Shown piece after piece: positions 1 through 64,000 of a DNA stretch of 64,000 nt. This DNA is from Bacteroidia bacterium (GTDB lineage Bacteria > Bacteroidota > Bacteroidia > J057): NCBI GenBank assembly GCA_030430205.1, contig JAUIGE010000003.1:310001-374000 (forward strand). The letters run 5' to 3'. The position numbers and the translations under genes are program-made. The notes beneath the pieces were generated by a model, which was not told the DNA's origin, did no database searches, and saw nothing but the letters and a program-made list of their open reading frames with translations. How positions within the stretch are numbered: the stretch's first letter is position 1; the number at the start of each line of letters is the position of its first letter.

Positions 1-1133
1 TCCAGAAGAAATATCAGGAGGCCCTTATTTTGCTCAACAAGGCAATAAAACTGGATTCTTCCCTTGCTCCCGCCTACCGCGAGCGTGGTGAGCTTTACCT
101 GAAAGCAGGCAGTGGACAGGCTGGGGCTGAAAAGAAGGAATATTTTCAAAAAGCCCGCGATGACTACAAAAAATACCTGGAACTCGAAGGAAATGACATC
201 CGCGCAAAGCTGCGTTATGCCAGCTTCCTGTATTTGAGTGAAAATTACCAGGAGTGTTTGAACGAATTGGAGAAAATTGATACCGTTACCCTGGTAAGCC
301 AGCGTCTTCGCGGATACTGCGCCATGGAGATGGGGGATTTGGAAAAAGCAAAAGCGGAAATGCAAAAGTATTTTGATATGGCTCCTCCAGAAAAAGTTCT
401 GGCTGAAGATTATCAAACCATGGCAAACCTGTACCTCAAAGAAAAAGATGACGAAAAAGCCGCAGAATACTTTATCCTGATGGCTGCCAAAGCGGCAGAA
501 AAAGGCAATGATAACCTCAGCGGTATAGAGAAGCAGTTTGAGACTTTGGTCAATCGTTTCAAGAAAGAAAAAGACGCTGCCCGTGAAGTATTCTACTGGG
601 AGCAATTGATAGAAAATCGCTCAGGTGGCGCTTCTACTGTGGACTACTACGGTTTAGGAATGGCTGCCCGTAAATTAGCTTCAGAGATTGAAGCAGAAAA
701 AGATATGACATCAGCAGCTGCCACTTATGTTAAGGCCAAACTGGCAATGGCTCAGGTGGTAGAACTGACACCTGATTATGCCCCTGCACAATTCTGGTTA
801 GGATATATTAAGGAGCAGATCAAAAATACAGACTCTACCTCAGAAGAGTCTGCTAAGCCCTGGCCAGGATTGGCTGAGTATGAAAAAGTGTGGGAATTGC
901 TGGGTAGCCAGTCTTTGGAAGGCATGAACAATGGCGATAAGTATTATCTTGCCAATACCTCGCTTTACCTCTCTTTGGCCAAGTTTATCCCTAATCGGGA
1001 TGATAACTACAATTGCGAGGCTGCTCAGCCCTTCATTGCCAAAGCGCAGGAAATTGATCCGGACATCGCCACCAGATCTCATGGCGAAGCCATCAAGACC
1101 ATCCTTGAAACTTGCGAGGGAGGCGGAAAATAA
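1..1133 (+). CDS. TPR-repeat protein, 5' end missing
   Basis: The open frame enters from outside the window (first whole codon at base 3) and ends with TAA at 1131-1133, so the N-terminus is not visible. The visible 377 or so residues are mostly helical repeats with the TPR pattern, for example YQEAL...LDSSLAPAYRERGELY near the left edge, then further units with Ala/Gly/Tyr at the packing positions. TPR arrays are protein-binding scaffolds; neither partner nor localisation can be told from this fragment. The C-terminus (about 80 residues) has a conserved-looking Cys pair region but no domain I recognise. A bidirectional hairpin terminator follows and separates it from convergent aroE. Function beyond TPR is unknown. 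Confidence 0.85.
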   Translation, partial: QKKYQEALILLNKAIKLDSSLAPAYRERGELYLKAGSGQAGAEKKEYFQKARDDYKKYLELEGNDIRAKLRYASFLYLSENYQECLNELEKIDTVTLVSQRLRGYCAMEMGDLEKAKAEMQKYFDMAPPEKVLAEDYQTMANLYLKEKDDEKAAEYFILMAAKAAEKGNDNLSGIEKQFETLVNRFKKEKDAAREVFYWEQLIENRSGGASTVDYYGLGMAARKLASEIEAEKDMTSAAATYVKAKLAMAQVVELTPDYAPAQFWLGYIKEQIKNTDSTSEESAKPWPGLAEYEKVWELLGSQSLEGMNNGDKYYLANTSLYLSLAKFIPNRDDNYNCEAAQPFIAKAQEIDPDIATRSHGEAIKTILETCEGGGK

Positions 1134-1158
1134 GCTTCAATCATCGCTAAAAAATATA

Positions 1159-1190
1159 AGCCGCTGCATCCTGGATGTTGCGGCTTTTTA
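1159..1190. terminator. Bidirectional intrinsic terminator
   Basis: Near-complementary 13-nt arms (AGCCGCTGCATCC and GGATGTTGCGGCT, one mismatch and one wobble) are followed by TTTTT on the plus strand. On the minus strand the hairpin is followed by a T-rich run. It lies between the convergent TPR gene and aroE and can serve both. Confidence 0.8.
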
Positions 1191-1191
1191 T

Positions 1192-1920
1192 TTAGGCCTC
1201 CCAAATTTGCCAGGATGCCTCAGCCTGTTCTACCAGCATACCCATGCCATTGGTGGGGGTAGCAAGATGAGCTTTTGCATGCTTCAAAAAAAGTGTCTCT
1301 TCAGGATTGTATACCAGGTCAAATGCGATCTGACCCTGCCTAAATTGTTCATAGCACAAATTCGGGCTTGTATGCTCGTTCGGATATGTGCCCAAAGGAG
1401 TTGTATTCACCACTATATCATAGCTCCCCAGATCCATCTGAGCCAATTGCTCATAGCTCAAAATATTTTTTGAGGCACGGCGCGAAACCAGCTGCGATTC
1501 ACAGCCAAAATATGCCCTGAGCGTATAAACAACCGCTTTTGAAGCACCTCCGCTTCCCAGTACCAACGCTTTTTTTAACTTTTTCCCTTCCAATACTTCT
1601 TCAAGCGATACCCTAAAACCGATGACATCGGTATTGTAGCCTATGTGTCTCCCCCCATCAAATTTGATGGTATTGACCGCGCCCACTGCCTCCGCCTCCG
1701 GCGAGAGCCCATCCAAAAAAGCGATAACATCGCTTTTATAGGGGATCGTCACATTGAGGCCACGAAGTGCGGGATATTTGCGTAGCAAATCAGGGAAAAC
1801 CCTTATTTCCGCCAACTCAAACAAATCATATTGGCTGTTGATGCCCTCACGTTGAAACTTCTCCGTAAAATACCGTTTAGAGAAACTATGCGTTAATTTT
1901 TTTCCTATCAGTCCGTACAT
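1192..1920 (-). CDS. aroE: Shikimate dehydrogenase AroE
   Basis: 242 residues. It catalyses NADPH-dependent reduction of 3-dehydroshikimate to shikimate in the cytoplasmic chorismate pathway. Visible motifs: substrate-binding SFSK at residues 12-15, NVTIPYK with the catalytic Lys62, the NTD motif with catalytic Asp98, the nucleotide-binding GSGGASKAV, VNTTPLG, and the C-terminal NGMGMLVEQA. The start was set at the ATG at 1920 because MYGLIGKKLTHSFSK matches the family N-terminus; an upstream in-frame start would add 15 unrelated residues. The gene is divergent from the secreted TPR gene (54 bp between starts) and convergent with the first TPR gene. At 242 residues it is slightly shorter than the E. 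coli enzyme (272), which is usual for this phylum. Confidence 0.95.
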   Translation of the reverse strand: MYGLIGKKLTHSFSKRYFTEKFQREGINSQYDLFELAEIRVFPDLLRKYPALRGLNVTIPYKSDVIAFLDGLSPEAEAVGAVNTIKFDGGRHIGYNTDVIGFRVSLEEVLEGKKLKKALVLGSGGASKAVVYTLRAYFGCESQLVSRRASKNILSYEQLAQMDLGSYDIVVNTTPLGTYPNEHTSPNLCYEQFRQGQIAFDLVYNPEETLFLKHAKAHLATPTNGMGMLVEQAEASWQIWEA

Positions 1921-1974
1921 GATTAATTGCTGGCTTTCTTTTTGTACAACATCACACGATCCCATTTATTTCAC

Positions 1975-3444
1975 ATGGCAAAATATTTTTCCTACCTGTG
2001 GTTACTCCTTCTCCCTGCATATACCTGGGGAATAGGGCCCTCCGCTTCTATCGAGCAGCGACTGGAGCAGTTTCATTTGGAGGCTGCAATCCAGGAGGCT
2101 CAGCAATTAGCTGATCCTCTCACAAGAGACTTTTATCTGCTTCATATTCAATTTTACAAATATATCAGCACACAAAATGTCACTCATTTAGAGGGCTTTG
2201 ATGAATTTTGGGAAAATACAATTCAATCACTGGAAAAAAAACCTGACAGCCTGCCCTTGCGCCCGGTGATGCTTGCCGAGTTGTATGGAAAAATGGCCAT
2301 CCTTGAATTTTTAGAGGAAAATTATTTTGCTTCCCTGCGTATGGTGCGCCAATGCCACAAATGGACCAAAAGAAGTACCGAGCTTTTTCCCGGCAATAAA
2401 GAGCAACGCAAGTATCAGGGGCTTTTCAATGTCGTCTTTGCTTCGGTTCCCAAAAAATACCAGGGTCTGGCATCCATGCTCGGATATACCGGCGATGCCG
2501 AGCTCGGCATGCAGCAATTGGAACTGGCCGCAGCTGAAAGCCATTTGCTGAAAGCAGAGGCGCAGTTTATCGTTTTTTTTGTGGAAAAAAATGTGCTCGG
2601 TAAAGGCGAAAAAGCCATGAAGCGCATGGAAAAACTCAAGACAAAACTTGGCAACAATATGATGGTGGATTTTCTGTTGGCTTCTGCTTACAGCGGCATG
2701 CACCAAAATGAGAAAGCACTCGCACTGCTGGAGTTAAGGGAAAAATATGTAGCTGACAAACGGGTGTTTTTCACCCCTTATTGGGACCATTCATTGGGGA
2801 AAGCTTATTATTTTAAAGGCGATTATGAAAAGGCCCGCCTCTATCTGCGCCGCTTTTTGACGGCGCATAAAGGAAATATCTACGAGGTAGATGCCAAGTT
2901 TAGGCTCGGTATGTCGCTGGTTCTCAGCGGAGACTTGCATGGCGGCCAGAAGATCTTCAAGAGCCTTGAAGAGATCAAAGCTTCGCTTTTTGATGAAGAT
3001 GAGTATGCCATGGCCATGGCAAAGCGCTTTGCAGCGGAGGCGCCCAGCCCCTACCTCAAGCAGCTTTTCAAAGCAAGAAATTATTTTGATGGAGGCTACC
3101 AGGAAGAAGCCTTGCTTACTCTCAGACGCCTGGAGCGACAAAAAGAATTGCTGTCTCCCGATGAATTGATAGAATTGTATTACCGCTATGGGCGGATATA
3201 TCACAAGCAGGGCGAATTGACAAACGCTATAAAAAATTATAACCTCTGCACGGCCCAACCTCCATCCGAGCAAAAGTGGATGCAGGCCTATGCTACTTTT
3301 TACCTGGGGGACATCGCCCGCGAGCAGAAAAAAGCGCAGGAAGCGATCGCTTTTTACCAAAGCGTGCTTACCTATGATAAGTATTTCTACCAGGCAGGCC
3401 TGGAAAACCGCTGCAAAGCCATACTATCAGAGATGAAAAATTAA
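1975..3444 (+). CDS. Secreted TPR-repeat protein
   Basis: 489 residues. The N-terminus MAKYFSYLWLLLLPAYTWGIG is a signal peptide, which is why the ATG at 1975 was preferred to an earlier in-frame start at 1927 that would sit almost against the divergent aroE start. The rest is alpha-helical with several TPR-like units, clearest towards the C-terminus (YYRYGRIYHKQGELTNAIKN; AYATFYLGDIAREQ). No catalytic motif is seen. It is probably periplasmic or outer-membrane associated. Its stop codon overlaps the stop of the convergent ABC ATPase gene within a shared TTAA, leaving no room for a terminator. Function unknown. Confidence 0.85.
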   Translation: MAKYFSYLWLLLLPAYTWGIGPSASIEQRLEQFHLEAAIQEAQQLADPLTRDFYLLHIQFYKYISTQNVTHLEGFDEFWENTIQSLEKKPDSLPLRPVMLAELYGKMAILEFLEENYFASLRMVRQCHKWTKRSTELFPGNKEQRKYQGLFNVVFASVPKKYQGLASMLGYTGDAELGMQQLELAAAESHLLKAEAQFIVFFVEKNVLGKGEKAMKRMEKLKTKLGNNMMVDFLLASAYSGMHQNEKALALLELREKYVADKRVFFTPYWDHSLGKAYYFKGDYEKARLYLRRFLTAHKGNIYEVDAKFRLGMSLVLSGDLHGGQKIFKSLEEIKASLFDEDEYAMAMAKRFAAEAPSPYLKQLFKARNYFDGGYQEEALLTLRRLERQKELLSPDELIELYYRYGRIYHKQGELTNAIKNYNLCTAQPPSEQKWMQAYATFYLGDIAREQKKAQEAIAFYQSVLTYDKYFYQAGLENRCKAILSEMKN

Positions 3445-4109
3445 CGGATTTCCTTCATCCATCCGTCCTCCAATTCAATAACCCGATTGCCGTATTGGGC
3501 ATTTTTCTCCGAATGGGTGACTTGCACGATGGTCATGCCTTCTTCATTCAGGCTTTTGAACAAATCCATGATTTCTTCTCCCTGCTTGCTGTGCAGATTG
3601 CCGGTGGGCTCATCTGCCAAAAGCAGATTGGGCTTGCCGATGATGGCCCGGGCTACGCCCACGAGCTGCTGCTGTCCGCCGGACAGCTGATGCGGGAAAA
3701 GGTCCTTTTTCGCCACTATATTGAAGCGGTCCAGCATTTCTGCTACCATGCTCTTCCTTTCGCCTCCTTTTATTTTTTTATATAAAAGAGGCGTCTCTAT
3801 GTTTTCATAGACAGTCAGTTCGTCTATCAGGTGATATGCCTGAAAGACAAAACCGATGTGGTTTTGATGGATTTTGGTGCGCTGGCGCTCATTCAATTTA
3901 TGGGTGGCCTGGTCCATGAATAGGTATTCGCCATTATTGGGTTGTTCCAGCAAACCTAAGATATTCAATAAAGTAGATTTGCCGGCCCCACTCGGCCCCA
4001 TGATAGTCACAAAGTCGCCTTCATTGATCTTGAGGCTAATATCCCTCAATATCCAGGTGCGTTGCATCCCGGCTTTGTAGAATTTTTCTATGTTATGTAA
4101 TGCAATCAT
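3441..4109 (-). CDS. ABC transporter ATP-binding protein, LolD/MacB type
   Basis: 222 residues, the length of a stand-alone ATPase subunit. Walker A is GPSGAGKST at residues 38-46, the signature is LSGGQQQ at 142-148, Walker B is LLLADEP ending at Asp167-Glu168, and the switch His is His199. Overall it resembles the LolD/MacB/FtsE group that powers lipoprotein release or type VII ABC systems. Oddity: the signature is followed by Leu (QQQLVGVARA) where Arg is usual in this group. No permease gene lies next to it, so the partner is encoded elsewhere. The start is the ATG at 4109 (MIALHNIEKFY); the longer frame up to 4175 adds 22 residues not typical of the family. It is convergent with the TPR gene and shares TTAA at 3441-3444 with it. 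Confidence 0.92.
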   Translation of the reverse strand: MIALHNIEKFYKAGMQRTWILRDISLKINEGDFVTIMGPSGAGKSTLLNILGLLEQPNNGEYLFMDQATHKLNERQRTKIHQNHIGFVFQAYHLIDELTVYENIETPLLYKKIKGGERKSMVAEMLDRFNIVAKKDLFPHQLSGGQQQLVGVARAIIGKPNLLLADEPTGNLHSKQGEEIMDLFKSLNEEGMTIVQVTHSEKNAQYGNRVIELEDGWMKEIR

Positions 4110-4223
4110 ATAGAGGTAAAAATGAATACTGAGTTGAATGAAAAGGAACAGATGTCTCTCCAACAAATGTTCCATTTGGCAAGGGCTTAAGTATCAGGTG
4201 ATTGACAGTTTTTGAACCCGAAT

Positions 4224-4294
4224 GGTTGCATTCCTGTTGTCCCGGTACGAGACAAAGGATGCCCCAGATTGGAACAAAATTTCGGTTGCATTCC
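4224..4294. repeat. Pair of 11-bp direct repeats, 60-bp period
   Basis: GGTTGCATTCC occurs at 4224-4234 and again at 4284-4294, start to start exactly 60 bp. The pair lies in the 229-bp region between the divergent ABC ATPase and the small unknown gene. It may be a regulator-binding pair; nothing else identifies it. Confidence 0.5.
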
Positions 4295-4338
4295 GGCTGA
4301 AGTTCACTTATTTTTAGGGAAAATGCTATTTTCAACCT

Positions 4339-4716
4339 ATGTCTGAATACAACCGACTCAAAAGGGTAGTGCGCAGCCTGATGCCAGATTTTACTACGCG
4401 CAGAAAAGATATCAAACAATACTATGATGTGGATGATGCCCGCATGATGATCAATGAATTGGGCATGCAGATTCCGCCTAAAATCCTGAAAGGTCTGCTT
4501 AATTCAGATGCGGCTTTAGATGAATTTGTCAATGGCGTTTATCTGGTAGAAGATGAAATAAAGCGGAAAATCGTCACGAATCGCTCTATCATTGATCCCC
4601 AATATCAACCTCAGGTTCATCTGGAAGAAAACCTCATCGGTTTTACCATTACCCATAAAAGGGAAGAAATCATTTTCGCAGAATTCAAGCTTAACTATAA
4701 GAAGAAAGAAGATTGA
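4339..4716 (+). CDS. Small conserved-looking protein of unknown function
   Basis: 125 residues, soluble, no signal peptide, no Cys. The N-terminal half is basic and helical (RLKRVVRSLMPDFTTRRKD); the C-terminal half is beta-like (IGFTITHKREEIIFAEFKLNYK). I do not recognise the family. The start ATG at 4339 lies just after a possible but weak TATTTTCA box. The last 26 bases overlap the 3' end of prmC on the other strand. Coding is supported by an uninterrupted frame and codon use like that of its neighbours; the overlap with a conserved gene end lowers certainty only slightly. Confidence 0.7.
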   Translation: MSEYNRLKRVVRSLMPDFTTRRKDIKQYYDVDDARMMINELGMQIPPKILKGLLNSDAALDEFVNGVYLVEDEIKRKIVTNRSIIDPQYQPQVHLEENLIGFTITHKREEIIFAEFKLNYKKKED

Positions 4717-5554
4717 TTGCCCTTGCCATCCTATCTTTTCCATTCAAATCCTTGCGGATTTGTATGTCTGCCCAGCCCAACTGTTGGAGCATATTGCTTA
4801 TCTCCCGTCCATAAGATTCATGTATTTCGAAATACAGTCTCCCGCCATCCTTTAACCAATGCTGGCTGAGTTCTGCTATTTTTTGGTAAAAAAGCAAGGG
4901 GGATTCATGGGGTACAAAAAGTGCTTTTTCCGGTTCATGGTCCAGCACATGCTGCATCATCTCTTCTTTTTCTGACTCCTTTATATAAGGAGGGTTACTT
5001 ACGATGATGTCCATTTCCGAAAAATCTTCAGGCAAAGCCTGAAGGATGTCTTGCTGCAAAAAGGCAAGCTTTGCCTTGTGGCGTTCCGCATTTCGCTGAG
5101 CAACGCTCAGCGCATCGGCATCTACATCCGTCGCGAAAACTTTCGCGGCCTGCATCTCCAGGGCAAGCGTCAGGGCGATGCAACCGCTGCCCGTACCTAT
5201 ATCCAGCAGCCCTAAGCCTGCGGCTTTATTTTCTTTCAACACCCAGTCCACCAGTTCCTCCGTCTCCTGCCGGGGAATCAGGACGTGCTGATTGACGAAT
5301 AGGGGCCTTTCCCAGAAATAGGCCGTAGCTGTGACATACTGCACCGGTTCGTGATTTTGCAGCCTTGCAAGAGCGGCCTGCAGTTGAGTCAACTGCATTG
5401 CAGGGATTTCCTCCGCTTTGCGGAGGCTGAGAAGGGAGGCTTTTAAGCCTAAGAGGCTTTCCAACAGATACAGGCTCACAGCCTGTGATTCCTCCTGCCC
5501 ATAGATCGCCTCCAGGCGATTTGCGCTCATCCTGCGAAATTCATCTATTGTCAT
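4691..5554 (-). CDS. prmC: Release factor glutamine methyltransferase PrmC (HemK)
   Basis: 287 residues. It transfers a methyl group from SAM to the Gln of the GGQ motif in peptide chain release factors RF1/RF2. The N-terminal helical substrate-binding domain (about 1-80) is followed by a class I methyltransferase fold with DIGTGSG at 118-124, the acidic ATDVDADA strand, and the diagnostic NPPY at residues 187-190, which binds the target Gln amide. IPRQETEELV at 93-102 is also typical. The start ATG at 5554 gives the full family length. It is convergent with the small unknown gene (26-bp overlap) and divergent from the gldN region. Confidence 0.96.
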   Translation of the reverse strand: MTIDEFRRMSANRLEAIYGQEESQAVSLYLLESLLGLKASLLSLRKAEEIPAMQLTQLQAALARLQNHEPVQYVTATAYFWERPLFVNQHVLIPRQETEELVDWVLKENKAAGLGLLDIGTGSGCIALTLALEMQAAKVFATDVDADALSVAQRNAERHKAKLAFLQQDILQALPEDFSEMDIIVSNPPYIKESEKEEMMQHVLDHEPEKALFVPHESPLLFYQKIAELSQHWLKDGGRLYFEIHESYGREISNMLQQLGWADIQIRKDLNGKDRMARAINLLSSYS

Positions 5555-5670
5555 CCTGGATATGATTCATTTTTGGCAATAAAAAAAAGCAAATATCGTT
5601 CGGCCATTTTTTGTGCTAAAACCCTCATTATCATTCAATAATGAAAGAAATTAACACGTTTAGCATAAAC

Positions 5671-5761
5671 AAAACCCAAAACCCAAAACCCAAAACCCAA
5701 AACCCAAAACCCGAAACCCGAAACCCGAAACCCGAAACCCGAAACCCGAAACCCGAAACCC
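5671..5761. repeat. Tandem 7-bp repeat, 6 x AAAACCC then 7 x GAAACCC
   Basis: Thirteen perfect heptamers in a row (91 bp): six AAAACCC units, then seven GAAACCC units. The array ends 59 bp before the gldN ATG. The plus-strand frame that starts at an ATG at 5641 stays open through the array and joins gldN in frame, coding a Pro/Lys/Glu/Thr-rich 7-residue repeat. Because 7 is not a multiple of 3, gain or loss of one unit would break that frame. Such arrays are prone to slippage. Confidence 0.95.
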
Positions 5762-5820
5762 TCCCTTATGTAAAAACCCCTACCCTCTTTTTTTTAGCTA
5801 ACAGAAAAATTCACACAAAG

Positions 5821-6669
5821 ATGAAAAAAATCATGTTGTTAATGGGCATGTTGTTGCTGGGGGTAGCTGGACAAAACATGCTGTACGCACAAGTTCCCGT
5901 TAGAAATGACGATAGATTCTGGGCCAAACGGGTCGTCATGAGACTGGACCTTCGGGAAAAAATAAATCGCCCGCTGATCCATCATGCCTCATCTTATTAT
6001 GGGCAGGAAAAATATGTGGAGCAAAAAGGGCTGATCACAGCTCTGGTCAATGGCTTAAAACGCCAGGAATACCTTGCCTACTATCCGTATGACTGGGAAA
6101 AGACCCTGGACTATAAAGCATTGCTGCTGCGTATGGAAGAATTTGAGCAGGCGCTCATAGGGGAAGGCCAAAGCCTCGACGAGATGCCTTTGGCATCTGG
6201 AGAGTTGGATGAGTTTGGGATCGCAGAGGCAGATTGGGGCGGATTCGAAGATGAAAACCTGGAAGAAGAAACATATATCCCAGCCTCTTCAGCAGAAGCA
6301 TTGCCTGATCTCAGCAATTATGAGGAGTCGTTTCATATAGTAGAAGATTGGATCTTTAATAAGGCAAGAGGCAGCATGCAGCAAAATATTGACTTCTTTG
6401 AAGTGATCTGGACCGATCCCAGTGGGCTGCTGCCCGAAAAAGTGCTGGCGCGCTTCCGATGGGCTGATGTGAAAGGGATTCTGGCCCGGACTGAGTGGAA
6501 GAACAAATTCAATGATGCCGAAACGCGATCTGTCAAAGAAGTCATGGAACTCAGAATATTTCATAGCTACCTGATAAGCGTAGGCGGAGTGCCCGTCAAA
6601 AGCCTGCCGGAGGCAGAGCGGAGAAAGCTTGAAATGATAGAATTTGAGCACCACCTCTGGAGTTATTGA
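5821..6669 (+). CDS. gldN: GldN/PorN family T9SS and gliding motility protein
   Basis: 282 residues. GldN (PorN) is a periplasmic partner of the GldK outer-membrane ring in the type IX secretion system and is needed for secretion and gliding. MKKIMLLMGMLLLGVAGQ is a signal peptide, so the ATG at 5821 was chosen over an in-frame ATG at 5641 whose product would run through the 7-bp repeat. Family features: LDLREKINRPL shortly after the mature N-terminus, the YPYDWEK region, an EDWIFNK segment, ELRIFHSYLI, and the C-terminal FEHHLWSY. gldN usually closes a gldKLMN operon, but no gldK, gldL or gldM is visible here, so this may be a detached or extra copy. A 230-nt untranslated stretch precedes a terminator. 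Confidence 0.88.
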   Translation: MKKIMLLMGMLLLGVAGQNMLYAQVPVRNDDRFWAKRVVMRLDLREKINRPLIHHASSYYGQEKYVEQKGLITALVNGLKRQEYLAYYPYDWEKTLDYKALLLRMEEFEQALIGEGQSLDEMPLASGELDEFGIAEADWGGFEDENLEEETYIPASSAEALPDLSNYEESFHIVEDWIFNKARGSMQQNIDFFEVIWTDPSGLLPEKVLARFRWADVKGILARTEWKNKFNDAETRSVKEVMELRIFHSYLISVGGVPVKSLPEAERRKLEMIEFEHHLWSY

Positions 6670-6940
6670 AAATTCATTTTATGAAATAAAAAAATATAGC
6701 CTCAAGTCTCAATAAGGACAGCGGCAGGACAGAAGGGGAGCTACACGTTAGGGTATTATTTAAAAAGCTCCCTTCATTCAGCCCTTTTGATTGTCAAATT
6801 GACCATTTACACTTAACTCAGGCAAATCGCCTGTTGCCGTTTTGTCCGGGCTTGTGGCTTTTTTGAAATATCAGTTTAGGGTAAGTTGTTAAAAGAAACT
6901 CTCCGAAAAGCTTTTCGGAGAGTTTTTCTATTATGCCCTA
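6670..6940 (+). other. Long 3' untranslated region after gldN
   Basis: No gene is seen in this stretch. It holds an imperfect hairpin (GAAGGGGAGCT at 6732-6742 with AGCTCCCTTC at 6766-6775, one bulged G, 23-nt loop) and ends in the strong terminator at 6896-6927. No TAnnTTTG promoter box was found inside it, so an independent small RNA is less likely than a gldN 3' UTR. Confidence 0.4.
6896..6927 (+). terminator. Strong intrinsic terminator
   Basis: A perfect 30-bp palindrome (15-nt arms; the left arm is AAACTCTCCGAAAAG) runs directly into a T tract. It closes the gldN transcript and insulates the promoter that starts 14 bp further on. Confidence 0.88.
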
Positions 6941-6971
6941 TTGCAAATGAATAGAATGATCTCTATCTTTG
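6941..6971 (+). promoter_or_regulatory. Bacteroidota-type promoter, distal to rpsL
   Basis: TTG at 6941-6943, 20-bp spacer, TATCTTTG at 6964-6971, a full match to TTG-N19/20-TAnnTTTG. The predicted start is near 6978, 277 bases ahead of rpsL and two bases ahead of a 31-codon open frame. It may be a second, long-leader promoter for the ribosomal cluster. Confidence 0.65.
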
Positions 6972-6979
6972 CCCTCCCG

Positions 6980-7075
6980 ATGAGAAAAGGGCATTTGACG
7001 GCAGAAACCCCATCTTTAAAGAATTTGTTTCAGGCCTATTATTGTCCAACTCATTTCCCAGGTGAATATTCATGA
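6980..7075 (+). CDS. Possible 31-residue leader peptide
   Basis: ATG at 6980, TGA at 7073-7075; the product begins MRKGHLTAETPSLKNLFQ and has one Cys. It starts almost at the predicted +1 of the distal promoter, so translation would be leaderless or nearly so. I recognise no family. A frame this short can occur by chance; only its placement directly after a good promoter and ahead of rpsL makes it notable. Confidence 0.2.
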   Translation: MRKGHLTAETPSLKNLFQAYYCPTHFPGEYS

Positions 7076-7193
7076 TTCACCACCCAGAAAGGCTTCCAGG
7101 AGAAGTCTCTTTATAAAGCGAAAACGCTGCCATTTAAAAATGAAAAGCCAATAAGGTTTTTCAGATTGTTTAGTCAAAAAATAAAGTAACGGC

Positions 7194-7223
7194 TTGCCGC
7201 GTGCACTTTTTTTCGTACTTTTG
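7194..7223 (+). promoter_or_regulatory. Main promoter of the ribosomal cluster
   Basis: TTG at 7194-7196, 19-bp spacer, TACTTTTG at 7216-7223. The predicted start near 7230 gives a 25-nt leader before rpsL, matching the 17-28 nt leaders seen at other promoters in this window. Confidence 0.8.
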
Positions 7224-7254
7224 CACGCTCAAAGTAAAAAGCTGATAAAATAAT

Positions 7255-7629
7255 ATGCCTACAATTAATCAATTAGTTCGCAAGGGCAGGACTTCAAAGG
7301 CTGAAAATAGTAAGTCTCCTGCACTGGACTCCTGTCCTCAGCGTAGAGGTGTTTGTCTCAGAGTTTACACCACTACTCCTAAGAAGCCTAACTCGGCTTT
7401 ACGGAAAGTAGCTCGTGTTCGCTTAACCAATGGGAAAGAAGTCAATGCGTACATCGGTGGTGAAGGTCACAACTTGCAGGAACACTCTATTGTCTTAGTT
7501 AGAGGTGGTCGTGTGAAAGACCTGCCAGGTGTTCGTTACCACATTGTTCGTGGCTCTCTCGATACTGCCGGCGTTGAAGGTAGAAGACAGGGACGCTCTA
7601 AGTATGGTGCAAAACGTCCAAAGAAATAA
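7255..7629 (+). CDS. rpsL: 30S ribosomal protein S12
   Basis: 124 residues, full length. S12 sits at the 30S decoding centre. [14 protein letters not shown] with Lys43 and Lys44 and [13 protein letters not shown] with Lys88 are present; these Lys positions are the usual streptomycin-sensitive residues. Asp89 is the residue methylthiolated by RimO in E. coli. It is the first gene of the ribosomal supercluster, 25 nt after the predicted transcription start and 21 bp ahead of rpsG. Confidence 0.99.
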
Positions 7630-7650
7630 TCATTTTTTAGAAAAGAAAAG

Positions 7651-8118
7651 ATGAGAAAAAACAGAGCAAAGAAAAGACCGATCACTCCAGATCCAAAATA
7701 TAAAAATGAGCTGGTTGCAAAGTTTGTCAACAGCCTCATGTATGATGGTAAAAAGAGCACTGCATACCAGATTTTTTATGGTGCTTTGGATATCATCGAG
7801 CAGCGTTCGCAAGAAAATGGACTGGAGACTTTCCAGACAGCACTTGCCAATGTTTCCCCTGCAGTAGAGGTAAAAAGCCGCCGCGTGGGTGGTGCTACCT
7901 TTCAGGTACCTACTGAGGTGAAACCTAATCGTCGCCAGGCTCTCGGCATTCGGTGGATGATTAAATACTCACGCTCACGTAACGGAAAGTCCATGGAGGA
8001 CAAGCTTGCTGCTGAGTTTATGGCTGCTGCAAAAGGAGAAGGCCAGGCAGTCAAAAAGAAAGATGATACCCATCGTATGGCTGAAGCCAATAAAGCTTTC
8101 TCACATTTTAAATTTTAA
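7651..8118 (+). CDS. rpsG: 30S ribosomal protein S7
   Basis: 155 residues. S7 nucleates assembly of the 30S head and lies near the E site. The basic MRKNRAKKR start, the central NVSPAVEVKSRRVGGATFQVP segment and the RWMIKYSRSRNGKSM helix match the family. It lies between rpsL and fusA, with 46 bp before fusA. In E. coli S7 represses this operon; no matching leader structure was recognised here. Confidence 0.99.
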   Translation: MRKNRAKKRPITPDPKYKNELVAKFVNSLMYDGKKSTAYQIFYGALDIIEQRSQENGLETFQTALANVSPAVEVKSRRVGGATFQVPTEVKPNRRQALGIRWMIKYSRSRNGKSMEDKLAAEFMAAAKGEGQAVKKKDDTHRMAEANKAFSHFKF

Positions 8119-8164
8119 CCTGAATTATTTCATAATTCAAGCAAAACGAAAGACGTAAACAGTC

Positions 8165-10276
8165 ATGTCAAAGAAGAAAGTTCCATTAAAAAATACACGT
8201 AACATTGGTATTTCGGCCCACATCGATGCGGGTAAGACTACTACTACGGAGCGTATTCTCTTTTATACAGGGATTACCCACAAAATTGGCGAGGTACATG
8301 ACGGTGCTGCAACCATGGACTGGATGGAGCAAGAGCAGGAGCGTGGTATTACTATTACTTCTGCTGCTACAACTACTTTCTGGCCCTATAAAGGAGAAGA
8401 GCACAGAATCAACATCATTGATACCCCAGGTCACGTTGACTTCACAGTTGAAGTTGAGCGTTCTCTGCGTGTATTAGATGGTGCTGTCGCACTTTTTTGT
8501 TCTGTAGGCGGGGTTGAACCTCAGTCTGAGACTGTCTGGCGCCAGATGGAAAGATATAAAGTGCCTCGTATCGGCTTTGTAAATAAAATGGACCGCAAGG
8601 GTGCAGACTTCTTCCAGGTTGTGAAGCAGGTAGAAGAAATGCTCGGTGGAAATCCACTGCCCATTCAGGTTCCTATCGGAGCAGAAGAATTCTTCGAAGG
8701 AGTTGTCGACCTCATTGATGGTAAAGCTATCATTTGGAATGAGGAAGATTTTGGAATGACTTTTCGCGAAGTTCCAATTCCAGCAGAACTTGAAGGTACA
8801 GTTGCTGAGTATCGTACCAAATTGATGGAGGCGATTGCTGACTATGATGAAGAGTTGATGATGAAGTACCTCGAAGATGAAGAAATCACCAGAGAGGAAG
8901 TTATCAATGCACTCAGGTTAGCAACACTCGAGCGCAAAATCACACCTATGATGTGTGGTACTGCTTTCAAAAACAAAGGCGTTCAGGCGCTTTTGGATAT
9001 GTCTTGTGCGCTGCTTCCTTCTCCGCTCGACGTGGATGCTGTTGAAGGTATCAACCCAGATACAGAAGAAACAGAGTTGCGTGAAGCATCTGAAGATGCT
9101 CCTTTTGCAGCATTGGCATTCAAAATCATGACTGACCCTTATGTAGGACGTCTTACCTTCTTCCGTGTGTATTCAGGTAAGTTGGAAAGCGGTTCTTATG
9201 TAAGAAATACCCGCTCTGGTAAGAAAGAGCGTATCAGCCGCATCCTTCAAATGCACTCTAATAAGCAGGAGCAAATTCCTGAAGTAGGTGCTGGAGATAT
9301 TGCTGCTGCTGTAGGGCTTAAAGATGTTAAAACAGGGGATACTCTCTGTGATCTTGACCACCCAATTGCATTGGAATCCATTACTTTCCCGGAGCCGGTT
9401 ATCCGTTTAGCTATTGAGCCTAAGTCTCAGGCTGATATGGACAAACTGACAAGTTCTCTCATCAAACTTGCTGAAGAGGATCCTACATTTCGTGTGAATA
9501 CAGATGAAAACTCTGGCCAGACGATCATTGCAGGTATGGGTGAGCTTCACCTCGAGATCATTGTGGATCGCTTGAGAAGAGAGTTTAAAATGGAAGTTAA
9601 CCAGGGAGCTCCTCAGGTTACCTACCGTGAAGCAATCACTACAAGTGTTGATCACAAGGAAGTTTATAAGAAGCAAACAGGTGGCCGTGGTAAATTCGCT
9701 CATGTTGAGATTGAGTTTTCTCCACTACCTGAAGGCTCTGAGGAAGACTTTATCTTTGAAGATAATATCAAGGGTGGGGTAATTCCTAAGGAGTATATTC
9801 CTTCTATCGAGAAAGGTATCAAAAATGCCCTGGTAGATGGAGTCCTTGCTGGCTTCCCAATTGATGGAGTAAAAGCTCGTCTGCATTTTGGTAGTACACA
9901 CGCAGTTGACTCAGATGGTCTCTCATTTGAGCTGGCTGGCCGCATGGCTTTTAGAGAAGCTGCCAAAAAAGCAAATCCTATTATCAAGGAGCCGATTATG
10001 TCGGTTGAAGTAGTGACTCCTGAAGAATATATGGGTAATGTGGTTGGGGACTTGAACCGCCGTCGTGGTAGAGTTGAGAACATGAGTGACAGAGGAAACT
10101 CTAAGGTGATCAAAGCTAAAGTGCCTCTTTCTGAGCTATTTGGCTATGTGACTACACTTCGTACTGTTTCTTCAGGCCGTGCTGTTTCTACTATGACGTT
10201 TTCTCATTTTGAGCAAGCTCCACGTAACATTCAGGATGAAGTTGTTGCCAAGGCAAAAGGCCTTACAAAAGTATAA
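8165..10276 (+). CDS. fusA: Elongation factor G
   Basis: 703 residues. The translocation GTPase moves tRNA and mRNA after peptide bond formation. G1 is [10 protein letters not shown] from residue 19, the switch region carries [10 protein letters not shown]3 is DTPGH at 86-90, and G4 is NKMD at 140-143. The C-terminal domain ends with a normal EF-G core ([14 protein letters not shown]). It is the third gene of the str part of the cluster. No tuf gene follows; instead a terminator-like hairpin lies between fusA and rpsJ. Confidence 0.99.
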
Positions 10277-10282
10277 TACATA

Positions 10283-10315
10283 AAAGAGTGAAACTATTTA
10301 GCTTCACTCTTTTTG
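10283..10315 (+). terminator. Terminator or attenuator between fusA and rpsJ
   Basis: AAAGAGTGAA at 10283-10292 pairs with TTCACTCTTT at 10303-10312 around a 10-nt loop, and the T run continues to 10314. It lies 7 bp after the fusA stop. It may end part of the str transcript so that S10-operon expression depends on read-through or a second start; a weak TTG/TCTCTTTA pair follows it. Confidence 0.7.
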
Positions 10316-10360
10316 TCTATAAAGGTTTCGTTCTCTTTACTAACTCTATTCATTGTAAAA

Positions 10361-10666
10361 ATGACTCAAAAAATCCGCATCAAACTGAAATCATACGATC
10401 ACAATCTGGTCGATAAATCAGCGGAAAAAATCGTGCGTACCGTTAAAGGTACCGGTGCTATCGTAAGTGGTCCTATTCCACTGCCTACTGAGCGCCAGGT
10501 AATTACGGTAAACCGTTCGCCGCACGTCAACAAAAAGTCTCGTGAGCAATTTGAGATCAGCTCTTACAAGCGCCTGATTGACATCTTCAGCTCCAGTTCT
10601 AAAACTGTTGACGTTCTCATGAAATTGGAATTGCCCAGTGGTGTTGATGTAGAGATTAAAGTTTGA
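10361..10666 (+). CDS. rpsJ: 30S ribosomal protein S10
   Basis: 101 residues. S10 belongs to the 30S head and also partners NusB in antitermination. [20 protein letters not shown] is the family N-terminus, so the ATG at 10361 was chosen over an upstream TTG at 10313 that would add 16 residues from inside the hairpin region. SGPIPLPT and the [16 protein letters not shown] loop are intact. It is the first gene of the S10-type block. Confidence 0.99.
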
Positions 10667-10690
10667 TGTTAACAATCGTTCATCCGTTAT

Positions 10691-10716
10691 GTTGTCGCTT
10701 TATTATTTGTGACAAC
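10691..10716 (+). other. Small hairpin ahead of rplC
   Basis: GTTGTCGC at 10691-10698 pairs with GTGACAAC at 10709-10716 (one G-U pair, 10-nt loop) in the 66-bp gap between rpsJ and rplC. There is no T run, so it is not a typical terminator. It may stabilise or regulate the messenger. Confidence 0.35.
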
Positions 10717-10732
10717 CGCTAATTCAAAAAAA

Positions 10733-11350
10733 ATGGCAGGATTAATTGGAAAAAAATTAGGTATGACAAGCATTTTCGATGAAGATCGGAAAAACATCGC
10801 TTGCACCCTGATTTATGTTGAGCCAAATGTAGTAACCCAACTCCGGACGAAAGAAACCGATGGATACAGGGCAACTCAGGTGGCTACTGGAACTCGCAAA
10901 GAAAAAAATACGCCTAATGCCTTGAAAGGCCATTTCAGCAAAGCTGGATCTAGCCCGAAGCATAAGGTACTGGAATTTGAGTTTCCAAATCACGAATTGA
11001 ACTTGGGAGACACCGTAGATGTAAGCTTGTTTGAAGAAGGCGAGTATGTCGACATCGTAGGTACTTCTAAAGGAAAAGGATTTCAAGGCGTTGTAAAACG
11101 TCATGGATTTCACGGTGTGGGTGGCCAAACTCACGGTCAGCACAACCGAGGACGCGCGCCAGGTTCTTTGGGACCAGGTTCTACTCCCTCCCGCGTTTTT
11201 AAGGGAATGAAAATGGGTGGAAGAACTGGTAACTCTCGCGTCAAAGTTCAAAACTTGCAAATTTTAAAGGTCATCCCTGAAAAGAATCTTCTGGTAGTAT
11301 CAGGAGCCGTTCCGGGAGCCAAAGGTTCATACGTCATTGTTGAGAAATAA
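10733..11350 (+). CDS. rplC: 50S ribosomal protein L3
   Basis: 205 residues. An early assembly protein whose loop reaches towards the peptidyl transferase centre. [15 protein letters not shown] is the family start, so the ATG at 10733 was used rather than a GTG at 10709. [15 protein letters not shown] and [15 protein letters not shown], the tip loop, are intact. Only 2 bp separate it from rplD. Confidence 0.99.
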
Positions 11351-11352
11351 TT

Positions 11353-11985
11353 ATGGAAGCAGCAGTATATACGATAGAAGCTCAGGAAACGGGCCGCAAC
11401 GTAGACTTGGCGGAGGGCGTTTTTGGCCTGGAAAACCCCAGCGACCACGCCATCTATCAGGATGTAAGGCACATCCTTGCCAATCGTCGTCAAGGCACAA
11501 ATAAGGCTAAGGAAAGAGCTGACGTTTCCGGTAGTAATAAAAAACCATATCGCCAAAAAGGTACAGGTAACTCCCGTGCCGGTCACAAAAGATCTCCATT
11601 GAGGAGACATGGTGGTACCGTTTTCGGTCCAAGACCTCGCGACTATGGCTTCAAATTGAACAAGAAGTTTCGTGTGTTGGCTCGCAAAAGCGCGCTTACT
11701 TATAAAGCACGAGAAGAAGGTATCATGGTAATTGAAAATTTTGAGTTTGAGCAGCCAAAAACCAAAGCGTTTTTGAACATTCTCCAAAATTTTGAATTAG
11801 GTGGAAACCGGGTGCTTTTGGTACTCTCAGAAGAAAGTAGGAATGTGTACCTCTCAGGAAGAAATATCCCCAGGACTCAAGTGATGCTCGCATCTGACCT
11901 GAATACCTATGACATCCTGAACGCGGATAAAGTGCTTATCCAGGAAGGTGCGGTAGCTATCATTAACGAACACTTCGCAAACTAA
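11353..11985 (+). CDS. rplD: 50S ribosomal protein L4
   Basis: 210 residues. L4 lines the polypeptide exit tunnel. The [20 protein letters not shown] loop and the [19 protein letters not shown] motif identify it. In E. coli L4 also regulates its own operon by attenuation; no equivalent leader was identified here. It is 2 bp after rplC and 5 bp ahead of rplW. Confidence 0.98.
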
Positions 11986-11990
11986 AGGTT

Positions 11991-12284
11991 ATGAGCATTT
12001 TAAAGAGACCTATTATAACGGAGAAGACAGCCTCGCTGATGGAAAAGAATGTCCCTCAGTATGGATTTGAAGTTGACTTAAGAGCTTCAAAAGATGAGAT
12101 CAAGAAGGAAATTGAGCGTGTTTACGAAGTTGAAGTTGTGAATGTAAACACCATGGTCGTACGCGGAAAAAGCCGCCAGCGCTTCTCTAAAAGAGGAGTT
12201 GTCTATGGCAAATCTTCCAATTTTAAAAAGGCCATAGTGACATTGAAAGATGGCTTTGAGATTGATTTCTACAAACACATTTAA
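11991..12284 (+). CDS. rplW: 50S ribosomal protein L23
   Basis: 97 residues. L23 lies at the tunnel exit and docks trigger factor and SRP. KRPIITEKTASLME at the N-terminus and VVNVNTMVVRGKSR in the middle are family features. A 55-bp gap follows before rplB. Confidence 0.97.
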   Translation: MSILKRPIITEKTASLMEKNVPQYGFEVDLRASKDEIKKEIERVYEVEVVNVNTMVVRGKSRQRFSKRGVVYGKSSNFKKAIVTLKDGFEIDFYKHI

Positions 12285-12339
12285 TCGAAGAAAAGACTAA
12301 GCATTTTTCTTTTCTCCGAAACTCGAAAAAGATAAAATC

Positions 12340-13161
12340 ATGGGCGTAAGAAAATTAAAACCAATGACACCCGGGCAGAGACGCCGCTCCGTCTCTGACT
12401 TTGATACCATTACGAAGTCTACGCCTGAGAAGTCATTGACTGCACCGATAAAGAAATCCGGTGGCCGTAACAGCGCCGGTCGCATGACAGTGCGCTACCG
12501 CGGAGGGGGTCATAAAAGACGCTATAGGGTTGTTGATTTCAAAAGAGATAAATTTGATATGCCCGCACAGGTTGTGGCTATTGAATATGATCCTAACAGA
12601 ACAGCACGTATCGCTCTTATCCAGTATGAAGATGGTGAAAAGCGCTACATCCTCGCTCCCAACAAAATTGAAGTAGGAACAACGGTGATCTCTGGTGAGA
12701 AAACGGCTCCTACGGTGGGAAATGCGATGAAGCTGAAAAACATTCCCTTGGGTTCTACTGTCCACAACATTGAGTTGCGCCCGGGTCAGGGTGGTGAGAT
12801 GGCTCGCGGAGCAGGAACCTATGCTCAACTTTCTGGAAAAGATGGCAAATATGCTATCCTGAAGATGCCTTCTGGCGAAATCAGAATGATACTGGGAGAG
12901 TGCATGGCAACCATGGGATCTGTAGGAAATTCTGAGCATCAGAATATCATCATCGGTAAAGCTGGACGTAAACGTTGGTTAGGTAGAAGGCCTCGTGTGA
13001 GAGGGGTAGCGATGAACCCCGTTGACCACCCCATGGGTGGTGGTGAGGGCCGCTCTTCCGGTGGTCACCCACGTAACCGCAACGGTGTTCCTGCGAAAGG
13101 ATATAAAACAAGGAAGAAAAATAAGGCAAGTAACAGGTTCATCTTGAGCAAACGCAAATAA
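12340..13161 (+). CDS. rplB: 50S ribosomal protein L2
   Basis: 273 residues. One of the largest rRNA-binding proteins, needed for subunit joining and peptidyl transferase activity. [22 protein letters not shown] near the N-terminus and the C-terminal [13 protein letters not shown] are intact, with His230 at the position of the functionally important E. coli His229. The residue after DHP is Met rather than the common His. Confidence 0.99.
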
Positions 13162-13197
13162 TAGCGGAACTCATTAGATCCTATAATCAAGAAAATC

Positions 13198-13476
13198 ATG
13201 TCTAGATCGCTAAAAAAAGGACCTTTCATTGATCCTAAATTGGAGAGAAAAATCGACAAGATGAATGAGCGCGATGAGAAGCGCACCATTAAGACTTGGG
13301 CTCGCCGTTCGATGATTTCTCCCGATTTTGTAGGCCATACTCTGGCTGTACACAATGGCAATAAATTTATTCCGGTATATATTTCTGAAAACATGGTGGG
13401 TCATAAATTGGGAGAGTTTGCGCCTACGCGCACCTTCAGAGGCCATGCAGGAAATAGAAAAGATAAAAGGAGATAA
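13198..13476 (+). CDS. rpsS: 30S ribosomal protein S19
   Basis: 92 residues. S19 forms a complex with S13 in the 30S head that contacts tRNA. The [15 protein letters not shown] start, the [16 protein letters not shown] segment and [12 protein letters not shown] near the end are all conserved. It lies 3 bp before rplV. Confidence 0.99.
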
Positions 13477-13479
13477 AAG

Positions 13480-13962
13480 ATGTCTGAAGCAGTAAAAATG
13501 ACACGCAAAGAAAAGATAGCGGCAGGTATTCCTAAGCCACCTAAGCGGAAGTCTGCTTATGCTCAGGAGTTGAAAGAAGCTAAAGAAGATACCTGCAAGG
13601 TCTCTTTGAATAACTATCGCTCCTCTGCTAGAAAAGCAAGAATGGTGATTCACCAGATTCGCGGTATGGAAGTTTTCCAGGCGTTGAGCGTACTTAAGTT
13701 TTCGCCTAAGGCATCTGCACCGGCTATCGATCGATTGTTACGCTCTGCAATTGCGAGCTATGAGGACAAGTTTGAAGATCGGGTAGACGTAGGCACTCAC
13801 TATATCAAAGAAGCCTATGTTGATAGCGCTCGCATGCTTAAGCGCTTGCAGCCTGCACCTCAGGGTAGAGCTCATTTGATCCGCAAGAGATATTGTCATA
13901 TCAGCATTGTGATTGACGAAATTCCTTTCGGAGATAATGACCAGAACGACAACGAAGAATAG
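13480..13962 (+). CDS. rplV: 50S ribosomal protein L22 with N-terminal extension
   Basis: 160 residues, against about 110 in E. coli. The L22 core begins near residue 40 (VSLNNYRSSARKARMV) and contains the tunnel beta-hairpin region (QPAPQGRAHLIRKRYCHISI). The first 37 or so residues are an extra basic, Lys/Pro-rich stretch (IPKPPKRKSAY) absent from the classic protein. A start just before the core is not available as ATG, and the ATG at 13480 lies 3 bp after rpsS, so the extension is probably translated. A second in-frame ATG is at codon 7. Confidence 0.97.
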   Translation: MSEAVKMTRKEKIAAGIPKPPKRKSAYAQELKEAKEDTCKVSLNNYRSSARKARMVIHQIRGMEVFQALSVLKFSPKASAPAIDRLLRSAIASYEDKFEDRVDVGTHYIKEAYVDSARMLKRLQPAPQGRAHLIRKRYCHISIVIDEIPFGDNDQNDNEE

Positions 13963-13993
13963 CCGTTTTTAACCACTATTAAATAGTAAAAAA

Positions 13994-14698
13994 TTGGGAC
14001 AAAAGACACATCCAATCGGACTGCGACTAGGCATAATAAAAGGCTGGGAGTCTAACTGGTATGGCGGTAAGAACTTTGCTGACAAACTGGTTGAAGACGA
14101 TCAAATCCGAACATACCTCAACGCAAGGGTACCAAAAGGTGGGATTTCTAAAATCATCATCGAAAGAACCCTCAAAAAAATAACCATTACTATTCACACT
14201 TCTCGTCCAGGGATTGTGATTGGAAAAGGAGGAAAAGAGGTCGATAAACTGCGTGAAGAGATTAAAAAAGTTACGCTGAAAGACGTGCAAATCAATATCT
14301 ATGAGATCAAACGTCCAGAGCTGGATGCTGTGCTTGTAGGTCAGCAGATTGCACAGCAGCTAGCGGCAAGGGTTTCTTTTCGTCGTGCGATGAAGTCAGC
14401 GCTGAGCGCTACCATGAGAGCTGGGGCACAAGGTTGCAAAATCATGTGTTCAGGTCGTCTGGGCGGTGCAGAGATGGCGCGTACAGAGCAATACAAAGAT
14501 GGTCGCATTCCGCTACAGACATTACGTGCGGACATTGACTATGCCCTGGTCGAATCAAAAACGATCTACGGTATTATCGGTGTAAAAGTGTGGATTTTCA
14601 AGAAAGAGATTTTTGGGAAAGTAGACCTTTCTCCAGCTACCAAAAGCGAACGCAACAAAGGAGGCGCTTCAGGGCCTCGTAAGCGTAGCAGACGCTAG
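13994..14698 (+). CDS. rpsC: 30S ribosomal protein S3 (TTG start)
   Basis: 234 residues. S3 forms part of the mRNA entry tunnel and helicase. The family N-terminus [13 protein letters not shown] is encoded with TTG at 13994 as start; no ATG lies nearby in frame. The KH domain carries [15 protein letters not shown]. The C-terminus is basic (GPRKRSRR). The weaker start codon may tune its translation relative to rplV, 31 bp upstream. Confidence 0.98.
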
Positions 14699-14740
14699 TA
14701 GAATCTCAACCTATATTTTTATTCATAAAAAGAAGAAAAA

Positions 14741-15169
14741 ATGCTTCAGCCGAAAAAAGTAAAATATAGAAGGGTCCAGAAAGGGAAAGGCTATTCAAGT
14801 GGCAATTCCAATCGTGGTCACGAGGTCGCATTCGGATCTTATGGTTTGAAAGCGCTAGAATTTGCCTGGATCAACTCACGTCAGATCGAAGCTACACGTA
14901 TAGCCATCTCTCGTGCAATGAAGCGGGAAGGTAAATTTTGGATTCGGATCTTTCCAGACAAGCCCATTACCAAAAAGCCTGCAGAGGTGCGAATGGGTAA
15001 AGGTAAAGGTTCTCCAGAGTACTGGGCAGCAGTAGTTAAACCAGGAAGAATTCTCTTCGAACTGGATGGTGTGCCAGAGCACGTAGCTAAAGAAGCACTT
15101 CGACTCGCATCCAACAAATTGCCCATCAAGACCAAATTTGTGGTAAGAAGGGATTTGCAGGAGCATTAA
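14741..15169 (+). CDS. rplP: 50S ribosomal protein L16
   Basis: 142 residues. L16 helps place A-site t[18 protein letters not shown] is the usual start, and [20 protein letters not shown] and the [15 protein letters not shown] segment are conserved. The Arg-rich IRIFPDKP region includes the loop hydroxylated by RoxA in some bacteria; whether that happens here is unknown. Confidence 0.99.
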
Positions 15170-15182
15170 TAAAAATTAAGCA

Positions 15183-15389
15183 ATGAAAGCAAGCGAAATT
15201 CGAGATCTTACAACTGATGAGATAATAGCTCGCATCAAAGACGAGCGTGAGCATATGCTAAAACTACGTCTCAACCATGCTGTTTCAGCTATTGAAAGAC
15301 CCTCTGATATTCAGCAATCGCGCAAGCTGATAGCCAGATTGGAAACGATTTTAACAGAGAGAAATCAAGAAGAACAAGCTAAGATTTAA
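15183..15389 (+). CDS. rpmC: 50S ribosomal protein L29
   Basis: 68 residues, two helices near the tunnel exit. [18 protein letters not shown] and the [26 protein letters not shown] segment match the family. It is 13 bp after rplP and 5 bp before rpsQ. Confidence 0.97.
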
Positions 15390-15394
15390 TACGC

Positions 15395-15667
15395 ATGAGC
15401 GAAGAGAAAACACTAAATCGCAACGAACGCAAAACCCGAATAGGGGTGGTTAAGAGCGATAAAATGGACAAATCTATCGTCGTTTCTGTTGAGCGTCGGG
15501 TAAAGCATGGAATCTATGGAAAGATCCAGAAAAAGACCTCAACTTTTGTTGCACATGACGAAAACAACGAGTGCGGCATAGGCGATACAGTCAGGATTAT
15601 GGAGACAAGACCGCTTAGTAAACTTAAGCGTTGGCGCTTGATCGAAGTGATTGAAAAAGCAAAATAG
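15395..15667 (+). CDS. rpsQ: 30S ribosomal protein S17
   Basis: 90 residues, a primary 16S rRNA-binding OB-fold protein. [33 protein letters not shown] and [14 protein letters not shown] are conserved. It lies between rpmC and rplN. Confidence 0.98.
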
Positions 15668-15689
15668 AACTTTTGAAACTCAATAAGTC

Positions 15690-16058
15690 ATGATACAGCA
15701 GGAATCGAGGCTCAAAGTAGCAGATAACAGCGGCGCAAAGGAATTACTTTGTATTCGCGTGCTTGGTGGCACAAAAAGGCGATATGCCCGGATCGGAGAT
15801 AGAATCGTTTGTAGCGTAAAATCTTGCGACCCTAGAGCTAACGTCAAAAAAGGTGATGTTGTAAAGGCTGTAGTGGTAAGAACACGCAAAGAGATCCGCC
15901 GGAAAGATGGTTCTTATATCCGATTCGACGATAATGCCGCGGTTCTTTTATCTACCGATGGTGGCCCAAGAGGGACACGTATCTTTGGCCCAGTAGCTCG
16001 CGAATTGCGCGAAAAAGGGTATATGAAGATTGTTTCCCTTGCCCCGGAAGTATTGTAA
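15690..16058 (+). CDS. rplN: 50S ribosomal protein L14
   Basis: 122 residues. L14 contributes to an intersubunit bridge. [19 protein letters not shown] is the classic start, followed by the [20 protein letters not shown] signature and [14 protein letters not shown] near the end. Confidence 0.99.
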
Positions 16059-16079
16059 TACAGGCAATAACAGAAGATC

Positions 16080-16391
16080 ATGAAACTACACATTAGAAAA
16101 GGAGATACAGTACGCGTGCTTTCTGGCAAAGACAGAGGTCGTGAAGGTCGGGTACTTGTTATTTTTCCTACTAAGCAAAAGGCGATTGTTGAAAGCATTA
16201 ACATTGTATACAAACACCGCCGACCTGACCAGCAAAATCCTCAGGGAGAAATCGTAGAGCAGGAAGCTCCTATCCATATCTCCAAACTGATGCTAGTCGC
16301 TAATGGTGAGCCCACCCGCACCGGTCGTATCAAAAATGAAAACGGCAAAGGCTGGGTGAGAATTTCTAAGAAAACCGGAGAAATTGTTTAA
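16080..16391 (+). CDS. rplX: 50S ribosomal protein L24
   Basis: 103 residues. An assembly initiator with a KOW motif: IRKGDTVRVLSGKDRGREG near residues 4-22. The start ATG at 16080 gives MKLHIRKGD. It ends 3 bp before rplE. Confidence 0.98.
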   Translation: MKLHIRKGDTVRVLSGKDRGREGRVLVIFPTKQKAIVESINIVYKHRRPDQQNPQGEIVEQEAPIHISKLMLVANGEPTRTGRIKNENGKGWVRISKKTGEIV

Positions 16392-16394
16392 GCA

Positions 16395-16961
16395 ATGGCA
16401 TATCTACCTAGACTTGTAACGAAATATAAAGAACAGATAACACCTGCTCTTATGAAGGAGTTCAATTATAACTCCGTCATGCAGGTACCTAAGCTCGAAA
16501 GGATCATCATCAACAGAGGCGTGGGCGATGCAGTAGGCGATAAAAAGCTTATTGACCATGCACTGGAGGAGCTATCCATGATTACCGGGCAGAAAGCTGT
16601 TACTACTATTGCAAAGAAGAGTGTATCTAACTTTAAACTCCGTGAAGGCATGCCTATCGGAGCGAAAGTGACCCTACGCGCTCAGTATATGTATGAGTTT
16701 TTGGACCGATTCATAAATGTTGCCTTACCGCGTGTAAGAGACTTTCGTGGGATTCCCACAAAAGGATTTGATGGCCGTGGCAACTTTAGCATGGGGATAA
16801 AAGAGCAAATCATCTTTCCTGAAATCAATGTTGACAAGATCAACAAAATTGTAGGAATGGATATCACTTTTGTCACCTCGGCAAAAACGGACGAAGAAGC
16901 ATTGGCACTGCTGCGCGAGTTTGGCATGCCATTTCAAGGACTGAATAAAACTAAAGCTTAA
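16395..16961 (+). CDS. rplE: 50S ribosomal protein L5
   Basis: 188 residues. L5 binds 5S rRNA and contacts S13. [18 protein letters not shown] and the [16 protein letters not shown] and [20 protein letters not shown] motifs are present. It follows rplX by 3 bp and precedes rpsN by 6 bp. Confidence 0.99.
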
Positions 16962-16967
16962 GCACTT

Positions 16968-17237
16968 ATGGCAAGAAAGTCAGCAGTCGCAAGACAACAA
17001 AAGCGCGAAAAAATGGTGGCAAAGTATGCTGCCAAAAGAAAGTGGCTTAAAGAGCAGGGAGAATGGCAAGCTCTCGCATTGCTACCAAGAAACTCTTCTC
17101 CGGTTAGGCTACACAATCGTTGCTTATTAACCGGTCGCCCAAGAGGCTATATCAGGAGATTTGGAATCTCTCGAATTAAGTTTAGAGAATTGGCATTGGC
17201 AGGAAAAATTCCCGGAGTAAAGAAATCAAGTTGGTAA
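16968..17237 (+). CDS. rpsN: 30S ribosomal protein S14, zinc-free type
   Basis: 89 residues, the longer C-minus form: there is no CxxC...CxxC knuckle; only one Cys (in [12 protein letters not shown]) remains. [21 protein letters not shown] is the conserved core. Only 1 bp separates it from rpsH. Together with rpmJ and rpsD it belongs to a set of ribosomal proteins here that do not hold zinc. Confidence 0.98.
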
Positions 17238-17238
17238 T

Positions 17239-17637
17239 ATGTATACTGATCCTATAGCAGATTATTTAACGCGGATAAGAAACGCACAGGCTGCTGGCCA
17301 CAAGTTGGTTAGTATCCCCGCGTCCAACCTGAAAAAGGAAATAACCAAAGTCCTTTTTGACCAGGGGTATATACGCAAGTACAAGTTTGTGGACCAAAAA
17401 CCACAAGGGGTTATCAAAATCGCCCTTAAGTATGATAAGAAAACCAAAGAGCCTGCGATGAAAGAAATCACTCGCATAAGCAAACCTGGTCTTCGTAAAT
17501 ACACCAAAGCGGCAGAGGTGCCCAATGTACTCAACGGCTTAGGCATCGCTATCCTTTCTACTCCTAGTGGAGTGATGACTGGAAAAGTGGCTAAGCAGAT
17601 GAACGTCGGAGGAGAAATTTTGTGTTACATCAATTAG
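17239..17637 (+). CDS. rpsH: 30S ribosomal protein S8
   Basis: 132 residues. S8 is a central-domain 16S rRNA binder, and in E. coli it is the repressor of this operon. DPIADYLTRIRNAQ at the start and ILSTPSGVMTGKVAKQ near the end are family signatures. The gene lies 1 bp after rpsN, suggesting translational coupling. Confidence 0.99.
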   Translation: MYTDPIADYLTRIRNAQAAGHKLVSIPASNLKKEITKVLFDQGYIRKYKFVDQKPQGVIKIALKYDKKTKEPAMKEITRISKPGLRKYTKAAEVPNVLNGLGIAILSTPSGVMTGKVAKQMNVGGEILCYIN

Positions 17638-17648
17638 TGAATTGAAAA

Positions 17649-18203
17649 ATGTCTCGAATTGGAAAGAATCCCATATCGGTACCAGCTGGTGTGACTATCA
17701 CCGTTGAATCGGGCAATATCGTAAAAGTGAAAGGCCCCAAAGGTGAATTGACCCAGCAAATTGATCCTGATCTGGAAATTAAAATAGAGGATAATGAGTT
17801 GACCGTAGCTCGTCCTACTGATCAAAAGCGTCACCGTGCTATGCATGGTCTCTACAGAACACTTGTGTACAACATGGTTGTAGGCGTGACTGAGGGCTTT
17901 GAGAAAAAGCTGCAAGTAGTTGGAGTAGGATATAGAGCAGACGCCAAAGGCAATCAGTTGACCCTGGCATTAGGATTCTCTCACCCTGTAGTGATGGTCA
18001 TGCCGGACGAGGTTCAAGTAGAAGCAGAGACGGTTCGGGGTAAAGATCCCATCATTGTCCTGAAGAGCCTGGATAAACAACTGATCGGCCAAATAGCTGC
18101 CAAGATTCGGAAACTCCGTCCACCAGAGCCCTATAAAGGGAAAGGAATTCGCTTTGAAGGCGAGTTGATTAGAAGAAAAGCAGGTAAGACTGCTGGTAAG
18201 TAA
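17649..18203 (+). CDS. rplF: 50S ribosomal protein L6
   Basis: 184 residues. L6 lies near the GTPase factor site. SRIGKNPISVPAGV is the standard N-terminus, and the C-terminal signature PPEPYKGKGIRFEGE is intact. A 47-bp gap follows before rplR. Confidence 0.99.
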   Translation: MSRIGKNPISVPAGVTITVESGNIVKVKGPKGELTQQIDPDLEIKIEDNELTVARPTDQKRHRAMHGLYRTLVYNMVVGVTEGFEKKLQVVGVGYRADAKGNQLTLALGFSHPVVMVMPDEVQVEAETVRGKDPIIVLKSLDKQLIGQIAAKIRKLRPPEPYKGKGIRFEGELIRRKAGKTAGK

Positions 18204-18250
18204 TCGGATTGACTGGATTTGGCTACTTGTAAATCATAAAAGAAAAAAAA

Positions 18251-18613
18251 ATGGGAAATCCATCACAAAAAATACTGCGTAGAAATCGGATCAAGAGAAG
18301 ACTTCGCGCCAAAGTTAAAGGCTCTTCTGAGCGCCCAAGACTTTCAGTATTCAGGAGTAACAAACAGATTTATGCACAAATCATTGATGACAATCTCGGA
18401 GTTACATTGGCAAGTTGCTCTTCTCGCCTAAAAGAGTTAAGTTCGCAGCCGCTTTCGAAAACAGAGCAAAGCCGTATGGTAGGCCAGAAGTTGGCTGAGA
18501 TTGCAAAATCTAAAGGCATCGGCGCTGTGATTTTTGACAGAGGTGGCTACAAATACCATGGTCGTGTAAAAGCTTTAGCTGAAGGTGCGCGCGAAGGTGG
18601 ATTAATATTCTAA
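18251..18613 (+). CDS. rplR: 50S ribosomal protein L18
   Basis: 120 residues. L18 brings 5S rRNA to the large subunit. [23 protein letters not shown] and the C-terminal [20 protein letters not shown] are conserved. It lies 5 bp before rpsE. Confidence 0.98.
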
Positions 18614-18618
18614 TAACT

Positions 18619-19146
18619 ATGAGCCGACAAATAATAAAACAGGAAAATCGCGTAAAAAGTAGCGATACTGAGCTTCAGGAGAAGGTCGTTAAAATTAAGA
18701 GGGTTGCCAAAGTTGTAAAAGGTGGTAGACGCTTTAGTTTTAGTGCGATTGTTGTCGTGGGCGATGGAAACGGTACCGTTGGCTTTGGCCTGGGGAAAGC
18801 AAATGAAGTAACTGATGCTATCTCCAAAGGAGTTGACGATGCAAAAAAGAACCTGGTAAAAGTTCCTATTCGGAAGGGGACTATTCCTCATCCAACACTT
18901 ACCAAGTATGGTGCAGCTAAGATTCTGCTCAAACCCGCTGCCCCAGGTACCGGTGTGCTTGCAGGAGGTGCCATGCGCGCTGTGTTGGAGAGTGCAGGAG
19001 TAAAAGATGTAATTGGTAAAGTGCTGGGCTCGTCCAATCCGCATAATGTTGTGAAAGCAACGATTAAAGCATTGGTTGAGATGAGAGATGCCAACGCTGT
19101 TGCACGTTACAGAGATGTGCCATTGAGCAAAATTTTTCACGGCTAA
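18619..19146 (+). CDS. rpsE: 30S ribosomal protein S5
   Basis: 175 residues. S5 acts in decoding fidelity and mRNA unwinding. The double-stranded RNA-binding part carries [20 protein letters not shown] and [10 protein letters not shown]; the C-terminal half carries [16 protein letters not shown]. It precedes rpmD by 12 bp. Confidence 0.99.
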
Positions 19147-19158
19147 CGCAAGAAAGAA

Positions 19159-19341
19159 ATGTATCCAAAGGTAAGAATTACACAAGTACGTAGTGTTATC
19201 GACCGTCCCAAGGATCAGAAGGCGACTATTCAGGCATTGGGGCTAGGAAAAATTAATCGAACAACTGAAAAAGTGGTAACCCCCCAAATTTTGGGCATGA
19301 TAAAAAAGGTTAGTCACTTGATTAAATTGGAAGAAATATAA
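19159..19341 (+). CDS. rpmD: 50S ribosomal protein L30
   Basis: 60 residues. The short bacterial form: VRITQVRSVIDRPKDQKATI and LGLGKINRT are diagnostic. Its stop codon overlaps the rplO start by one base (TAATG at 19339-19343), so the two are probably translationally coupled. Confidence 0.98.
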   Translation: MYPKVRITQVRSVIDRPKDQKATIQALGLGKINRTTEKVVTPQILGMIKKVSHLIKLEEI

Positions 19342-19790
19342 TGAAACTACATACCTTAAAACCAGCTGACGGCTCCACCAAAACCCGTAAAAGGATTGGT
19401 CGAGGACAAGGCTCCACAAGAGGAGGTACTTCCACTAAAGGTCATAAAGGACAGCAATCTCGTGCTGGCTATAATTACAGACCTTGGTTTGAAGGGGGGC
19501 AGATGCCTCTACAAAGGAGAATTCCTAAATTCGGATTCAAAAACCGTTTCCGGGTTGAATATAAAGGCATCAATCTTGATTCAATTCAGGAATTGATTGA
19601 CCAGACAGGAACTGACATGATAGATCATCAGTTTCTGTATGATCATGGCATCATTTCTAAAATGCAAACACTGGTAAAGTTGTTGGGCAGGGGAGAATTG
19701 AAGGCGAAAGTAACCGTAAAACTGAATAAGTTCAGCCAGTCAGCGAAAGCTGCGGTAGAGGCTGCCGGCGGTGCTGTAGAAGAAGTTTAG
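19341..19790 (+). CDS. rplO: 50S ribosomal protein L15
   Basis: 149 residues. A late-assembly protein. GRGQGSTRGGTSTKGHKGQ and the GGQMPLQRRIPKFGFKN motif identify it. It overlaps rpmD by one base and is followed by a 41-bp gap and secY. Confidence 0.99.
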   Translation: MKLHTLKPADGSTKTRKRIGRGQGSTRGGTSTKGHKGQQSRAGYNYRPWFEGGQMPLQRRIPKFGFKNRFRVEYKGINLDSIQELIDQTGTDMIDHQFLYDHGIISKMQTLVKLLGRGELKAKVTVKLNKFSQSAKAAVEAAGGAVEEV

Positions 19791-19831
19791 TCGAATAAGT
19801 TTAATTGAAGTTCATACACTGAATATTTATA

Positions 19832-21196
19832 ATGAGATCTCTAATCCAGACCCTCAGGAATATTTACAAAATCACGGAGCTTAGAGAAAGAATTTTCTAT
19901 ACCCTCCTACTGCTCGGAGTTTTCCGTTTAGGTACCTTTGTTATATTACCTGGGATTGACTCAATCGCCCTCGAAAGGGCATTTACTTCTGCCAGCGGTG
20001 CAGGAGGCGGATTGCTTGACTTTTTCAACACCTTCTTAGGTGGGGCTTTCGCAAGAGGATCTATTCTGGCTTTAGGGATTATGCCCTATATATCTGCATC
20101 CATTGTGGTGCAGTTGTTGGCCGCGGTAGTTCCTGCATTCCAGAAACTGAGGAGAGAAGGAGAAAGCGGTCAGAAAAAAATGAACCAAATAACACGTTAT
20201 CTGACAGTTGCCATTACTTTGGGACAATCTGTTAGCTACGTTGTTTACCTTAATACCTCTTACCCTGATGCTTTAGCAGGACCTGGTACAGCCCAGGAAT
20301 CATTCTTCTGGATCACCAGTGTAATTATCCTCACCGCAGGAACCATGTTTTTGGTGTGGTTGGGAGAACGGATTACGGATAATGGGATTGGAAATGGGGT
20401 GTCCTTATTGATCATGATAGGAATTATCGCTGGTTTCCCGGCGGCATTGATCAGTGAGTTCCGTACAAATCTCCCGATGGTATTCTTCATTGAACTCTTG
20501 TCGCTGGGACTTGTGACCATGGCTGTTGTCGCATTGACGCAGGCAACTCGAAAGATTCCGATAAATTATGCCCGCCAAATGATGGGCAATCGCATCGGAC
20601 AATTAGGTCGAGGAACTGCTGCAAGACAATACATCCCTCTAAAAGTGAATTCTGCTGGTGTAATGCCAATCATTTTTGCGCAGGCTATCATGTTCCTGCC
20701 AGCAGCCTTTGCCAGTTTTCTTGATGAGGCTAGCGCTCAGTCTGTAGCGTTTTCATTGACTAACTGGACTGGCCTTTGGTATAATGTGATTTTCTTCTTT
20801 CTGATTATTGTCTTCACCTATTTCTATACTGCGATTACAGTTAATCCAAATGAAATAGCAGACCAATTAAAAAGGAATGGAGGGTTTATTCCAGGTATTA
20901 AGCCAGGGAAGAAAACTGCCGAATACATAGATAATGTGCTTTCAAGGATCACGTTGCCGGGATCTATATTCCTGGCTATTGTATCCATCTTTCCTGCGAT
21001 TGCATTTCAGATGGGTGCAACCACAACCTTTGCACAATTCTTTGGAGGCACTACCCTACTGATTATGATTGGAGTTACCCTGGATACTCTACAACAAATC
21101 GAAAGTTACCTGCTCATGCGCCACTATGATGGCTTAATGAAATCTGGCCGGGTGAAGGGACGTCAAAGGAGTGGTGGTAGCACGGTGGGTGTTTAA
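19832..21196 (+). CDS. secY: Protein translocase subunit SecY
   Basis: 454 residues, about ten membrane helices. SecY is the channel of the Sec translocon in the inner membrane, working with SecE, SecG and SecA. GTFVILPGIDS in the first periplasmic part, GIMPYISASIVVQLL (helix 2, lateral gate), ITDNGIGNGVSLLI and GGFIPGIKPGKKTAEYI (cytoplasmic SecA/ribosome loop) are typical. Every protein here with a signal peptide, including the T9SS cargo, would pass through it first. Confidence 0.99.
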   Translation: MRSLIQTLRNIYKITELRERIFYTLLLLGVFRLGTFVILPGIDSIALERAFTSASGAGGGLLDFFNTFLGGAFARGSILALGIMPYISASIVVQLLAAVVPAFQKLRREGESGQKKMNQITRYLTVAITLGQSVSYVVYLNTSYPDALAGPGTAQESFFWITSVIILTAGTMFLVWLGERITDNGIGNGVSLLIMIGIIAGFPAALISEFRTNLPMVFFIELLSLGLVTMAVVALTQATRKIPINYARQMMGNRIGQLGRGTAARQYIPLKVNSAGVMPIIFAQAIMFLPAAFASFLDEASAQSVAFSLTNWTGLWYNVIFFFLIIVFTYFYTAITVNPNEIADQLKRNGGFIPGIKPGKKTAEYIDNVLSRITLPGSIFLAIVSIFPAIAFQMGATTTFAQFFGGTTLLIMIGVTLDTLQQIESYLLMRHYDGLMKSGRVKGRQRSGGSTVGV

Positions 21197-21201
21197 CAAA
21201 C

Positions 21202-21996
21202 ATGTCAAACGTTATAACTTATAAAACGGAAGAGGAAATTGCTCGGCTGCGGACAAGTGCCCAGCTAGTGGGAAAGACCTTAGCCGAAGTTGGAAAAAGG
21301 ATAGAGCCTGGAGTTAGTACTTTGGATTTAGATAATCTGGCGGAAGAGTTTATTAGAGATAATGGAGCTATTCCTGCATTCAAAAATTATCAACCTAAAT
21401 TTGACGACAGACCTTTTCCCTGTTCTTTGTGTGTATCGGTGAATGAAGAAGTAGTTCATGGCTTTGCCTTGGCGGATAAGGTTCTTCAGGAAGGAGATAT
21501 TGTCTCTATAGATTGTGGAGTATTGAAGGATGGTTATTATGGTGATTCTGCATATACTTTTTCTGTAGGTGAGGTCTCTTCTAAAAAGAAGAAATTATTG
21601 GAAGTAACGAAGGCTTCTTTGATGAAAGGAATTGAAAAAGCTATTGAGGGGAATCGCCTTGGAGAGATTTCAAATGCCATTCAGAAACATGCCGAGTTAT
21701 ATGGTTTCAGTGTTGTGAGAGAGATGGTAGGACATGGTGTGGGTACACACTTACATGAGCCACCAGAAGTCCCCAACTACGGACGCCGTCGTTCTGGTCC
21801 CCGCTTGAAAGCGGGAATGGTATTAGCAATAGAACCCATGATAAATATGGGACGCAGGCATATATCAATAGCAGAAGATGGATGGACTGTTTTTGCTTCA
21901 GATCATCAACCATCAGCTCACTTTGAGCATATGATTGTAATCAGAAATGGAGCGCCTGAAATTTTGACGACCTTTGGATTTATTGAAAATAACTAA
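21202..21996 (+). CDS. map: Methionine aminopeptidase type I
   Basis: 264 residues. Removes the initiator Met from nascent chains. The five metal ligands of the pita-bread fold are visible: Asp104, Asp115, His178, Glu211 and Glu242, in SIDCG, GDSAY, GHGVG, IEPM and HFEHM. It has no N-terminal zinc finger, so it is the short type Ia form. It lies 5 bp after secY and 8 bp before infA. Confidence 0.99.
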
Positions 21997-22004
21997 TATC
22001 CGTT

Positions 22005-22223
22005 TTGGCAAAACAACAATCAATTGAAGTCGATGGGAAAGTGGTTGAAGCACTCCCCAACGCAACTTTTAAAGTCGAGCTGGAGAATGGGCACCAGGTT
22101 TTAGCCCATATTGCGGGGAAGATGAGGATGTACTACATCAAAATTCTGCCCGGAGACAGAGTAAAATTACAAATGTCTCCATATGATTTAAGTAAAGGTC
22201 GAATAGTCTATCGTTATAAGTAA
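22005..22223 (+). CDS. infA: Translation initiation factor IF-1 (TTG start)
   Basis: 72 residues, one OB-fold. IF-1 blocks the A site during initiation. The product [20 protein letters not shown] and the [14 protein letters not shown] end fit the family. The start codon is TTG at 22005; with rpsC it is one of two TTG starts in the cluster. Confidence 0.98.
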
Positions 22224-22252
22224 TCACAACTTACTAGTAAGAAATAGGAATC

Positions 22253-22369
22253 ATGAAAGTAAGAGCATCCGTAAAGAAACGTTCTGCCGATGATGTGCTC
22301 ATCCGTCGGAAGGGCAAGATTTATGTAATCAACAAGAAGAATCCACGACATAAGCAAAGACAAGGTTAA
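22253..22369 (+). CDS. rpmJ: 50S ribosomal protein L36, zinc-free form
   Basis: 38 residues, read directly from the sequence (ATG at 22253, TAA at 22367-22369). [18 protein letters not shown] begins it and [12 protein letters not shown] ends it. The classic zinc knuckle Cys residues are absent altogether; only the late His remains. It fits between infA (29 bp) and rpsM (4 bp), the standard location. Confidence 0.97.
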
Positions 22370-22373
22370 TATT

Positions 22374-22751
22374 ATGGCACGTATTTCAGGAGTAGATTTA
22401 CCCAAAAATAAACGTGGAGTCATAGGCCTTACTTACATTTTTGGATTGGGAAAAACATCAGCTATCCAGATTTTGGATAAAGCTGAGATTGATCACAATA
22501 AAAAAGTGAATGATTGGTCTGACGACGAGATCGTAACTATCCGCCGAATCATCTCAGATGAGTATAAGGTGGAAGGAGCATTGCGAAGTGAAATTCAGCT
22601 TAACATCAAGCGATTGATGGACATAGGCTGTTATAGAGGCTTGCGTCACAGAAAAGGGCTTCCACTTAGAGGACAGCGTACGCAAACTAACGCTCGTACC
22701 AGAAAAGGTAAGAAGAAAACAGTCGCAGGTAAAAAGAAAGCGCCTAAATAG
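22374..22751 (+). CDS. rpsM: 30S ribosomal protein S13
   Basis: 125 residues. S13 forms intersubunit bridges and touches P-site t[26 protein letters not shown] at the start (helix-two-turn-helix following) and [21 protein letters not shown] near the end are diagnostic. The Lys-rich tail contacts tRNA. Confidence 0.99.
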
Positions 22752-22783
22752 TCTTAGGCCTTATTCGAAAATAGCAATATATA

Positions 22784-23167
22784 ATGGCAAAGTCAGTATC
22801 AAGAAAGAAGAAGAAAAAGGTAGATCCTGTTGGACAGGTTCACATCAGTTCTTCTTTCAACAATATCATTGTATCCATTACCGACCTTCGTGGTAATGTG
22901 TTATCCTGGTCTTCGGCAGGAAAAATGGGCTTCCGAGGCTCCAAGAAAAACACCCCTTATGCTGCGCAAATGTCCGCTTCGGATTGTGGCAAAAAGGCTT
23001 TTGACATGGGACTCCGGAAAGTCGAAGTTTTTGTCAAAGGAACCGGATCCGGAAGAGAAGCTGCTATCAGGGCTATCGCCGGAGTTGGATTGGATGTCAC
23101 CTTGATCAAAGACATTACTCCCCTTCCGCATAATGGGTGCCGACCACCCAAACGCAGAAGAGTATAA
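22784..23167 (+). CDS. rpsK: 30S ribosomal protein S11
   Basis: 127 residues, a platform protein near the E-site m[22 protein letters not shown] and the C-terminal [15 protein letters not shown] are family signatures. A 106-bp gap, the longest within the alpha-operon part before rpoA, follows it. Confidence 0.99.
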
Positions 23168-23201
23168 CTTTTTTTTCAAGGTTATTGATTGAAATAAAAT
23201 C

Positions 23202-23233
23202 GATGGTTGGACGAATGCTCCAATAAATCCATC
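23202..23233 (+). other. Hairpin in the rpsD leader
   Basis: GATGG-TTGGA at 23202-23211 pairs with TCCAA at 23219-23223 and CCATC at 23229-23233, with a 5-nt bulge. It lies in the 106-bp gap ahead of rpsD. S4 is the known autogenous repressor of the alpha operon in E. coli, so a structured leader here could be a binding site, but the fold does not visibly match the E. coli pseudoknot. Confidence 0.3.
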
Positions 23234-23273
23234 AGCATTAACATTAGATTAACGCTAATAACCCCAAATTTGA

Positions 23274-23870
23274 ATGGCTAGGTATAGAGGCCCGAAGGGC
23301 AAAATTTCTCGCAGGTTCAAAGAACCTATTTTAGGCCCCAGCAAAGCGCTGGATCGCCGCAAATTTGGACCAGGTCAGCATGGCCGTGGTCGTAAAAAAA
23401 CTTCTGACTACAAAGTTCAGTTGGAAGAAAAGCAGAAAGCCAAGTATCTTTATGGCCTTCTCGAAAAACAATTTCGCAACACATTTCAGAAAGCAGCTTC
23501 TAAGCAAGGAGTTACAGGTGAAGTCTTCCTTCAATTATTGGAGTCAAGGCTTGACAATACTGTTTTTCGTATGGGCTTCGCCCCTACCAGGAGAGCTGCC
23601 CGTCAGTTGGTAAATCACCGACATGTATTGGTTAATGGCCGCAGAATGGATATTCCTTCCTGCCTCCTAAAGCCTGGTGATGTAGTTGAGATTCGTGAGA
23701 AAAGCAGAAATCTCGAAGTTGTTAACCGTACCCTGAGTACTGGCAAGAGATTTGGTTGGTTAGACGTAGATGGAAAGGCCTTTAAAGGTGTTTTCATTAC
23801 CTATCCGACAAGAGATGAAATTCCTGAGACGATCAAGGAAAACCTGATTGTCGAGCTTTATTCTAAGTAA
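23274..23870 (+). CDS. rpsD: 30S ribosomal protein S4
   Basis: 198 residues. S4 nucleates 16S rRNA folding. MARYRGPKGKISRRFKEPIL begins it and the S4 RNA-binding domain holds LESRLDNTVFRMGFAPTRRAARQLVNH. It has no N-terminal Cys zinc knuckle, so it is the C-minus type. It lies 32 bp before rpoA. Confidence 0.99.
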   Translation: MARYRGPKGKISRRFKEPILGPSKALDRRKFGPGQHGRGRKKTSDYKVQLEEKQKAKYLYGLLEKQFRNTFQKAASKQGVTGEVFLQLLESRLDNTVFRMGFAPTRRAARQLVNHRHVLVNGRRMDIPSCLLKPGDVVEIREKSRNLEVVNRTLSTGKRFGWLDVDGKAFKGVFITYPTRDEIPETIKENLIVELYSK

Positions 23871-23902
23871 CCTTTACAATATTTTAAGAAAGGAAACCTT
23901 TT

Positions 23903-24889
23903 ATGGCACTTCTTAATTTTCAAATGCCTGAAAAAGTCGTTCTCGAGAAAGAAAACGACTTTTACGGTAGGTTTCAATTGCGACCCCTGGAGAGAGGGTA
24001 TGGCATCACGATTGGCAATGCTTTGCGCCGGGTGCTTTTATCTTCCCTGGAAGGATACGCTTTCACTTCTATCAAAATACCCGGCGTAGACCATGAGTTT
24101 ACTGTAGTGCCAGGGGTAGTTGAGGATGTGACAGAGATTGTCCTTAACCTCAAAGGGGTTCGCCTGAAAAAAATCAATGAGGGTGATTCCAAAATCTTTG
24201 TCTCTATCCGAGGTAAAGAAGTATTTACAGCTGGTGACATAGCCAACCACACCACTGCATTTGAAATCACCAATCCTGACCATGTTATCGCTCATCTTGA
24301 TCCAAAGACTCAATTTGATATTGAGATGACGGTAGGCAAGGGAAGGGGCTATGTACCTGCAGAAGAAAACAAAGCTGCGAATGCACCTATTGGTGAAGTT
24401 GCGATTGATGCGATTTTTACGCCTATTCGTAATGTAAAATACACCGTAGATGACTATCGTGTAGAGCAAAAGACTGACTACGAGCAATTGGGAATTGAAT
24501 TGAAAACAGACGGCACCATTAATGCTGAAAATGCATTGAAAGAGGCAGCCACGATTTTGATTCGCCATTTGATGTTATTCTCTGATGAGAATATCACCTT
24601 AAAGTCAGATGAGCCAGAGAAAAAAGACGAGGTAGACGAGAACTTCCTGCAAATGCGGAAGTTGCTCAAGACACCTTTGTCGGAACTGGATCTTTCTGTT
24701 CGTGCTTATAACTGTCTTAAAGCTGCAGATATCAAATCACTTGGAGATTTGGTGAGCTATAACATAGCAGATCTGCTAAAATTCAGAAACTTTGGCAAAA
24801 AGTCTCTTACCGAATTGGAAGAGCTTGTAGCTGAAAAAAACCTGAGCTTTGGGATGGATGTATCCAAATTTCGCCTTGAAGAAGATTAA
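23903..24889 (+). CDS. rpoA: RNA polymerase alpha subunit
   Basis: 328 residues. The N-terminal domain dimerises and assembles the polymerase ([22 protein letters not shown] near residue 29); the C-terminal domain (about 255-328) binds DNA and activators ([21 protein letters not shown] and the [11 protein letters not shown] helix). A strong terminator follows 11 bp after the stop, before rplQ. Confidence 0.99.
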
Positions 24890-24900
24890 ATCATTATAAA

Positions 24901-24930
24901 GATCGGGCTTGTGCCCGATCTATTTTTTTT
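24901..24930 (+). terminator. Intrinsic terminator between rpoA and rplQ
   Basis: GATCGGGC and GCCCGATC form a perfect 8-bp stem with a TTGT loop, followed by TATTTTTTTT. It would cut most transcription before rplQ, which is the last gene of the cluster. No clear promoter was seen in the 83 bp that follow. Confidence 0.85.
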
Positions 24931-25013
24931 ATCACTCATTTCCCGGAGAAATATGACCCCAATGATGCAATCATCATGTCGGAATGTCTTCGGTGAGTAA
25001 ATGACCTCTAAAA

Positions 25014-25616
25014 ATGAGACACGGAAAAAAGTTTAACCACTTAGGCCGCAAAACGGCGCACCGCAAAGCGATGCTTGCCAACATGGCCAACTCGCTCATC
25101 GAGCACAAACGTATCCGCACCACTGTTGCGAAAGCAAAAGCACTGCGGGTTTATGTTGAGCCCTTGATTACCAAGGCTAAAAACGCTGTTAAAGACGGCA
25201 ACCCTGAGAAAAACATGCACGCTCACCGTGTAGTTTTTTCCTATTTGAAAAATAAGCATGCTGTAAAAGAATTATTTACAGTAGTAGCTGACAAAGTTGC
25301 CAATCGTCCTGGAGGATATACCCGGATTTTGAAAATTGGTAACCGCCTGGGAGACAATGCTGAAATGGCCATCATCGAGTTGGTTGATTTCAATGAAATG
25401 GCTCCAGGCAAAGCTGGTGATGCAGGCTCAGGTGGACGTCGTCGTCGCCGCCGTGGAAGCAGTGGCAGCGGTGCATCTAAGAAGACTGAAACTCCTGTAG
25501 TGGAAGATGTAGTAGAGGAGATTGAAGATGCAGCAGAAGAGCTTACTGAGACCGTAGAAGATGTTGCGGAAGATGTAACAGATACTGCAGAAGGCGAAGA
25601 GCCTAAAGGAGAATAA
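25014..25616 (+). CDS. rplQ: 50S ribosomal protein L17 with acidic tail
   Basis: 200 residues. The L17 core (1 to about 128) begins [20 protein letters not shown] and contains [26 protein letters not shown]; it lies near the tunnel exit. A tail of about 70 residues follows: a Gly/Ser linker with six Arg in a row (142-147), then a Glu/Asp/Val/Thr stretch with VEDV-like periods. E. coli L17 is 127 residues. The tail is low-complexity and probably disordered or coiled. Confidence 0.98.
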
Positions 25617-25643
25617 GCAAGTATTTTATACTTATCCATAAAA

Positions 25644-25672
25644 AAAGCCTTCCATTTTGGAAGGCTTTTTTA
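25644..25672. terminator. Bidirectional terminator, rplQ / porV
   Basis: AGCCTTCC and GGAAGGCT form a perfect stem flanked by A7 on the left and T6 on the right, so it can act on both strands. It ends the ribosomal cluster and the convergent porV gene. Confidence 0.9.
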
Positions 25673-25704
25673 TTTCTATTTGAAAAAGATGAAAGGGAAA
25701 CTAA

Positions 25705-26844
25705 TTATTCATTTCCTTCTGATCCGAAATCGTATGTAAGGGTAAATCGCAGGGTGTTTTGCAGGGGATGATTAGGGGCAAGTGGGGCGAGGTAAGAAAA
25801 GTGCAAGCCAAATACATTGTATCGGAGGCCTGCTCCAAGGGTGATAAATTGGCGATTTCCTTTAGCCGGATCCTCATAGAACCAACCGATCCGGGCAGAA
25901 AACAAGTCCTGATACCAGTACTCCATTCCTATGCTCGTGGTGATTTCTGATAACTCTTCTCCAAAACCTCCTTCTGCATCACTAAAGCTTCCAAACATGC
26001 CACTCAGCAATGAGAGGTCAGAGCGACCGCCTTCTGATGGGACCATGAGCTTGTTGAAGTCATTGGTGAAGGTAATCGAATTGTACTCATCAACCTGAAA
26101 CTCAAAAGCATATCCTACTCTTAAATTGATAGGGATAAAGTCCGATGCTGATGTGGTTGAAGTGTAAGACACTTTAGGACCAATATTAGAAATATTAAGT
26201 CCGGCGGAGAAGTTGACAGGTAAGTCCTGTCCGGCAGAAGTGATGCTAAAATCTTTTTTGTAAAGAAAGGCAATGTCGCCAGCGACAGAGTTTACAGGCT
26301 TGATATTGGGGTCTACATTTACAGTAGATACCAGGCGACTATAAAAATACCGAAGGGAAATGGCTGCGCTGAAATCCTCTGTCACTTTAAGTGAATATCC
26401 CAGGTCAAGCGCAAATTCGTTGGGCTTATCCTGTCCAATAGGATTGGCATCCAGGTCAGTAAACTCGATTGTACCCAAAGAAAAATAACGCAGAGAAGCC
26501 CCCAGAACACCATTATCATTTACACGATAATATCCTGAAAGGTATGCGAGATTGATGTCGGGGATGCCTAAAGATCTCAGCCATGGAGAGTAGGACATCG
26601 AGAATCCCATTGAATTTTCTATAAAAGCTAATGCTGCTGGGTTCCAGTGCATAGCGTTTGCGTCATCAGTAACTGCTACATTTGCTTCGCCCATACCTCC
26701 GGCCCGAGAGTCGGGTGCTACGGAAAGAAAGGGTGCCGCTGTGGTGATTACACTCGTGCCATCTCGTCCCGTTTGGGCGGAAGTTACTAAAGCGCTTGCC
26801 ATCAGCAATCCTAGGCAAATGGCGGTAATTAGTGCTTTACTCAT
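25705..26844 (-). CDS. porV: T9SS outer-membrane protein PorV (LptO)
   Basis: 379 residues. PorV is a FadL-like beta-barrel that collects T9SS cargo from the SprA translocon and passes it to the attachment complex. The signal peptide ends near AQTG; the mature N-terminus has TTAAPFLSVAPDSRAGGMGEA and DDANAMHWNPAALAF, which are diagnostic. The rest alternates in beta-barrel fashion and the chain ends LRFTLTYDFGSEGNE. The start is the ATG at 26844; a weak TACATTTA box lies 40-47 bp upstream. It serves the same machine as the gldN gene and would handle the cargo proteins encoded further on. Confidence 0.93.
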   Translation of the reverse strand: MSKALITAICLGLLMASALVTSAQTGRDGTSVITTAAPFLSVAPDSRAGGMGEANVAVTDDANAMHWNPAALAFIENSMGFSMSYSPWLRSLGIPDINLAYLSGYYRVNDNGVLGASLRYFSLGTIEFTDLDANPIGQDKPNEFALDLGYSLKVTEDFSAAISLRYFYSRLVSTVNVDPNIKPVNSVAGDIAFLYKKDFSITSAGQDLPVNFSAGLNISNIGPKVSYTSTTSASDFIPINLRVGYAFEFQVDEYNSITFTNDFNKLMVPSEGGRSDLSLLSGMFGSFSDAEGGFGEELSEITTSIGMEYWYQDLFSARIGWFYEDPAKGNRQFITLGAGLRYNVFGLHFSYLAPLAPNHPLQNTLRFTLTYDFGSEGNE

Positions 26845-26998
26845 TTTTGCTACCTTAAAATTATGTTAAATATTTACTTTATATAAATGTAGCAATCATG
26901 TCATAGGCAAGAATAAATTAGACCTTAAAGGTAAACATTTTCAAATTAACAAAAAGGTGTATGGAAAAGATATGGCAAAATAAATATCTATTTCCCAA

Positions 26999-27304
26999 TT
27001 AGAAGGGTAACTCACTTTCATGTAACACCAGTAAGACCAAAGTCTTTTGCTTGAAAATTTGAAAAATAACGCGGTAATCGCCATAGATGGCACCTAAGCG
27101 GTAATCTCCGCTTTGGCTACGAATCCCTGGGCAGGGTTCAAATTGAAATGGGAAATATTTGATTTCCTCAAAGACGATATCCAAAAAGTCATTGATGAAT
27201 GCTTCGCCTTCAGCTTCTGATATTTGGCAAATCTCGTGATAAATTTCGCTTACCTGTGCTTGGGCAAGTTTGGTGAGGACAATTCTTCTCTCTTCTGTAG
27301 CCAT
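26999..27304 (-). CDS. RelE/ParE family toxin
   Basis: 101 residues. The fold pattern fits ParE/RelE: N-terminal RRIVLTKLAQAQVSEIYHEI helix, then the C-terminal beta part DYRLGAIYGDYRVIFQIFKQ and LVLHESELPF. ParE members poison gyrase and RelE members cut mRNA on the ribosome; the sequence does not decide between them. Its start overlaps the end of the upstream antitoxin-like gene by 55 bases, and no later ATG is available, so the overlap is probably real. Confidence 0.75.
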   Translation of the reverse strand: MATEERRIVLTKLAQAQVSEIYHEICQISEAEGEAFINDFLDIVFEEIKYFPFQFEPCPGIRSQSGDYRLGAIYGDYRVIFQIFKQKTLVLLVLHESELPF

Positions 27305-27561
27305 GCAGGATTCAGTTGGAAAAACGCAGTTTCGCTTAACTCTCCACTGGCTTTGGATTCGTGGATAAGCTCGCGAAATCGCTGGGTTGTCATAGGGAGG
27401 CTTGTCTTTTTAGGGGAAAGGGACTCAAAAGCGCCTTCTTGCCTCATCCTGATATTCACCAGTCTTGACACATCGCGAAAGAGTTCTGGATTGGCATCTG
27501 CCTTCAAATGGATTTCTCTGATCTTTCCAGAAGTATCCCTGACAATATCGATACCCTTCAT
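27250..27561 (-). CDS. Putative antitoxin of the RelE/ParE pair
   Basis: 103 residues, upstream of and overlapping the toxin by 55 bases. MKGIDIVRDTSGKIREIHLK gives a short beta start, a helical middle follows, and the C-terminus is Lys/Pro-rich. I recognise no standard DNA-binding fold (no clear ribbon-helix-helix or helix-turn-helix), so the antitoxin call rests on order, size and coupling. The gene could belong to an undescribed antitoxin family. Confidence 0.6.
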   Translation of the reverse strand: MKGIDIVRDTSGKIREIHLKADANPELFRDVSRLVNIRMRQEGAFESLSPKKTSLPMTTQRFRELIHESKASGELSETAFFQLNPAWLQKREELSSPNLPKHR

Positions 27562-27621
27562 AATTCAAGTTTTAATAATTCGGAATCAATATAAACGAAA
27601 TTTGGCATAAAGGGAAATATT

Positions 27622-27652
27622 TTGTTTCCTGGGAAAGAATGCGGTAATTTTG
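27622..27652 (+). promoter_or_regulatory. Promoter of the MORN lipoprotein gene
   Basis: TTG at 27622-27624, 20-bp spacer, TAATTTTG at 27645-27652. The predicted start near 27659 gives a 28-nt leader before the ATG at 27687. Confidence 0.75.
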
Positions 27653-27686
27653 ATACACGCAAAAAGCGCTGTCAACGGACAATTTT

Positions 27687-28247
27687 ATGAGACTTTTTTT
27701 ACCATTGCTGTTAATGTGTTTTCTCTTAACAGCATGTACAAAATTCGAGCGGGTAATTGAGTATTTTGAGTCTGGCGAAAAGTATATGGAGGGGTACCTA
27801 AAAGATGGGAAAAAGCACGGAAAATGGATTTGGTGGTATGCCAATGGCGCAAAACAGTTTCAAGGGTATTATAAAGATGGCAAACAGCACGGTCTGTTTC
27901 AATACTACCATGGGTTAGGCTATCTGGATTATGAAATCCATTTTAAGGATGACCTCAAGGTGGGTAAATCCACACATTACTACGAAGATGGCACCATAAA
28001 ACTGGAAAGTGTATATGTCAAGGATGTGATACATGGTCCTTATATCACTTATTGGGAAAATGGCATGCCTTACCAAAGAGGTTGGTTTAAATGGGGGGAA
28101 AAGGATAGCTTATGGACCCGCTATTATAAGGAAGGTGGAAAACGGATGGAAGGCCTCTTCAAATATGATGTTCAGGTAGGTGAGTGGACATGGTGGGATG
28201 AAGATGGTATAATTGCTCGCATGGAGCAATACCAGGAAATTGAGTGA
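27687..28247 (+). CDS. MORN-repeat lipoprotein
   Basis: 186 residues. The lipobox LLTAC places the modified Cys at residue 17, so it is a lipoprotein, probably outer-membrane. The rest is made of MORN-type (YwqK-like) units: GEKYMEGYLKDGKKHGKWIWW, GAKQFQGYYKDGKQHGLF, and four or five more with the pattern ...G....G.W..Y. Such units form beta-strands in a row; their target is unknown. Families of this kind are often labelled as antitoxin components in databases, but nothing here supports a toxin partner. It has its own promoter. Confidence 0.85.
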   Translation: MRLFLPLLLMCFLLTACTKFERVIEYFESGEKYMEGYLKDGKKHGKWIWWYANGAKQFQGYYKDGKQHGLFQYYHGLGYLDYEIHFKDDLKVGKSTHYYEDGTIKLESVYVKDVIHGPYITYWENGMPYQRGWFKWGEKDSLWTRYYKEGGKRMEGLFKYDVQVGEWTWWDEDGIIARMEQYQEIE

Positions 28248-28419
28248 ACCTTTTGAAAAAGCATATAAATTTTCTACATTTAAATTCCATGCATTGAAAT
28301 ATGAGCACCATATAACTAGCTGATATTCAAGTATAGATTGGTTTTTAAAATCCTTGCATTTAATGTAATTTCGCGCTGTAAAAAGTATTTTTCACAATAA
28401 CCCTGCTTCCCTGTTTGCT

Positions 28420-29577
28420 ATGACCCCTGGCTTTTTCACTCATAATAAAGCGATGGCTTTTTGGGTACTCCTTCTTTTCGTAGGGGTGTCTTTGCCTCAT
28501 ACTGGCTTCAGTCAATGTGGAATAACCATTCCCAATGGTGAGAGGTGTGAGGCCCCAGGAGGGGACAATTGCGAGTTTTATATCTGTGTACAGGGTCAAT
28601 GTGTGCCCTCAGGCCTGTATTATCCTTCCGGTACAAAATGCGGCTGCTTTTCCGACGAATGCTATGAAGACTTTTGCGATGCCTCAGGCGATTGCGTTTG
28701 TGGTTTTTTTGCAGCAGCAGCAGCCTATAATTGTGCTTCTGAACAGAATATATGCGATGGAGTAGCCCATTGTGATGGCTTGAGTGCCGAAAATTGCAAT
28801 GGAAGTACAACTTTCCCTGCAGCCTCCTGTGATGATGGCGTGCTATGTACGGTTGATTGCAATCCTGTAGAAGGTTGTGTCACTTATCCTATTGATAACC
28901 GCTGCGATGATAGTGATAATTGCACCGTTGATATTTGTGATACTACTACCGTGTCCGGCTGTCTGAATACCTGTACCGGAACCCAGGCTTGTGCGGGCCA
29001 GGCTGCCTGTACTTCTTTTCCGATTACCTGGAGCAGTATTTCGGCATATGCAGAAAACGCGACCATATTTGTTGAATGGATGACCTCGATGGAATTAAAT
29101 AACAAAGGATTTGAGGTCGAATTAAGCGAAGATGGGATCTTTTATTCCCAAATTGGATTTGTATCGGGAAGCGGCACCAGCCGGGAGGCACAATTTTATG
29201 AATTTCAAAGTCCTATTATGCGTTATGGCACAAATTATGTGAGATTGAAGCAAGTAGATTTGGATGGTGGGTATAGTTATTCCCATGCTTTAGAAGTAAG
29301 CGTGCCTCTTAAGCAATTGCTTCTTCTGGAACATGCATACCCCAATCCATTCCGGGATAAGACCACCATCCGTTTTTCAGTAAAAGAAGAAGTATTTGTT
29401 AGCCTGAAAGTGTATGATTGGGGTGGAAAAGAAGTAAAGCGTTTATTTACAGGAACAGCTAAAGCACATGAGGTATATAGTTTTACCCTCCATGCTTCCG
29501 GACTTACCGCAGGGACATACTTTTATGAACTTGTGGGTGGACAGAACCGGGTGGCTCGCAAGATACTTGTCTACTAA
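28420..29577 (+). CDS. Cys-rich secreted protein with T9SS type A sorting domain (copy 1)
   Basis: 385 residues. The signal peptide is most likely MAFWVLLLFVGVSLPHTGFS (second Met, codon 12). Residues 30-205 are Cys-rich, with pairs such as CDDGVLCTVDCNP and CDDSDNCTVDICD that resemble the CTDC motif of slime-mould matrix proteins. Then follows a beta domain (VEWMTSMELNNKGFEVELSE; NYVRLKQVDLDGGYSYS) usual before T9SS tails, and a type A sorting domain from AYPNPFRDKTTIRFSV to RKILVY. The protein is therefore exported by Sec and T9SS and probably anchored at the surface. The next gene is a paralog 62 bp on. Confidence 0.88.
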   Translation: MTPGFFTHNKAMAFWVLLLFVGVSLPHTGFSQCGITIPNGERCEAPGGDNCEFYICVQGQCVPSGLYYPSGTKCGCFSDECYEDFCDASGDCVCGFFAAAAAYNCASEQNICDGVAHCDGLSAENCNGSTTFPAASCDDGVLCTVDCNPVEGCVTYPIDNRCDDSDNCTVDICDTTTVSGCLNTCTGTQACAGQAACTSFPITWSSISAYAENATIFVEWMTSMELNNKGFEVELSEDGIFYSQIGFVSGSGTSREAQFYEFQSPIMRYGTNYVRLKQVDLDGGYSYSHALEVSVPLKQLLLLEHAYPNPFRDKTTIRFSVKEEVFVSLKVYDWGGKEVKRLFTGTAKAHEVYSFTLHASGLTAGTYFYELVGGQNRVARKILVY

Positions 29578-29639
29578 TAATATTTTTCTTGTCTTTACAG
29601 CCTGTAGCTCCAGTCTCTGTCCAAACATTTTTTTGCCAT

Positions 29640-30818
29640 ATGGAATTTAGGGTAAAAGTACCAGCAAAAATCCTCCCTTTGCTATTTGTAGTAGGTTGGT
29701 TTGGCTATTTGCCTAACCTGGTTGCTCAGTGTGGTGTCAGTATTCCATTTGGTCAGCACTGCTCCCCTCCTCCAAGACTCGCGGCCCAATCTTGTTATTT
29801 TTGGGAATGTGATACAACTTCTACAGGTGGAGACACCTGCAAAATTACGAATGTTCCCCTTCCTATTGGATCTCGGTGTGGACTTTTTGGTGATGAGTGC
29901 TTTGATGACTTTTGCAATGGGCAAGGGATTTGTGTTTTTAGTTTTAGTGTAGCACCCAAAAGCAGCCCTTGTGCATCTGACCGGAATGTATGTGATGGTG
30001 TAGAGCTTTGCAATGGTTTAAGTGGTTTGAGCTGCCAGGGAGATACCATTTATCCAGCTTCAAAATGTGATGATAATGTTTTTTGCACAGAAAACTGCAA
30101 TCCTATAGATACCTGTGTCACCTTCCCTTTTAATGAGCGATGTGATGACAATGATATTTGTACAGATGATATCTGTGATACAACAGGTACCCAGCCTTCA
30201 TGTATCTCAACTTGTACAGGCTTAGCTGCTTGTGCTGGAACACCAGGCTGTGTGGGTTTTCCTGTTGAATGGTTGAATTTTACGGTTTGGGCGGATGGAA
30301 GAGACTTGCTGATGGAATGGATGACAGTGAATGAAATAAACAATGTCGGCTTTGATATAGAAATCAGTTTGGATGGTGAAATGTTTATCAAAAGGGGTTT
30401 TGTAGAAGGAAAAGGGACCATATCTGATGCGCAGTTTTATTCCTTCCACACAGAAGTACTTAATTATGGAGATAATTATGTGCGCATCAAGCAATGGGAT
30501 ACAGATGGTGCTTTTTCTTATTCGAAGACCCTGAGGGTTCATGCGCCCCAGCCTATTCCATTTGAAATGGGGCGGGCCTTTCCCAACCCATTTAGAAAAG
30601 CGTGCATGCTGAGTTTTTCAGTTAGTAAGCCCTCGATGGTTCGTTTGGTCGTCTACAATCAAAGCGGAATTTTGGTCAAAATCCTTTTTGAAGGGAAAGC
30701 TGAGCCAACGATAATTTATCGAAGTGTATTAGAGGCCGAAGGGCTTGCGCCAGGTATGTATTTTTATCGCCTGGAAGGCGACTTTGAAAGCGAAGTTCGT
30801 AAACTTACTCTATATTGA
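29640..30818 (+). CDS. Cys-rich secreted protein with T9SS type A sorting domain (copy 2)
   Basis: 392 residues, paralog of the gene before it over its whole length: GDECFDDFCNGQG, CDDNVFCTENCNP, CDDNDICTDDICD, then EWMTVNEINNVGFDIEIS, NYVRIKQWDTDGAFSYS and a C-terminal AFPNPFRKACMLSFSV...RKLTLY. The start was set at the ATG at 29640, where a good signal peptide begins (EFRVKVPAKILPLLFVV); an earlier ATG at 29589 would place 17 polar residues in front. Tandem duplication followed by divergence is the simplest origin. A short exported protein gene starts 2 bp after its stop. Confidence 0.88.
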   Translation: MEFRVKVPAKILPLLFVVGWFGYLPNLVAQCGVSIPFGQHCSPPPRLAAQSCYFWECDTTSTGGDTCKITNVPLPIGSRCGLFGDECFDDFCNGQGICVFSFSVAPKSSPCASDRNVCDGVELCNGLSGLSCQGDTIYPASKCDDNVFCTENCNPIDTCVTFPFNERCDDNDICTDDICDTTGTQPSCISTCTGLAACAGTPGCVGFPVEWLNFTVWADGRDLLMEWMTVNEINNVGFDIEISLDGEMFIKRGFVEGKGTISDAQFYSFHTEVLNYGDNYVRIKQWDTDGAFSYSKTLRVHAPQPIPFEMGRAFPNPFRKACMLSFSVSKPSMVRLVVYNQSGILVKILFEGKAEPTIIYRSVLEAEGLAPGMYFYRLEGDFESEVRKLTLY

Positions 30819-30820
30819 TC

Positions 30821-31228
30821 ATGAGAAGCTTAATTTTTTTTGGTGTATGGGTCGTTTTGGGCTCTGCTCTGGTAGCCCAAAACAATAATGCGGCATCACC
30901 CACGCTAAGTCCTGAGGCCGCTTATGAACATTATAACTCTCCCGAATACCTTGCAGCAGTTGCTACCAATCACCTCATTCAGGAATTGGGACTTACTGGC
31001 GACCAAAGGGAAAAGGTATATTGTGCCAAGCTCAATTACTTACAGCACAAAAGCGCTTTGATCAAAAAGCATGAGCGGGAGGGTGGCAGCTCTATGGCAG
31101 CACGCCTTCAACTGTATGAATACAGAAAAACCTGTAACAGGGAAATACGCTCCGCACTGAATCCCACCCAAATAGAAAAGTTTGATGCCTACCTAAATCG
31201 AATGGAGAATGGCAACTCAGGAAATTAA
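30821..31228 (+). CDS. Small exported helical protein, downstream of the Cys-rich pair
   Basis: 135 residues. Signal peptide MRSLIFFGVWVVLGSALVAQ; start ATG at 30821, 2 bp after the preceding stop, so the genes are very likely co-transcribed. The mature part is helical with LGLTGDQREKVYCAKLNY and ALNPTQIEKFDAYLNRM, a layout like Spy/CpxP-type periplasmic proteins with LTxxQ motifs. That family includes chaperones and metal sensors; a chaperone for the disulfide-rich neighbours is an attractive but untested idea. It is convergent with the epimerase gene, 5 bp apart. Confidence 0.75.
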   Translation: MRSLIFFGVWVVLGSALVAQNNNAASPTLSPEAAYEHYNSPEYLAAVATNHLIQELGLTGDQREKVYCAKLNYLQHKSALIKKHEREGGSSMAARLQLYEYRKTCNREIRSALNPTQIEKFDAYLNRMENGNSGN

Positions 31229-31233
31229 TGAAC

Positions 31234-31638
31234 TCATTCATTCTTGATTTCCTGGCATAATTCTACCAGTACACCATGGCAATCGCGGGGATGTACAAAA
31301 GCCACCAGCTTATTGTCTGCGCCTTTTTTAGGTTGGTCATTCAATACCTGAAAGCCTTCTTCCCTCAAGCGTTTCAATTCCACGTAAATATCTTCCACCT
31401 CAAAAGCAATATGATGGATGCCCTCTCCTCTTTTTGCAATAAATTTTGCTATTGCTGAGGTGGGGTCGCTTGCTTCCAGTAATTCAATTTTACTTTGGCC
31501 CAACTGAAAAAAACTGGTTGTAACCGACTCACTTTCCACAGTTTCATGCTTATAGGCTTGCTGGTTGAAAAGCTGAGCAAATATTTTATCTGCTGTTTCA
31601 AGAGATTTTACGGCGATTCCTATGTGTTCAATTTTCAT
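31234..31638 (-). CDS. mce: Methylmalonyl-CoA epimerase
   Basis: 134 residues, glyoxalase/VOC fold. Interconverts (S)- and (R)-methylmalonyl-CoA between succinyl-CoA and propionyl-CoA. IEHIGIAVKSLETADK at the N-terminus holds the first metal His; EGIHHIAFEVEDI holds the second His; a C-terminal Glu ligand lies in GVLVELCQ. The start is the ATG at 31638; the longer open frame to 31728 adds 30 residues and would run into the divergent psd gene. The mutase genes are not in this window. Confidence 0.93.
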   Translation of the reverse strand: MKIEHIGIAVKSLETADKIFAQLFNQQAYKHETVESESVTTSFFQLGQSKIELLEASDPTSAIAKFIAKRGEGIHHIAFEVEDIYVELKRLREEGFQVLNDQPKKGADNKLVAFVHPRDCHGVLVELCQEIKNE

Positions 31639-31710
31639 ACTCAAAAAGGTTTTAACTAATATGCAAAAGAGTAAGATATTGCAGACAGTAAAATAAACTA
31701 AAATTGTGTT

Positions 31711-32379
31711 ATGATAAATCGAATTCACCGAGAAGGTTATACCTTAATCCCGATCTCTTTTGCGATTATTTTGGGCCTTATGGCTCTAATCCACCTACTC
31801 CTGCCAGCTGGTTGGGGAACCATCGTCACTGCCATCCTTGACATAGGAGGGATAGTGTTAATGGGACTCATTGTGAATTTCTTTCGAAATCCACATGTGG
31901 ACGTGCAGGAAAATCCTGCCCAAATCCTTTCTCCCTGTGATGGCAAGGTGGTTGTTATTGAGGAAGTGGAAGATGAACTGTATTTTAAAGGAAGAGTAAA
32001 TCAGATAAGTATTTTTATGTCTCCTTTGAATGTCCATGTCAACCGAAACCCTATTTCGGGTAAGGTAAAGTTTTTGAAATATTTCCCAGGGAAATTTTTG
32101 GTGGCATTTGACCCCAAATCTTCTTCTTTAAACGAGCAAAGCTATGTAGCTGTGGAAAATGAAGGGATGGCCGTGGCATATAAGCAAATAGCAGGGTATG
32201 TAGCCCGCAGAATCAAATATTATATCAAGGAAGGAGATGATGTGAGACAAGGCGCAGAGTTTGGTTTTATTCGTTTTGGCTCTCGCATTGATGTCTTGCT
32301 TCCTTTAGATATAGAAATAAAAGCTCAATTAGGAGATGTTGTAAAAGCAGGGCGAAGCATTTTAGCAGAAAAAGAATAG
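31711..32379 (+). CDS. psd: Phosphatidylserine decarboxylase proenzyme
   Basis: 222 residues. Makes phosphatidylethanolamine at the inner membrane. Two N-terminal membrane helices (residues 12-58) precede the catalytic part: FFRNPH, SPCDGKVVVIE, FMSPLNVHVNRNPISG and FGSRIDVLLP. Self-cleavage between Gly190 and Ser191 would give the pyruvoyl alpha chain (191-222). It is the short archaeal-like Psd form found in Bacteroidota. A terminator follows. Confidence 0.95.
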   Translation: MINRIHREGYTLIPISFAIILGLMALIHLLLPAGWGTIVTAILDIGGIVLMGLIVNFFRNPHVDVQENPAQILSPCDGKVVVIEEVEDELYFKGRVNQISIFMSPLNVHVNRNPISGKVKFLKYFPGKFLVAFDPKSSSLNEQSYVAVENEGMAVAYKQIAGYVARRIKYYIKEGDDVRQGAEFGFIRFGSRIDVLLPLDIEIKAQLGDVVKAGRSILAEKE

Positions 32380-32403
32380 CGGAGCGAAATTGCTCCAAAA
32401 AGA

Positions 32404-32436
32404 AAGCCGGTACATCTGATGATGCACCGGCTTTTT
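32404..32436. terminator. Bidirectional terminator, psd / PKD protein
   Basis: AAGCCGGTACATC pairs with GATGCACCGGCTT (one mismatch) around a 3-nt loop, followed by TTT on the right and preceded by A-rich sequence on the left. It separates psd from the convergent giant gene. Confidence 0.85.
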
Positions 32437-32456
32437 ATTGTTAGGGAATTCGATTT

Positions 32457-35400
32457 CTATCGGATCAGGGTAATGGTACCCGTTTGCTCGGCCATTTTTC
32501 CGCTAATATCCTGATAGCGAACTACGTATACATAAACACCTTCCGGAACGTCAGCGCCATTAGCGTTTTTGCCATTCCACTTGAAGGTAGGCTCATTGGC
32601 TTCATAAACCACTGTGCCCCAGCGACTGAAAATCTTAATCTGGAATTCACGCAGATTGTAGTTTCCAATTTTGTATTCGTCATTGTAGCCATCACCATTA
32701 GGTGTGAAAGCAGAAGGCATAAATGCATTGACGATCTTTTTCACTTCAATGACCGTTGTTGCAACGAGTTCACATCCGTTTTTATCAATAGCAGTTAAAG
32801 TGACTGTATATCTTCCAGGGGTCACATATTCATGTACGGGAACCTCAAGGTCAGAAACATTATCATCACCAAAGTCCCAGGTCCATGCTGTCAGTTCGAT
32901 GCTGGAAACAGGGGTAAACTCTACTGTTCCGACAGGAAGCTCTACCAGGGTTTTACTTGGACTAATGATCAGGTCCTGGTCAGAAGCTACATATCCTGTG
33001 ATAGGGTACCTTTCACTTTCACAGCCATAAATAGAGGTTGTGGTCACAAAGAAGGTTCTATTTGAAGGAAGAGGATCTGTTACATAGGCATAGCCATTAT
33101 AGAAAGGCTTTTCTACAGTCAGGTCTGTATACCATTTCACTTTTACATTGGAATTAGCAGCAGCGATCAGGTATGCAGGACTTGAGAAACATACAGTATC
33201 TTCTGTTAACTCAGGAAGAGGCGGATAGTCATAAACCGTAACGGTACGGAGTGCATTATGTCCACAACCTTTGTCCGATACTACCTGCATATTTACAGGA
33301 TAAACGCCTGGCCCATCATAGACAAAACTAGGGTTTTGCAAACCAGTCGGGCCTTGTCCTTGGCCACCAAAGTTCCAAAGCCACTGATCCAAATTGGTAT
33401 ATGCTATAGTAGAGAGGTCAGTAAAGTGAATGGTATCACCGGGGCAAACATTATAAGACTTAAAGCTGGCACGAGGATTAGGATCGATGACCAGGTCCTT
33501 CTTAACTGTTTTGCTACAACCCTCTGAAGAAATCACAGTGAGAACAACCTGATAAGTACCAGGGCCTACATCTCTATATCTTGTGCCAGGATTAGGAGCA
33601 TCAGATTTAATACCATTTCCAAAATCCCAATTCCAGGCAACGATAGGTGTTGCAGAACTGATTTGAGTGGCATCGGTAAAAAAGATATCGTCAAACTCAC
33701 AGTGACCTGTAACATTGAAGTCTGCGCGAGGCTCTTCAAATACCGTAATATCTCGTGATGTTGAATGTACACATCCATTGCCGGTGGTTACTGTAAGGAT
33801 AACGGTTTTATTTCCAGCAGCGGCATACACATGAGTAGGTTGCTTTCGACTGGAGAAGTTATTTCCTCCTGAAGCAGGATCTCCAAAATTCCAGGCATAG
33901 GTGCTGATCTGATCCAATCCTCCTCCAACAGATGAACCGTTGTAAGAAAAGACTACGCTATCCTGGCAAGCATTGGTGACTTCAAATGAAGCTACGGGAA
34001 TGGGGTGTACAAATACGGTTTGGCTAAAAGAATCCACACAACCAGCAGCCGAGGTTACGATCAAAGTCGTGTTGTAATAGCCCGAGGTATCATATAGGTG
34101 TGTAGCAAGGCTACCCGTGGCGCCATTTCCATCCCCAAACTTCCAAACGATATCCGTGATTACACCCGGAGCATTTATGACAGAGCGGTCAGTAAAGACT
34201 GTAGGGGAACCCTGGCAGATGTTTGTGAGATCAAATAGGGCATCTGGAAGATTTTCCACGGTTACTGTTCTTTGCAAGGAAGCTTGACAACCATTGTCAG
34301 AAGTCACATTGAGGTTGACAGTATAGCTGCCTGCGGTCTGGTAGGTGTGGGTTGGGTGTTGCAAATTGGAAGTCGTACCATCACCAAAATCCCATTTCCA
34401 GCTGATAAGCCTTCCTTCAGAGATGGTTGATTGGTCTAAAAATTCAGTTTGTATACCTTCACACACAGTTGTAGGAGAGAAGTCAGGCACTGGCTGAGCG
34501 TAAGGGCTAACTGTTGCAAAAACAGTATCTCCCAAACAACCATTGGCATCTTGCGGGATCATCCATACACTCGTATCCTGAGTGATATTAGCCACGATGA
34601 TGAGAGCCGTGTTGGTAGGTGTAGTGCTCCAATTGTAATTGGTAGCTCCTGAGGCAATCAGGGTAGCACTTTGTCCATCACAAACTCTGAATGAGCCAGA
34701 AATATCACCTGGAGGGCCAGGATTGATCTTAACTGTCACAAATTCTGCCTGAGAAGTACAGCCATTATCAAAAGTAACTACAGAAAGCGTTGTGGTGTTG
34801 CTATATGGATAGCGGATCGAAGCCGTCGTATCACCCGTACTCCAGAGGTAGCGTGTACCTCCCGAAGCGCGAAGGGTGATAGAATCACCTCTACAGATGG
34901 TCGGTTGAGCTGGCGAAATCCTTACCTGCAGAGAAGGGTTAATCACCACCTTAACAAAGTCTTCCGTTTCACAAATACTATCTGTCACGTAAAGGACATA
35001 GTCAATTGTATCTACGACACCTTGATTGAGGTTGGTAAGGGAAAAATTCGGCTGAGCCAAAGTTGAGTCACTCAATCCCTTTTTGGGCGTCCAGTTGTAG
35101 TACTGGCCAGGAATATGGGGCGTTCCCAATTGGAAAAGGAAGCCGGAACATATAGTAAGGTCTGGCCCGGCATCTGCGGTAACACCTGTTGATAGCGTCA
35201 CAAAATCACGGAAAGAGTGAGCACATCCAAAAGTATCCGTAATGGTCAGGTCTACGAAATAGGTAGCAGGCCTTGGATAGTTGTGCAGCAGAGATGAGTC
35301 ATTCAGGTTCGTATTGAACTGAGGCTGCAGGTTACCATTGCCACGCCAGGTATACTTATAGTTTTTAAATCCACTTGGGATATTGGAACGGGGTACAGCA

Positions 35401-36728
35401 GAAAGCTGAACAGAGTTACAGTTATTGATAGGCTGTGCAGAAATGGTACTGTTAATAAGCGGCTGGGTGACATTGATCAGGTAAGTAACACTTGCAGATC
35501 CTGGGATAGGACAGGCATCATCAATCACAATCACGTCCAACAGATATGTACCTGGAGCGGTAGGTGTCCAGCAAAAACGGCCCAAAGGAGCTTTGCCACG
35601 AATTGTATCTTGTATTGCAGGGTTGGCTGGGCTGAAGAAAGTCGCACCTACCATGGTATTCCTTACTTTATTCCAAATCAACTGATAGTTGAGGGCAGTA
35701 TCTTTAGATGTTACAGGAACATCAAAGCAAATAGGCGCACCGGCACAAGCTCTAAGCAATTTCGGACCCAATGTGCCAACAGGTAAATTGGTAAGCGTTG
35801 GGTTCGTAATAGGGGGAACATCCGGGTTGCTACTTGTACAGTTAGTAATAACCGTAATCTGCATATCCCTCACCACACTACCGATTTTTACCCGGTTTCT
35901 CCATTCTTCCACTTCTATACAAAGCACACCTACAACGGGGCTACCGTTAGGGTTAGGAGCCATTTCGATCTCACCCGTAAAAGGGTCAAGAGTTACTCTC
36001 CAATCTGTCCCCAGAGGACTGGTAAAAGAGTAGCCGGCGCCATAAGTCACATTGGTACCTGCATTAGAAATACAAGGTACAAGGCGATAAGACAGGGAGT
36101 CTCCATCCGGGTCAAAGGCACCCTGTATAAATGTCTGGGTTTGGCCCGCGCAAATATAAGGTACGGGAACGTTGATGAAGGTAGGAGAGCTATTACAAGG
36201 GGTGATGGTCAGGTCAATGACCGTCTTACCTGTATAGATGCCATTGCTGGCAGAACCAGAAGTAATGGCATTGTTTCGGCAGCAGTTGTACCAGGACAGG
36301 GTAAATGTGGTACAGGGGGTTGAACCACCCAAACAAAAGTCATAATCCCTATAATAATGGGCTTCAAGTACACCATTAATAGATGAGCTTGCAGAAGTAC
36401 AACCAGTAGAAAAGCCTGGACAAACAGGTGTAACCTCTACATAACGTGTCTGAATCCAGGGGCCTGCTGGCAGGGGGTTGGTATTACAGTTGGATGGAGA
36501 CTTGGCAAAGGTTACGTTGGGTGTAGGGCCGGGGCCCGGTAGTGGGGTTGTAGCCCCTCCTTTACAGTCAAAATACGCTTTATGCGTGATCCTGTAAATA
36601 CAAGGACCCAGACATTCATAGCTGATGTCTACGCCCATATAGTGTGTAGCCTTGCTTTCTGTCGTAAGAAATGCGAACAACAGAAAAACAAAAAAGGGTT
36701 TTAAAATTTTTACAAAAAGTGGTCTCAT
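32457..36728 (-). CDS. Giant PKD-domain protein with T9SS type B sorting domain
   Basis: 1423 residues. A signal peptide ends near ESKA; the mature start THYMGVDISYECLGPCIYRIT begins a Cys-containing N-terminal domain of about 280 residues shared with the divergent paralog. At least six PKD units are recognisable from about residue 770 to 1300 by their W.FGDG/FGNG motifs (WKWDFGDGTTS, VWKFGDGNG, WNWDFGNG, WTWDFGDDN). The C-terminus from AFMPSAFTPNGDGYNDEYK (about 1338) to the end is a type B (gliding-associated, CHU_C-like) sorting domain. PKD proteins of this build are surface adhesins or scaffolds; ligand unknown. The type B tail predicts handling by a PorE/SprF-like partner, not seen here. 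Confidence 0.93.
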   Translation of the reverse strand: MRPLFVKILKPFFVFLLFAFLTTESKATHYMGVDISYECLGPCIYRITHKAYFDCKGGATTPLPGPGPTPNVTFAKSPSNCNTNPLPAGPWIQTRYVEVTPVCPGFSTGCTSASSSINGVLEAHYYRDYDFCLGGSTPCTTFTLSWYNCCRNNAITSGSASNGIYTGKTVIDLTITPCNSSPTFINVPVPYICAGQTQTFIQGAFDPDGDSLSYRLVPCISNAGTNVTYGAGYSFTSPLGTDWRVTLDPFTGEIEMAPNPNGSPVVGVLCIEVEEWRNRVKIGSVVRDMQITVITNCTSSNPDVPPITNPTLTNLPVGTLGPKLLRACAGAPICFDVPVTSKDTALNYQLIWNKVRNTMVGATFFSPANPAIQDTIRGKAPLGRFCWTPTAPGTYLLDVIVIDDACPIPGSASVTYLINVTQPLINSTISAQPINNCNSVQLSAVPRSNIPSGFKNYKYTWRGNGNLQPQFNTNLNDSSLLHNYPRPATYFVDLTITDTFGCAHSFRDFVTLSTGVTADAGPDLTICSGFLFQLGTPHIPGQYYNWTPKKGLSDSTLAQPNFSLTNLNQGVVDTIDYVLYVTDSICETEDFVKVVINPSLQVRISPAQPTICRGDSITLRASGGTRYLWSTGDTTASIRYPYSNTTTLSVVTFDNGCTSQAEFVTVKINPGPPGDISGSFRVCDGQSATLIASGATNYNWSTTPTNTALIIVANITQDTSVWMIPQDANGCLGDTVFATVSPYAQPVPDFSPTTVCEGIQTEFLDQSTISEGRLISWKWDFGDGTTSNLQHPTHTYQTAGSYTVNLNVTSDNGCQASLQRTVTVENLPDALFDLTNICQGSPTVFTDRSVINAPGVITDIVWKFGDGNGATGSLATHLYDTSGYYNTTLIVTSAAGCVDSFSQTVFVHPIPVASFEVTNACQDSVVFSYNGSSVGGGLDQISTYAWNFGDPASGGNNFSSRKQPTHVYAAAGNKTVILTVTTGNGCVHSTSRDITVFEEPRADFNVTGHCEFDDIFFTDATQISSATPIVAWNWDFGNGIKSDAPNPGTRYRDVGPGTYQVVLTVISSEGCSKTVKKDLVIDPNPRASFKSYNVCPGDTIHFTDLSTIAYTNLDQWLWNFGGQGQGPTGLQNPSFVYDGPGVYPVNMQVVSDKGCGHNALRTVTVYDYPPLPELTEDTVCFSSPAYLIAAANSNVKVKWYTDLTVEKPFYNGYAYVTDPLPSNRTFFVTTTSIYGCESERYPITGYVASDQDLIISPSKTLVELPVGTVEFTPVSSIELTAWTWDFGDDNVSDLEVPVHEYVTPGRYTVTLTAIDKNGCELVATTVIEVKKIVNAFMPSAFTPNGDGYNDEYKIGNYNLREFQIKIFSRWGTVVYEANEPTFKWNGKNANGADVPEGVYVYVVRYQDISGKMAEQTGTITLIR

Positions 36729-37223
36729 GATAAAGAAATGTTAGCCTGATGAGAAGATTAAGTAAACACCCTGTTGGCGGATATAACTAATTCATCGTCA
36801 GCAAAATTGCATATTTTTCTGTCAATTGTTGCAGGTGCAAACCTCAAATGCCCTTTTCCCCACCTGTATGGTTAATAATAATTGGCGAATCCGCACTTTT
36901 GAAGGCTTTGTGATAAAAGAGTTAAGTTTGTCAGGGTATTAGCATTTTGATAAAAGAATAGAAAAGAAGAAAAAAAACGAGAAAATGAGGAGGCTTTTTT
37001 TCAGAAAACCGACACCTAGACATAATTTTTCTTTGTTTATTGTAAACAATGATGGATTTTTGCAGATATTTTTTTCAGAAATCCCCAAAAACGTCCATGA
37101 CAAGTTGAAATACAATTGCCATACTTGCAGCATGGATTGTTATTTTTAGCGAGTAGCAGGTATGCCATTACCAATAATTTATTCCATTTGTTTTTAAACT
37201 TTTACTTAAGCGTATAAAATACC
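36729..37223. other. Divergent intergenic region of the two giant genes
   Basis: 495 bp, AT-rich, with no gene. It holds an operator-like inverted repeat TTGTTTA-TTG-TAAACAA at 37033-37049 and a longer imperfect hairpin (ATGGATTTTTG at 37052-37062 with CAAAAA at 37086-37091 and TCCAT at 37094-37098). No full TAnnTTTG promoter match was found in either direction; CAATTTTG (minus strand, near 36805) is one base off. Confidence 0.5.
37033..37049. promoter_or_regulatory. Operator-like inverted repeat
   Basis: Perfect 7-bp arms TTGTTTA and TAAACAA around TTG, 175 bp ahead of the 1812-residue protein. The size and symmetry fit a dimeric regulator; none is encoded alongside. Confidence 0.35.
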
Positions 37224-40200
37224 ATGATGTCTGTTAAACAGTTTCTCAGAACCCTACCGTTGGTATTTGCCTTGTGGTTTGTCATGCCGGAGGCTTCGGC
37301 GTCGCATTTTATGGGGGTAGATATCTCCTATCAATGTTTGCCAAACAGCAACGGCTGTGTATTCAGAATTTTCCATAGTACATACTATGATTGTACAGGA
37401 GGGGCCACAACCCAACTTCCCGGCCCTCCGGCTGCTCCTTCATTGGGCACTTTTACCCCTGCGGCATGTATCCAGCCTACCCTTGTCGGTTCCTGGGTTT
37501 TTGTATCTTACACAGAGGTGACCCCCATCTGTGGTAGCGCTGCTACGCAGTGTACAGACCCCAATGCCACCATTAACGGGGTATTGGAAGCACGATTCTA
37601 TGCAGACTACAACTTCTGTAATACCAATTGTAATGTGTATAATATTATATGGGGTAGTTGTTGTCGTAATGGCTCGATTACTTCCGGTGCGAGTAATGGC
37701 GGGATTTACACAGGTAATACCCAGATCAACCTGGGCCTGACTCCCTGTAACAGCTCTCCGATGTTTTCTGTGCCACCTGTTCCTTATGTATGTGTGGGCC
37801 AGAACTTTACCTTTAATCAGGGAGCGTTTGACCCTGATGGAGACTCCCTGGTTTATCTACTGACTCCTTGTCAGGATGTCGCTTCCACTCCAGTGGGCTA
37901 CAGTGCAGGTTTTTCGCCGACACAACCTCTTGGAGCTAGTTGGACTGTTACCTTGAATCCAAATACAGGAGACATTAACCTGGTCCCTAACCCTGGTAAC
38001 GTTGTTACAGCGGTTTTGTGTGTGACTGTAGAAGAGTATAGAAACGGAGTTAAAATCGGTGAAGTGTCTCGTGACATTCAGGTAACTGTGATCAACTGTG
38101 GCGCGAATACTCCGCCTACTTTCACTCAGTTGTCGAATGTTGTAGGGGGCTACCAAACAGGACCTTATCAGATTACAGTTTGTCCCAATACTCCTTTCTC
38201 TTTTAATATATCGGGTACGGACGTTGACCTGAATGACAGCCTGATGCTGCTTTGGAATCCCGTTACCGCTCCTGCTGGTGCTACTTTTACACAAGCAGGA
38301 ACATCTACTCCTTATCCAGTCAATGGTACAGTACCGAATCCGCCAGTTGGAATGATGAGTTGGACTCCAACGATCTCAGGTACATATAATGTTACTTTTA
38401 CCATTCAGGACAATGGTTGTCCGCTGATTGCTTCCAACCAGATAACAGTCGTTATTGATGTGGCAAATGGTGTATTGTCACCGTCAATCACCAGAAAGAG
38501 AACATCTTGCTATGAGTCAGAATTTATTATCTCATCTGGTGGCGGTTGCCCGCCTTATACCGTAACCTTTGATCCCGGTGATGGCACTACCCCACTTGTC
38601 AATCAAATCAATACTGCTAATTGGGTCGTTAGTCACCCATATCCTGCGATTCCTTCGCCTCCTGCGACCTATAACTATAGTGTGAATTTTGTGGACTTTG
38701 GTGGAAATACAGCTTCCGTATCAGGTAGTGTCACGGTTTCCAATACAGCCATTGCCAATGCTGGTCCAGATCTTTTCCTCTGTCCAGGTCAGGCCGGTCA
38801 GATAGGAACACCCGCACGCCCGGGGCATACTTATAGCTGGAGAGGGCTTACCTCCAATCTGGGCTTACCCAATGGTTCCGGTCGCTCTCTGGCTCAACCA
38901 GGTGTGTCTCTGAATAATACAACCAATAGTACGATCTCTTTGCGCTATGAAGTCACAGCGACAGACTCCATCGGTTGCGTTTCTTTGGATACAGTAAAAG
39001 TTGATTTTAATCCTAAACCGAATCCCAGTTTTACAGCTTCACGGGCTGTTTGTCAGGGAGAAATAGCCACTGTAACCTATACCGGTATCCGCGCTCCGGG
39101 TACTACCTATACCTGGACATGGGGAGCCGGAACCAGTACAACAGGTAATGCAGGAGTAGGACCTCATAGTGTATTTTGGAATCCTCCCGTATCTGGTTTT
39201 CAAACGGTTCTTCTGAGAACAACTGTGAAAGGTTGTGTATCGGATGCTGTAACTCAATTGGTTGAGGTAAAGAAAATCCCTACGGCGGTTTTTAATGTTA
39301 TTAGCCCCATCTGTAGAGGACAAGCATCTATTCTTACCTACAATGGTAGCAGCAGTCCTGGTGCAACAGGAACCTGGGATCTTAATGGGGGAACAGTTGT
39401 AGCCGGAGACCCTACCGGTCTTGACCCGCTGACAGTTACCTGGAATACCCCAGGAACAAAAATTATACACCTGACAGTGAATGACAGGGACTGTATCAGT
39501 CCGGTTTATACAGACACGATCATCGTTTATCCTATTCCATCATCTGCATTTAGCAATCCGGGTTCTGTATGTCAGGGAGACACAGCCCAGTTTGTATACC
39601 TCGGTAACTCTCCGACAACGGCTGCATTTGCATGGGATTTTGATGGAGGTATTCCTACTCCCGCACTGCTGGGAAGAGGTCCTATCAATGTGGTATGGAA
39701 CACACCCGGGACCAAGCGTATTTGTCTGAATGTGCAGGAAAATGGTTGTTTCTCCAGCCAGACCTGTGTGAGTGTAATTGTTCACCAGACACCCGTGGCA
39801 GCTATTGATCCTGTTTCCAATGTTTGTTTCAATAATGGGGCAAATAGTGTAACCTTTGTCAAAGGAAGTAACACCATAGGTGCTACCTATGCCTGGGATT
39901 TTGGAGATGGCTCTACCCCAAGGGTCTCTGCTAATCCTAGTCCGGCAGGTGTTCAATACCTCTCTCATGGAACCAAAACGGCTTCTTTGGTGGTGCAAAC
40001 CAATGGTTGTGTAAGTGATACAGCCAGGGTCAGTTTTGATGTGATCAAAGAGCCAGTATCAGACTTTATCATCAATTCCAGAAGCACCACATGTACCCAT
40101 GACACCATTACCCTGACCTTAACGAAACCCTCTAATGGGGCAGGACAGACATATTTATGGAACTTTGGCCCCAATGCAAGGCCTGCGACTTCCAGCTTAC

Positions 40201-42662
40201 CTAATCCCGGTCCAGTGTTCTACACTGCGGGAGGTGTGAAACCTATTTCCCTGGTAACCACTTATAGAGGCTGTAAGGATGTAAAAGCCCAGTTTATCCG
40301 CGTTGAGGAAAGTCCCTATTTCTCTGCAGGTCAAGAGATTGACTTTTGCGAAGGAGATGGTGGGGAGCAGCTTGATGCTACAGTTACTGGTGGTACGCCA
40401 GGTTATACCTACCGCTGGTGGTGTAGTGCCGCGAGTTGCGGGTTGAGCAGCAATGTGGTCCAAGATCCATTTGTCAATCCTCTGGCTTTTGCACCACAAG
40501 TCATACAGTATTATGGACAGGCAGTAGATGCTAAAGGATGTCGTTCCAATATTGATACAGTCGGTGTGACCGTGCATGCCAAACCCAAGGTAGACGCAGG
40601 TGATGACATCGTCATGTGTGATGATGGTATAGGTGTTTCTCTCAATGGAAAGCTCGCTACTGATAATAAGGCACCTGGACCGTTTAGCTATCAGTGGGCC
40701 GATGATCAGGGGAACTTCCCACCCAATGGAATGGTTCCACCAAACGATAAGCGCCTCGATCCCTATACAGCGCCAAATCAGACAACCCTTTATACCCTGG
40801 TTATCACGGATATCTCAACAGGATGTGATAGCCGCCTGACGACCGTAGATCCCAAAAGTACAGTAGAGGTCCGCGTTACGCCACGTCCGATTGCCAATGC
40901 GGGCCGCGACACTGTCGTATGTTTTGGAGATAACATCAAACTGATAGGCTATGGTTCTGGAGGAGATGGTAACTATACCTATGCATGGACACCTACAAAT
41001 ACAGGTACGATAAGCAATCCTACCGTTAAAGATCCTACTATAGGCCCACAACAAACGACCGTCTATACCCTGGTTGTGAAATCGGAAGGCTGTGAAAGCT
41101 CTGGTGATCAGGTGAAGGTAACGGTCTATACCGAACCTACAGCTGATGCGGGCGATGACAAGGACATCTGTCTGGGAGACTCCATCAAACTTGATGGTCG
41201 GGTAAGTGGTGATCCGCGGGATCCTGCCTATAGTTTCCGTTGGGTACCTGAAATAGGACTGAATGATCCTAAGTCTGAAAAACCCAATGCCTCTCCTATG
41301 TCAACCCAGATTTACAAACTTATAGCAACCTCCGACTATGGTTGTGGTGCAGATACGGCCACAGTAAAAGTGGAAGTGAACCCTACTCCTATAGTGGAGA
41401 TTACATCGCTCGATACGGTTATCTGCCAGGGCGATGAAATCAGACTGAAGGCCAGGCATTCATTTATAACCACAGCGAGTGGTGGACCGGTCGTCTATCT
41501 CTGGACGCCTGCAAGTACTGTGATCGATGGAATCTTTGATCCAGCAGCCACAGTTAAACCTAAGGTGACTACACTTTATAATGTAAGCACCAGTATCGGA
41601 AACTGTAGTACGAGTGATCAGGTACTGGTAACAGTAGTACCAGGTATTGAAGCACTCATAAATGTGTCAGATACAGCGATTTGTGCTGGGGAAACGACAG
41701 TATTGACGGCTTCAGGCGGTTTGGGAGATGCGAAATATTTCTGGACACCAGGCCTTAGCCTGTTGGATAGTCTTGCTGCTGAAACTCCTGCTGCGCCACA
41801 GGTTTCAACCACTTTCACCCTGAGAGTAGAAGAAGGGATATGTGTTGATGATACAAGCGTCACCATCACGGTTTATCCTACGCCTTCTTCTGATTACTTT
41901 ACTTCACAGCCGGAAGGCTGTACGGGTCTGGAGGTGAATTTCCAGGAAAACACCCAGGACGCGGTTTCCTATATCTGGGACTTTGGTGATGGTTCGCCAT
42001 TGAGCAACAGTAAGGACCCTGTATATGTGTATAACACACCAGGAGAGTATCTGACTCAATTGACTGCTGTGGGCGCATTTGGTTGCGAAAGCACGACCCA
42101 AAAGGCGATTATTCGAATCTCTGACGGCGCTGTTGCAGACTTTGTCTCCACACCTTTCACCGATCAGCCTATTCCGCTTCCGAATGCTACTGTAGCTTTT
42201 GAAGATCTCTCTTCCAATGCAGTAAGCTGGCTATGGGACTTTGGCGATGGGGCTACTTCTACCCTGGCCAACCCGACTCATACTTATCGCCATCCTGCTG
42301 ATGCTGATAATCCGAGTGTGGGCTACTACGTTACCCTGACCGTTAAAGATGAAAACGGTTGTGTTAGCTCCGTGGCTTACGGACCTTATCTGGTGAGCAT
42401 TCCGGATGTATTTATCCCGAACGTATTCTCTCCAAATGGAGACAACATCAATGATGAATACCTTGTAAACTATAGTGGAAGCGAAGACTACAGTGTAGTT
42501 ATTCTTGACCGCTGGGGCCGCAAAGTATTTGAATCTGAAGTGCCAGGAGAAGCATGGGTAGGATTGAACCCAAATGGTGTAGAAGCACCAGCCGGCGTTT
42601 ACTACTACGCTGTGAAGGTTGGCGAAAAAGTCCTTAAGGGTAACCTGACTCTGGTTCGCTAA
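37224..42662 (+). CDS. Giant multidomain surface protein with T9SS type B sorting domain
   Basis: 1812 residues, paralog of the divergent PKD protein. Signal peptide (VFALWFVMPEASA), then SHFMGVDISYQCL and the same Cys-containing N-terminal domain (YDCTGGATTQLPGP; CCRNGSITSGASNGGIYTG). The middle holds PKD-like units (WDFGDG at about 890, 1580 and 1670). Between about residues 1123 and 1554 there are five tandem 80-100-residue beta modules that begin with AG.D...C.GD-like motifs (ANAGRDTVVCFGDNIKL, ADAGDDKDICLGDSIKL). The C-terminal type B sorting domain starts at VFIPNVFSPNGDNINDEY and ends LKGNLTLVR. It is probably a surface adhesin. Domain content differs from its paralog, suggesting module shuffling. 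Confidence 0.93.
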   Translation: MMSVKQFLRTLPLVFALWFVMPEASASHFMGVDISYQCLPNSNGCVFRIFHSTYYDCTGGATTQLPGPPAAPSLGTFTPAACIQPTLVGSWVFVSYTEVTPICGSAATQCTDPNATINGVLEARFYADYNFCNTNCNVYNIIWGSCCRNGSITSGASNGGIYTGNTQINLGLTPCNSSPMFSVPPVPYVCVGQNFTFNQGAFDPDGDSLVYLLTPCQDVASTPVGYSAGFSPTQPLGASWTVTLNPNTGDINLVPNPGNVVTAVLCVTVEEYRNGVKIGEVSRDIQVTVINCGANTPPTFTQLSNVVGGYQTGPYQITVCPNTPFSFNISGTDVDLNDSLMLLWNPVTAPAGATFTQAGTSTPYPVNGTVPNPPVGMMSWTPTISGTYNVTFTIQDNGCPLIASNQITVVIDVANGVLSPSITRKRTSCYESEFIISSGGGCPPYTVTFDPGDGTTPLVNQINTANWVVSHPYPAIPSPPATYNYSVNFVDFGGNTASVSGSVTVSNTAIANAGPDLFLCPGQAGQIGTPARPGHTYSWRGLTSNLGLPNGSGRSLAQPGVSLNNTTNSTISLRYEVTATDSIGCVSLDTVKVDFNPKPNPSFTASRAVCQGEIATVTYTGIRAPGTTYTWTWGAGTSTTGNAGVGPHSVFWNPPVSGFQTVLLRTTVKGCVSDAVTQLVEVKKIPTAVFNVISPICRGQASILTYNGSSSPGATGTWDLNGGTVVAGDPTGLDPLTVTWNTPGTKIIHLTVNDRDCISPVYTDTIIVYPIPSSAFSNPGSVCQGDTAQFVYLGNSPTTAAFAWDFDGGIPTPALLGRGPINVVWNTPGTKRICLNVQENGCFSSQTCVSVIVHQTPVAAIDPVSNVCFNNGANSVTFVKGSNTIGATYAWDFGDGSTPRVSANPSPAGVQYLSHGTKTASLVVQTNGCVSDTARVSFDVIKEPVSDFIINSRSTTCTHDTITLTLTKPSNGAGQTYLWNFGPNARPATSSLPNPGPVFYTAGGVKPISLVTTYRGCKDVKAQFIRVEESPYFSAGQEIDFCEGDGGEQLDATVTGGTPGYTYRWWCSAASCGLSSNVVQDPFVNPLAFAPQVIQYYGQAVDAKGCRSNIDTVGVTVHAKPKVDAGDDIVMCDDGIGVSLNGKLATDNKAPGPFSYQWADDQGNFPPNGMVPPNDKRLDPYTAPNQTTLYTLVITDISTGCDSRLTTVDPKSTVEVRVTPRPIANAGRDTVVCFGDNIKLIGYGSGGDGNYTYAWTPTNTGTISNPTVKDPTIGPQQTTVYTLVVKSEGCESSGDQVKVTVYTEPTADAGDDKDICLGDSIKLDGRVSGDPRDPAYSFRWVPEIGLNDPKSEKPNASPMSTQIYKLIATSDYGCGADTATVKVEVNPTPIVEITSLDTVICQGDEIRLKARHSFITTASGGPVVYLWTPASTVIDGIFDPAATVKPKVTTLYNVSTSIGNCSTSDQVLVTVVPGIEALINVSDTAICAGETTVLTASGGLGDAKYFWTPGLSLLDSLAAETPAAPQVSTTFTLRVEEGICVDDTSVTITVYPTPSSDYFTSQPEGCTGLEVNFQENTQDAVSYIWDFGDGSPLSNSKDPVYVYNTPGEYLTQLTAVGAFGCESTTQKAIIRISDGAVADFVSTPFTDQPIPLPNATVAFEDLSSNAVSWLWDFGDGATSTLANPTHTYRHPADADNPSVGYYVTLTVKDENGCVSSVAYGPYLVSIPDVFIPNVFSPNGDNINDEYLVNYSGSEDYSVVILDRWGRKVFESEVPGEAWVGLNPNGVEAPAGVYYYAVKVGEKVLKGNLTLVR

Positions 42663-42685
42663 AAGTGATTTTTTAATAGAAAATA

Positions 42686-42724
42686 AACCCCTCCTTTGCC
42701 TGGCAAGGGAGGGGTTTTCCTTTT
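42686..42724 (+). terminator. Strong intrinsic terminator
   Basis: AACCCCTCCTTTGCC pairs with GGCAAGGGAGGGGTT (one G-U), loop T, followed by TTCCTTTTT. It closes the giant gene ahead of the hydrolase gene. Confidence 0.88.
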
Positions 42725-42773
42725 TGCATCTTACCTTCACCTCGTACAAATCTCTAATAAAACCTATCTGTCT

Positions 42774-43547
42774 ATGTCTTATTATATCGCAACAGAGGCC
42801 GTTATTCCTCTCAGAGCTGCCCCGGAAGAGTCTGCAGAGATGATATCTCAAATTGTATTTGGGGAGCGGCTTCAAGCCCTGAAAGAACAGGGAAGCTGGC
42901 TGTATGTAAAAAATGAAGAAGATGGCTATGAGGGCTGGTTAACAGCTTATATGCTTACGGCCATTTCAGATCAACTGGGCAGAGAGGAGCTGAAAAGACA
43001 TTTTGTATATCAGCATCATGCTTTTCTGACAGACATGGAAGGGGATCGCCTTCATCTGCCTTTGGGCGCATCTGTACCGCAAGGAAAAGCCTGGGAGTAT
43101 GAGGGAAAATTAAAAATAGGAGAAAGGCTTTGGCACAAAACAACAGAAGGCTTGATCGCGGCGAGTCCTGACCATGATCCGGAAGCGATCATGCGAGCCT
43201 TTATACATGTGCCCTATTTATGGGGCGGAAGAAGCAGCTTTGGGATTGATTGCTCAGGCCTGACGCAAGTCAGCCTCCGCATCTGCGGCAAATTTTTGCC
43301 GCGTGACTCCAGCCAGCAGTGGAAGACAGGGACCCTTGTTCCCTGGGAGAAACGCCAGAAAGGCGACCTTGCTTTTTTTACAAAACCAGGAAAAAACAAT
43401 ATTTCCCATGTTGGGATGTTGATTGAAAAAGGAAAACTCATTCATGCCTCAGGCAGGGTCAGAACAGATCAGCTCACCGAAAAGGGAATAATTCGGCAGG
43501 AAGATGGAAAACTGACACATCTACTGGCTGGAATTAAAAGATGTTAG
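42774..43547 (+). CDS. SH3b and NlpC/P60 cell-wall hydrolase
   Basis: 257 residues. Bacterial SH3-like domains fill residues 1-125 (VIPLRAAPEESAEMISQIVFGERL; WLYVKNEEDGYEGWL), then an NlpC/P60 cysteine peptidase with PYLWGGRSSFGIDCSGLTQ (Cys160), ISHVGMLI (His212) and IHASG. It probably cuts the gamma-D-Glu-diamino acid bond in peptidoglycan peptides. No signal peptide is seen, so it may be cytoplasmic and act on recycled muropeptides. The start ATG at 42774 was chosen because the longer frame begins inside the terminator. Confidence 0.92.
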   Translation: MSYYIATEAVIPLRAAPEESAEMISQIVFGERLQALKEQGSWLYVKNEEDGYEGWLTAYMLTAISDQLGREELKRHFVYQHHAFLTDMEGDRLHLPLGASVPQGKAWEYEGKLKIGERLWHKTTEGLIAASPDHDPEAIMRAFIHVPYLWGGRSSFGIDCSGLTQVSLRICGKFLPRDSSQQWKTGTLVPWEKRQKGDLAFFTKPGKNNISHVGMLIEKGKLIHASGRVRTDQLTEKGIIRQEDGKLTHLLAGIKRC

Positions 43548-43615
43548 GAGATTTTTTTATATATTCAACAATCAAAATTATGACTATGTCAACCACCATA
43601 AAACAGTAATTAACA

Positions 43616-44116
43616 GTGGGCTCTCGAGTACTTGTACTTAATGCCGATTATCAGGCTATTGGAGTTTGCGCCGCCGAAAGAGCTTTCGTTTTGGTTTTCA
43701 TGAAGAAAGCTGAAATGCTTTCAGAGGACCCTGAAAAACGACTCAGGTCCATTAGCCGAAGTTACAGTTTCCCTTCTATCATCCGTCTGTACAGATTTGT
43801 GGCTTTGCCCTACAAAAGAGTAAACCTGACACGCCAGAATATTTTTAGAAGGGACAACAATACCTGTGTGTATTGTGGAGTTAAAGAGTACCTAACAATT
43901 GACCATGTGGTTCCCCGCTCGATGGGAGGAAGGGACAGTTGGGAGAACCTGGTTACAGCCTGCCAAAAGTGCAATTCCCGGAAAGGGAACCAAACCCCCG
44001 AACAGGCAGAGATGTCTATGAGCCACAAACCCTTCCGGCCCAGTTTTGTCATGTTCCTGGGAAATTTTTCCGGAAAAATAAAAGATGACTGGAAGCCCTA
44101 TTTGTATATGAACTAG
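43616..44116 (+). CDS. HNH endonuclease family protein (GTG start)
   Basis: 166 residues. An N-terminal part (MGSRVLVLNADYQAIGV...) common to stand-alone HNH proteins precedes the nuclease site: CVYCG with Cys84/Cys87, DHVVPRSMGG with Asp96-His97, the N-rich ENLV, and CQKC with Cys116/Cys119. The metal-finger Cys pairs and the catalytic His are all present. The start is GTG at 43616. Host genomes often carry one copy; its role (repair, restriction or other) is unknown. Confidence 0.88.
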   Translation: MGSRVLVLNADYQAIGVCAAERAFVLVFMKKAEMLSEDPEKRLRSISRSYSFPSIIRLYRFVALPYKRVNLTRQNIFRRDNNTCVYCGVKEYLTIDHVVPRSMGGRDSWENLVTACQKCNSRKGNQTPEQAEMSMSHKPFRPSFVMFLGNFSGKIKDDWKPYLYMN

Positions 44117-44184
44117 GTACCTTTTTGGCCTTTTATCCGTAATTAAGGATACACCACATTCTCATTTAGTTAGTCAGGTAAAAA

Positions 44185-44220
44185 ATACATGTGATACAGA
44201 AGGTCACATGTATAGCTATA
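44185..44220 (+). terminator. Hairpin, terminator or operator
   Basis: Perfect 10-bp arms ATACATGTGA (44185-44194) and TCACATGTAT (44204-44213), 9-nt loop. The T tract comes only 10 bases later (44222-44228), so it is a weaker terminator for the HNH gene, or a regulatory site 38 bp before the patatin start. Confidence 0.5.
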
Positions 44221-44251
44221 TATTTTTTTACAAGAAACGCCATGAAAACCC

Positions 44252-46552
44252 ATGAAAAAGGCCCGTCGCATATTTGAAGCTTTAGGCTATGCCCTTCCCA
44301 TACAATTGCTTGCCTTGCAAGTAAAAAAGTATAAGCTTCTGCTGCTGTTTTGGTTTATTGTATTGGGTATGATCTCCGGATCCATTGGGAGCGGATATGG
44401 TTTGACATATTTGTTTCTGGAACCTGAATACATGGGAAATGAAAGTTTTCTCAGCCTGCTTTTGGTCGGCGCGACTTTAGGAACCTTCGTTTTTGCCTAT
44501 TTGATTACCCTCTATATAAACGAAAGCTATCGTTATTCTTTTATCGCATTGGAGCGACATCCTTTTCTTATTTTTTCCCTTAATAATTCCCTTTTACCCG
44601 CTCTTCTGTTATCCATTTATTTATTTCGTTTTGCTGCATTTCATATAGATACCCAGGGTAGTTTTAATGGTGTCGTTTTCGGAAAAATGCTGGGTCTGGG
44701 TGTTGGCATGGGGTTGACCATGTTGTTATTTGGAAGCTATTTTTTCACCAGAGGCCGGATAGGTATCCTCCAAACTCTTGGAGATGGTCTGGAGCGCGAG
44801 CTGGAAAAGGCGCGTGGTGATACAAACAAAAAAGTGATTTTTGGAAAAGCAAAAGAAAGCCTTCGCAGCACCAAGCGCGTGGATCATTACTTCATATCGC
44901 CATTCAGGCTGGCGCGTGTTCGCAATCGCGTGCGCGATTTTCGGCATGTAGTCAATGGCCTCAACAAGCACCATGGCCGCCTGTTGTTGTTTCAAATAGG
45001 CATATTTGCACTGATTGCAATTTTGGGGCTATTGGAGGAAAATCGCCATTTTCAGATTCCGGCGGGAGCCAGTTTGTTGCTGGTGTTATCGCTTCTGATG
45101 ATGGTTGCCGGAGCTGTCACCTTTTGGTATAGAAAATTAGGCGTGATCCCTTTCCTGGCTTTTTTTCTGCTATTTTATGTAGTAGATACCCAGGAGGCTT
45201 TGCATGACAATCATTATGCTTTGGGGCTGGATTACGATGTGGAAAGAGCTGCCTATACGCCCGAGCGGCTTCAGGACCTGAGTTGTCCGGATAACTACCG
45301 CAACGACCGGGATTATCACATAGCAATGCTTGATCGCTGGGCTGCCCGCTACCGCGCAAAGCACGGTCCCGATATGAAACCCAAAGCTGTACTTGTGACA
45401 GCTACAGGCGGAGGCCTGCGTTCTGCCTTTTGGACCTACCTGGTGTTGCAGCAATTGGACAGTACGACACACGGCATCTTTTCGGATAATATCCGGCTCT
45501 TCAGTGGTGCCTCCGGCGGCATGTTTGGCACTGCCTATTTCCGCGAACTAAAATTGCGGCAAGAGCAGGGCGAAGCCCTGGAGATGAGCGAGCCCGCCTA
45601 CCAGCAAAATCTTTCCAAAGATTTGCTGAATCGAATAGCTTATAGAAACTTCACAGAAGTATTTTTGCCGGGACTGGAAGTTGAAATTGACAACAAAGTA
45701 TATGACAAAGATCGCGGCTATGCATTTGACCAGGAACTGGCCTACAACCTTCCTGAGCTAAAAGATCGCCGCCTGGGCGATTATCAAAAGTGGGAGTACG
45801 AAGGCGTTATTCCTCCCCTGATCCTTACCCCCACCATTACCAACCAGGGAAGAAAGCTTTTCATCTCTTCCTCCCCTGTTTCTTTTTTGGCGCGTGGCAG
45901 CAAGATCACTGAGCTGTATGTGTCCAAAGCTTCTGGTATAGAGTTTCGGCGAATGTTTGAAAAGCAAGGCGCTGACAGCATGTTTTTTGTTTCAGCTTTG
46001 CGCATGAATGCGACCTTTCCCTTTGTGCTACCTCAGGTGCAACTGCCCAGCCAACCGGCCATGTTTGTGATGGACGCTGGTGCGATTGATAACTACGGTG
46101 TGACCACAGCGGTACAGTATTTATTTGAATTTAAAGAGTGGTTTGCCAAAAACTCTGATGGCGTACTCATCGTGCAGATTCGTGATAACAAGCGCCTGGA
46201 TCCTATTCTGGACGTAGCCGAAAATGGCTATATCAACCGGACCTTTTCTCCTTTGGGGAGAGGCTACAAATCCATGGTGGAATCCCGGGAAATGGCTTAT
46301 GACCGCTTATTGGAAGCCGCAGGCGAATGGTTTGACAGCAAACTGGAAATAGTCAGCTTTGAATATCCCATGGAAACCAGCGATAAACCTGCCTCCATTT
46401 CCTTTCACCTTACTGAAAGAGAAAAACAAAGTATCCTGAATAGCTTGTCTCACCATCACAACCAGGAAGCCCTGGAGATCATTCAAAAATACTATGAAGC
46501 AGACAGACTGCTCGCCCAGCAGTATCGTTTGCTGACCCAGCTCAATAAATAG
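44252..46552 (+). CDS. Membrane-bound patatin-like phospholipase
   Basis: 766 residues. The first 330 or so residues carry about seven hydrophobic helices (LLLLFWFIVLGMISGSIG; LLLVLSLLMMVAGAVTFW). The C-terminal part is a patatin-like lipase: oxyanion loop GGGLR at 386-390, nucleophile elbow GASGG with Ser421, and catalytic Asp608 in DAGAIDNYG. Patatins use a Ser-Asp dyad to cleave acyl chains from phospholipids. The active site probably faces the cytoplasm or periplasm next to the inner membrane. Its neighbours give no pathway. Confidence 0.88.
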   Translation: MKKARRIFEALGYALPIQLLALQVKKYKLLLLFWFIVLGMISGSIGSGYGLTYLFLEPEYMGNESFLSLLLVGATLGTFVFAYLITLYINESYRYSFIALERHPFLIFSLNNSLLPALLLSIYLFRFAAFHIDTQGSFNGVVFGKMLGLGVGMGLTMLLFGSYFFTRGRIGILQTLGDGLERELEKARGDTNKKVIFGKAKESLRSTKRVDHYFISPFRLARVRNRVRDFRHVVNGLNKHHGRLLLFQIGIFALIAILGLLEENRHFQIPAGASLLLVLSLLMMVAGAVTFWYRKLGVIPFLAFFLLFYVVDTQEALHDNHYALGLDYDVERAAYTPERLQDLSCPDNYRNDRDYHIAMLDRWAARYRAKHGPDMKPKAVLVTATGGGLRSAFWTYLVLQQLDSTTHGIFSDNIRLFSGASGGMFGTAYFRELKLRQEQGEALEMSEPAYQQNLSKDLLNRIAYRNFTEVFLPGLEVEIDNKVYDKDRGYAFDQELAYNLPELKDRRLGDYQKWEYEGVIPPLILTPTITNQGRKLFISSSPVSFLARGSKITELYVSKASGIEFRRMFEKQGADSMFFVSALRMNATFPFVLPQVQLPSQPAMFVMDAGAIDNYGVTTAVQYLFEFKEWFAKNSDGVLIVQIRDNKRLDPILDVAENGYINRTFSPLGRGYKSMVESREMAYDRLLEAAGEWFDSKLEIVSFEYPMETSDKPASISFHLTEREKQSILNSLSHHHNQEALEIIQKYYEADRLLAQQYRLLTQLNK

Positions 46553-46573
46553 AATAGACTGGTATCTTTTTCG

Positions 46574-46581
46574 TACTTTTG
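46574..46581 (+). promoter_or_regulatory. -7 promoter box (TACTTTTG)
   Basis: Full match to TAnnTTTG; the predicted start near 46588 leaves a 26-nt leader before 46614. No TTG at the right distance upstream. Confidence 0.5.
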
Positions 46582-46613
46582 AGGATTTCCTGGCAGATCA
46601 TTAAAAGAACAAA

Positions 46614-47255
46614 ATGGATACCTTTTCCACCCAAATGGAAAAAATGTGGGACCAACGCTTCGGCGAAGGGATTTTTGCCTATGGCACCGCTCCCAATGCA
46701 TTTTTTGCCCGGCAGCTATCTGCTATCCCTGACAAAGGTCGTCTCCTTCTTCCTGCCGAAGGGCAGGGGCGAAATGCCGTCCATGCAGCCAGCCAGGGCT
46801 GGCAGGTAGATGCCTTCGACCTGAGCCAGGTCGGCCGGGCCAGAGCTTTGGCCCTGGCAGAGAGCAAAGATGTCTCTATCCATTATTGGATACAAGATCT
46901 GGCAGACTTAAGGCTGCCGGAAGAAGCCTACGATGTCGTCGGCCTTATATTTATGCATTTGCCCCCCGCACTGCGTAATAACGTTCACAGCATACTTGCC
47001 AAAAGCCTGAGGCCAGGTGGCCAGATTATCTTACAGGGCTTTTCCAAAAAACAACTGGGACTTCCTTCTGGAGGCCCCAAAACCCTGGATATGCTGTTCA
47101 GCAAGGAAGAGTTGGAGGAGGACTTTGAAGGCCTTAGCCTGGAAATAGAAACCCAACGGATTGTCCTGGATGAAGGGCCATACCATCAGGGAGTGGCAGA
47201 AGTGGTCAATTTGATTGGCAAAAAGAAAATTGAGGAAACCTTTTATTCAGAATAG
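46614..47255 (+). CDS. SAM-dependent methyltransferase, TehB-like
   Basis: 213 residues. MWDQRFGEGIFAYGTAPNAFF is a start typical of small-molecule methyltransferases related to TehB and thiol methyltransferases. Motif I is a degenerate LLLPAEGQGRNA, followed by the acidic VDAFDLS; YDVVGLIFMHLPP and LRPGGQIILQGF are motifs IV and VI. The substrate cannot be told. It stands ahead of the sulfur genes, but has a separate promoter and a 95-bp gap follows. Confidence 0.85.
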   Translation: MDTFSTQMEKMWDQRFGEGIFAYGTAPNAFFARQLSAIPDKGRLLLPAEGQGRNAVHAASQGWQVDAFDLSQVGRARALALAESKDVSIHYWIQDLADLRLPEEAYDVVGLIFMHLPPALRNNVHSILAKSLRPGGQIILQGFSKKQLGLPSGGPKTLDMLFSKEELEEDFEGLSLEIETQRIVLDEGPYHQGVAEVVNLIGKKKIEETFYSE

Positions 47256-47309
47256 AGTATAGGTATCAAGATTGGAATTAATATATTATGATATTATAAT
47301 ATTGTTTTA

Positions 47310-47317
47310 TAATTTTG
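47310..47317 (+). promoter_or_regulatory. -7 promoter box (TAATTTTG)
   Basis: Full match to TAnnTTTG within an AT-rich stretch; the predicted start near 47324 gives a 27-nt leader to 47351. No clear -33 TTG. Confidence 0.55.
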
Positions 47318-47350
47318 TGATGTCATCAAAATGAACTTAACCCAACGATT

Positions 47351-48787
47351 ATGGATACAATTGTAAAAGAAAAATCAGGTTTGTACATCGAGCAAATGTA
47401 CACGGGCTGTCTGGCAGAAGCCGCTTATTATATTGAGTCTAATGGAGAGGCAGTAGTGATAGATCCTATGCGGGAAACGGCTCCTTACCTGGAAAAAGCC
47501 GCAGAGCGCGGCGCCCGGATCAAATACGTATTTGAAACCCATTTTCATGCAGACTTCGTCTCAGGTCATGCCAATCTTGCCCACAAGACGGGTGCTCAGA
47601 TCGTATATGGCCCCACAGCACAAACAGAGTTTGACTCCATCATTGCAGTGGATGGACAGGAATTTGAGGTGGGAAATGTAAAATTTCGCCTGTTGCATAC
47701 GCCTGGTCATACCCTGGAATCTTCCTCTTACCTGCTTTTGGATGAAGAAGAAAAGCCTTATGCTGTATTTACCGGCGACACCCTTTTTATCGGCGAAGTA
47801 GGCCGTCCTGATTTGGCTCAAAAAGGAGCTGAATTGACGATAGAAGATTTGGCCGGAATGATGTATGATTCGCTTCGCAATAAATTGATGACCCTGCCCG
47901 ATGAGGTCATCGTCTACCCTGCGCACGGCGCAGGCTCAGCCTGCGGCAAAAATATCAGCGACGAGCGCTGGTCCACCATCGGCCAGCAAAAGCTGAGCAA
48001 TTATGCGCTGCAGCCCATGAGCAAGGAGGAATTTATTCCTCAGGTAAGCACTGGGATTCTCCCTCCGCCCCAATATTTTCCCAAAAATGCGGCACTCAAT
48101 AAGCAAAGTCTGGTCGATATAGATGAGTTGCTGGAGCAAAATACCCGCGCGCTCAGCGTGGATGAAATGCTCGAAAAACAGGCTCAGGGTGCCCTGGTGC
48201 TGGATATTCGGACGAAGGGCGAGTTTGTTGCAGGATTTGTTCCCGGCTCACTTTTCATCGGATTGAATGGAAGCTTTGCTTCCTGGGTAGGGACATTGAT
48301 TGAGGACCTCAATCAGCCGATAGTGATCATCTCGCCCGAAGGGCGTGAGCGCGAAGCAGCGCTTCGTCTGGCGCGTGTGGGCTACCACAACTGTGTTGGC
48401 TATTTGAAAGGCGGCTTTGCCGCCTGGCAGGCGAGCGGACGTGAGACAGACAGCATCGAAACCATCGATGCCGCGGATTTTCCTGCACATTTTGTCCTGG
48501 GCGAAAGTTCGGTCGTAGACGTTCGCAAGCCTGGAGAATTTGCCTCTGAGCATGTGGAGGGCGCGATCTCCTATCCGCTGGATTTTATCAATGCGCATCT
48601 GAATGATTTAGACAAAAATACCCCTCATTTCATCCATTGTTTGAGCGGATTTCGGTCTGTGATTGCGGCTTCTATCCTGAAGCGGGAAGGGTATTCACAA
48701 TTGGTGAATGTAGATGGTGGATTCCAGGGAATCGCCAAAACCGATATCCCGAGAACAGATTATGTTTGCCCCAATAGCTTAAACTAG
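47351..48787 (+). CDS. Metallo-beta-lactamase fold / double rhodanese fusion
   Basis: 478 residues. The N-terminal metallo-hydrolase domain (1-240) is of the persulfide dioxygenase (ETHE1) kind: FETHFHADFVSGH has His64, His66 and Asp68 but Phe69 where a second-metal His is usual, fitting a mononuclear iron site; TPGHT and FTGDTLF supply the other ligands. Two rhodanese domains follow. The first (about 270-360) has no active Cys (IISPEGRER); the second holds Cys430 in HCLSGFRS. It probably oxidises glutathione-like persulfide to sulfite, or relays sulfane sulfur. The SulP transporter gene begins 4 bp after it. Confidence 0.92.
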   Translation: MDTIVKEKSGLYIEQMYTGCLAEAAYYIESNGEAVVIDPMRETAPYLEKAAERGARIKYVFETHFHADFVSGHANLAHKTGAQIVYGPTAQTEFDSIIAVDGQEFEVGNVKFRLLHTPGHTLESSSYLLLDEEEKPYAVFTGDTLFIGEVGRPDLAQKGAELTIEDLAGMMYDSLRNKLMTLPDEVIVYPAHGAGSACGKNISDERWSTIGQQKLSNYALQPMSKEEFIPQVSTGILPPPQYFPKNAALNKQSLVDIDELLEQNTRALSVDEMLEKQAQGALVLDIRTKGEFVAGFVPGSLFIGLNGSFASWVGTLIEDLNQPIVIISPEGREREAALRLARVGYHNCVGYLKGGFAAWQASGRETDSIETIDAADFPAHFVLGESSVVDVRKPGEFASEHVEGAISYPLDFINAHLNDLDKNTPHFIHCLSGFRSVIAASILKREGYSQLVNVDGGFQGIAKTDIPRTDYVCPNSLN

Positions 48788-48791
48788 GTCT

Positions 48792-50546
48792 GTGAATTGG
48801 CGACAATATTTTCCCATTTTGGGATGGTTGGGGGCTTACCGTAAAAAAGACCTGAAAGGAGATATATCTGCCGGCCTTACGGTCGGCATTTTATTAATTC
48901 CCCAGGGCATGGCTTATGCCATGATTGCGGGATTGCCTCCTGTCTATGGCCTTTATGCCTCGATAGCGCCGCTGATCCTGTATGCGATCTTTGGCAGTTC
49001 CCGCCAATTGGCGGTGGGCCCTGTGGCGATGGACTCGCTGCTCGTGGCAGCAGGCGTGGGAGGCGTGATGAGCGGAATTTCCGATAGTGATCCTGCATAT
49101 ATGCAGCAGTACATAGAGCTGGCCATTTTGCTGGCCCTCATGGTGGGCGTCTTTCAGCTTACGCTTGGGCTGCTTCGGCTGGGGTTTCTTGTCAATTTTC
49201 TCTCACAGCCTGTCATCAGCGGTTTTACTTCCGCAGCGGCCCTGATCATAGGCTTCAGCCAACTGAAGCACCTGCTGGGCATAGATATTCCCCGCTCCAA
49301 TTACCTGCACGAAATCATAGGCGGTGCCATCACTCATATTTCCGAAATATCTCTACCTACCTTTTTGATAGGAATGGGGGGGATACTGCTGATTGTACTT
49401 ATCAAAAGGTGGAAGAAAGCGATTCCTGCTCCGCTGCTTGCGGTAGCCTTTGGGATATTGGCGGTCTGGCTTTTGGATCTGGCTGACAGTGTCAGCATTG
49501 TCGGGGCCATACCAGCGGGGCTGCCCCGCCCATCAGTTCCGGTGCTGGAATGGAGCCGTGTGGAGGCACTCTGGCCGACAGCCCTTACCCTGGGACTAGT
49601 AGGTTTTATGGAGGCGATTGCAATAGGCAAAGCGATGCAGGCAAAGCATAAGGAGCATAAAATCAATCCCAATCAGGAACTGATTGCGCTGGGAATGGTC
49701 AATATGGGAGGCGCTTTTTTCAAAGCTTTTCCCAGCACGGGCGGCTTTTCCCGCACGGCAGTCAATGAGCAGGCGGGCGCTAAAACGGGCCTTGCCCTCA
49801 TCATCAGCGCTACGCTGATTGCACTGACTTTGCTATTTATGACGCCCCTTTTTTATTATATGCCACATGCCATCCTTGCCTCCGTCATCATGGTGGCTGT
49901 TTTTGGTCTGATCAACTGGAAGGAAGCGGTTCATTTGTGGAAATGCAAAAAGGATGACTTCGCGATGCTCATCGTCACCTTTTTGGCGACGCTGTCTTTA
50001 GGTATCATGGAAGGCATACTTATAGGCGTACTCATGTCATTGGCGATGGTTATTTACCGCTCTTCTTATCCGCATATAGCTGTTTTGGGCCGGGTACCTG
50101 GCACCACCCAATACCGCAATGTAAATCGCTTCACGGAAGTAGAGCAGGAAGAAAAAATGCTGATTGTCAGGCTGGATGCCCAGCTTTATTTTGCCAATCT
50201 TCATTTTTTCCGTGAAAAAATAGACAGCTTACTCGAACAGCAGGCTTCGCCTGTAGAAAGTCTCATCATCGATGCTTCAGCCATCAATTCGATTGATTCA
50301 TCTGCTGTCCATGCACTGCAAGAGCTGCATGAGGACTGTGCAAAAGGAGGGATTTCCCTCTACTTTTCGGGTGTCATAGGACCCGTGAGAGATGTGCTTA
50401 AACGGGCAGGCATGGTAACCAGGGTAGGCGAAAGTCACTTTTTCCTGCGCGTACATGACGCCGTTACATTTATCCAGGACCAGCAAAATCAGATTCCCAG
50501 CCCGACTTATCGCTCTATTGCCATTCAAAGCAATTGGAAAAAATAG
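48792..50546 (+). CDS. SulP family anion transporter (GTG start)
   Basis: 584 residues. About 11-12 membrane helices with the SulP motif DISAGLTVGILLIPQGMAYA, then GPVAMDSLLVAAG and PSTGGFSRTAVNEQAGAKT; a C-terminal STAS domain (about 440-560; SLIIDASAINSIDSSAV). These move sulfate, bicarbonate or other anions. It starts with GTG 4 bp after the persulfide dioxygenase/rhodanese gene, so the pair is almost surely one transcription unit. That context favours sulfate or sulfite over bicarbonate. Confidence 0.92.
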   Translation: MNWRQYFPILGWLGAYRKKDLKGDISAGLTVGILLIPQGMAYAMIAGLPPVYGLYASIAPLILYAIFGSSRQLAVGPVAMDSLLVAAGVGGVMSGISDSDPAYMQQYIELAILLALMVGVFQLTLGLLRLGFLVNFLSQPVISGFTSAAALIIGFSQLKHLLGIDIPRSNYLHEIIGGAITHISEISLPTFLIGMGGILLIVLIKRWKKAIPAPLLAVAFGILAVWLLDLADSVSIVGAIPAGLPRPSVPVLEWSRVEALWPTALTLGLVGFMEAIAIGKAMQAKHKEHKINPNQELIALGMVNMGGAFFKAFPSTGGFSRTAVNEQAGAKTGLALIISATLIALTLLFMTPLFYYMPHAILASVIMVAVFGLINWKEAVHLWKCKKDDFAMLIVTFLATLSLGIMEGILIGVLMSLAMVIYRSSYPHIAVLGRVPGTTQYRNVNRFTEVEQEEKMLIVRLDAQLYFANLHFFREKIDSLLEQQASPVESLIIDASAINSIDSSAVHALQELHEDCAKGGISLYFSGVIGPVRDVLKRAGMVTRVGESHFFLRVHDAVTFIQDQQNQIPSPTYRSIAIQSNWKK

Positions 50547-50599
50547 GGTTTTAAATAGCTTTATTAAACTTTTAAAGTTTAGTAAAGCTATTTAAAACC
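50547..50599. terminator. 53-bp near-perfect palindrome (copy A)
   Basis: Arms of 26 nt around one central base, with a single G-U mismatch; it begins one base after the sulP stop. It can act as a bidirectional terminator between sulP and the convergent flippase gene. The inner part, AGCTTTATTAAACT...AGTTTAGTAAAGCT, is repeated at 55808-55848 (14 nt of the right arm are identical). Confidence 0.85.
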
Positions 50600-52062
50600 T
50601 TTAGCTGTTTCCGAATATAAGCCGTGATGTCAGGAGATACATTGAATCTCAAAATCAGGAAAACAGCCACGCCCGTGATAAGGGCAGACCTGATAACCGC
50701 ATCGAGAAACAGGCTTTCAAAGGCAGGCAAGGCGGCAGATAAACCCCAACAAATTCCCAGGATCACCATGGTGCTCAGCATTCCCCAGGAGAAGGGATGG
50801 ATTTTATAGAAAAATACAACCAGCAGCAGCCGCACGATATTGAAGATGACGATCGTAATCAGGGTCGCGAATGCCGCTCCGATGATGCCATAGGCAGTGA
50901 TCAGGAAATAATTGAGCAACAAGCCCGTAACGAGCATGAGCAGGTTGGTCACCACATCATAGACATACTTTTTGGAAAGCATCAGTATATAGGCATTCAG
51001 GCCCATCCACATATCAAATACGCGCCCGATCCCGATGATGAGCAATACCCATTGCCCCGTCTCATAGCCTTCGCCTAGCAGGCTAAATAGAAAACTTCTG
51101 TTTTCCCACAACAGCAATAAGGCAATCCCTCCCACGATGAGGTTGATGAGCGAAGTCTGCCGAAAGGTTTTTTGCAGCTGGGGGAGATCATTGTCGCGCC
51201 AGTATAGCGCGATCAGCGGAGCAGTCACCCGGGCGATGGCTCGCCAGGGGATAGCAATGAGCGTGGCGATATTGAACAAAATGGTAAAAACAGCGGCTTC
51301 GGCCTCGCCTTTGAGTCCTGAAACAAAAATGCTGTCGATATATCCGGGCAACAAAGAGGCACAATAGGTGACAAAAGTAAAAAAGCCATACCAAAACATG
51401 GCTTTGCTCAACTTATGCCAGGTATAGCCAAATTGGGGCTTGAATTTCAATTTTTTCAGCCAGATCAAATAAATAATCAGCGGTACCGGAAGGAGCAGGT
51501 TGAAGATGATATAGGAATAAATAAAGGCTGTTTCTCCCAGTATTTGAGAGCCATACAACAGCAGCAGGATCGTCAATCCCAATCGTTTGAGGATTTCGCG
51601 GGCGAAAGTAACCACCACCGTTTTGTACAGGGAGCGGAGGAAGGCATCTATCAGAATGAAAATCATCCAGCTATAAGCCAGCGGCAGGGCGTAGATGATG
51701 TATTTTGCCAATAAATGAGAATCATTTTTGACATACTGTTGGGTAATTTCATCCTGAAAAATCAGAAAGAGAATGCCAAAGACAGCAAACCCCAGGGTAG
51801 AGATAAGCCATATACCGAAAAGGGCACCGGAGTAATTTTGGTTATCGCGCTTTAAAAAAGGGAAAAACCTCAGCAGGACATTGCCTGTACCCAGAGAAGA
51901 GAGATTGGCAAAACCGATAGCGACGAGTATCAGGACATTGAGAAATCCTACCAGAGGCTTGGTAGCGGCATGGGTGACAAGAATGATATTGACGAAACCG
52001 AGAGCAGCGCCTACATAAGCAATAATCGTAGAGCGGATACTTTCTTTTTGAACTAAGCCCAT
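50572..52062 (-). CDS. Polysaccharide flippase (Wzx/MATE-like)
   Basis: 496 residues with about 14 hydrophobic helices. It resembles the oligosaccharide flippases that move lipid-linked sugars across the inner membrane. Start set at the ATG at 52062 (MGLVQKESIRSTIIAYVGAALG), which is the usual opening; a TTG at 52083 would add seven residues. Its 3' end runs into half of the long palindrome. With the neighbouring methyltransferase and glycosyltransferases it suggests a small surface glycan cluster. Confidence 0.88.
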   Translation of the reverse strand: MGLVQKESIRSTIIAYVGAALGFVNIILVTHAATKPLVGFLNVLILVAIGFANLSSLGTGNVLLRFFPFLKRDNQNYSGALFGIWLISTLGFAVFGILFLIFQDEITQQYVKNDSHLLAKYIIYALPLAYSWMIFILIDAFLRSLYKTVVVTFAREILKRLGLTILLLLYGSQILGETAFIYSYIIFNLLLPVPLIIYLIWLKKLKFKPQFGYTWHKLSKAMFWYGFFTFVTYCASLLPGYIDSIFVSGLKGEAEAAVFTILFNIATLIAIPWRAIARVTAPLIALYWRDNDLPQLQKTFRQTSLINLIVGGIALLLLWENRSFLFSLLGEGYETGQWVLLIIGIGRVFDMWMGLNAYILMLSKKYVYDVVTNLLMLVTGLLLNYFLITAYGIIGAAFATLITIVIFNIVRLLLVVFFYKIHPFSWGMLSTMVILGICWGLSAALPAFESLFLDAVIRSALITGVAVFLILRFNVSPDITAYIRKQLKVLNSFTKL

Positions 52063-52113
52063 AGAATCATAATTGGTCCCCAACGGTTATACAAGGAAAT
52101 GCACGATTTGCTG

Positions 52114-52140
52114 ATCTTGCGATATATTCGGCCGCAAGAT
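52114..52140. promoter_or_regulatory. Inverted repeat upstream of the flippase gene
   Basis: ATCTTGCG at 52114-52121 and CGCAAGAT at 52133-52140, 11-nt spacer. On the minus strand TATTTTTG (52152-52145) is a full -7 match, so the repeat would cover the predicted flippase transcription start; an operator or leader hairpin is possible. Confidence 0.4.
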
Positions 52141-52144
52141 ATGG

Positions 52145-52152
52145 CAAAAATA
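52145..52152 (-). promoter_or_regulatory. -7 promoter box for the flippase gene
   Basis: TATTTTTG on the minus strand; predicted start near 52138, 76-nt leader. No TTG at the -33 position. Confidence 0.4.
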
Positions 52153-52176
52153 GAGGGATAAAAATCAGAACTTATG

Positions 52177-52184
52177 TAGTTTTG
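52177..52184 (+). promoter_or_regulatory. -7 promoter box (TAGTTTTG)
   Basis: Full TAnnTTTG match with a predicted start near 52190, 17 nt before the methyltransferase ATG. No -33 TTG. Confidence 0.5.
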
Positions 52185-52206
52185 TGTTCGCTTTAAAAAA
52201 GACAAA

Positions 52207-53028
52207 ATGAAAAATGAAGTATGCTGGTGTGGGACAGAGGTCTACGATACATACGCCAAATTCAAGCGAAACCGCTTTAAAAGGAACAAGCCCAGCTTTC
52301 TGGCACATATAGTAGAATGCAAAGCATGTCATACCGTCAGGATGCTTGACAATGGAGAAGAAGGCGATCCAGACTATGAGGCCAGCTATACCTATGAGTC
52401 TTATAGCCCACGCCACGCCCAGACCCTTGCCCTGATAGATCAATATGCGGAAGGCGATGGCATCCTGGACATAGGCGCAAATACAGGCCTGCTTTTGCAT
52501 GAAATTCAAAACAGAATAGCCCGGCTGACACAGCTGAAAGGCGTGGATGTGGATCAAAATGCAATCAGCTACGGAGTCCAAAAATATGGACTTGATCTCG
52601 AAGCCATAGATGCAGCAGAGCTGCAAGGCACATACGATAATATCGTACTGGCACATACACTGGAGCATATTCCTTCTCTTCCAGATTTTCTGGAAGTACT
52701 GGACCGGCTTTTGAAGCCGGGTGGCCGCGTCTTCATCGCGGTGCCCAATATAGAAGCGCTCGGCGCTTCCAAACGGGTGCTGCCCTGGTGGCCAGCTCTC
52801 CAGCCTGCCCATCACCTATGGTACTTCAGCGGTCAGGCACTGACCGAAGTCTTCACCCAATTGAAGCCTGCATGGCAGGTGGAGCATGTGGGCTCCTTTC
52901 CGATATGGAAACCCAAACATCTGCCGTCATTTTTATGGAAAAATATGATCGGTACAGAGACCAAAAAACAGGCTTTTATGCAAAGCATGAAGGGGGATCA
53001 GCTGGATTTTGTCATCAGAAAAAAATGA
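52207..53028 (+). CDS. SAM-dependent methyltransferase with N-terminal zinc-ribbon
   Basis: 273 residues. The N-terminus has CWCG (Cys6, Cys8) and CKAC about 35 residues on, a zinc-ribbon pattern seen in sugar methyltransferases of polysaccharide clusters. The catalytic fold holds ILDIGANTGLLLHEI (motif I), GVDVDQNAI, VLAHTLEHI and LKPGGRVFIAVPN. The acceptor is probably a nucleotide-linked or lipid-linked sugar. It lies between the flippase (divergent) and a GT10 enzyme (convergent, 21 bp apart). Confidence 0.87.
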   Translation: MKNEVCWCGTEVYDTYAKFKRNRFKRNKPSFLAHIVECKACHTVRMLDNGEEGDPDYEASYTYESYSPRHAQTLALIDQYAEGDGILDIGANTGLLLHEIQNRIARLTQLKGVDVDQNAISYGVQKYGLDLEAIDAAELQGTYDNIVLAHTLEHIPSLPDFLEVLDRLLKPGGRVFIAVPNIEALGASKRVLPWWPALQPAHHLWYFSGQALTEVFTQLKPAWQVEHVGSFPIWKPKHLPSFLWKNMIGTETKKQAFMQSMKGDQLDFVIRKK

Positions 53029-53049
53029 GAAAGCCTCAAAAGGCTACTC

Positions 53050-53940
53050 CTAAAAATCCAAACTGAGTTTATCTGGCTGAAAGCCATAGTAGCTTTTCGT
53101 CGTTCCCATATAGCCATTCAGCAAAACAGGGCTAAGCAGGGCATCCATGGAAATCTCCTGTCGGAGTTCTCTGAGGCGGGCATAGTTTTTTTCTACAAAA
53201 GGGAGCATAGCCGCATATTTGTCCGCAGAAATCTGCTTCGTCAGGATGTGTTCCAACTCATCGTGGGTCGTAAAAAAGAGGATTCCTCGTGGATCAAAAC
53301 CCATTTTTTCAACCCCTTCTCTGCCTCCCCAATATATCGGCACGGTCATGGTCTTGAGGCAGTCAAAAAACTTCTCAGAGACATAGTCGGGATACATGCC
53401 ATTTTCTATCACAACCTGATACATATAAGGTATCAGGGACTCATCTTTTTCAATAAACTTACCCGTTGCACCAAAACCGAGCAGGTCCATTTTGTCGCCA
53501 AATAATTGGGCAACTTCATAGCGCAGTTTATGGCCTTTCAGGGTCTGCTTATCCGAATAAATCATCGAAACCAGCAAGGGTTTATCGGTATAAGTGGCGT
53601 TGGGGTCCAGCTCCACGAAGTTGTCAGAAGTCGCATACAGGCTGCGGCAGCAGGTATAGCGGGGCAGTTTAAGGAAATTGTGAAAGGAAACCTCCGCATG
53701 AAACTCCATGTGAGGCTGGATCCACTCGTCCCAATGATGCTCGACGACGGCAGGAGATTCGATCAGAAAAAGAATGTTTTTCTTGCCAGGCTTGTATTGC
53801 TGAGGCGTTAATTTATTATAACAAATCTGGTAGCCGTTTTTGGCAAATAAAGAAAGGCTTTTTGAATAAACCTGCTTCTTGAGGCCCCAGTTGAATCGCC
53901 GCTGGACTTTTTTGAATTGTTTCTGAAAGTAAGTCTTCAT
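53050..53940 (-). CDS. Glycosyltransferase family 10 (fucosyltransferase-like)
   Basis: 296 residues. The C-terminal donor site motif of GT10 is clear: YQVVIENGMYPDYVSEKFFD and the following TVPIYWGG. GT10 enzymes add L-fucose from GDP-fucose in alpha-1,3/4 linkage; some bacterial members use other sugars. No signal peptide or membrane helix; the basic N-terminus may bind membrane. The start was set at the ATG at 53940, because a -7 box (CAAAAGTA on the plus strand, 53969-53976) lies between it and the longer frame's start at 53979. Confidence 0.85.
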   Translation of the reverse strand: MKTYFQKQFKKVQRRFNWGLKKQVYSKSLSLFAKNGYQICYNKLTPQQYKPGKKNILFLIESPAVVEHHWDEWIQPHMEFHAEVSFHNFLKLPRYTCCRSLYATSDNFVELDPNATYTDKPLLVSMIYSDKQTLKGHKLRYEVAQLFGDKMDLLGFGATGKFIEKDESLIPYMYQVVIENGMYPDYVSEKFFDCLKTMTVPIYWGGREGVEKMGFDPRGILFFTTHDELEHILTKQISADKYAAMLPFVEKNYARLRELRQEISMDALLSPVLLNGYMGTTKSYYGFQPDKLSLDF

Positions 53941-53968
53941 GAACTGAAATGAGAATAGAATGAGGCGC

Positions 53969-53976
53969 CAAAAGTA
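53969..53976 (-). promoter_or_regulatory. -7 promoter box for the GT10 gene (TACTTTTG)
   Basis: TACTTTTG read on the minus strand; predicted start near 53962 and a 22-nt leader. It supports the ATG at 53940 as the true start. Confidence 0.55.
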
Positions 53977-54025
53977 CAAATAAATACGAATAAGAATAAA
54001 CAGCCCCTGTTGACCACTTTATATC

Positions 54026-55345
54026 CTAAGCGCTGACCTCCTCCAGCAACTCACTTAGCCTGCGGCTAAGGGCTTGCCGCGAATATTGCTCTATACCTGC
54101 GGTGGGAGGGTGCAGGCTGCCTGCCTGAAACTGGAGGAAATAGGCCCAAACCTGTTCTTTTAACAGCTCTTTTTCCTGAAAATCAATGCAAACGCCCGCC
54201 TGTGCATTTTCTAAAATACGGCTAATGGAGCTCTCCGGTGGCCCGATGCATAAAATCGGGCGGTGGGAAGCCAGGTATTCAAATACCTTCCCAGGAACCC
54301 TTCCCTGTGCATTTTGCTGGGATTGGTTTATCAGCAGAAGCAAAAGGGGAGAGCTGCACATCAGCTGTATCGCTGCCTGGTGACTGATGTAGCCATGATC
54401 ATGGACATGATCTCCCATGCCCAGATCGGTCAGGGCTTGTATGATTTTGTGATCCGTTTTGCCTGCAAAATGAATTTCCAGGCTATGGGCAAAAGCAGCA
54501 GATCTTTCAGCAAGCTCTTTCAACACTTCCCAAAATGCCTGGGGATTGCGGTCAAATGCCAGGGTGCCAACATGGCTTATGCGGAAAGTAGACACAGTTT
54601 GTGGGCGGGGCGTGGGAAAATCCCCTTCATCATAGCCATTGAGCAGGACTTCTACCCGCCGGGCACCGCGCTCCCCGTAGAGGGCAGGCCAATAGTCAGC
54701 TGTGACCAGGCTGATATCAGCCTCTTTAAGCACGGCTTGTTCCAACTTGTGGTGTCGGCGATCAGCGAAAGGAGCGAGCATGAGTTTTTCAAAAAACTCA
54801 ATCTCCGTCCAGGCATCCCTGAAATCGGCGATCCAGGGGATGCCCGTATGCCGCTTGAGTCGCCGACCGATAAGGTGAAGGCTATGCGGTGGTCCGCTGG
54901 TAACGATGGCGTCTACGGGATGATTTTTGAGGTATCGGCGGAGGAAACGCACAGAAGGCCGTACCCAGGGCAGGCGTGCGTCAGGAATGAAAATATTGCT
55001 GCGAATCCAAAGGGCAAGGTTTTGTTTCCAGGAGCGCTCGGAGGCTTTATGGTAAAAGACTTCATCTGCCGAAGGGCCTTTGGTTTTATGGGAAGCAGAT
55101 TTTTTTGCCAAAAATTTCTCGTACAGCTTCCTCGGTTCCCAGATCGGATGCCTGATGATTTCTATTTTATCCGAAACTTCATCCACCAGGCTCGCATCAA
55201 GGAGCGGATAATCCGCGTCTTCGGGAACAAAAACAATCGGCTGCCAGCCATTTTCCAATAACAAATTACAAAACTTGACCCAACGCTGCACCCCTCCCCC
55301 GCCACTCGGCGGCCAATAATACACAATCACCAGAACTTTTTTCAT
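54026..55345 (-). CDS. Glycosyltransferase family 4 (GT-B)
   Basis: 439 residues. N-terminal glycine-rich YYWPPSGGGGVQRWVKF (acceptor domain), mid-chain DAIVTSGPPHSLHLIG and WIADFRDAWTE, and a C-terminal donor domain with ISHVGTLAFDRNP, GYISHQAAI and GKVFEYLASHRPIL. GT4 enzymes transfer a sugar from a nucleotide donor with retention. It lies 85 bp upstream of the GT10 gene in the same direction, but GT10 has its own promoter box. A 332-codon frame on the opposite strand is judged a shadow. Confidence 0.9.
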   Translation of the reverse strand: MKKVLVIVYYWPPSGGGGVQRWVKFCNLLLENGWQPIVFVPEDADYPLLDASLVDEVSDKIEIIRHPIWEPRKLYEKFLAKKSASHKTKGPSADEVFYHKASERSWKQNLALWIRSNIFIPDARLPWVRPSVRFLRRYLKNHPVDAIVTSGPPHSLHLIGRRLKRHTGIPWIADFRDAWTEIEFFEKLMLAPFADRRHHKLEQAVLKEADISLVTADYWPALYGERGARRVEVLLNGYDEGDFPTPRPQTVSTFRISHVGTLAFDRNPQAFWEVLKELAERSAAFAHSLEIHFAGKTDHKIIQALTDLGMGDHVHDHGYISHQAAIQLMCSSPLLLLLINQSQQNAQGRVPGKVFEYLASHRPILCIGPPESSISRILENAQAGVCIDFQEKELLKEQVWAYFLQFQAGSLHPPTAGIEQYSRQALSRRLSELLEEVSA

Positions 55346-55455
55346 GCTTCACCTTTTCCTGCAAGTTAAGGCCCTTTCAAATAAAATCTTGTAAATTCAG
55401 TTTGAATATGCGTTCTTGTATAACCAAAATTTTACTTTTAAAAAGAAATAACAAC

Positions 55456-55788
55456 ATGAAGACTATCAAACTTCTTTCAGCATTTGCCTTTGTTTTAGCC
55501 CTGGCTACTGCATTTTCTTATGGACAGTGCTGCAAGTCAGCTTCAGCCGCTTCTTGTCATAAGACAACTTCTACTGCATCTGCTTCTGCGGAAGCTCCTT
55601 CAGTGAACCATGCTGTGAAAGTTGCAGCTACTTCTGAAGCTCCAGCTCCTGCAGCTCAGGCCAAAGCTTCTTGCTGCGCAAAAGCTACAGCAAGCTGTGA
55701 AGGCCAAAAAGCTTCTGCTAAGCTCGTCAGCAGCGAAGCAAAAGAAGAAATGGTTAAGCCAGTTGCTGTTGGTAACAAAGAGCAATAA
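55456..55788 (+). CDS. Short exported Cys/Ala-rich protein
   Basis: 110 residues. Signal peptide MKTIKLLSAFAFVLALATAFSYG; start at the ATG at 55456 because an earlier frame start at 55402 would put 18 basic residues in front. The mature chain starts QCCKSASAASCHK, is full of Ala/Ser/Lys, and has a second ASCCAKATASCEG cluster: seven Cys in about 87 residues. The CC/C pattern suggests metal or disulfide chemistry. I recognise no family. A perfect-stem terminator (palindrome copy B) follows. Confidence 0.75.
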   Translation: MKTIKLLSAFAFVLALATAFSYGQCCKSASAASCHKTTSTASASAEAPSVNHAVKVAATSEAPAPAAQAKASCCAKATASCEGQKASAKLVSSEAKEEMVKPVAVGNKEQ

Positions 55789-55807
55789 TTTTTAGTTGAA
55801 ATAAAAA

Positions 55808-55848
55808 AAAGAGCTTTACTAAACTATTATAGTTTAGTAAAGCTCTTT
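55808..55848 (+). terminator. Palindromic terminator (copy B)
   Basis: Perfect 18-bp arms (left AAAGAGCTTTACTAAACT) with loop ATTAT, then TTT. The core matches palindrome copy A at 50547-50599. The right arm also overlaps the -33 area of the ccmB promoter. Confidence 0.85.
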
Positions 55849-55855
55849 CTATTTA

Positions 55856-55863
55856 TACCTTTG
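55856..55863 (+). promoter_or_regulatory. -7 box directly before ccmB (TACCTTTG)
   Basis: Full TAnnTTTG match, only 4 bp from the ATG at 55868; the predicted start falls on or next to the ATG, so the messenger would be leaderless. The -33 region, TTA within the palindrome arm, is a partial match. Confidence 0.4.
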
Positions 55864-55867
55864 CGCA

Positions 55868-56569
55868 ATGCAAATAAAAGAGATAGGCGCACTCTTCATG
55901 AAAGAGCTTTGGCTCGAATGGAAGCAAAAATATGCTTTCAACGGCCTTCTGCTTTATGTGCTGTGCATGGTGGTCGTGATTTCGCTGGGGTTTACCGACG
56001 GGATAGAGGTGGATAGGGAAATCGTTGGCGTGAATATTCTGCAAATCAGTGGCAAGTCCTGGAATATCATCTACTGGATCATCATGTTTTTCGTAGCGAT
56101 CAATGCCATCGCCAAAAGCTTTGTAGGCGAGAGAGAAGGCAATATGCTTTACCTGTATTCGGTGGCAAGTCCGATCTCTATTATTTTGACAAAAATCATT
56201 TATAATACCCTCCTTTTGGCCATTATCGGCCTTGTGACCTTGTTTTTTTACTCTTTGCTGGGAGGGGCCCATTTAGGGAGTCCGGGCATTTTTGCCCTTG
56301 CCGTCGCCCTCGGCGCCTTTGCTTTCTCGGCCAACCTGACGCTCGTCAGCGCCATCTCTGCCAAGGCAGAAAACCGCACCACCCTGCTGGCAGTACTCAG
56401 CTTCCCGCTGATCGTACCCTTGCTGCTCAACCAGATTTCCATCACCCAAAAAGCGCTCGAAGGCATGCGCTGGGCTGATGTGGGAGAAGAAATGATGCTC
56501 AGCGCCGGGATAGGCGTAGCCCTTTCGCTGGTCTCTATCGTGCTTTTCCCTTTTGTGTGGAAAGATTAA
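55868..56569 (+). CDS. ccmB: Heme exporter protein CcmB (ABC permease)
   Basis: 233 residues, six membrane helices. CcmB is the permease of the CcmABCD complex that releases heme-loaded CcmE for cytochrome c maturation. The opening ALFMKELWLEWKQKYAFNGLLLY, the FFVAINAIAKSFVGEREGNM segment and YLYSVASPISIILTKIIYN identify it. ccmA and ccmC are not in the window. The stop TAA shares TTAA (56566-56569) with the stop of the convergent peptidase gene. An alternative ATG at codon 11 would remove conserved residues. Confidence 0.9.
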   Translation: MQIKEIGALFMKELWLEWKQKYAFNGLLLYVLCMVVVISLGFTDGIEVDREIVGVNILQISGKSWNIIYWIIMFFVAINAIAKSFVGEREGNMLYLYSVASPISIILTKIIYNTLLLAIIGLVTLFFYSLLGGAHLGSPGIFALAVALGAFAFSANLTLVSAISAKAENRTTLLAVLSFPLIVPLLLNQISITQKALEGMRWADVGEEMMLSAGIGVALSLVSIVLFPFVWKD

Positions 56570-58365
56570 TTCCCCAGCCAGCTTTTTCTAAGCTTCTCTT
56601 CTTTTGTTTTGGGCCTGCTTTTCTCTTCAATATAAAAAACTGTTGGCTGGTAGCTTCCTTTGAAGCTGACCGTCAGGTCCTGAACCGATTGTCCCCTGAA
56701 TACTTTCATGCTGATTTTGCTGCCTTTCTTCAGGCTGCTGAGGTAGGTGTCTATGTCTGTATCGACGGCATTCTGGCCGTCGATGCCGAGGATCAAATCG
56801 CCCTGGGCGATTCCATCCCGCGCGGCATCGCCGCGTGGATCGAGCAGATTGACCAGGAAGCCCTGGGAGGTCTTCTGTAGCCGCATGATGCCGATGCGGC
56901 GGGGACCGGTGTCCTCATCCGCTTCCGAGCGGATGTCCAGGCCAAAAGTGCTGAAAAGGCTTTTGTAGTCATACACTTTTGTGCCATGCACATAATCGTC
57001 AAACCATGCCTGCCAGCTGTTTCCGGTCAATTTTTCCGCTGCTTTCTGTATCCCATCTTCCGGCACGCCTTTGCCCTGCTCATAGTAGGTGAGATAGAGG
57101 TAGTGAAAAATATCGTCCAGACCGATGCTGCCTTCTGACATTTTCCTCAATTCAAGGTCAAACAAAATGCCCAGGCGGCTGCCCAGCCCATAATAAGAAG
57201 TGCCAAATTGAGGAGGGGCATAAGAAGAAGTCGCCTGCCAGCTATCAAAGCTGGAAGAGGAAGCCGAAACGACTGTGGAAGCATAACTGTTCTCAACAGA
57301 TTCTATGGTGCGGGCGAGTCGGCGGTAGAAATTTTCCTCCGAAATCAGCCCTGTACGCACCTGCGAAAGCAGGGTGTAGTAGTCGGTCACGCCCTCCGTA
57401 AACCAATGCAAAGTGGTGTACTGCGGTTGGGAGTAGTCATAGGGCCAAAGTGCCGCCGGGCGAATGCGTTTGACATTCCATGCATGCCAAAACTCATGCG
57501 CCGTGATCCCATAGACACCGCTAAGAGCTTGCACAGAGCTTGTCACCCTGGCAGGGAGCACAAAGCTGGCGGAGTTGCTATGCTCTACTGCATGCCGCAT
57601 GTCATACGGCAGCAGGCGGTAGATAAAATGGTATTCCTTAAATGGATATTTCCCCCCAAAAATCCTTACCTGCTCCTGACATATCTTTTTGATATTTTCC
57701 TTCAATGCCTCATCTACTTCCCTGTTTCCCTGATAATCTCCCTGAAAATGCAGGTAAAAAGTAGTGCCGTCATCTTCGAAAGTCAGGGTTTTTATTTCTT
57801 TGGCAAAAACAGTGGGAGAATCAACAAACTCATGGTAGCTGTCTGCCTGCCAGCGGTTGTAGCTGCTGCCACGTTGCAGGGGCGTGGCGACTTTCCAGTC
57901 AGCAGGCAAAGCCTTCACTTCCAGCTTTACAGGAGACTCATAGCGGCCCGGCACATACATAAACATGTTGACGGGGTTGAAATAGGCCTGGTCCTGGCCC
58001 AGGTAGCTGGAACCGGCGTCTTCATTGTCCGCAAAAAAGCGGTAACGGATACGGACTTTTTCCGGTTTTTGATGAAAAACACGCCAGGTATCTTTATCTA
58101 TCTTTTTCCATGTCAACTGCTGGGAACCGATGCTAAATGCTTCCACATGCGAAACTGCCGCCGCATAATCCTGTAAATAATAGCGCCCCGGGCGCCAGGC
58201 GGGCATTTTGAAGTCGGTAAATGCCTCATTTTGTGGCTCGGTCTGCAACTCGATCACATAGGTATGAGTATGAGGGGGCATGAAGCTCAGCGTGTACTCC
58301 AGTGATGCACCATAAAAGGAAGTTGTCATAAGAAGAAAAAAGAGGGGAAATAGGGTGATTTTCAT
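56566..58365 (-). CDS. M61 family peptidase with PDZ domain
   Basis: 599 residues. Signal peptide at 1-19 (FPLFFLLMTTSFYGAS), an N-terminal beta domain, a thermolysin-like catalytic part with HEFWH at residues 290-294 (HExxH, zinc) and WFTEGVTDYY (third ligand), then a C-terminal PDZ domain (about 490-575; LVNLLDPRGDAARDGIAQGDLILGIDG). M61 members are glycyl aminopeptidases. It is probably periplasmic. Convergent with ccmB and sharing its stop bases. Confidence 0.92.
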   Translation of the reverse strand: MKITLFPLFFLLMTTSFYGASLEYTLSFMPPHTHTYVIELQTEPQNEAFTDFKMPAWRPGRYYLQDYAAAVSHVEAFSIGSQQLTWKKIDKDTWRVFHQKPEKVRIRYRFFADNEDAGSSYLGQDQAYFNPVNMFMYVPGRYESPVKLEVKALPADWKVATPLQRGSSYNRWQADSYHEFVDSPTVFAKEIKTLTFEDDGTTFYLHFQGDYQGNREVDEALKENIKKICQEQVRIFGGKYPFKEYHFIYRLLPYDMRHAVEHSNSASFVLPARVTSSVQALSGVYGITAHEFWHAWNVKRIRPAALWPYDYSQPQYTTLHWFTEGVTDYYTLLSQVRTGLISEENFYRRLARTIESVENSYASTVVSASSSSFDSWQATSSYAPPQFGTSYYGLGSRLGILFDLELRKMSEGSIGLDDIFHYLYLTYYEQGKGVPEDGIQKAAEKLTGNSWQAWFDDYVHGTKVYDYKSLFSTFGLDIRSEADEDTGPRRIGIMRLQKTSQGFLVNLLDPRGDAARDGIAQGDLILGIDGQNAVDTDIDTYLSSLKKGSKISMKVFRGQSVQDLTVSFKGSYQPTVFYIEEKSRPKTKEEKLRKSWLGN

Positions 58366-58478
58366 AAAGCAAGTGGATTCTGAGTCAATTAAATACGTGG
58401 CAAAAGATAAATCAGTATGGGCCAGAAAAGAATAACAACGGTAAACGCAAGTGCAAACTACAATTCACATTTGATTTA

Positions 58479-58970
58479 ATGAATTTAAAATCCTCCATGA
58501 ATATGAAGAATCCTATCCTTATTCCTCCCGATCCGATAGATGCCAAAGGCCTCTCCATCATCAGCCTGGCCGCTAAACGGCATTGGAATTACCCCGAAGA
58601 ATGGATACAGGCATGGCTGCCAGAACTGCATATATCCGCTGATTATATCAGAGAAAATCAACTTTTGAAAGCCGTGTCGGATGGGCAGGCGCTGGGTTTT
58701 TGTGCGGTGGAAAAATATGAAGGCTATTTCGAAATCGCCCATCTATGGGTTTTGCCTGCCTTTATAGGAAAAGGCATCGGCAAGCGGCTACTAGCTGAAA
58801 GCATTGCTGCTTATGTGCCTGATGGCAGTGCCATCAGGGTGGTCGCCGATCCCTATGCGGAAGCATTTTATGCCCGCCAGGGCTTTGTGACCCAGGACCA
58901 GCTGGAAAGCTTCCCGCCCGGCAGGTTCCTGCCGGTGATGTGGCGCCAGCTTGCCAAAAAGAATTTGTAG
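58479..58970 (+). CDS. GNAT family N-acetyltransferase
   Basis: 163 residues from the first ATG; ATGs at 58497 and 58503 are equally possible and fit better with a CACATTTG box at 58466-58473. The GNAT acetyl-CoA motif is IAHLWVLPAFIGKGIGKRLLAE, followed by a VADPYAEAFYARQGF end. Substrate unknown. It may form an operon with the next two genes (gaps of 24 and 10 bp). Confidence 0.85.
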   Translation: MNLKSSMNMKNPILIPPDPIDAKGLSIISLAAKRHWNYPEEWIQAWLPELHISADYIRENQLLKAVSDGQALGFCAVEKYEGYFEIAHLWVLPAFIGKGIGKRLLAESIAAYVPDGSAIRVVADPYAEAFYARQGFVTQDQLESFPPGRFLPVMWRQLAKKNL

Positions 58971-58994
58971 CTTGCATCGCTTTAATCATCCTTT

Positions 58995-59855
58995 ATGTCA
59001 TCCCAAGAAATTAGCTTTCATAATCCTGACGGGAGCAGCAATGCTTTTGAGCTATTTGAGCCGAGGGCGGCGCAAAAGGCTGTTGTTATGGTCTTTCCCG
59101 CCATGGGCGTGAAGGCCAGTTACTACGCTGAGCTGGGCCGCCAACTGGCGAAAGCAGGCTATATCGCTGCGCTCTGCGAGCTGCGCGGCCATGGCCGCTC
59201 CAGCCTGCGCCCTTCGCGCAAAGTCAATTTCGGCTATAGCGAAATGCTTCATTACGACTATAAGTCAGCCTTTGATAAAATGAAGGAAATGTTTCCCGAC
59301 CAGCCGATCTATTTCCTGGGCCATAGCCTGGGGGGGCAGTTGGGGAGCCTGTTTGCTGCGGAGCATCCGGATGCTTTGGCAGGATTGATCCTGGTGGCGA
59401 GTTGCTCGGTCTACTATAAAGGCTGGCAGGGCATGGGACGCTTTCGCGTATGGATCGGGACGCAGTTTGCGGCTGTAGTCGCCCAATTACTCGGATATTT
59501 TCCGGGGAAAAGAATCGGCTTTGGCGGCCTGGAGGCCGCGGGCGTGATGGCCGACTGGAGTCGGCAGGCGCGGACCGGCAAGTACCTGATCGGCAAAGAG
59601 CGCCTCAGCTATGAGGCGAAATTGGGCAAAGTGGCCTTGCCCGTATTGGCCATCACCTTTGAGGCAGATAAGCTCTGCCCGGAGATCCCTGCCCGTAATT
59701 TATACCAGAAATTCAACGCCCAGGCGGACATCACGCATTTTCACCTCCTCCCGGATGATCCGCGCAATGATGGCTTTCATCACTTTAACTGGGCCAAAAA
59801 ACCCGCCAACATAATCGGGATGCTGGAGGAATGGAGGAAAAATCTAATAAATTGA
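58995..59855 (+). CDS. Alpha/beta hydrolase
   Basis: 286 residues. Nucleophile elbow GHSLGG (Ser about 112), LRGHGRSS loop and the late His in DGFHHFNW. No signal peptide. It resembles uncharacterised esterase or acyltransferase-like hydrolases (COG4757-type). GC-rich codon use compared with the ribosomal cluster. Confidence 0.87.
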   Translation: MSSQEISFHNPDGSSNAFELFEPRAAQKAVVMVFPAMGVKASYYAELGRQLAKAGYIAALCELRGHGRSSLRPSRKVNFGYSEMLHYDYKSAFDKMKEMFPDQPIYFLGHSLGGQLGSLFAAEHPDALAGLILVASCSVYYKGWQGMGRFRVWIGTQFAAVVAQLLGYFPGKRIGFGGLEAAGVMADWSRQARTGKYLIGKERLSYEAKLGKVALPVLAITFEADKLCPEIPARNLYQKFNAQADITHFHLLPDDPRNDGFHHFNWAKKPANIIGMLEEWRKNLIN

Positions 59856-59865
59856 AAATCAGGAT

Positions 59866-60372
59866 ATGAAGGCTGTTATTATTTTGGGAAGTTCAAATGG
59901 CAAAGGCCATACGCGGCTGGTATGCAAGTATTTGCAGGAGATTTCAGGCTTGCCCATCATTGATCTGAGAGAAAAGAAAATCGGTCATTATGACTACGAA
60001 TACAAAAATATAGATGACGATTTCCTGCCGCTGATGCGGGAGTTGACGGCCCAATATGACACCTATATTTTTGCTACGCCGGTCTATTGGTACAGCATGA
60101 GCGGTATCATGAAAGTCTTTTTCGACCGCATCACCGACTGCCTGAAAATTGAAAAGGAATTAGGCAAAAAGCTCATAGGGAAAAATATGGCAGTGCTGAG
60201 CTGCAGTGGGCATGATGACCTGGACAAGCACTTCAGCATGCCTTTTGTCAACAGCGCAGATTATCTGGGCATGAACTACCTGGGCGAAGTCCATACCTGG
60301 ATGGCAAGAGCGAAGTTGACGGAGGAGATGAAGCGGAAAGTGGAGGACTTTTTGCAAAAAATTAGCGCTTAG
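59866..60372 (+). CDS. Flavodoxin-fold NAD(P)H-dependent FMN reductase
   Basis: 168 residues. GSSNGKGHTRLVCKYL is the phosphate-binding loop for FMN and TPVYWYSMSGIMKVFFDR the isoalloxazine contact. Such enzymes reduce quinones, azo compounds or free FMN. It lies 10 bp after the hydrolase gene. Confidence 0.9.
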   Translation: MKAVIILGSSNGKGHTRLVCKYLQEISGLPIIDLREKKIGHYDYEYKNIDDDFLPLMRELTAQYDTYIFATPVYWYSMSGIMKVFFDRITDCLKIEKELGKKLIGKNMAVLSCSGHDDLDKHFSMPFVNSADYLGMNYLGEVHTWMARAKLTEEMKRKVEDFLQKISA

Positions 60373-60489
60373 GGGTATAGAAACTCAGTCAGGCTGGCTG
60401 CAATACGTATTTTTCACGTCGGAAATGCATAGGAAGTATTATAATGATAGAAGAGAGCGTTTCCAGAATAGGTAGTTTGCGAAAGAATT

Positions 60490-61023
60490 ATGTCAAAAAT
60501 GAAAATATTAATGCTGTCAAATGATCGCTCAGGCTGGACGCTATTGATGTTGGGCTTATTTTTGATAAGCCTGCCTGCCTGTCAGGCACAGGAAGTCACA
60601 GAAGCGGATTTCCATAAAATGCTTTCCGATATGTACAAGCAGACGGTTCCTTTGTTGAAAAGCGAAGAGCTAAAAGGAGAGTATGTCATCCTGGATACCC
60701 GTGAGAAAGAGGAATATGACATCAGTCATTTGCCCCAGGCAGTTTGGGTAGGTTACGATCATTTTCAGCAGGAAAAATTGAAGGATATTCCCAAAGATCA
60801 GCCCATACTGGTTTACTGTTCTGTAGGCTATCGTTCTGAGCGGATTGGGGAGCGCTTGCAGGAGCAAGGCTACACAGAGGTTTACAACCTCTATGGAGGC
60901 ATCTTTGATTGGGTAAACAAAGAAAATCCTGTTTTAGACAAAAACGAGACTGCAACCCAGCGCGTCCATACCTATAATAAACGATGGAGTAAATGGTTGC
61001 TTCTGGGCGAAAAGGTATGGTAA
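60490..61023 (+). CDS. Rhodanese-domain lipoprotein
   Basis: 177 residues. An N-terminal hydrophobic stretch ends LISLPACQAQ, a possible lipobox with Cys at residue 32. A single rhodanese domain follows with ILDTREKEEYDISHLP and the active Cys110 in VYCSVGYRSE, so unlike the first rhodanese module at 47-48 kb it is catalytically complete. The C-terminus carries HTYNKRWSKWLLLGEKVW. It probably acts on sulfane sulfur in the periplasm. Confidence 0.87.
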   Translation: MSKMKILMLSNDRSGWTLLMLGLFLISLPACQAQEVTEADFHKMLSDMYKQTVPLLKSEELKGEYVILDTREKEEYDISHLPQAVWVGYDHFQQEKLKDIPKDQPILVYCSVGYRSERIGERLQEQGYTEVYNLYGGIFDWVNKENPVLDKNETATQRVHTYNKRWSKWLLLGEKVW

Positions 61024-61052
61024 TTAATCAAAGAAATGGTTATTTTTAACAT

Positions 61053-61304
61053 ATGAAAACACCAGATTTAATACAGGAAGTTCTATCCTTACCCATTGAT
61101 GATCGTTGGATGGTTGTCTACGCAGTATTGAGTAGCATTGAAGGAGGAAAAGAAGAAGATCAGCCCCTTTATTCCTGGCAAATGGAGAAAATCGAAGAGG
61201 CAAAAAGGGAATTGGAGTCGGGAAAGGTTCAGGCTGTTTCTTTGGATCGATTTAAACAGCATATTCAGGAGAGAATTGAAAATTGGAACAAAAGTAATCC
61301 CTAA
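61053..61304 (+). CDS. Antitoxin, addiction-module component type
   Basis: 83 residues. An N-terminal LIQEVLSLPIDDRWMVV part and a C-terminal acidic/basic helix (EKIEEAKRELESGKVQAVS) match small antitoxins paired with ParE/RelE toxins. Its last base overlaps the toxin start (TAATG at 61302-61306). It is AT-rich compared with the flanking genes, as often seen in transferred modules. Confidence 0.75.
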   Translation: MKTPDLIQEVLSLPIDDRWMVVYAVLSSIEGGKEEDQPLYSWQMEKIEEAKRELESGKVQAVSLDRFKQHIQERIENWNKSNP

Positions 61305-61609
61305 TGAATTATTTGATAGAGCTTTCTCCAAAAGCTGAAGATGATGCGGTAGAAGCATTCGAATATTATGAAAGTAAAAAAACAGGTTTAGGCCAAAAAT
61401 TCATTGATAATTTATACCAGGTTTTCAACCAGCTAGAACAAAATCCAAGAATTTTTCAAAAAATTAAAGGCCCAATTAGGAGAGCTCTAGTCCCTCATTT
61501 TCCATATAGCATTTTTTACAAGGTTGAAAAAGACAATAGAATTGAAATAGTAACAGTATTTCGTATTCTTCATCAAGCATCAGATCCTGATAATTGGCCA
61601 GAGCGTTAA
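61304..61609 (+). CDS. RelE/ParE family toxin (second system)
   Basis: 101 residues. LIELSPKAEDDAVEAFEYYE at the N-terminus, GLGQKFIDNLYQVFNQLEQNP, and VPHFPYSIFYKVE with a C-terminal VTVFRILHQASDP match ParE/RelE. One-base overlap with the antitoxin. Convergent with ftsX, 9 bp apart. Confidence 0.82.
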   Translation: MNYLIELSPKAEDDAVEAFEYYESKKTGLGQKFIDNLYQVFNQLEQNPRIFQKIKGPIRRALVPHFPYSIFYKVEKDNRIEIVTVFRILHQASDPDNWPER

Positions 61610-61618
61610 TCTTTTCCT

Positions 61619-62521
61619 CTATTGCATCAACTCATCAAGATCCTGTCCCAGATAGCGATTGACTGCCAGGTAGCTTCCCAGAAAGCCCAGGATGCATCCA
61701 AAAGCAATGATGCTGCCCAGCACCCCTACGATAAAGGAATTAAAAAATTCCTGATCTGTCAGATTGAGCAGGTCAATCTGGGTATCCAGCAGATACAACA
61801 TGCCCAACAGCATGACCGAGGCAAGTAAACCCGCCAGGAAACCCTGGCCGAGGCCCCTTCGGAGAAAAGGTCTCCGGATAAAGCTCTTAGTGGCACCTAT
61901 CAGCTGCATGCTGCGGATGGTAAGCCTTTTGGCATAGATAGCCAGCCGGATGGTGCCAAAAATCAGGTAAAAAGCGATCAGAATGGCGACACCTCCGATG
62001 AGTAGCGCTGCTATCGCGAGTGTATTGGCATTTTGGTTGACGACGTCAAGCAGCCAGGTAGGGATGGAAATATCGGAAACGATGATTTCTTCTTTCAGTT
62101 GACTCTGAATGACAGCGACGCTATCGGCCTGTAGGTACAGGCTGCGGAGGCGGATCCGCACTTCAGGCGGAAGGGGATTGATGCCATCGAGCGAAGCGAG
62201 CAGGTCCTCGCCGGTGCGTTCCAGGTAGAGGCGTGCAGCCTCTTCTTTGGAGATATAGCGTGCATCCAGCACATAAGGCTGCGCGAGCAGACTCTCCATA
62301 AATGCCTGCAACTGAGGCGTTCCGACACCATCATACAGCGCTACGCGCATTTCAATGGACTCTTTGGCAGAGCGGGTGAAGGCTTTGGTAAACAAAGCCA
62401 GGGTAGCAAATGTGCCCAGGAAAAACAGTACCAGGGCAATGCTAAAGATAGCCGTCACAAAATTTGCACGGGACCTGCGCCGCAGGTAAGTCATCTCCCC
62501 CATTTTTACGCGATATGCCAT
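61619..62521 (-). CDS. ftsX: Cell-division ABC permease FtsX
   Basis: 300 residues with four membrane helices: one near residue 30, an extracellular domain of about 120 residues (SMESLLAQPYVLDARYISKEEAARLYLE), then three C-terminal helices. FtsX with FtsE controls peptidoglycan hydrolases at the septum. Start at the ATG at 62521 (MAYRVKMGEMTYLRRRSR); the longer frame to 62563 runs into the terminator of the upstream gene. ftsE is not adjacent; the orphan LolD-type ATPase at 3.4-4.1 kb is one possible but unproven partner. Confidence 0.87.
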   Translation of the reverse strand: MAYRVKMGEMTYLRRRSRANFVTAIFSIALVLFFLGTFATLALFTKAFTRSAKESIEMRVALYDGVGTPQLQAFMESLLAQPYVLDARYISKEEAARLYLERTGEDLLASLDGINPLPPEVRIRLRSLYLQADSVAVIQSQLKEEIIVSDISIPTWLLDVVNQNANTLAIAALLIGGVAILIAFYLIFGTIRLAIYAKRLTIRSMQLIGATKSFIRRPFLRRGLGQGFLAGLLASVMLLGMLYLLDTQIDLLNLTDQEFFNSFIVGVLGSIIAFGCILGFLGSYLAVNRYLGQDLDELMQ

Positions 62522-62562
62522 ATAGGCAAAGGTAATTTGAATATTTGTAAATGTGAAAAGCA

Positions 62563-62586
62563 AAAGAGCCTCCGAAGAGGCTCTTT
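62563..62586 (-). terminator. Terminator of the MscS gene
   Basis: AAAGAGCCTC pairs with GAGGCTCTTT, loop CGAA. Read on the minus strand the stem is followed by TTTTGCTTTT, so it ends the mscS-like transcript and insulates ftsX. Confidence 0.8.
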
Positions 62587-62607
62587 AAAGCGATGAATTT
62601 CAGTGCA

Positions 62608-63420
62608 TCAATTGACGTTGTGCACAACCCGCTGTGGGAATGGAATCTCAATTCCGGCAGCATCAAGCGCTTCTTTGGAAGCTTCAGTAATGCCAAAATA
62701 GACATCCCAATAATCCACGGGATTGCACCAGGGGCGTACAGCCAGGTTGACTGAGCTGTCTGCCAGTTCGAGTACGTTGACGGAAGGGGCGGGGGTCTGA
62801 AGCACCTTTGGATTCGCAGTCATGGCAGCCATCAGCGCAGTACGCGCCTTTTTGATGTCTTCGCCATAGCCGATGCCTACGACCAGGTCTACCCGGATTT
62901 TTCCATCTGTGGTGAAGTTGGTTACATCTCCATTGGAAAGCGGCCCATTGGGCAGGATAACGGTTTTGTTATCCGGTGTCAAAAGTGTGGTGACAAAGAT
63001 ATTGATGGCTGTGACATTGCCGGTATGACCCTGAGCGGTGATGAGATCGCCTACTTTAAATGGCTTAAAAAGCAGGATCATCACACCTCCGGCAAAGTTG
63101 GAGAGAGAGCCCTGCAAAGCCAGGCCTATGGCCAGACCCGCAGCGCCAAAAATCACAGCCAGACTGGCAGTAGGGATGCCGACAGCTTCGGCCGCTGCCA
63201 GTAGCACAGCTACTTTCAGCAGAATGCTCACAAAGCTGCCAAGGAAGCTTTGCAATTCAGGAGAAAGGCTGCGCTGAGCCAGGGCTTTTTTTACCATGCC
63301 AGAGATTTTTTTCGCTATCCAAAAGCCAATAATCAGGATGATAAGTGCGCCCAACAACTTCAGACCGAAGCTGGTTGCCATTTGCATGTTTTCAGGAGAA
63401 AGGAGTTTTTCAAAGTCCAT
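62608..63420 (-). CDS. Small-conductance mechanosensitive channel, MscS family
   Basis: 270 residues, near the 286 of E. coli MscS. Three N-terminal membrane helices (GALIILIIGFWIAKKISG; ILLKVAVLLAAAEAVG; the pore helix IFGAAGLAIGLALQGSLSNFAGG with Ala/Gly packing) and the cytoplasmic beta domain (GHTGNVTAINIFVTTLLTPDN; ILPNGPLSNGDVTNF). It opens under membrane tension and relieves osmotic shock. Confidence 0.95.
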   Translation of the reverse strand: MDFEKLLSPENMQMATSFGLKLLGALIILIIGFWIAKKISGMVKKALAQRSLSPELQSFLGSFVSILLKVAVLLAAAEAVGIPTASLAVIFGAAGLAIGLALQGSLSNFAGGVMILLFKPFKVGDLITAQGHTGNVTAINIFVTTLLTPDNKTVILPNGPLSNGDVTNFTTDGKIRVDLVVGIGYGEDIKKARTALMAAMTANPKVLQTPAPSVNVLELADSSVNLAVRPWCNPVDYWDVYFGITEASKEALDAAGIEIPFPQRVVHNVN

Positions 63421-63513
63421 GGAGCTAAATAAAATGTTAGTGGATGAATGAAATTTTGCTAAATTTAATTGATTTTTTGACTAAATGAACAAACATTTAA
63501 CATCCTAAACCTC

Positions 63514-64000
63514 ATGGCAAGACAGCTTTTTATTTCCTCTACTGATCCGGGTATCGGTAATTTCCATTACTATAATTTGCCCAAGGGGCTGATAGAAATT
63601 ACCCTTGAGGATAATGGTTCTTATTCTTTTAAAGTTGAAAAAAAGATTGTTCCAGATCCTGACCATCGTTACTTTTTGCAATACACCAATACAGGCCGCT
63701 CCAATGACAAGGTTAACATCAAATTCAATGAGGAAGGATATTTGTCTTATGTAAATATTGATTCAGAGGATGCTGCATTGAAGGTGATTGAAAAGGTGGT
63801 AGAATCCATCAAAGAAGCTGTCTTACCCGGAACAAGAGGCATCGGAGATGCCCCCAATATTCTTATCAAAGAGACCTTTGACCCTTTCAATGAAAAAGAA
63901 GTAGCCGCTGTCGTAGCCAAATTTCAAAGGATAAAAGGGCTGGAAACTTTTTTCATCGACTTCAAAAGCCTGGCAAAGAAAAAAATGAAAGCGAAAACCG
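63514..64000 (+). CDS. Unknown protein, 3' end missing
   Basis: The ATG at 63514 opens a frame that runs to the end of the window (162 codons). It starts MARQLFISSTDPGIGNFHYY and carries on in acidic, beta-rich sequence, with GTRGIGDAPNILIKETFDP further on. No signal peptide and no membrane helix. I do not recognise the family. It is divergent from mscS; the 93 bp between them hold no clear promoter. Confidence 0.75.
   Translation, partial: MARQLFISSTDPGIGNFHYYNLPKGLIEITLEDNGSYSFKVEKKIVPDPDHRYFLQYTNTGRSNDKVNIKFNEEGYLSYVNIDSEDAALKVIEKVVESIKEAVLPGTRGIGDAPNILIKETFDPFNEKEVAAVVAKFQRIKGLETFFIDFKSLAKKKMKAKT

Follow-up and report, generated by a model that had tools for sequence, protein, structure and literature searches.

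T9SS type A cargos (TIGR04183/PF18962) carry a signal peptide, an FN3-like linker and a C-terminal type A sorting domain. CTDC-like repeats (PF00526), known from Myxococcales, Planctomycetota and others, can be strung together in up to dozens of modules. Myxobacterial TraA joins a PA14-like domain to TIGR04201 Cys-rich repeats and a MYXO-CTERM tail (PMC3325183), and its authors proposed that the Cys-rich repeats act as a disulphide-stiffened presentation stalk (PMC3325183, PMC12045341). The Spy/CpxP/CnrX superfamily and the Bacteroidota DUF4890 proteins are helical proteins of about 130-150 aa with a signal peptide and with LGLTxDQ and ALxPTQ-type motifs. Our literature searches found nothing relevant on T9SS with Cys-rich or Spy-like partners, and no paper naming DUF4890.

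Here we describe a three-gene locus, the trio, that shares features with each of these groups. Its first two genes encode proteins with the overall build of type A cargos, but their passenger is an array of 24-26 Cys that is unmatched in sampled genomes outside the genus. Two of the five array modules (d and e) resemble CTDC-like repeats, and such motifs occur in 23 loci outside the genus. Unlike those repeats, the trio arrays score below the Pfam cut-off, have diverged in modules a-c, stop at five modules and end in a T9SS tail where the others have other endings. Like TraA (PMC3325183), each cargo reads as an exported surface protein in which a tandem Cys-rich region is combined with a sorting tag at the C-terminus, and each has a close paralog encoded in the same genome. 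The cargos differ from TraA in having no identified recognition domain, in T9SS rather than MYXO-CTERM sorting, in the lack of a reported TIGR04201 match and in the absence of TraB from the immediate neighbourhood. The TraA stalk thus offers the closest functional analogy for the arrays and not a claim of family membership. The gene 3 product has the leader, length, predicted helical character and motifs of the Spy-like and DUF4890 proteins, but it falls below family cut-offs, has two conserved Cys and lies beside T9SS cargos.

Organization and conservation of the locus

The trio consists of three same-strand ORFs called in the window, the 64,000-nucleotide stretch of DNA that was analysed. 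The genes and two neighbours are as follows.

25705-26844, minus strand: PorV (NF033710 equivalog, 434.5 bits against a cut-off of 250)
27687-28247, plus strand: MORN_2-repeat small protein with a lipobox-like leader, directly 5' of the trio; 62% identity over 172 aa in the sister species
28420..29577, plus strand: gene 1, 385 aa; Cys-rich T9SS type A cargo, paralog 1
29640..30818, plus strand: gene 2, 392 aa; Cys-rich T9SS type A cargo, paralog 2
30821..31228, plus strand: gene 3, 135 aa; small exported-looking helical protein, divergent Spy/LTXXQ/DUF4890-like

The ORF calls bear out the preliminary description of tandem paralogs with a third gene 2 bp downstream. Its observation as a whole is confirmed, and its interpretation, a surface layer or adhesion system with its own folding helper, is partly supported. 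Full-length identity between genes 1 and 2 is 44%, and 62 bp separate them, the start of gene 2 being most plausibly the ATG at 29640. The ATG of gene 3 (30821) lies 2 bp past the gene 2 stop (30818). Neither gap contains a terminator-like site, and a scan for sigma-70 promoters and terminators returned sites no more numerous than in shuffled sequence. A candidate Bacteroidota-type promoter 5' of gene 1, judged by eye, was set aside for its off spacing and its lack of conservation in the sister species.

A sister species, represented by a Bacteroidia MAG (G001, contig JAUIKF010000004.1), retains all three genes. There the trio is intact and in the same place, with gaps of 62 and 1 bp and with the MORN-repeat lipoprotein upstream and methylmalonyl-CoA epimerase as flanks, as in the first species; phosphatidylserine decarboxylase is a further neighbour. 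Such conservation indicates that the trio is not a chance arrangement. Gene 3, presented in the preliminary description as a partner of the pair, accompanies it in 2/2 genomes that carry the pair; these are the two genomes of the genus examined, so the co-occurrence counts as two cases within a single genus, related by descent. Orthologs are more alike (58% for gene 1, 54% for gene 2) than paralogs within a species (44-48%), placing the duplication before the species split.

Predicted export and type IX sorting

Both cargos appear to carry the signals expected of T9SS substrates at each end.

28420..28512, plus strand: gene 1 predicted signal peptide, with a putative Q-rule cut ahead of Q32
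29023..29325, plus strand: gene 1 FN3-like beta-sandwich, residues 202-302 (AlphaFold2 strands)
29326..29574, plus strand: gene 1 T9SS type A C-terminal sorting domain, residues 303-385 (TIGR04183, PF18962)
30264..30815, plus strand: gene 2 FN3-like domain and T9SS type A sorting domain (TIGR04183, comparison with gene 1)

In both species the gene 1 and gene 2 proteins begin with a hydrophobic leader followed by Gln (a putative N-terminal Sec leader, read by eye). All four cargo proteins read QCG right after the leader, and both gene 3 proteins likewise have Gln at the post-leader position. Such a Gln fits the Q-rule described for substrates of signal peptidase I in Bacteroidetes (PMC10653852). 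Because the residue before the first Cys is Gln and not a lipobox residue, the cargos look unlike lipoproteins.

The type A sorting domain assigned earlier to both paralogs holds in each. TIGR04183 scores 34.7 bits on gene 1 and 24.8 bits on gene 2 against an NCBIfam cut-off of 23, while PF18962 is above its Pfam cut-off on gene 1 (E 2.5e-9) and below it on gene 2. AlphaFold2 predicts residues 202-302 and 303-385 of gene 1 as two beta-sandwiches, the FN3-like domain and the sorting domain, with pLDDT of about 80-91 from residue 311 to 385, and the top Foldseek row for gene 1 is latent PorU. The C-terminal half of gene 1 (residues ~185-384) recurs in dozens of ORFs of its own genome; judged from sequence, the FN3-like domain is a common linker of T9SS cargos there.

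Type A sorting is plausible for these proteins given PorU in the same genome (1220.7 bits) and PorV beside the trio. PorV, the carrier for T9SS type A cargos, lies ~1.6 kb upstream of the trio in both species; in the window it is on the opposite strand.

Two large T9SS type B proteins also adjoin the trio, at 32457-36728 (minus strand) and 37224-42662 (plus strand), with TIGR04131 scores of 55.5 and 39.4 bits against a cut-off of 35. With these two sorting-domain proteins nearby, the region is dense in T9SS cargo.

The cysteine array

The passenger of each cargo is a Cys-rich array lying between leader and linker.

28513..29022, plus strand: gene 1 Cys array, residues 32-201; 26 Cys in five 4-Cys modules plus an extra pair
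29727..30263, plus strand: gene 2 Cys array, residues 30-208; 24 Cys

The arrays span 170-179 residues, and 24 Cys columns are invariant in the four cargo proteins (two paralogs in each of two species). They resolve into five tandem 4-Cys modules, a to e, whose gaps alternate short runs with a long spacer (per-protein permutation p values of 0.007 to 0.03, with the best of four phases chosen inside each shuffle). The modules had been called CTDC-like from the letters, and the resemblance is visible in modules d and e, which look like CTDC repeats in their CDDxxxCTxD-C....C pattern; modules a to c are made out chiefly by spacing. The likeness does not extend to curated family thresholds, since PF00526 (Dicty_CTDC) is reported in 2/4 proteins, at 11 bits and E 0.39 against a gathering cut-off of 27 bits. 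Searched against NCBIfam at E up to 10, the four arrays returned no family.

The array is likely the functional part of the cargos, being their best-conserved region. Orthologs are 74% and 64% identical in the array, 48-51% in the FN3-like domain and 42% in the sorting domain; with the shared cysteines left out, array identity is still 69% and 59%. Synonymous rates were saturated or not computable in most comparisons. An additional Cys pair, gene 1 residues 76 and 94, is present in paralog 1 of both species, and neither Cys occurs in either paralog 2. Joint presence and absence is as expected for a disulphide, the pattern being a single evolutionary observation from one duplication event.

The array matches no known enzyme in Pfam, NCBIfam or solved structures, in keeping with the preliminary description, and we rejected an enzymatic reading. 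For gene 1, AlphaFold2 models residues 1-201 at pLDDT <50, and comparison of the array with solved structures gave no credible match. The one PDB row for the array, diaminopimelate epimerase at E 0.62, is a chance hit.

Composition raises a reading in terms of metal. The arrays hold 21-24 Asp+Glu against 3-7 Lys+Arg, and their CDD motifs are invariant, so they might be ligand- or metal-binding modules that take calcium through the acidic motifs or a soft metal through thiols, with gene 3 as a periplasmic metal binder of the CnrX/ZraP kind. Disulphides are preferred to thiol metal sites on account of the even number of Cys and of the two that were gained or lost together, and no known metal-binding family is matched in Pfam or NCBIfam. 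We consider this reading distinctly unlikely.

Small disulphide-rich modules commonly serve as inhibitors or antagonists. The arrays could accordingly be secreted effectors, protease inhibitors or antagonists of other microbes, instead of structural surface parts, and two diverged paralogs could then differ in their targets. Inhibitor and toxin families in Pfam and NCBIfam are unmatched, however, and the neighbours (the MORN lipoprotein, methylmalonyl-CoA epimerase and phosphatidylserine decarboxylase) include no immunity-like gene. An effector role is the least probable of the readings we weighed.

As to a surface layer, no S-layer family was matched in Pfam or NCBIfam, and two S-layer chains far down a generic beta-sandwich Foldseek list are uninformative. 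Nothing found favours an S-layer over other surface roles.

The gene 3 protein

Gene 3 is tied to Spy-like proteins through its relatives. The preliminary description took it for a small Spy/CpxP-like protein, an assignment that direct family searches do not carry: LTXXQ (PF07813) gives E 0.18 and 12.9 bits against a cut-off of 24.3, the Spy model (NF007769) E 0.067 and 13.5 bits against 174, and DUF4890 (PF16231) is not reported by Pfam at E up to 1 and so stays under its cut-off. What stands is the indirect connection. A profile built from the two gene 3 sequences matched 24/395 class genomes, both trio species included (E <= 1e-4), and when five of the relatives were scanned against the DUF4890 cut-off, two scored above it and three below. 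Gene 3 is in this way linked by sequence to the DUF4890 family, its own score being under the cut-off. The aligned relatives have in common a leader ending AQ, an LGLTxDQ-type motif and an LTPEQ-type motif. We read gene 3 as a diverged representative of a Spy/LTXXQ/DUF4890-like family that is widespread in Bacteroidota.

The predicted fold weakly supports the same assignment. An AlphaFold2 model from two sequences (pLDDT 75.6) places helices at residues 41-56, 60-87, 92-112 and 115-131. VIA-align rows include STV (Z 8.6), CnrX (7.1), Spy (6.5) and CpxP (5.6), with the unrelated kinase DgkA among them; Z of 5.6-8.6 is within the range given by unrelated helical bundles. Foldseek against the PDB gave no match at E <= 0.001. 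The CnrX chains among these neighbours would suit the metal-binding reading, but the ranking does not separate CnrX from Spy or STV.

Two cysteines set the trio's version apart.

31022..31024, plus strand: gene 3 Cys68, kept in both trio species; an aligned Cys in one other extracted relative (L092, the same locus as L012)
31133..31135, plus strand: gene 3 Cys105, kept in both trio species and in none of the other relatives extracted

Most of the other extracted relatives lack any Cys. We considered an intramolecular Cys68-Cys105 disulphide, but on a simple reading of the predicted gene 3 hairpin these residues do not appear to face each other.

The relatives elsewhere have no Cys-rich cargo within ~1.5 kb on each side. 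In another Bacteroidota genome, one relative (L085, features at 80-946 and 1501-1923) has upstream of it a same-strand ORF that carries, close to the C-terminus, a sorting-tail-like PNP motif. Viral contigs yielded no relative.

Genes 1 and 2 may well encode T9SS surface proteins with no particular tie to gene 3, whose product would then be an envelope-stress or general periplasmic protein in its own right, encoded on the same transcript. Its relatives occur in many Bacteroidota with no such cargo beside them. In Phocaeicola vulgatus, Spy-like genes count as envelope stress genes and share transcripts with sigma/anti-sigma pairs (PMC13114119), and the Flavobacterium type IX translocon already contains a Skp homologue, there a structural part (PMC10994853). 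These two precedents, stress regulators beside Spy-like genes and a Skp homologue inside the translocon, make an independent stress role nearly as likely as a link to the cargos, and we regard it as a serious possibility. Against it, gene order and the 1-2 bp spacing are kept in both species though the proteins have diverged to ~51% identity, the two Cys are retained in both trio proteins and occur in almost no other relative, and gene 3 matches only itself in its own genome.

Proposed function

We tentatively favour, somewhat short of calling it probable, a genus-specific unit in which two T9SS surface proteins bear disulphide-stiff arrays and gene 3 supplies a periplasmic partner. The products of genes 1 and 2 would be exported by Sec and their signal peptides cut at the Q-rule site. 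The cargos would then cross the outer membrane by the type IX system through their type A sorting domains, with PorU releasing or anchoring them. Outside the cell, the FN3-like linker would bear the array of five small 4-Cys modules, which about 12 or 13 disulphides may lock into a stiff, protease-resistant stalk or matrix element and not an enzyme. We identified no ligand-binding domain. The gene 3 protein would stay in the periplasm, probably as an ATP-independent holdase of the Spy type or as a thiol partner, produced along with the Cys-rich cargos; this helper step draws on gene order in two related genomes, on the general function of Spy and on the unusual cysteines. Disulphide bonding, surface location, the stalk or matrix function and any action of gene 3 on the cargos are inferences, and so are the adhesion, S-layer role and chaperone link of the preliminary description.

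A stronger form of the helper step is a cargo-specific T9SS folding unit, in which the Cys pair of the Spy-like protein handles oxidative folding or prevents premature disulphides in the cargos of the same operon. We think this unlikely, though conceivable. It is a fair question to test how proteins rich in disulphides get across the periplasm and through the type IX translocon, and the trio is a compact natural case. A gene 3 protein dedicated to these cargos would bring a client-specific helper into a pathway in which the Skp-type component described so far is a general translocon part; otherwise the locus is another lineage-specific pair of surface proteins made from known parts.

Distribution

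The trio is a genus-restricted variant, a recombination of known kinds of parts. An array profile gave no further genome in the order (22 searched, E 1e-3). Across 395 genomes of the class (E 1e-3) its two matches were the two trio species, with none in the 393 others, and across 395 genomes of the phylum (E 1e-4) its one match was the trio's own genome; the class and phylum samples partly overlap. In other genera of the family, the epimerase and decarboxylase genes are still adjacent in several genomes, and no homologue of the cargo Cys region was found there.

A scan of genome contigs recovered the sister species and 23 loci, largely in Myxococcales and other non-Bacteroidota MAGs, that have only CTDC-like motifs in common with the trio arrays. 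One such record, titled as a Klebsiella pneumoniae MAG (MaH-04nov19-278; L031), holds an ORF of CTDC-like repeats, 1515 aa long and containing 155 Cys; its Klebsiella label looks questionable and may stem from misassignment or contamination of the bin.
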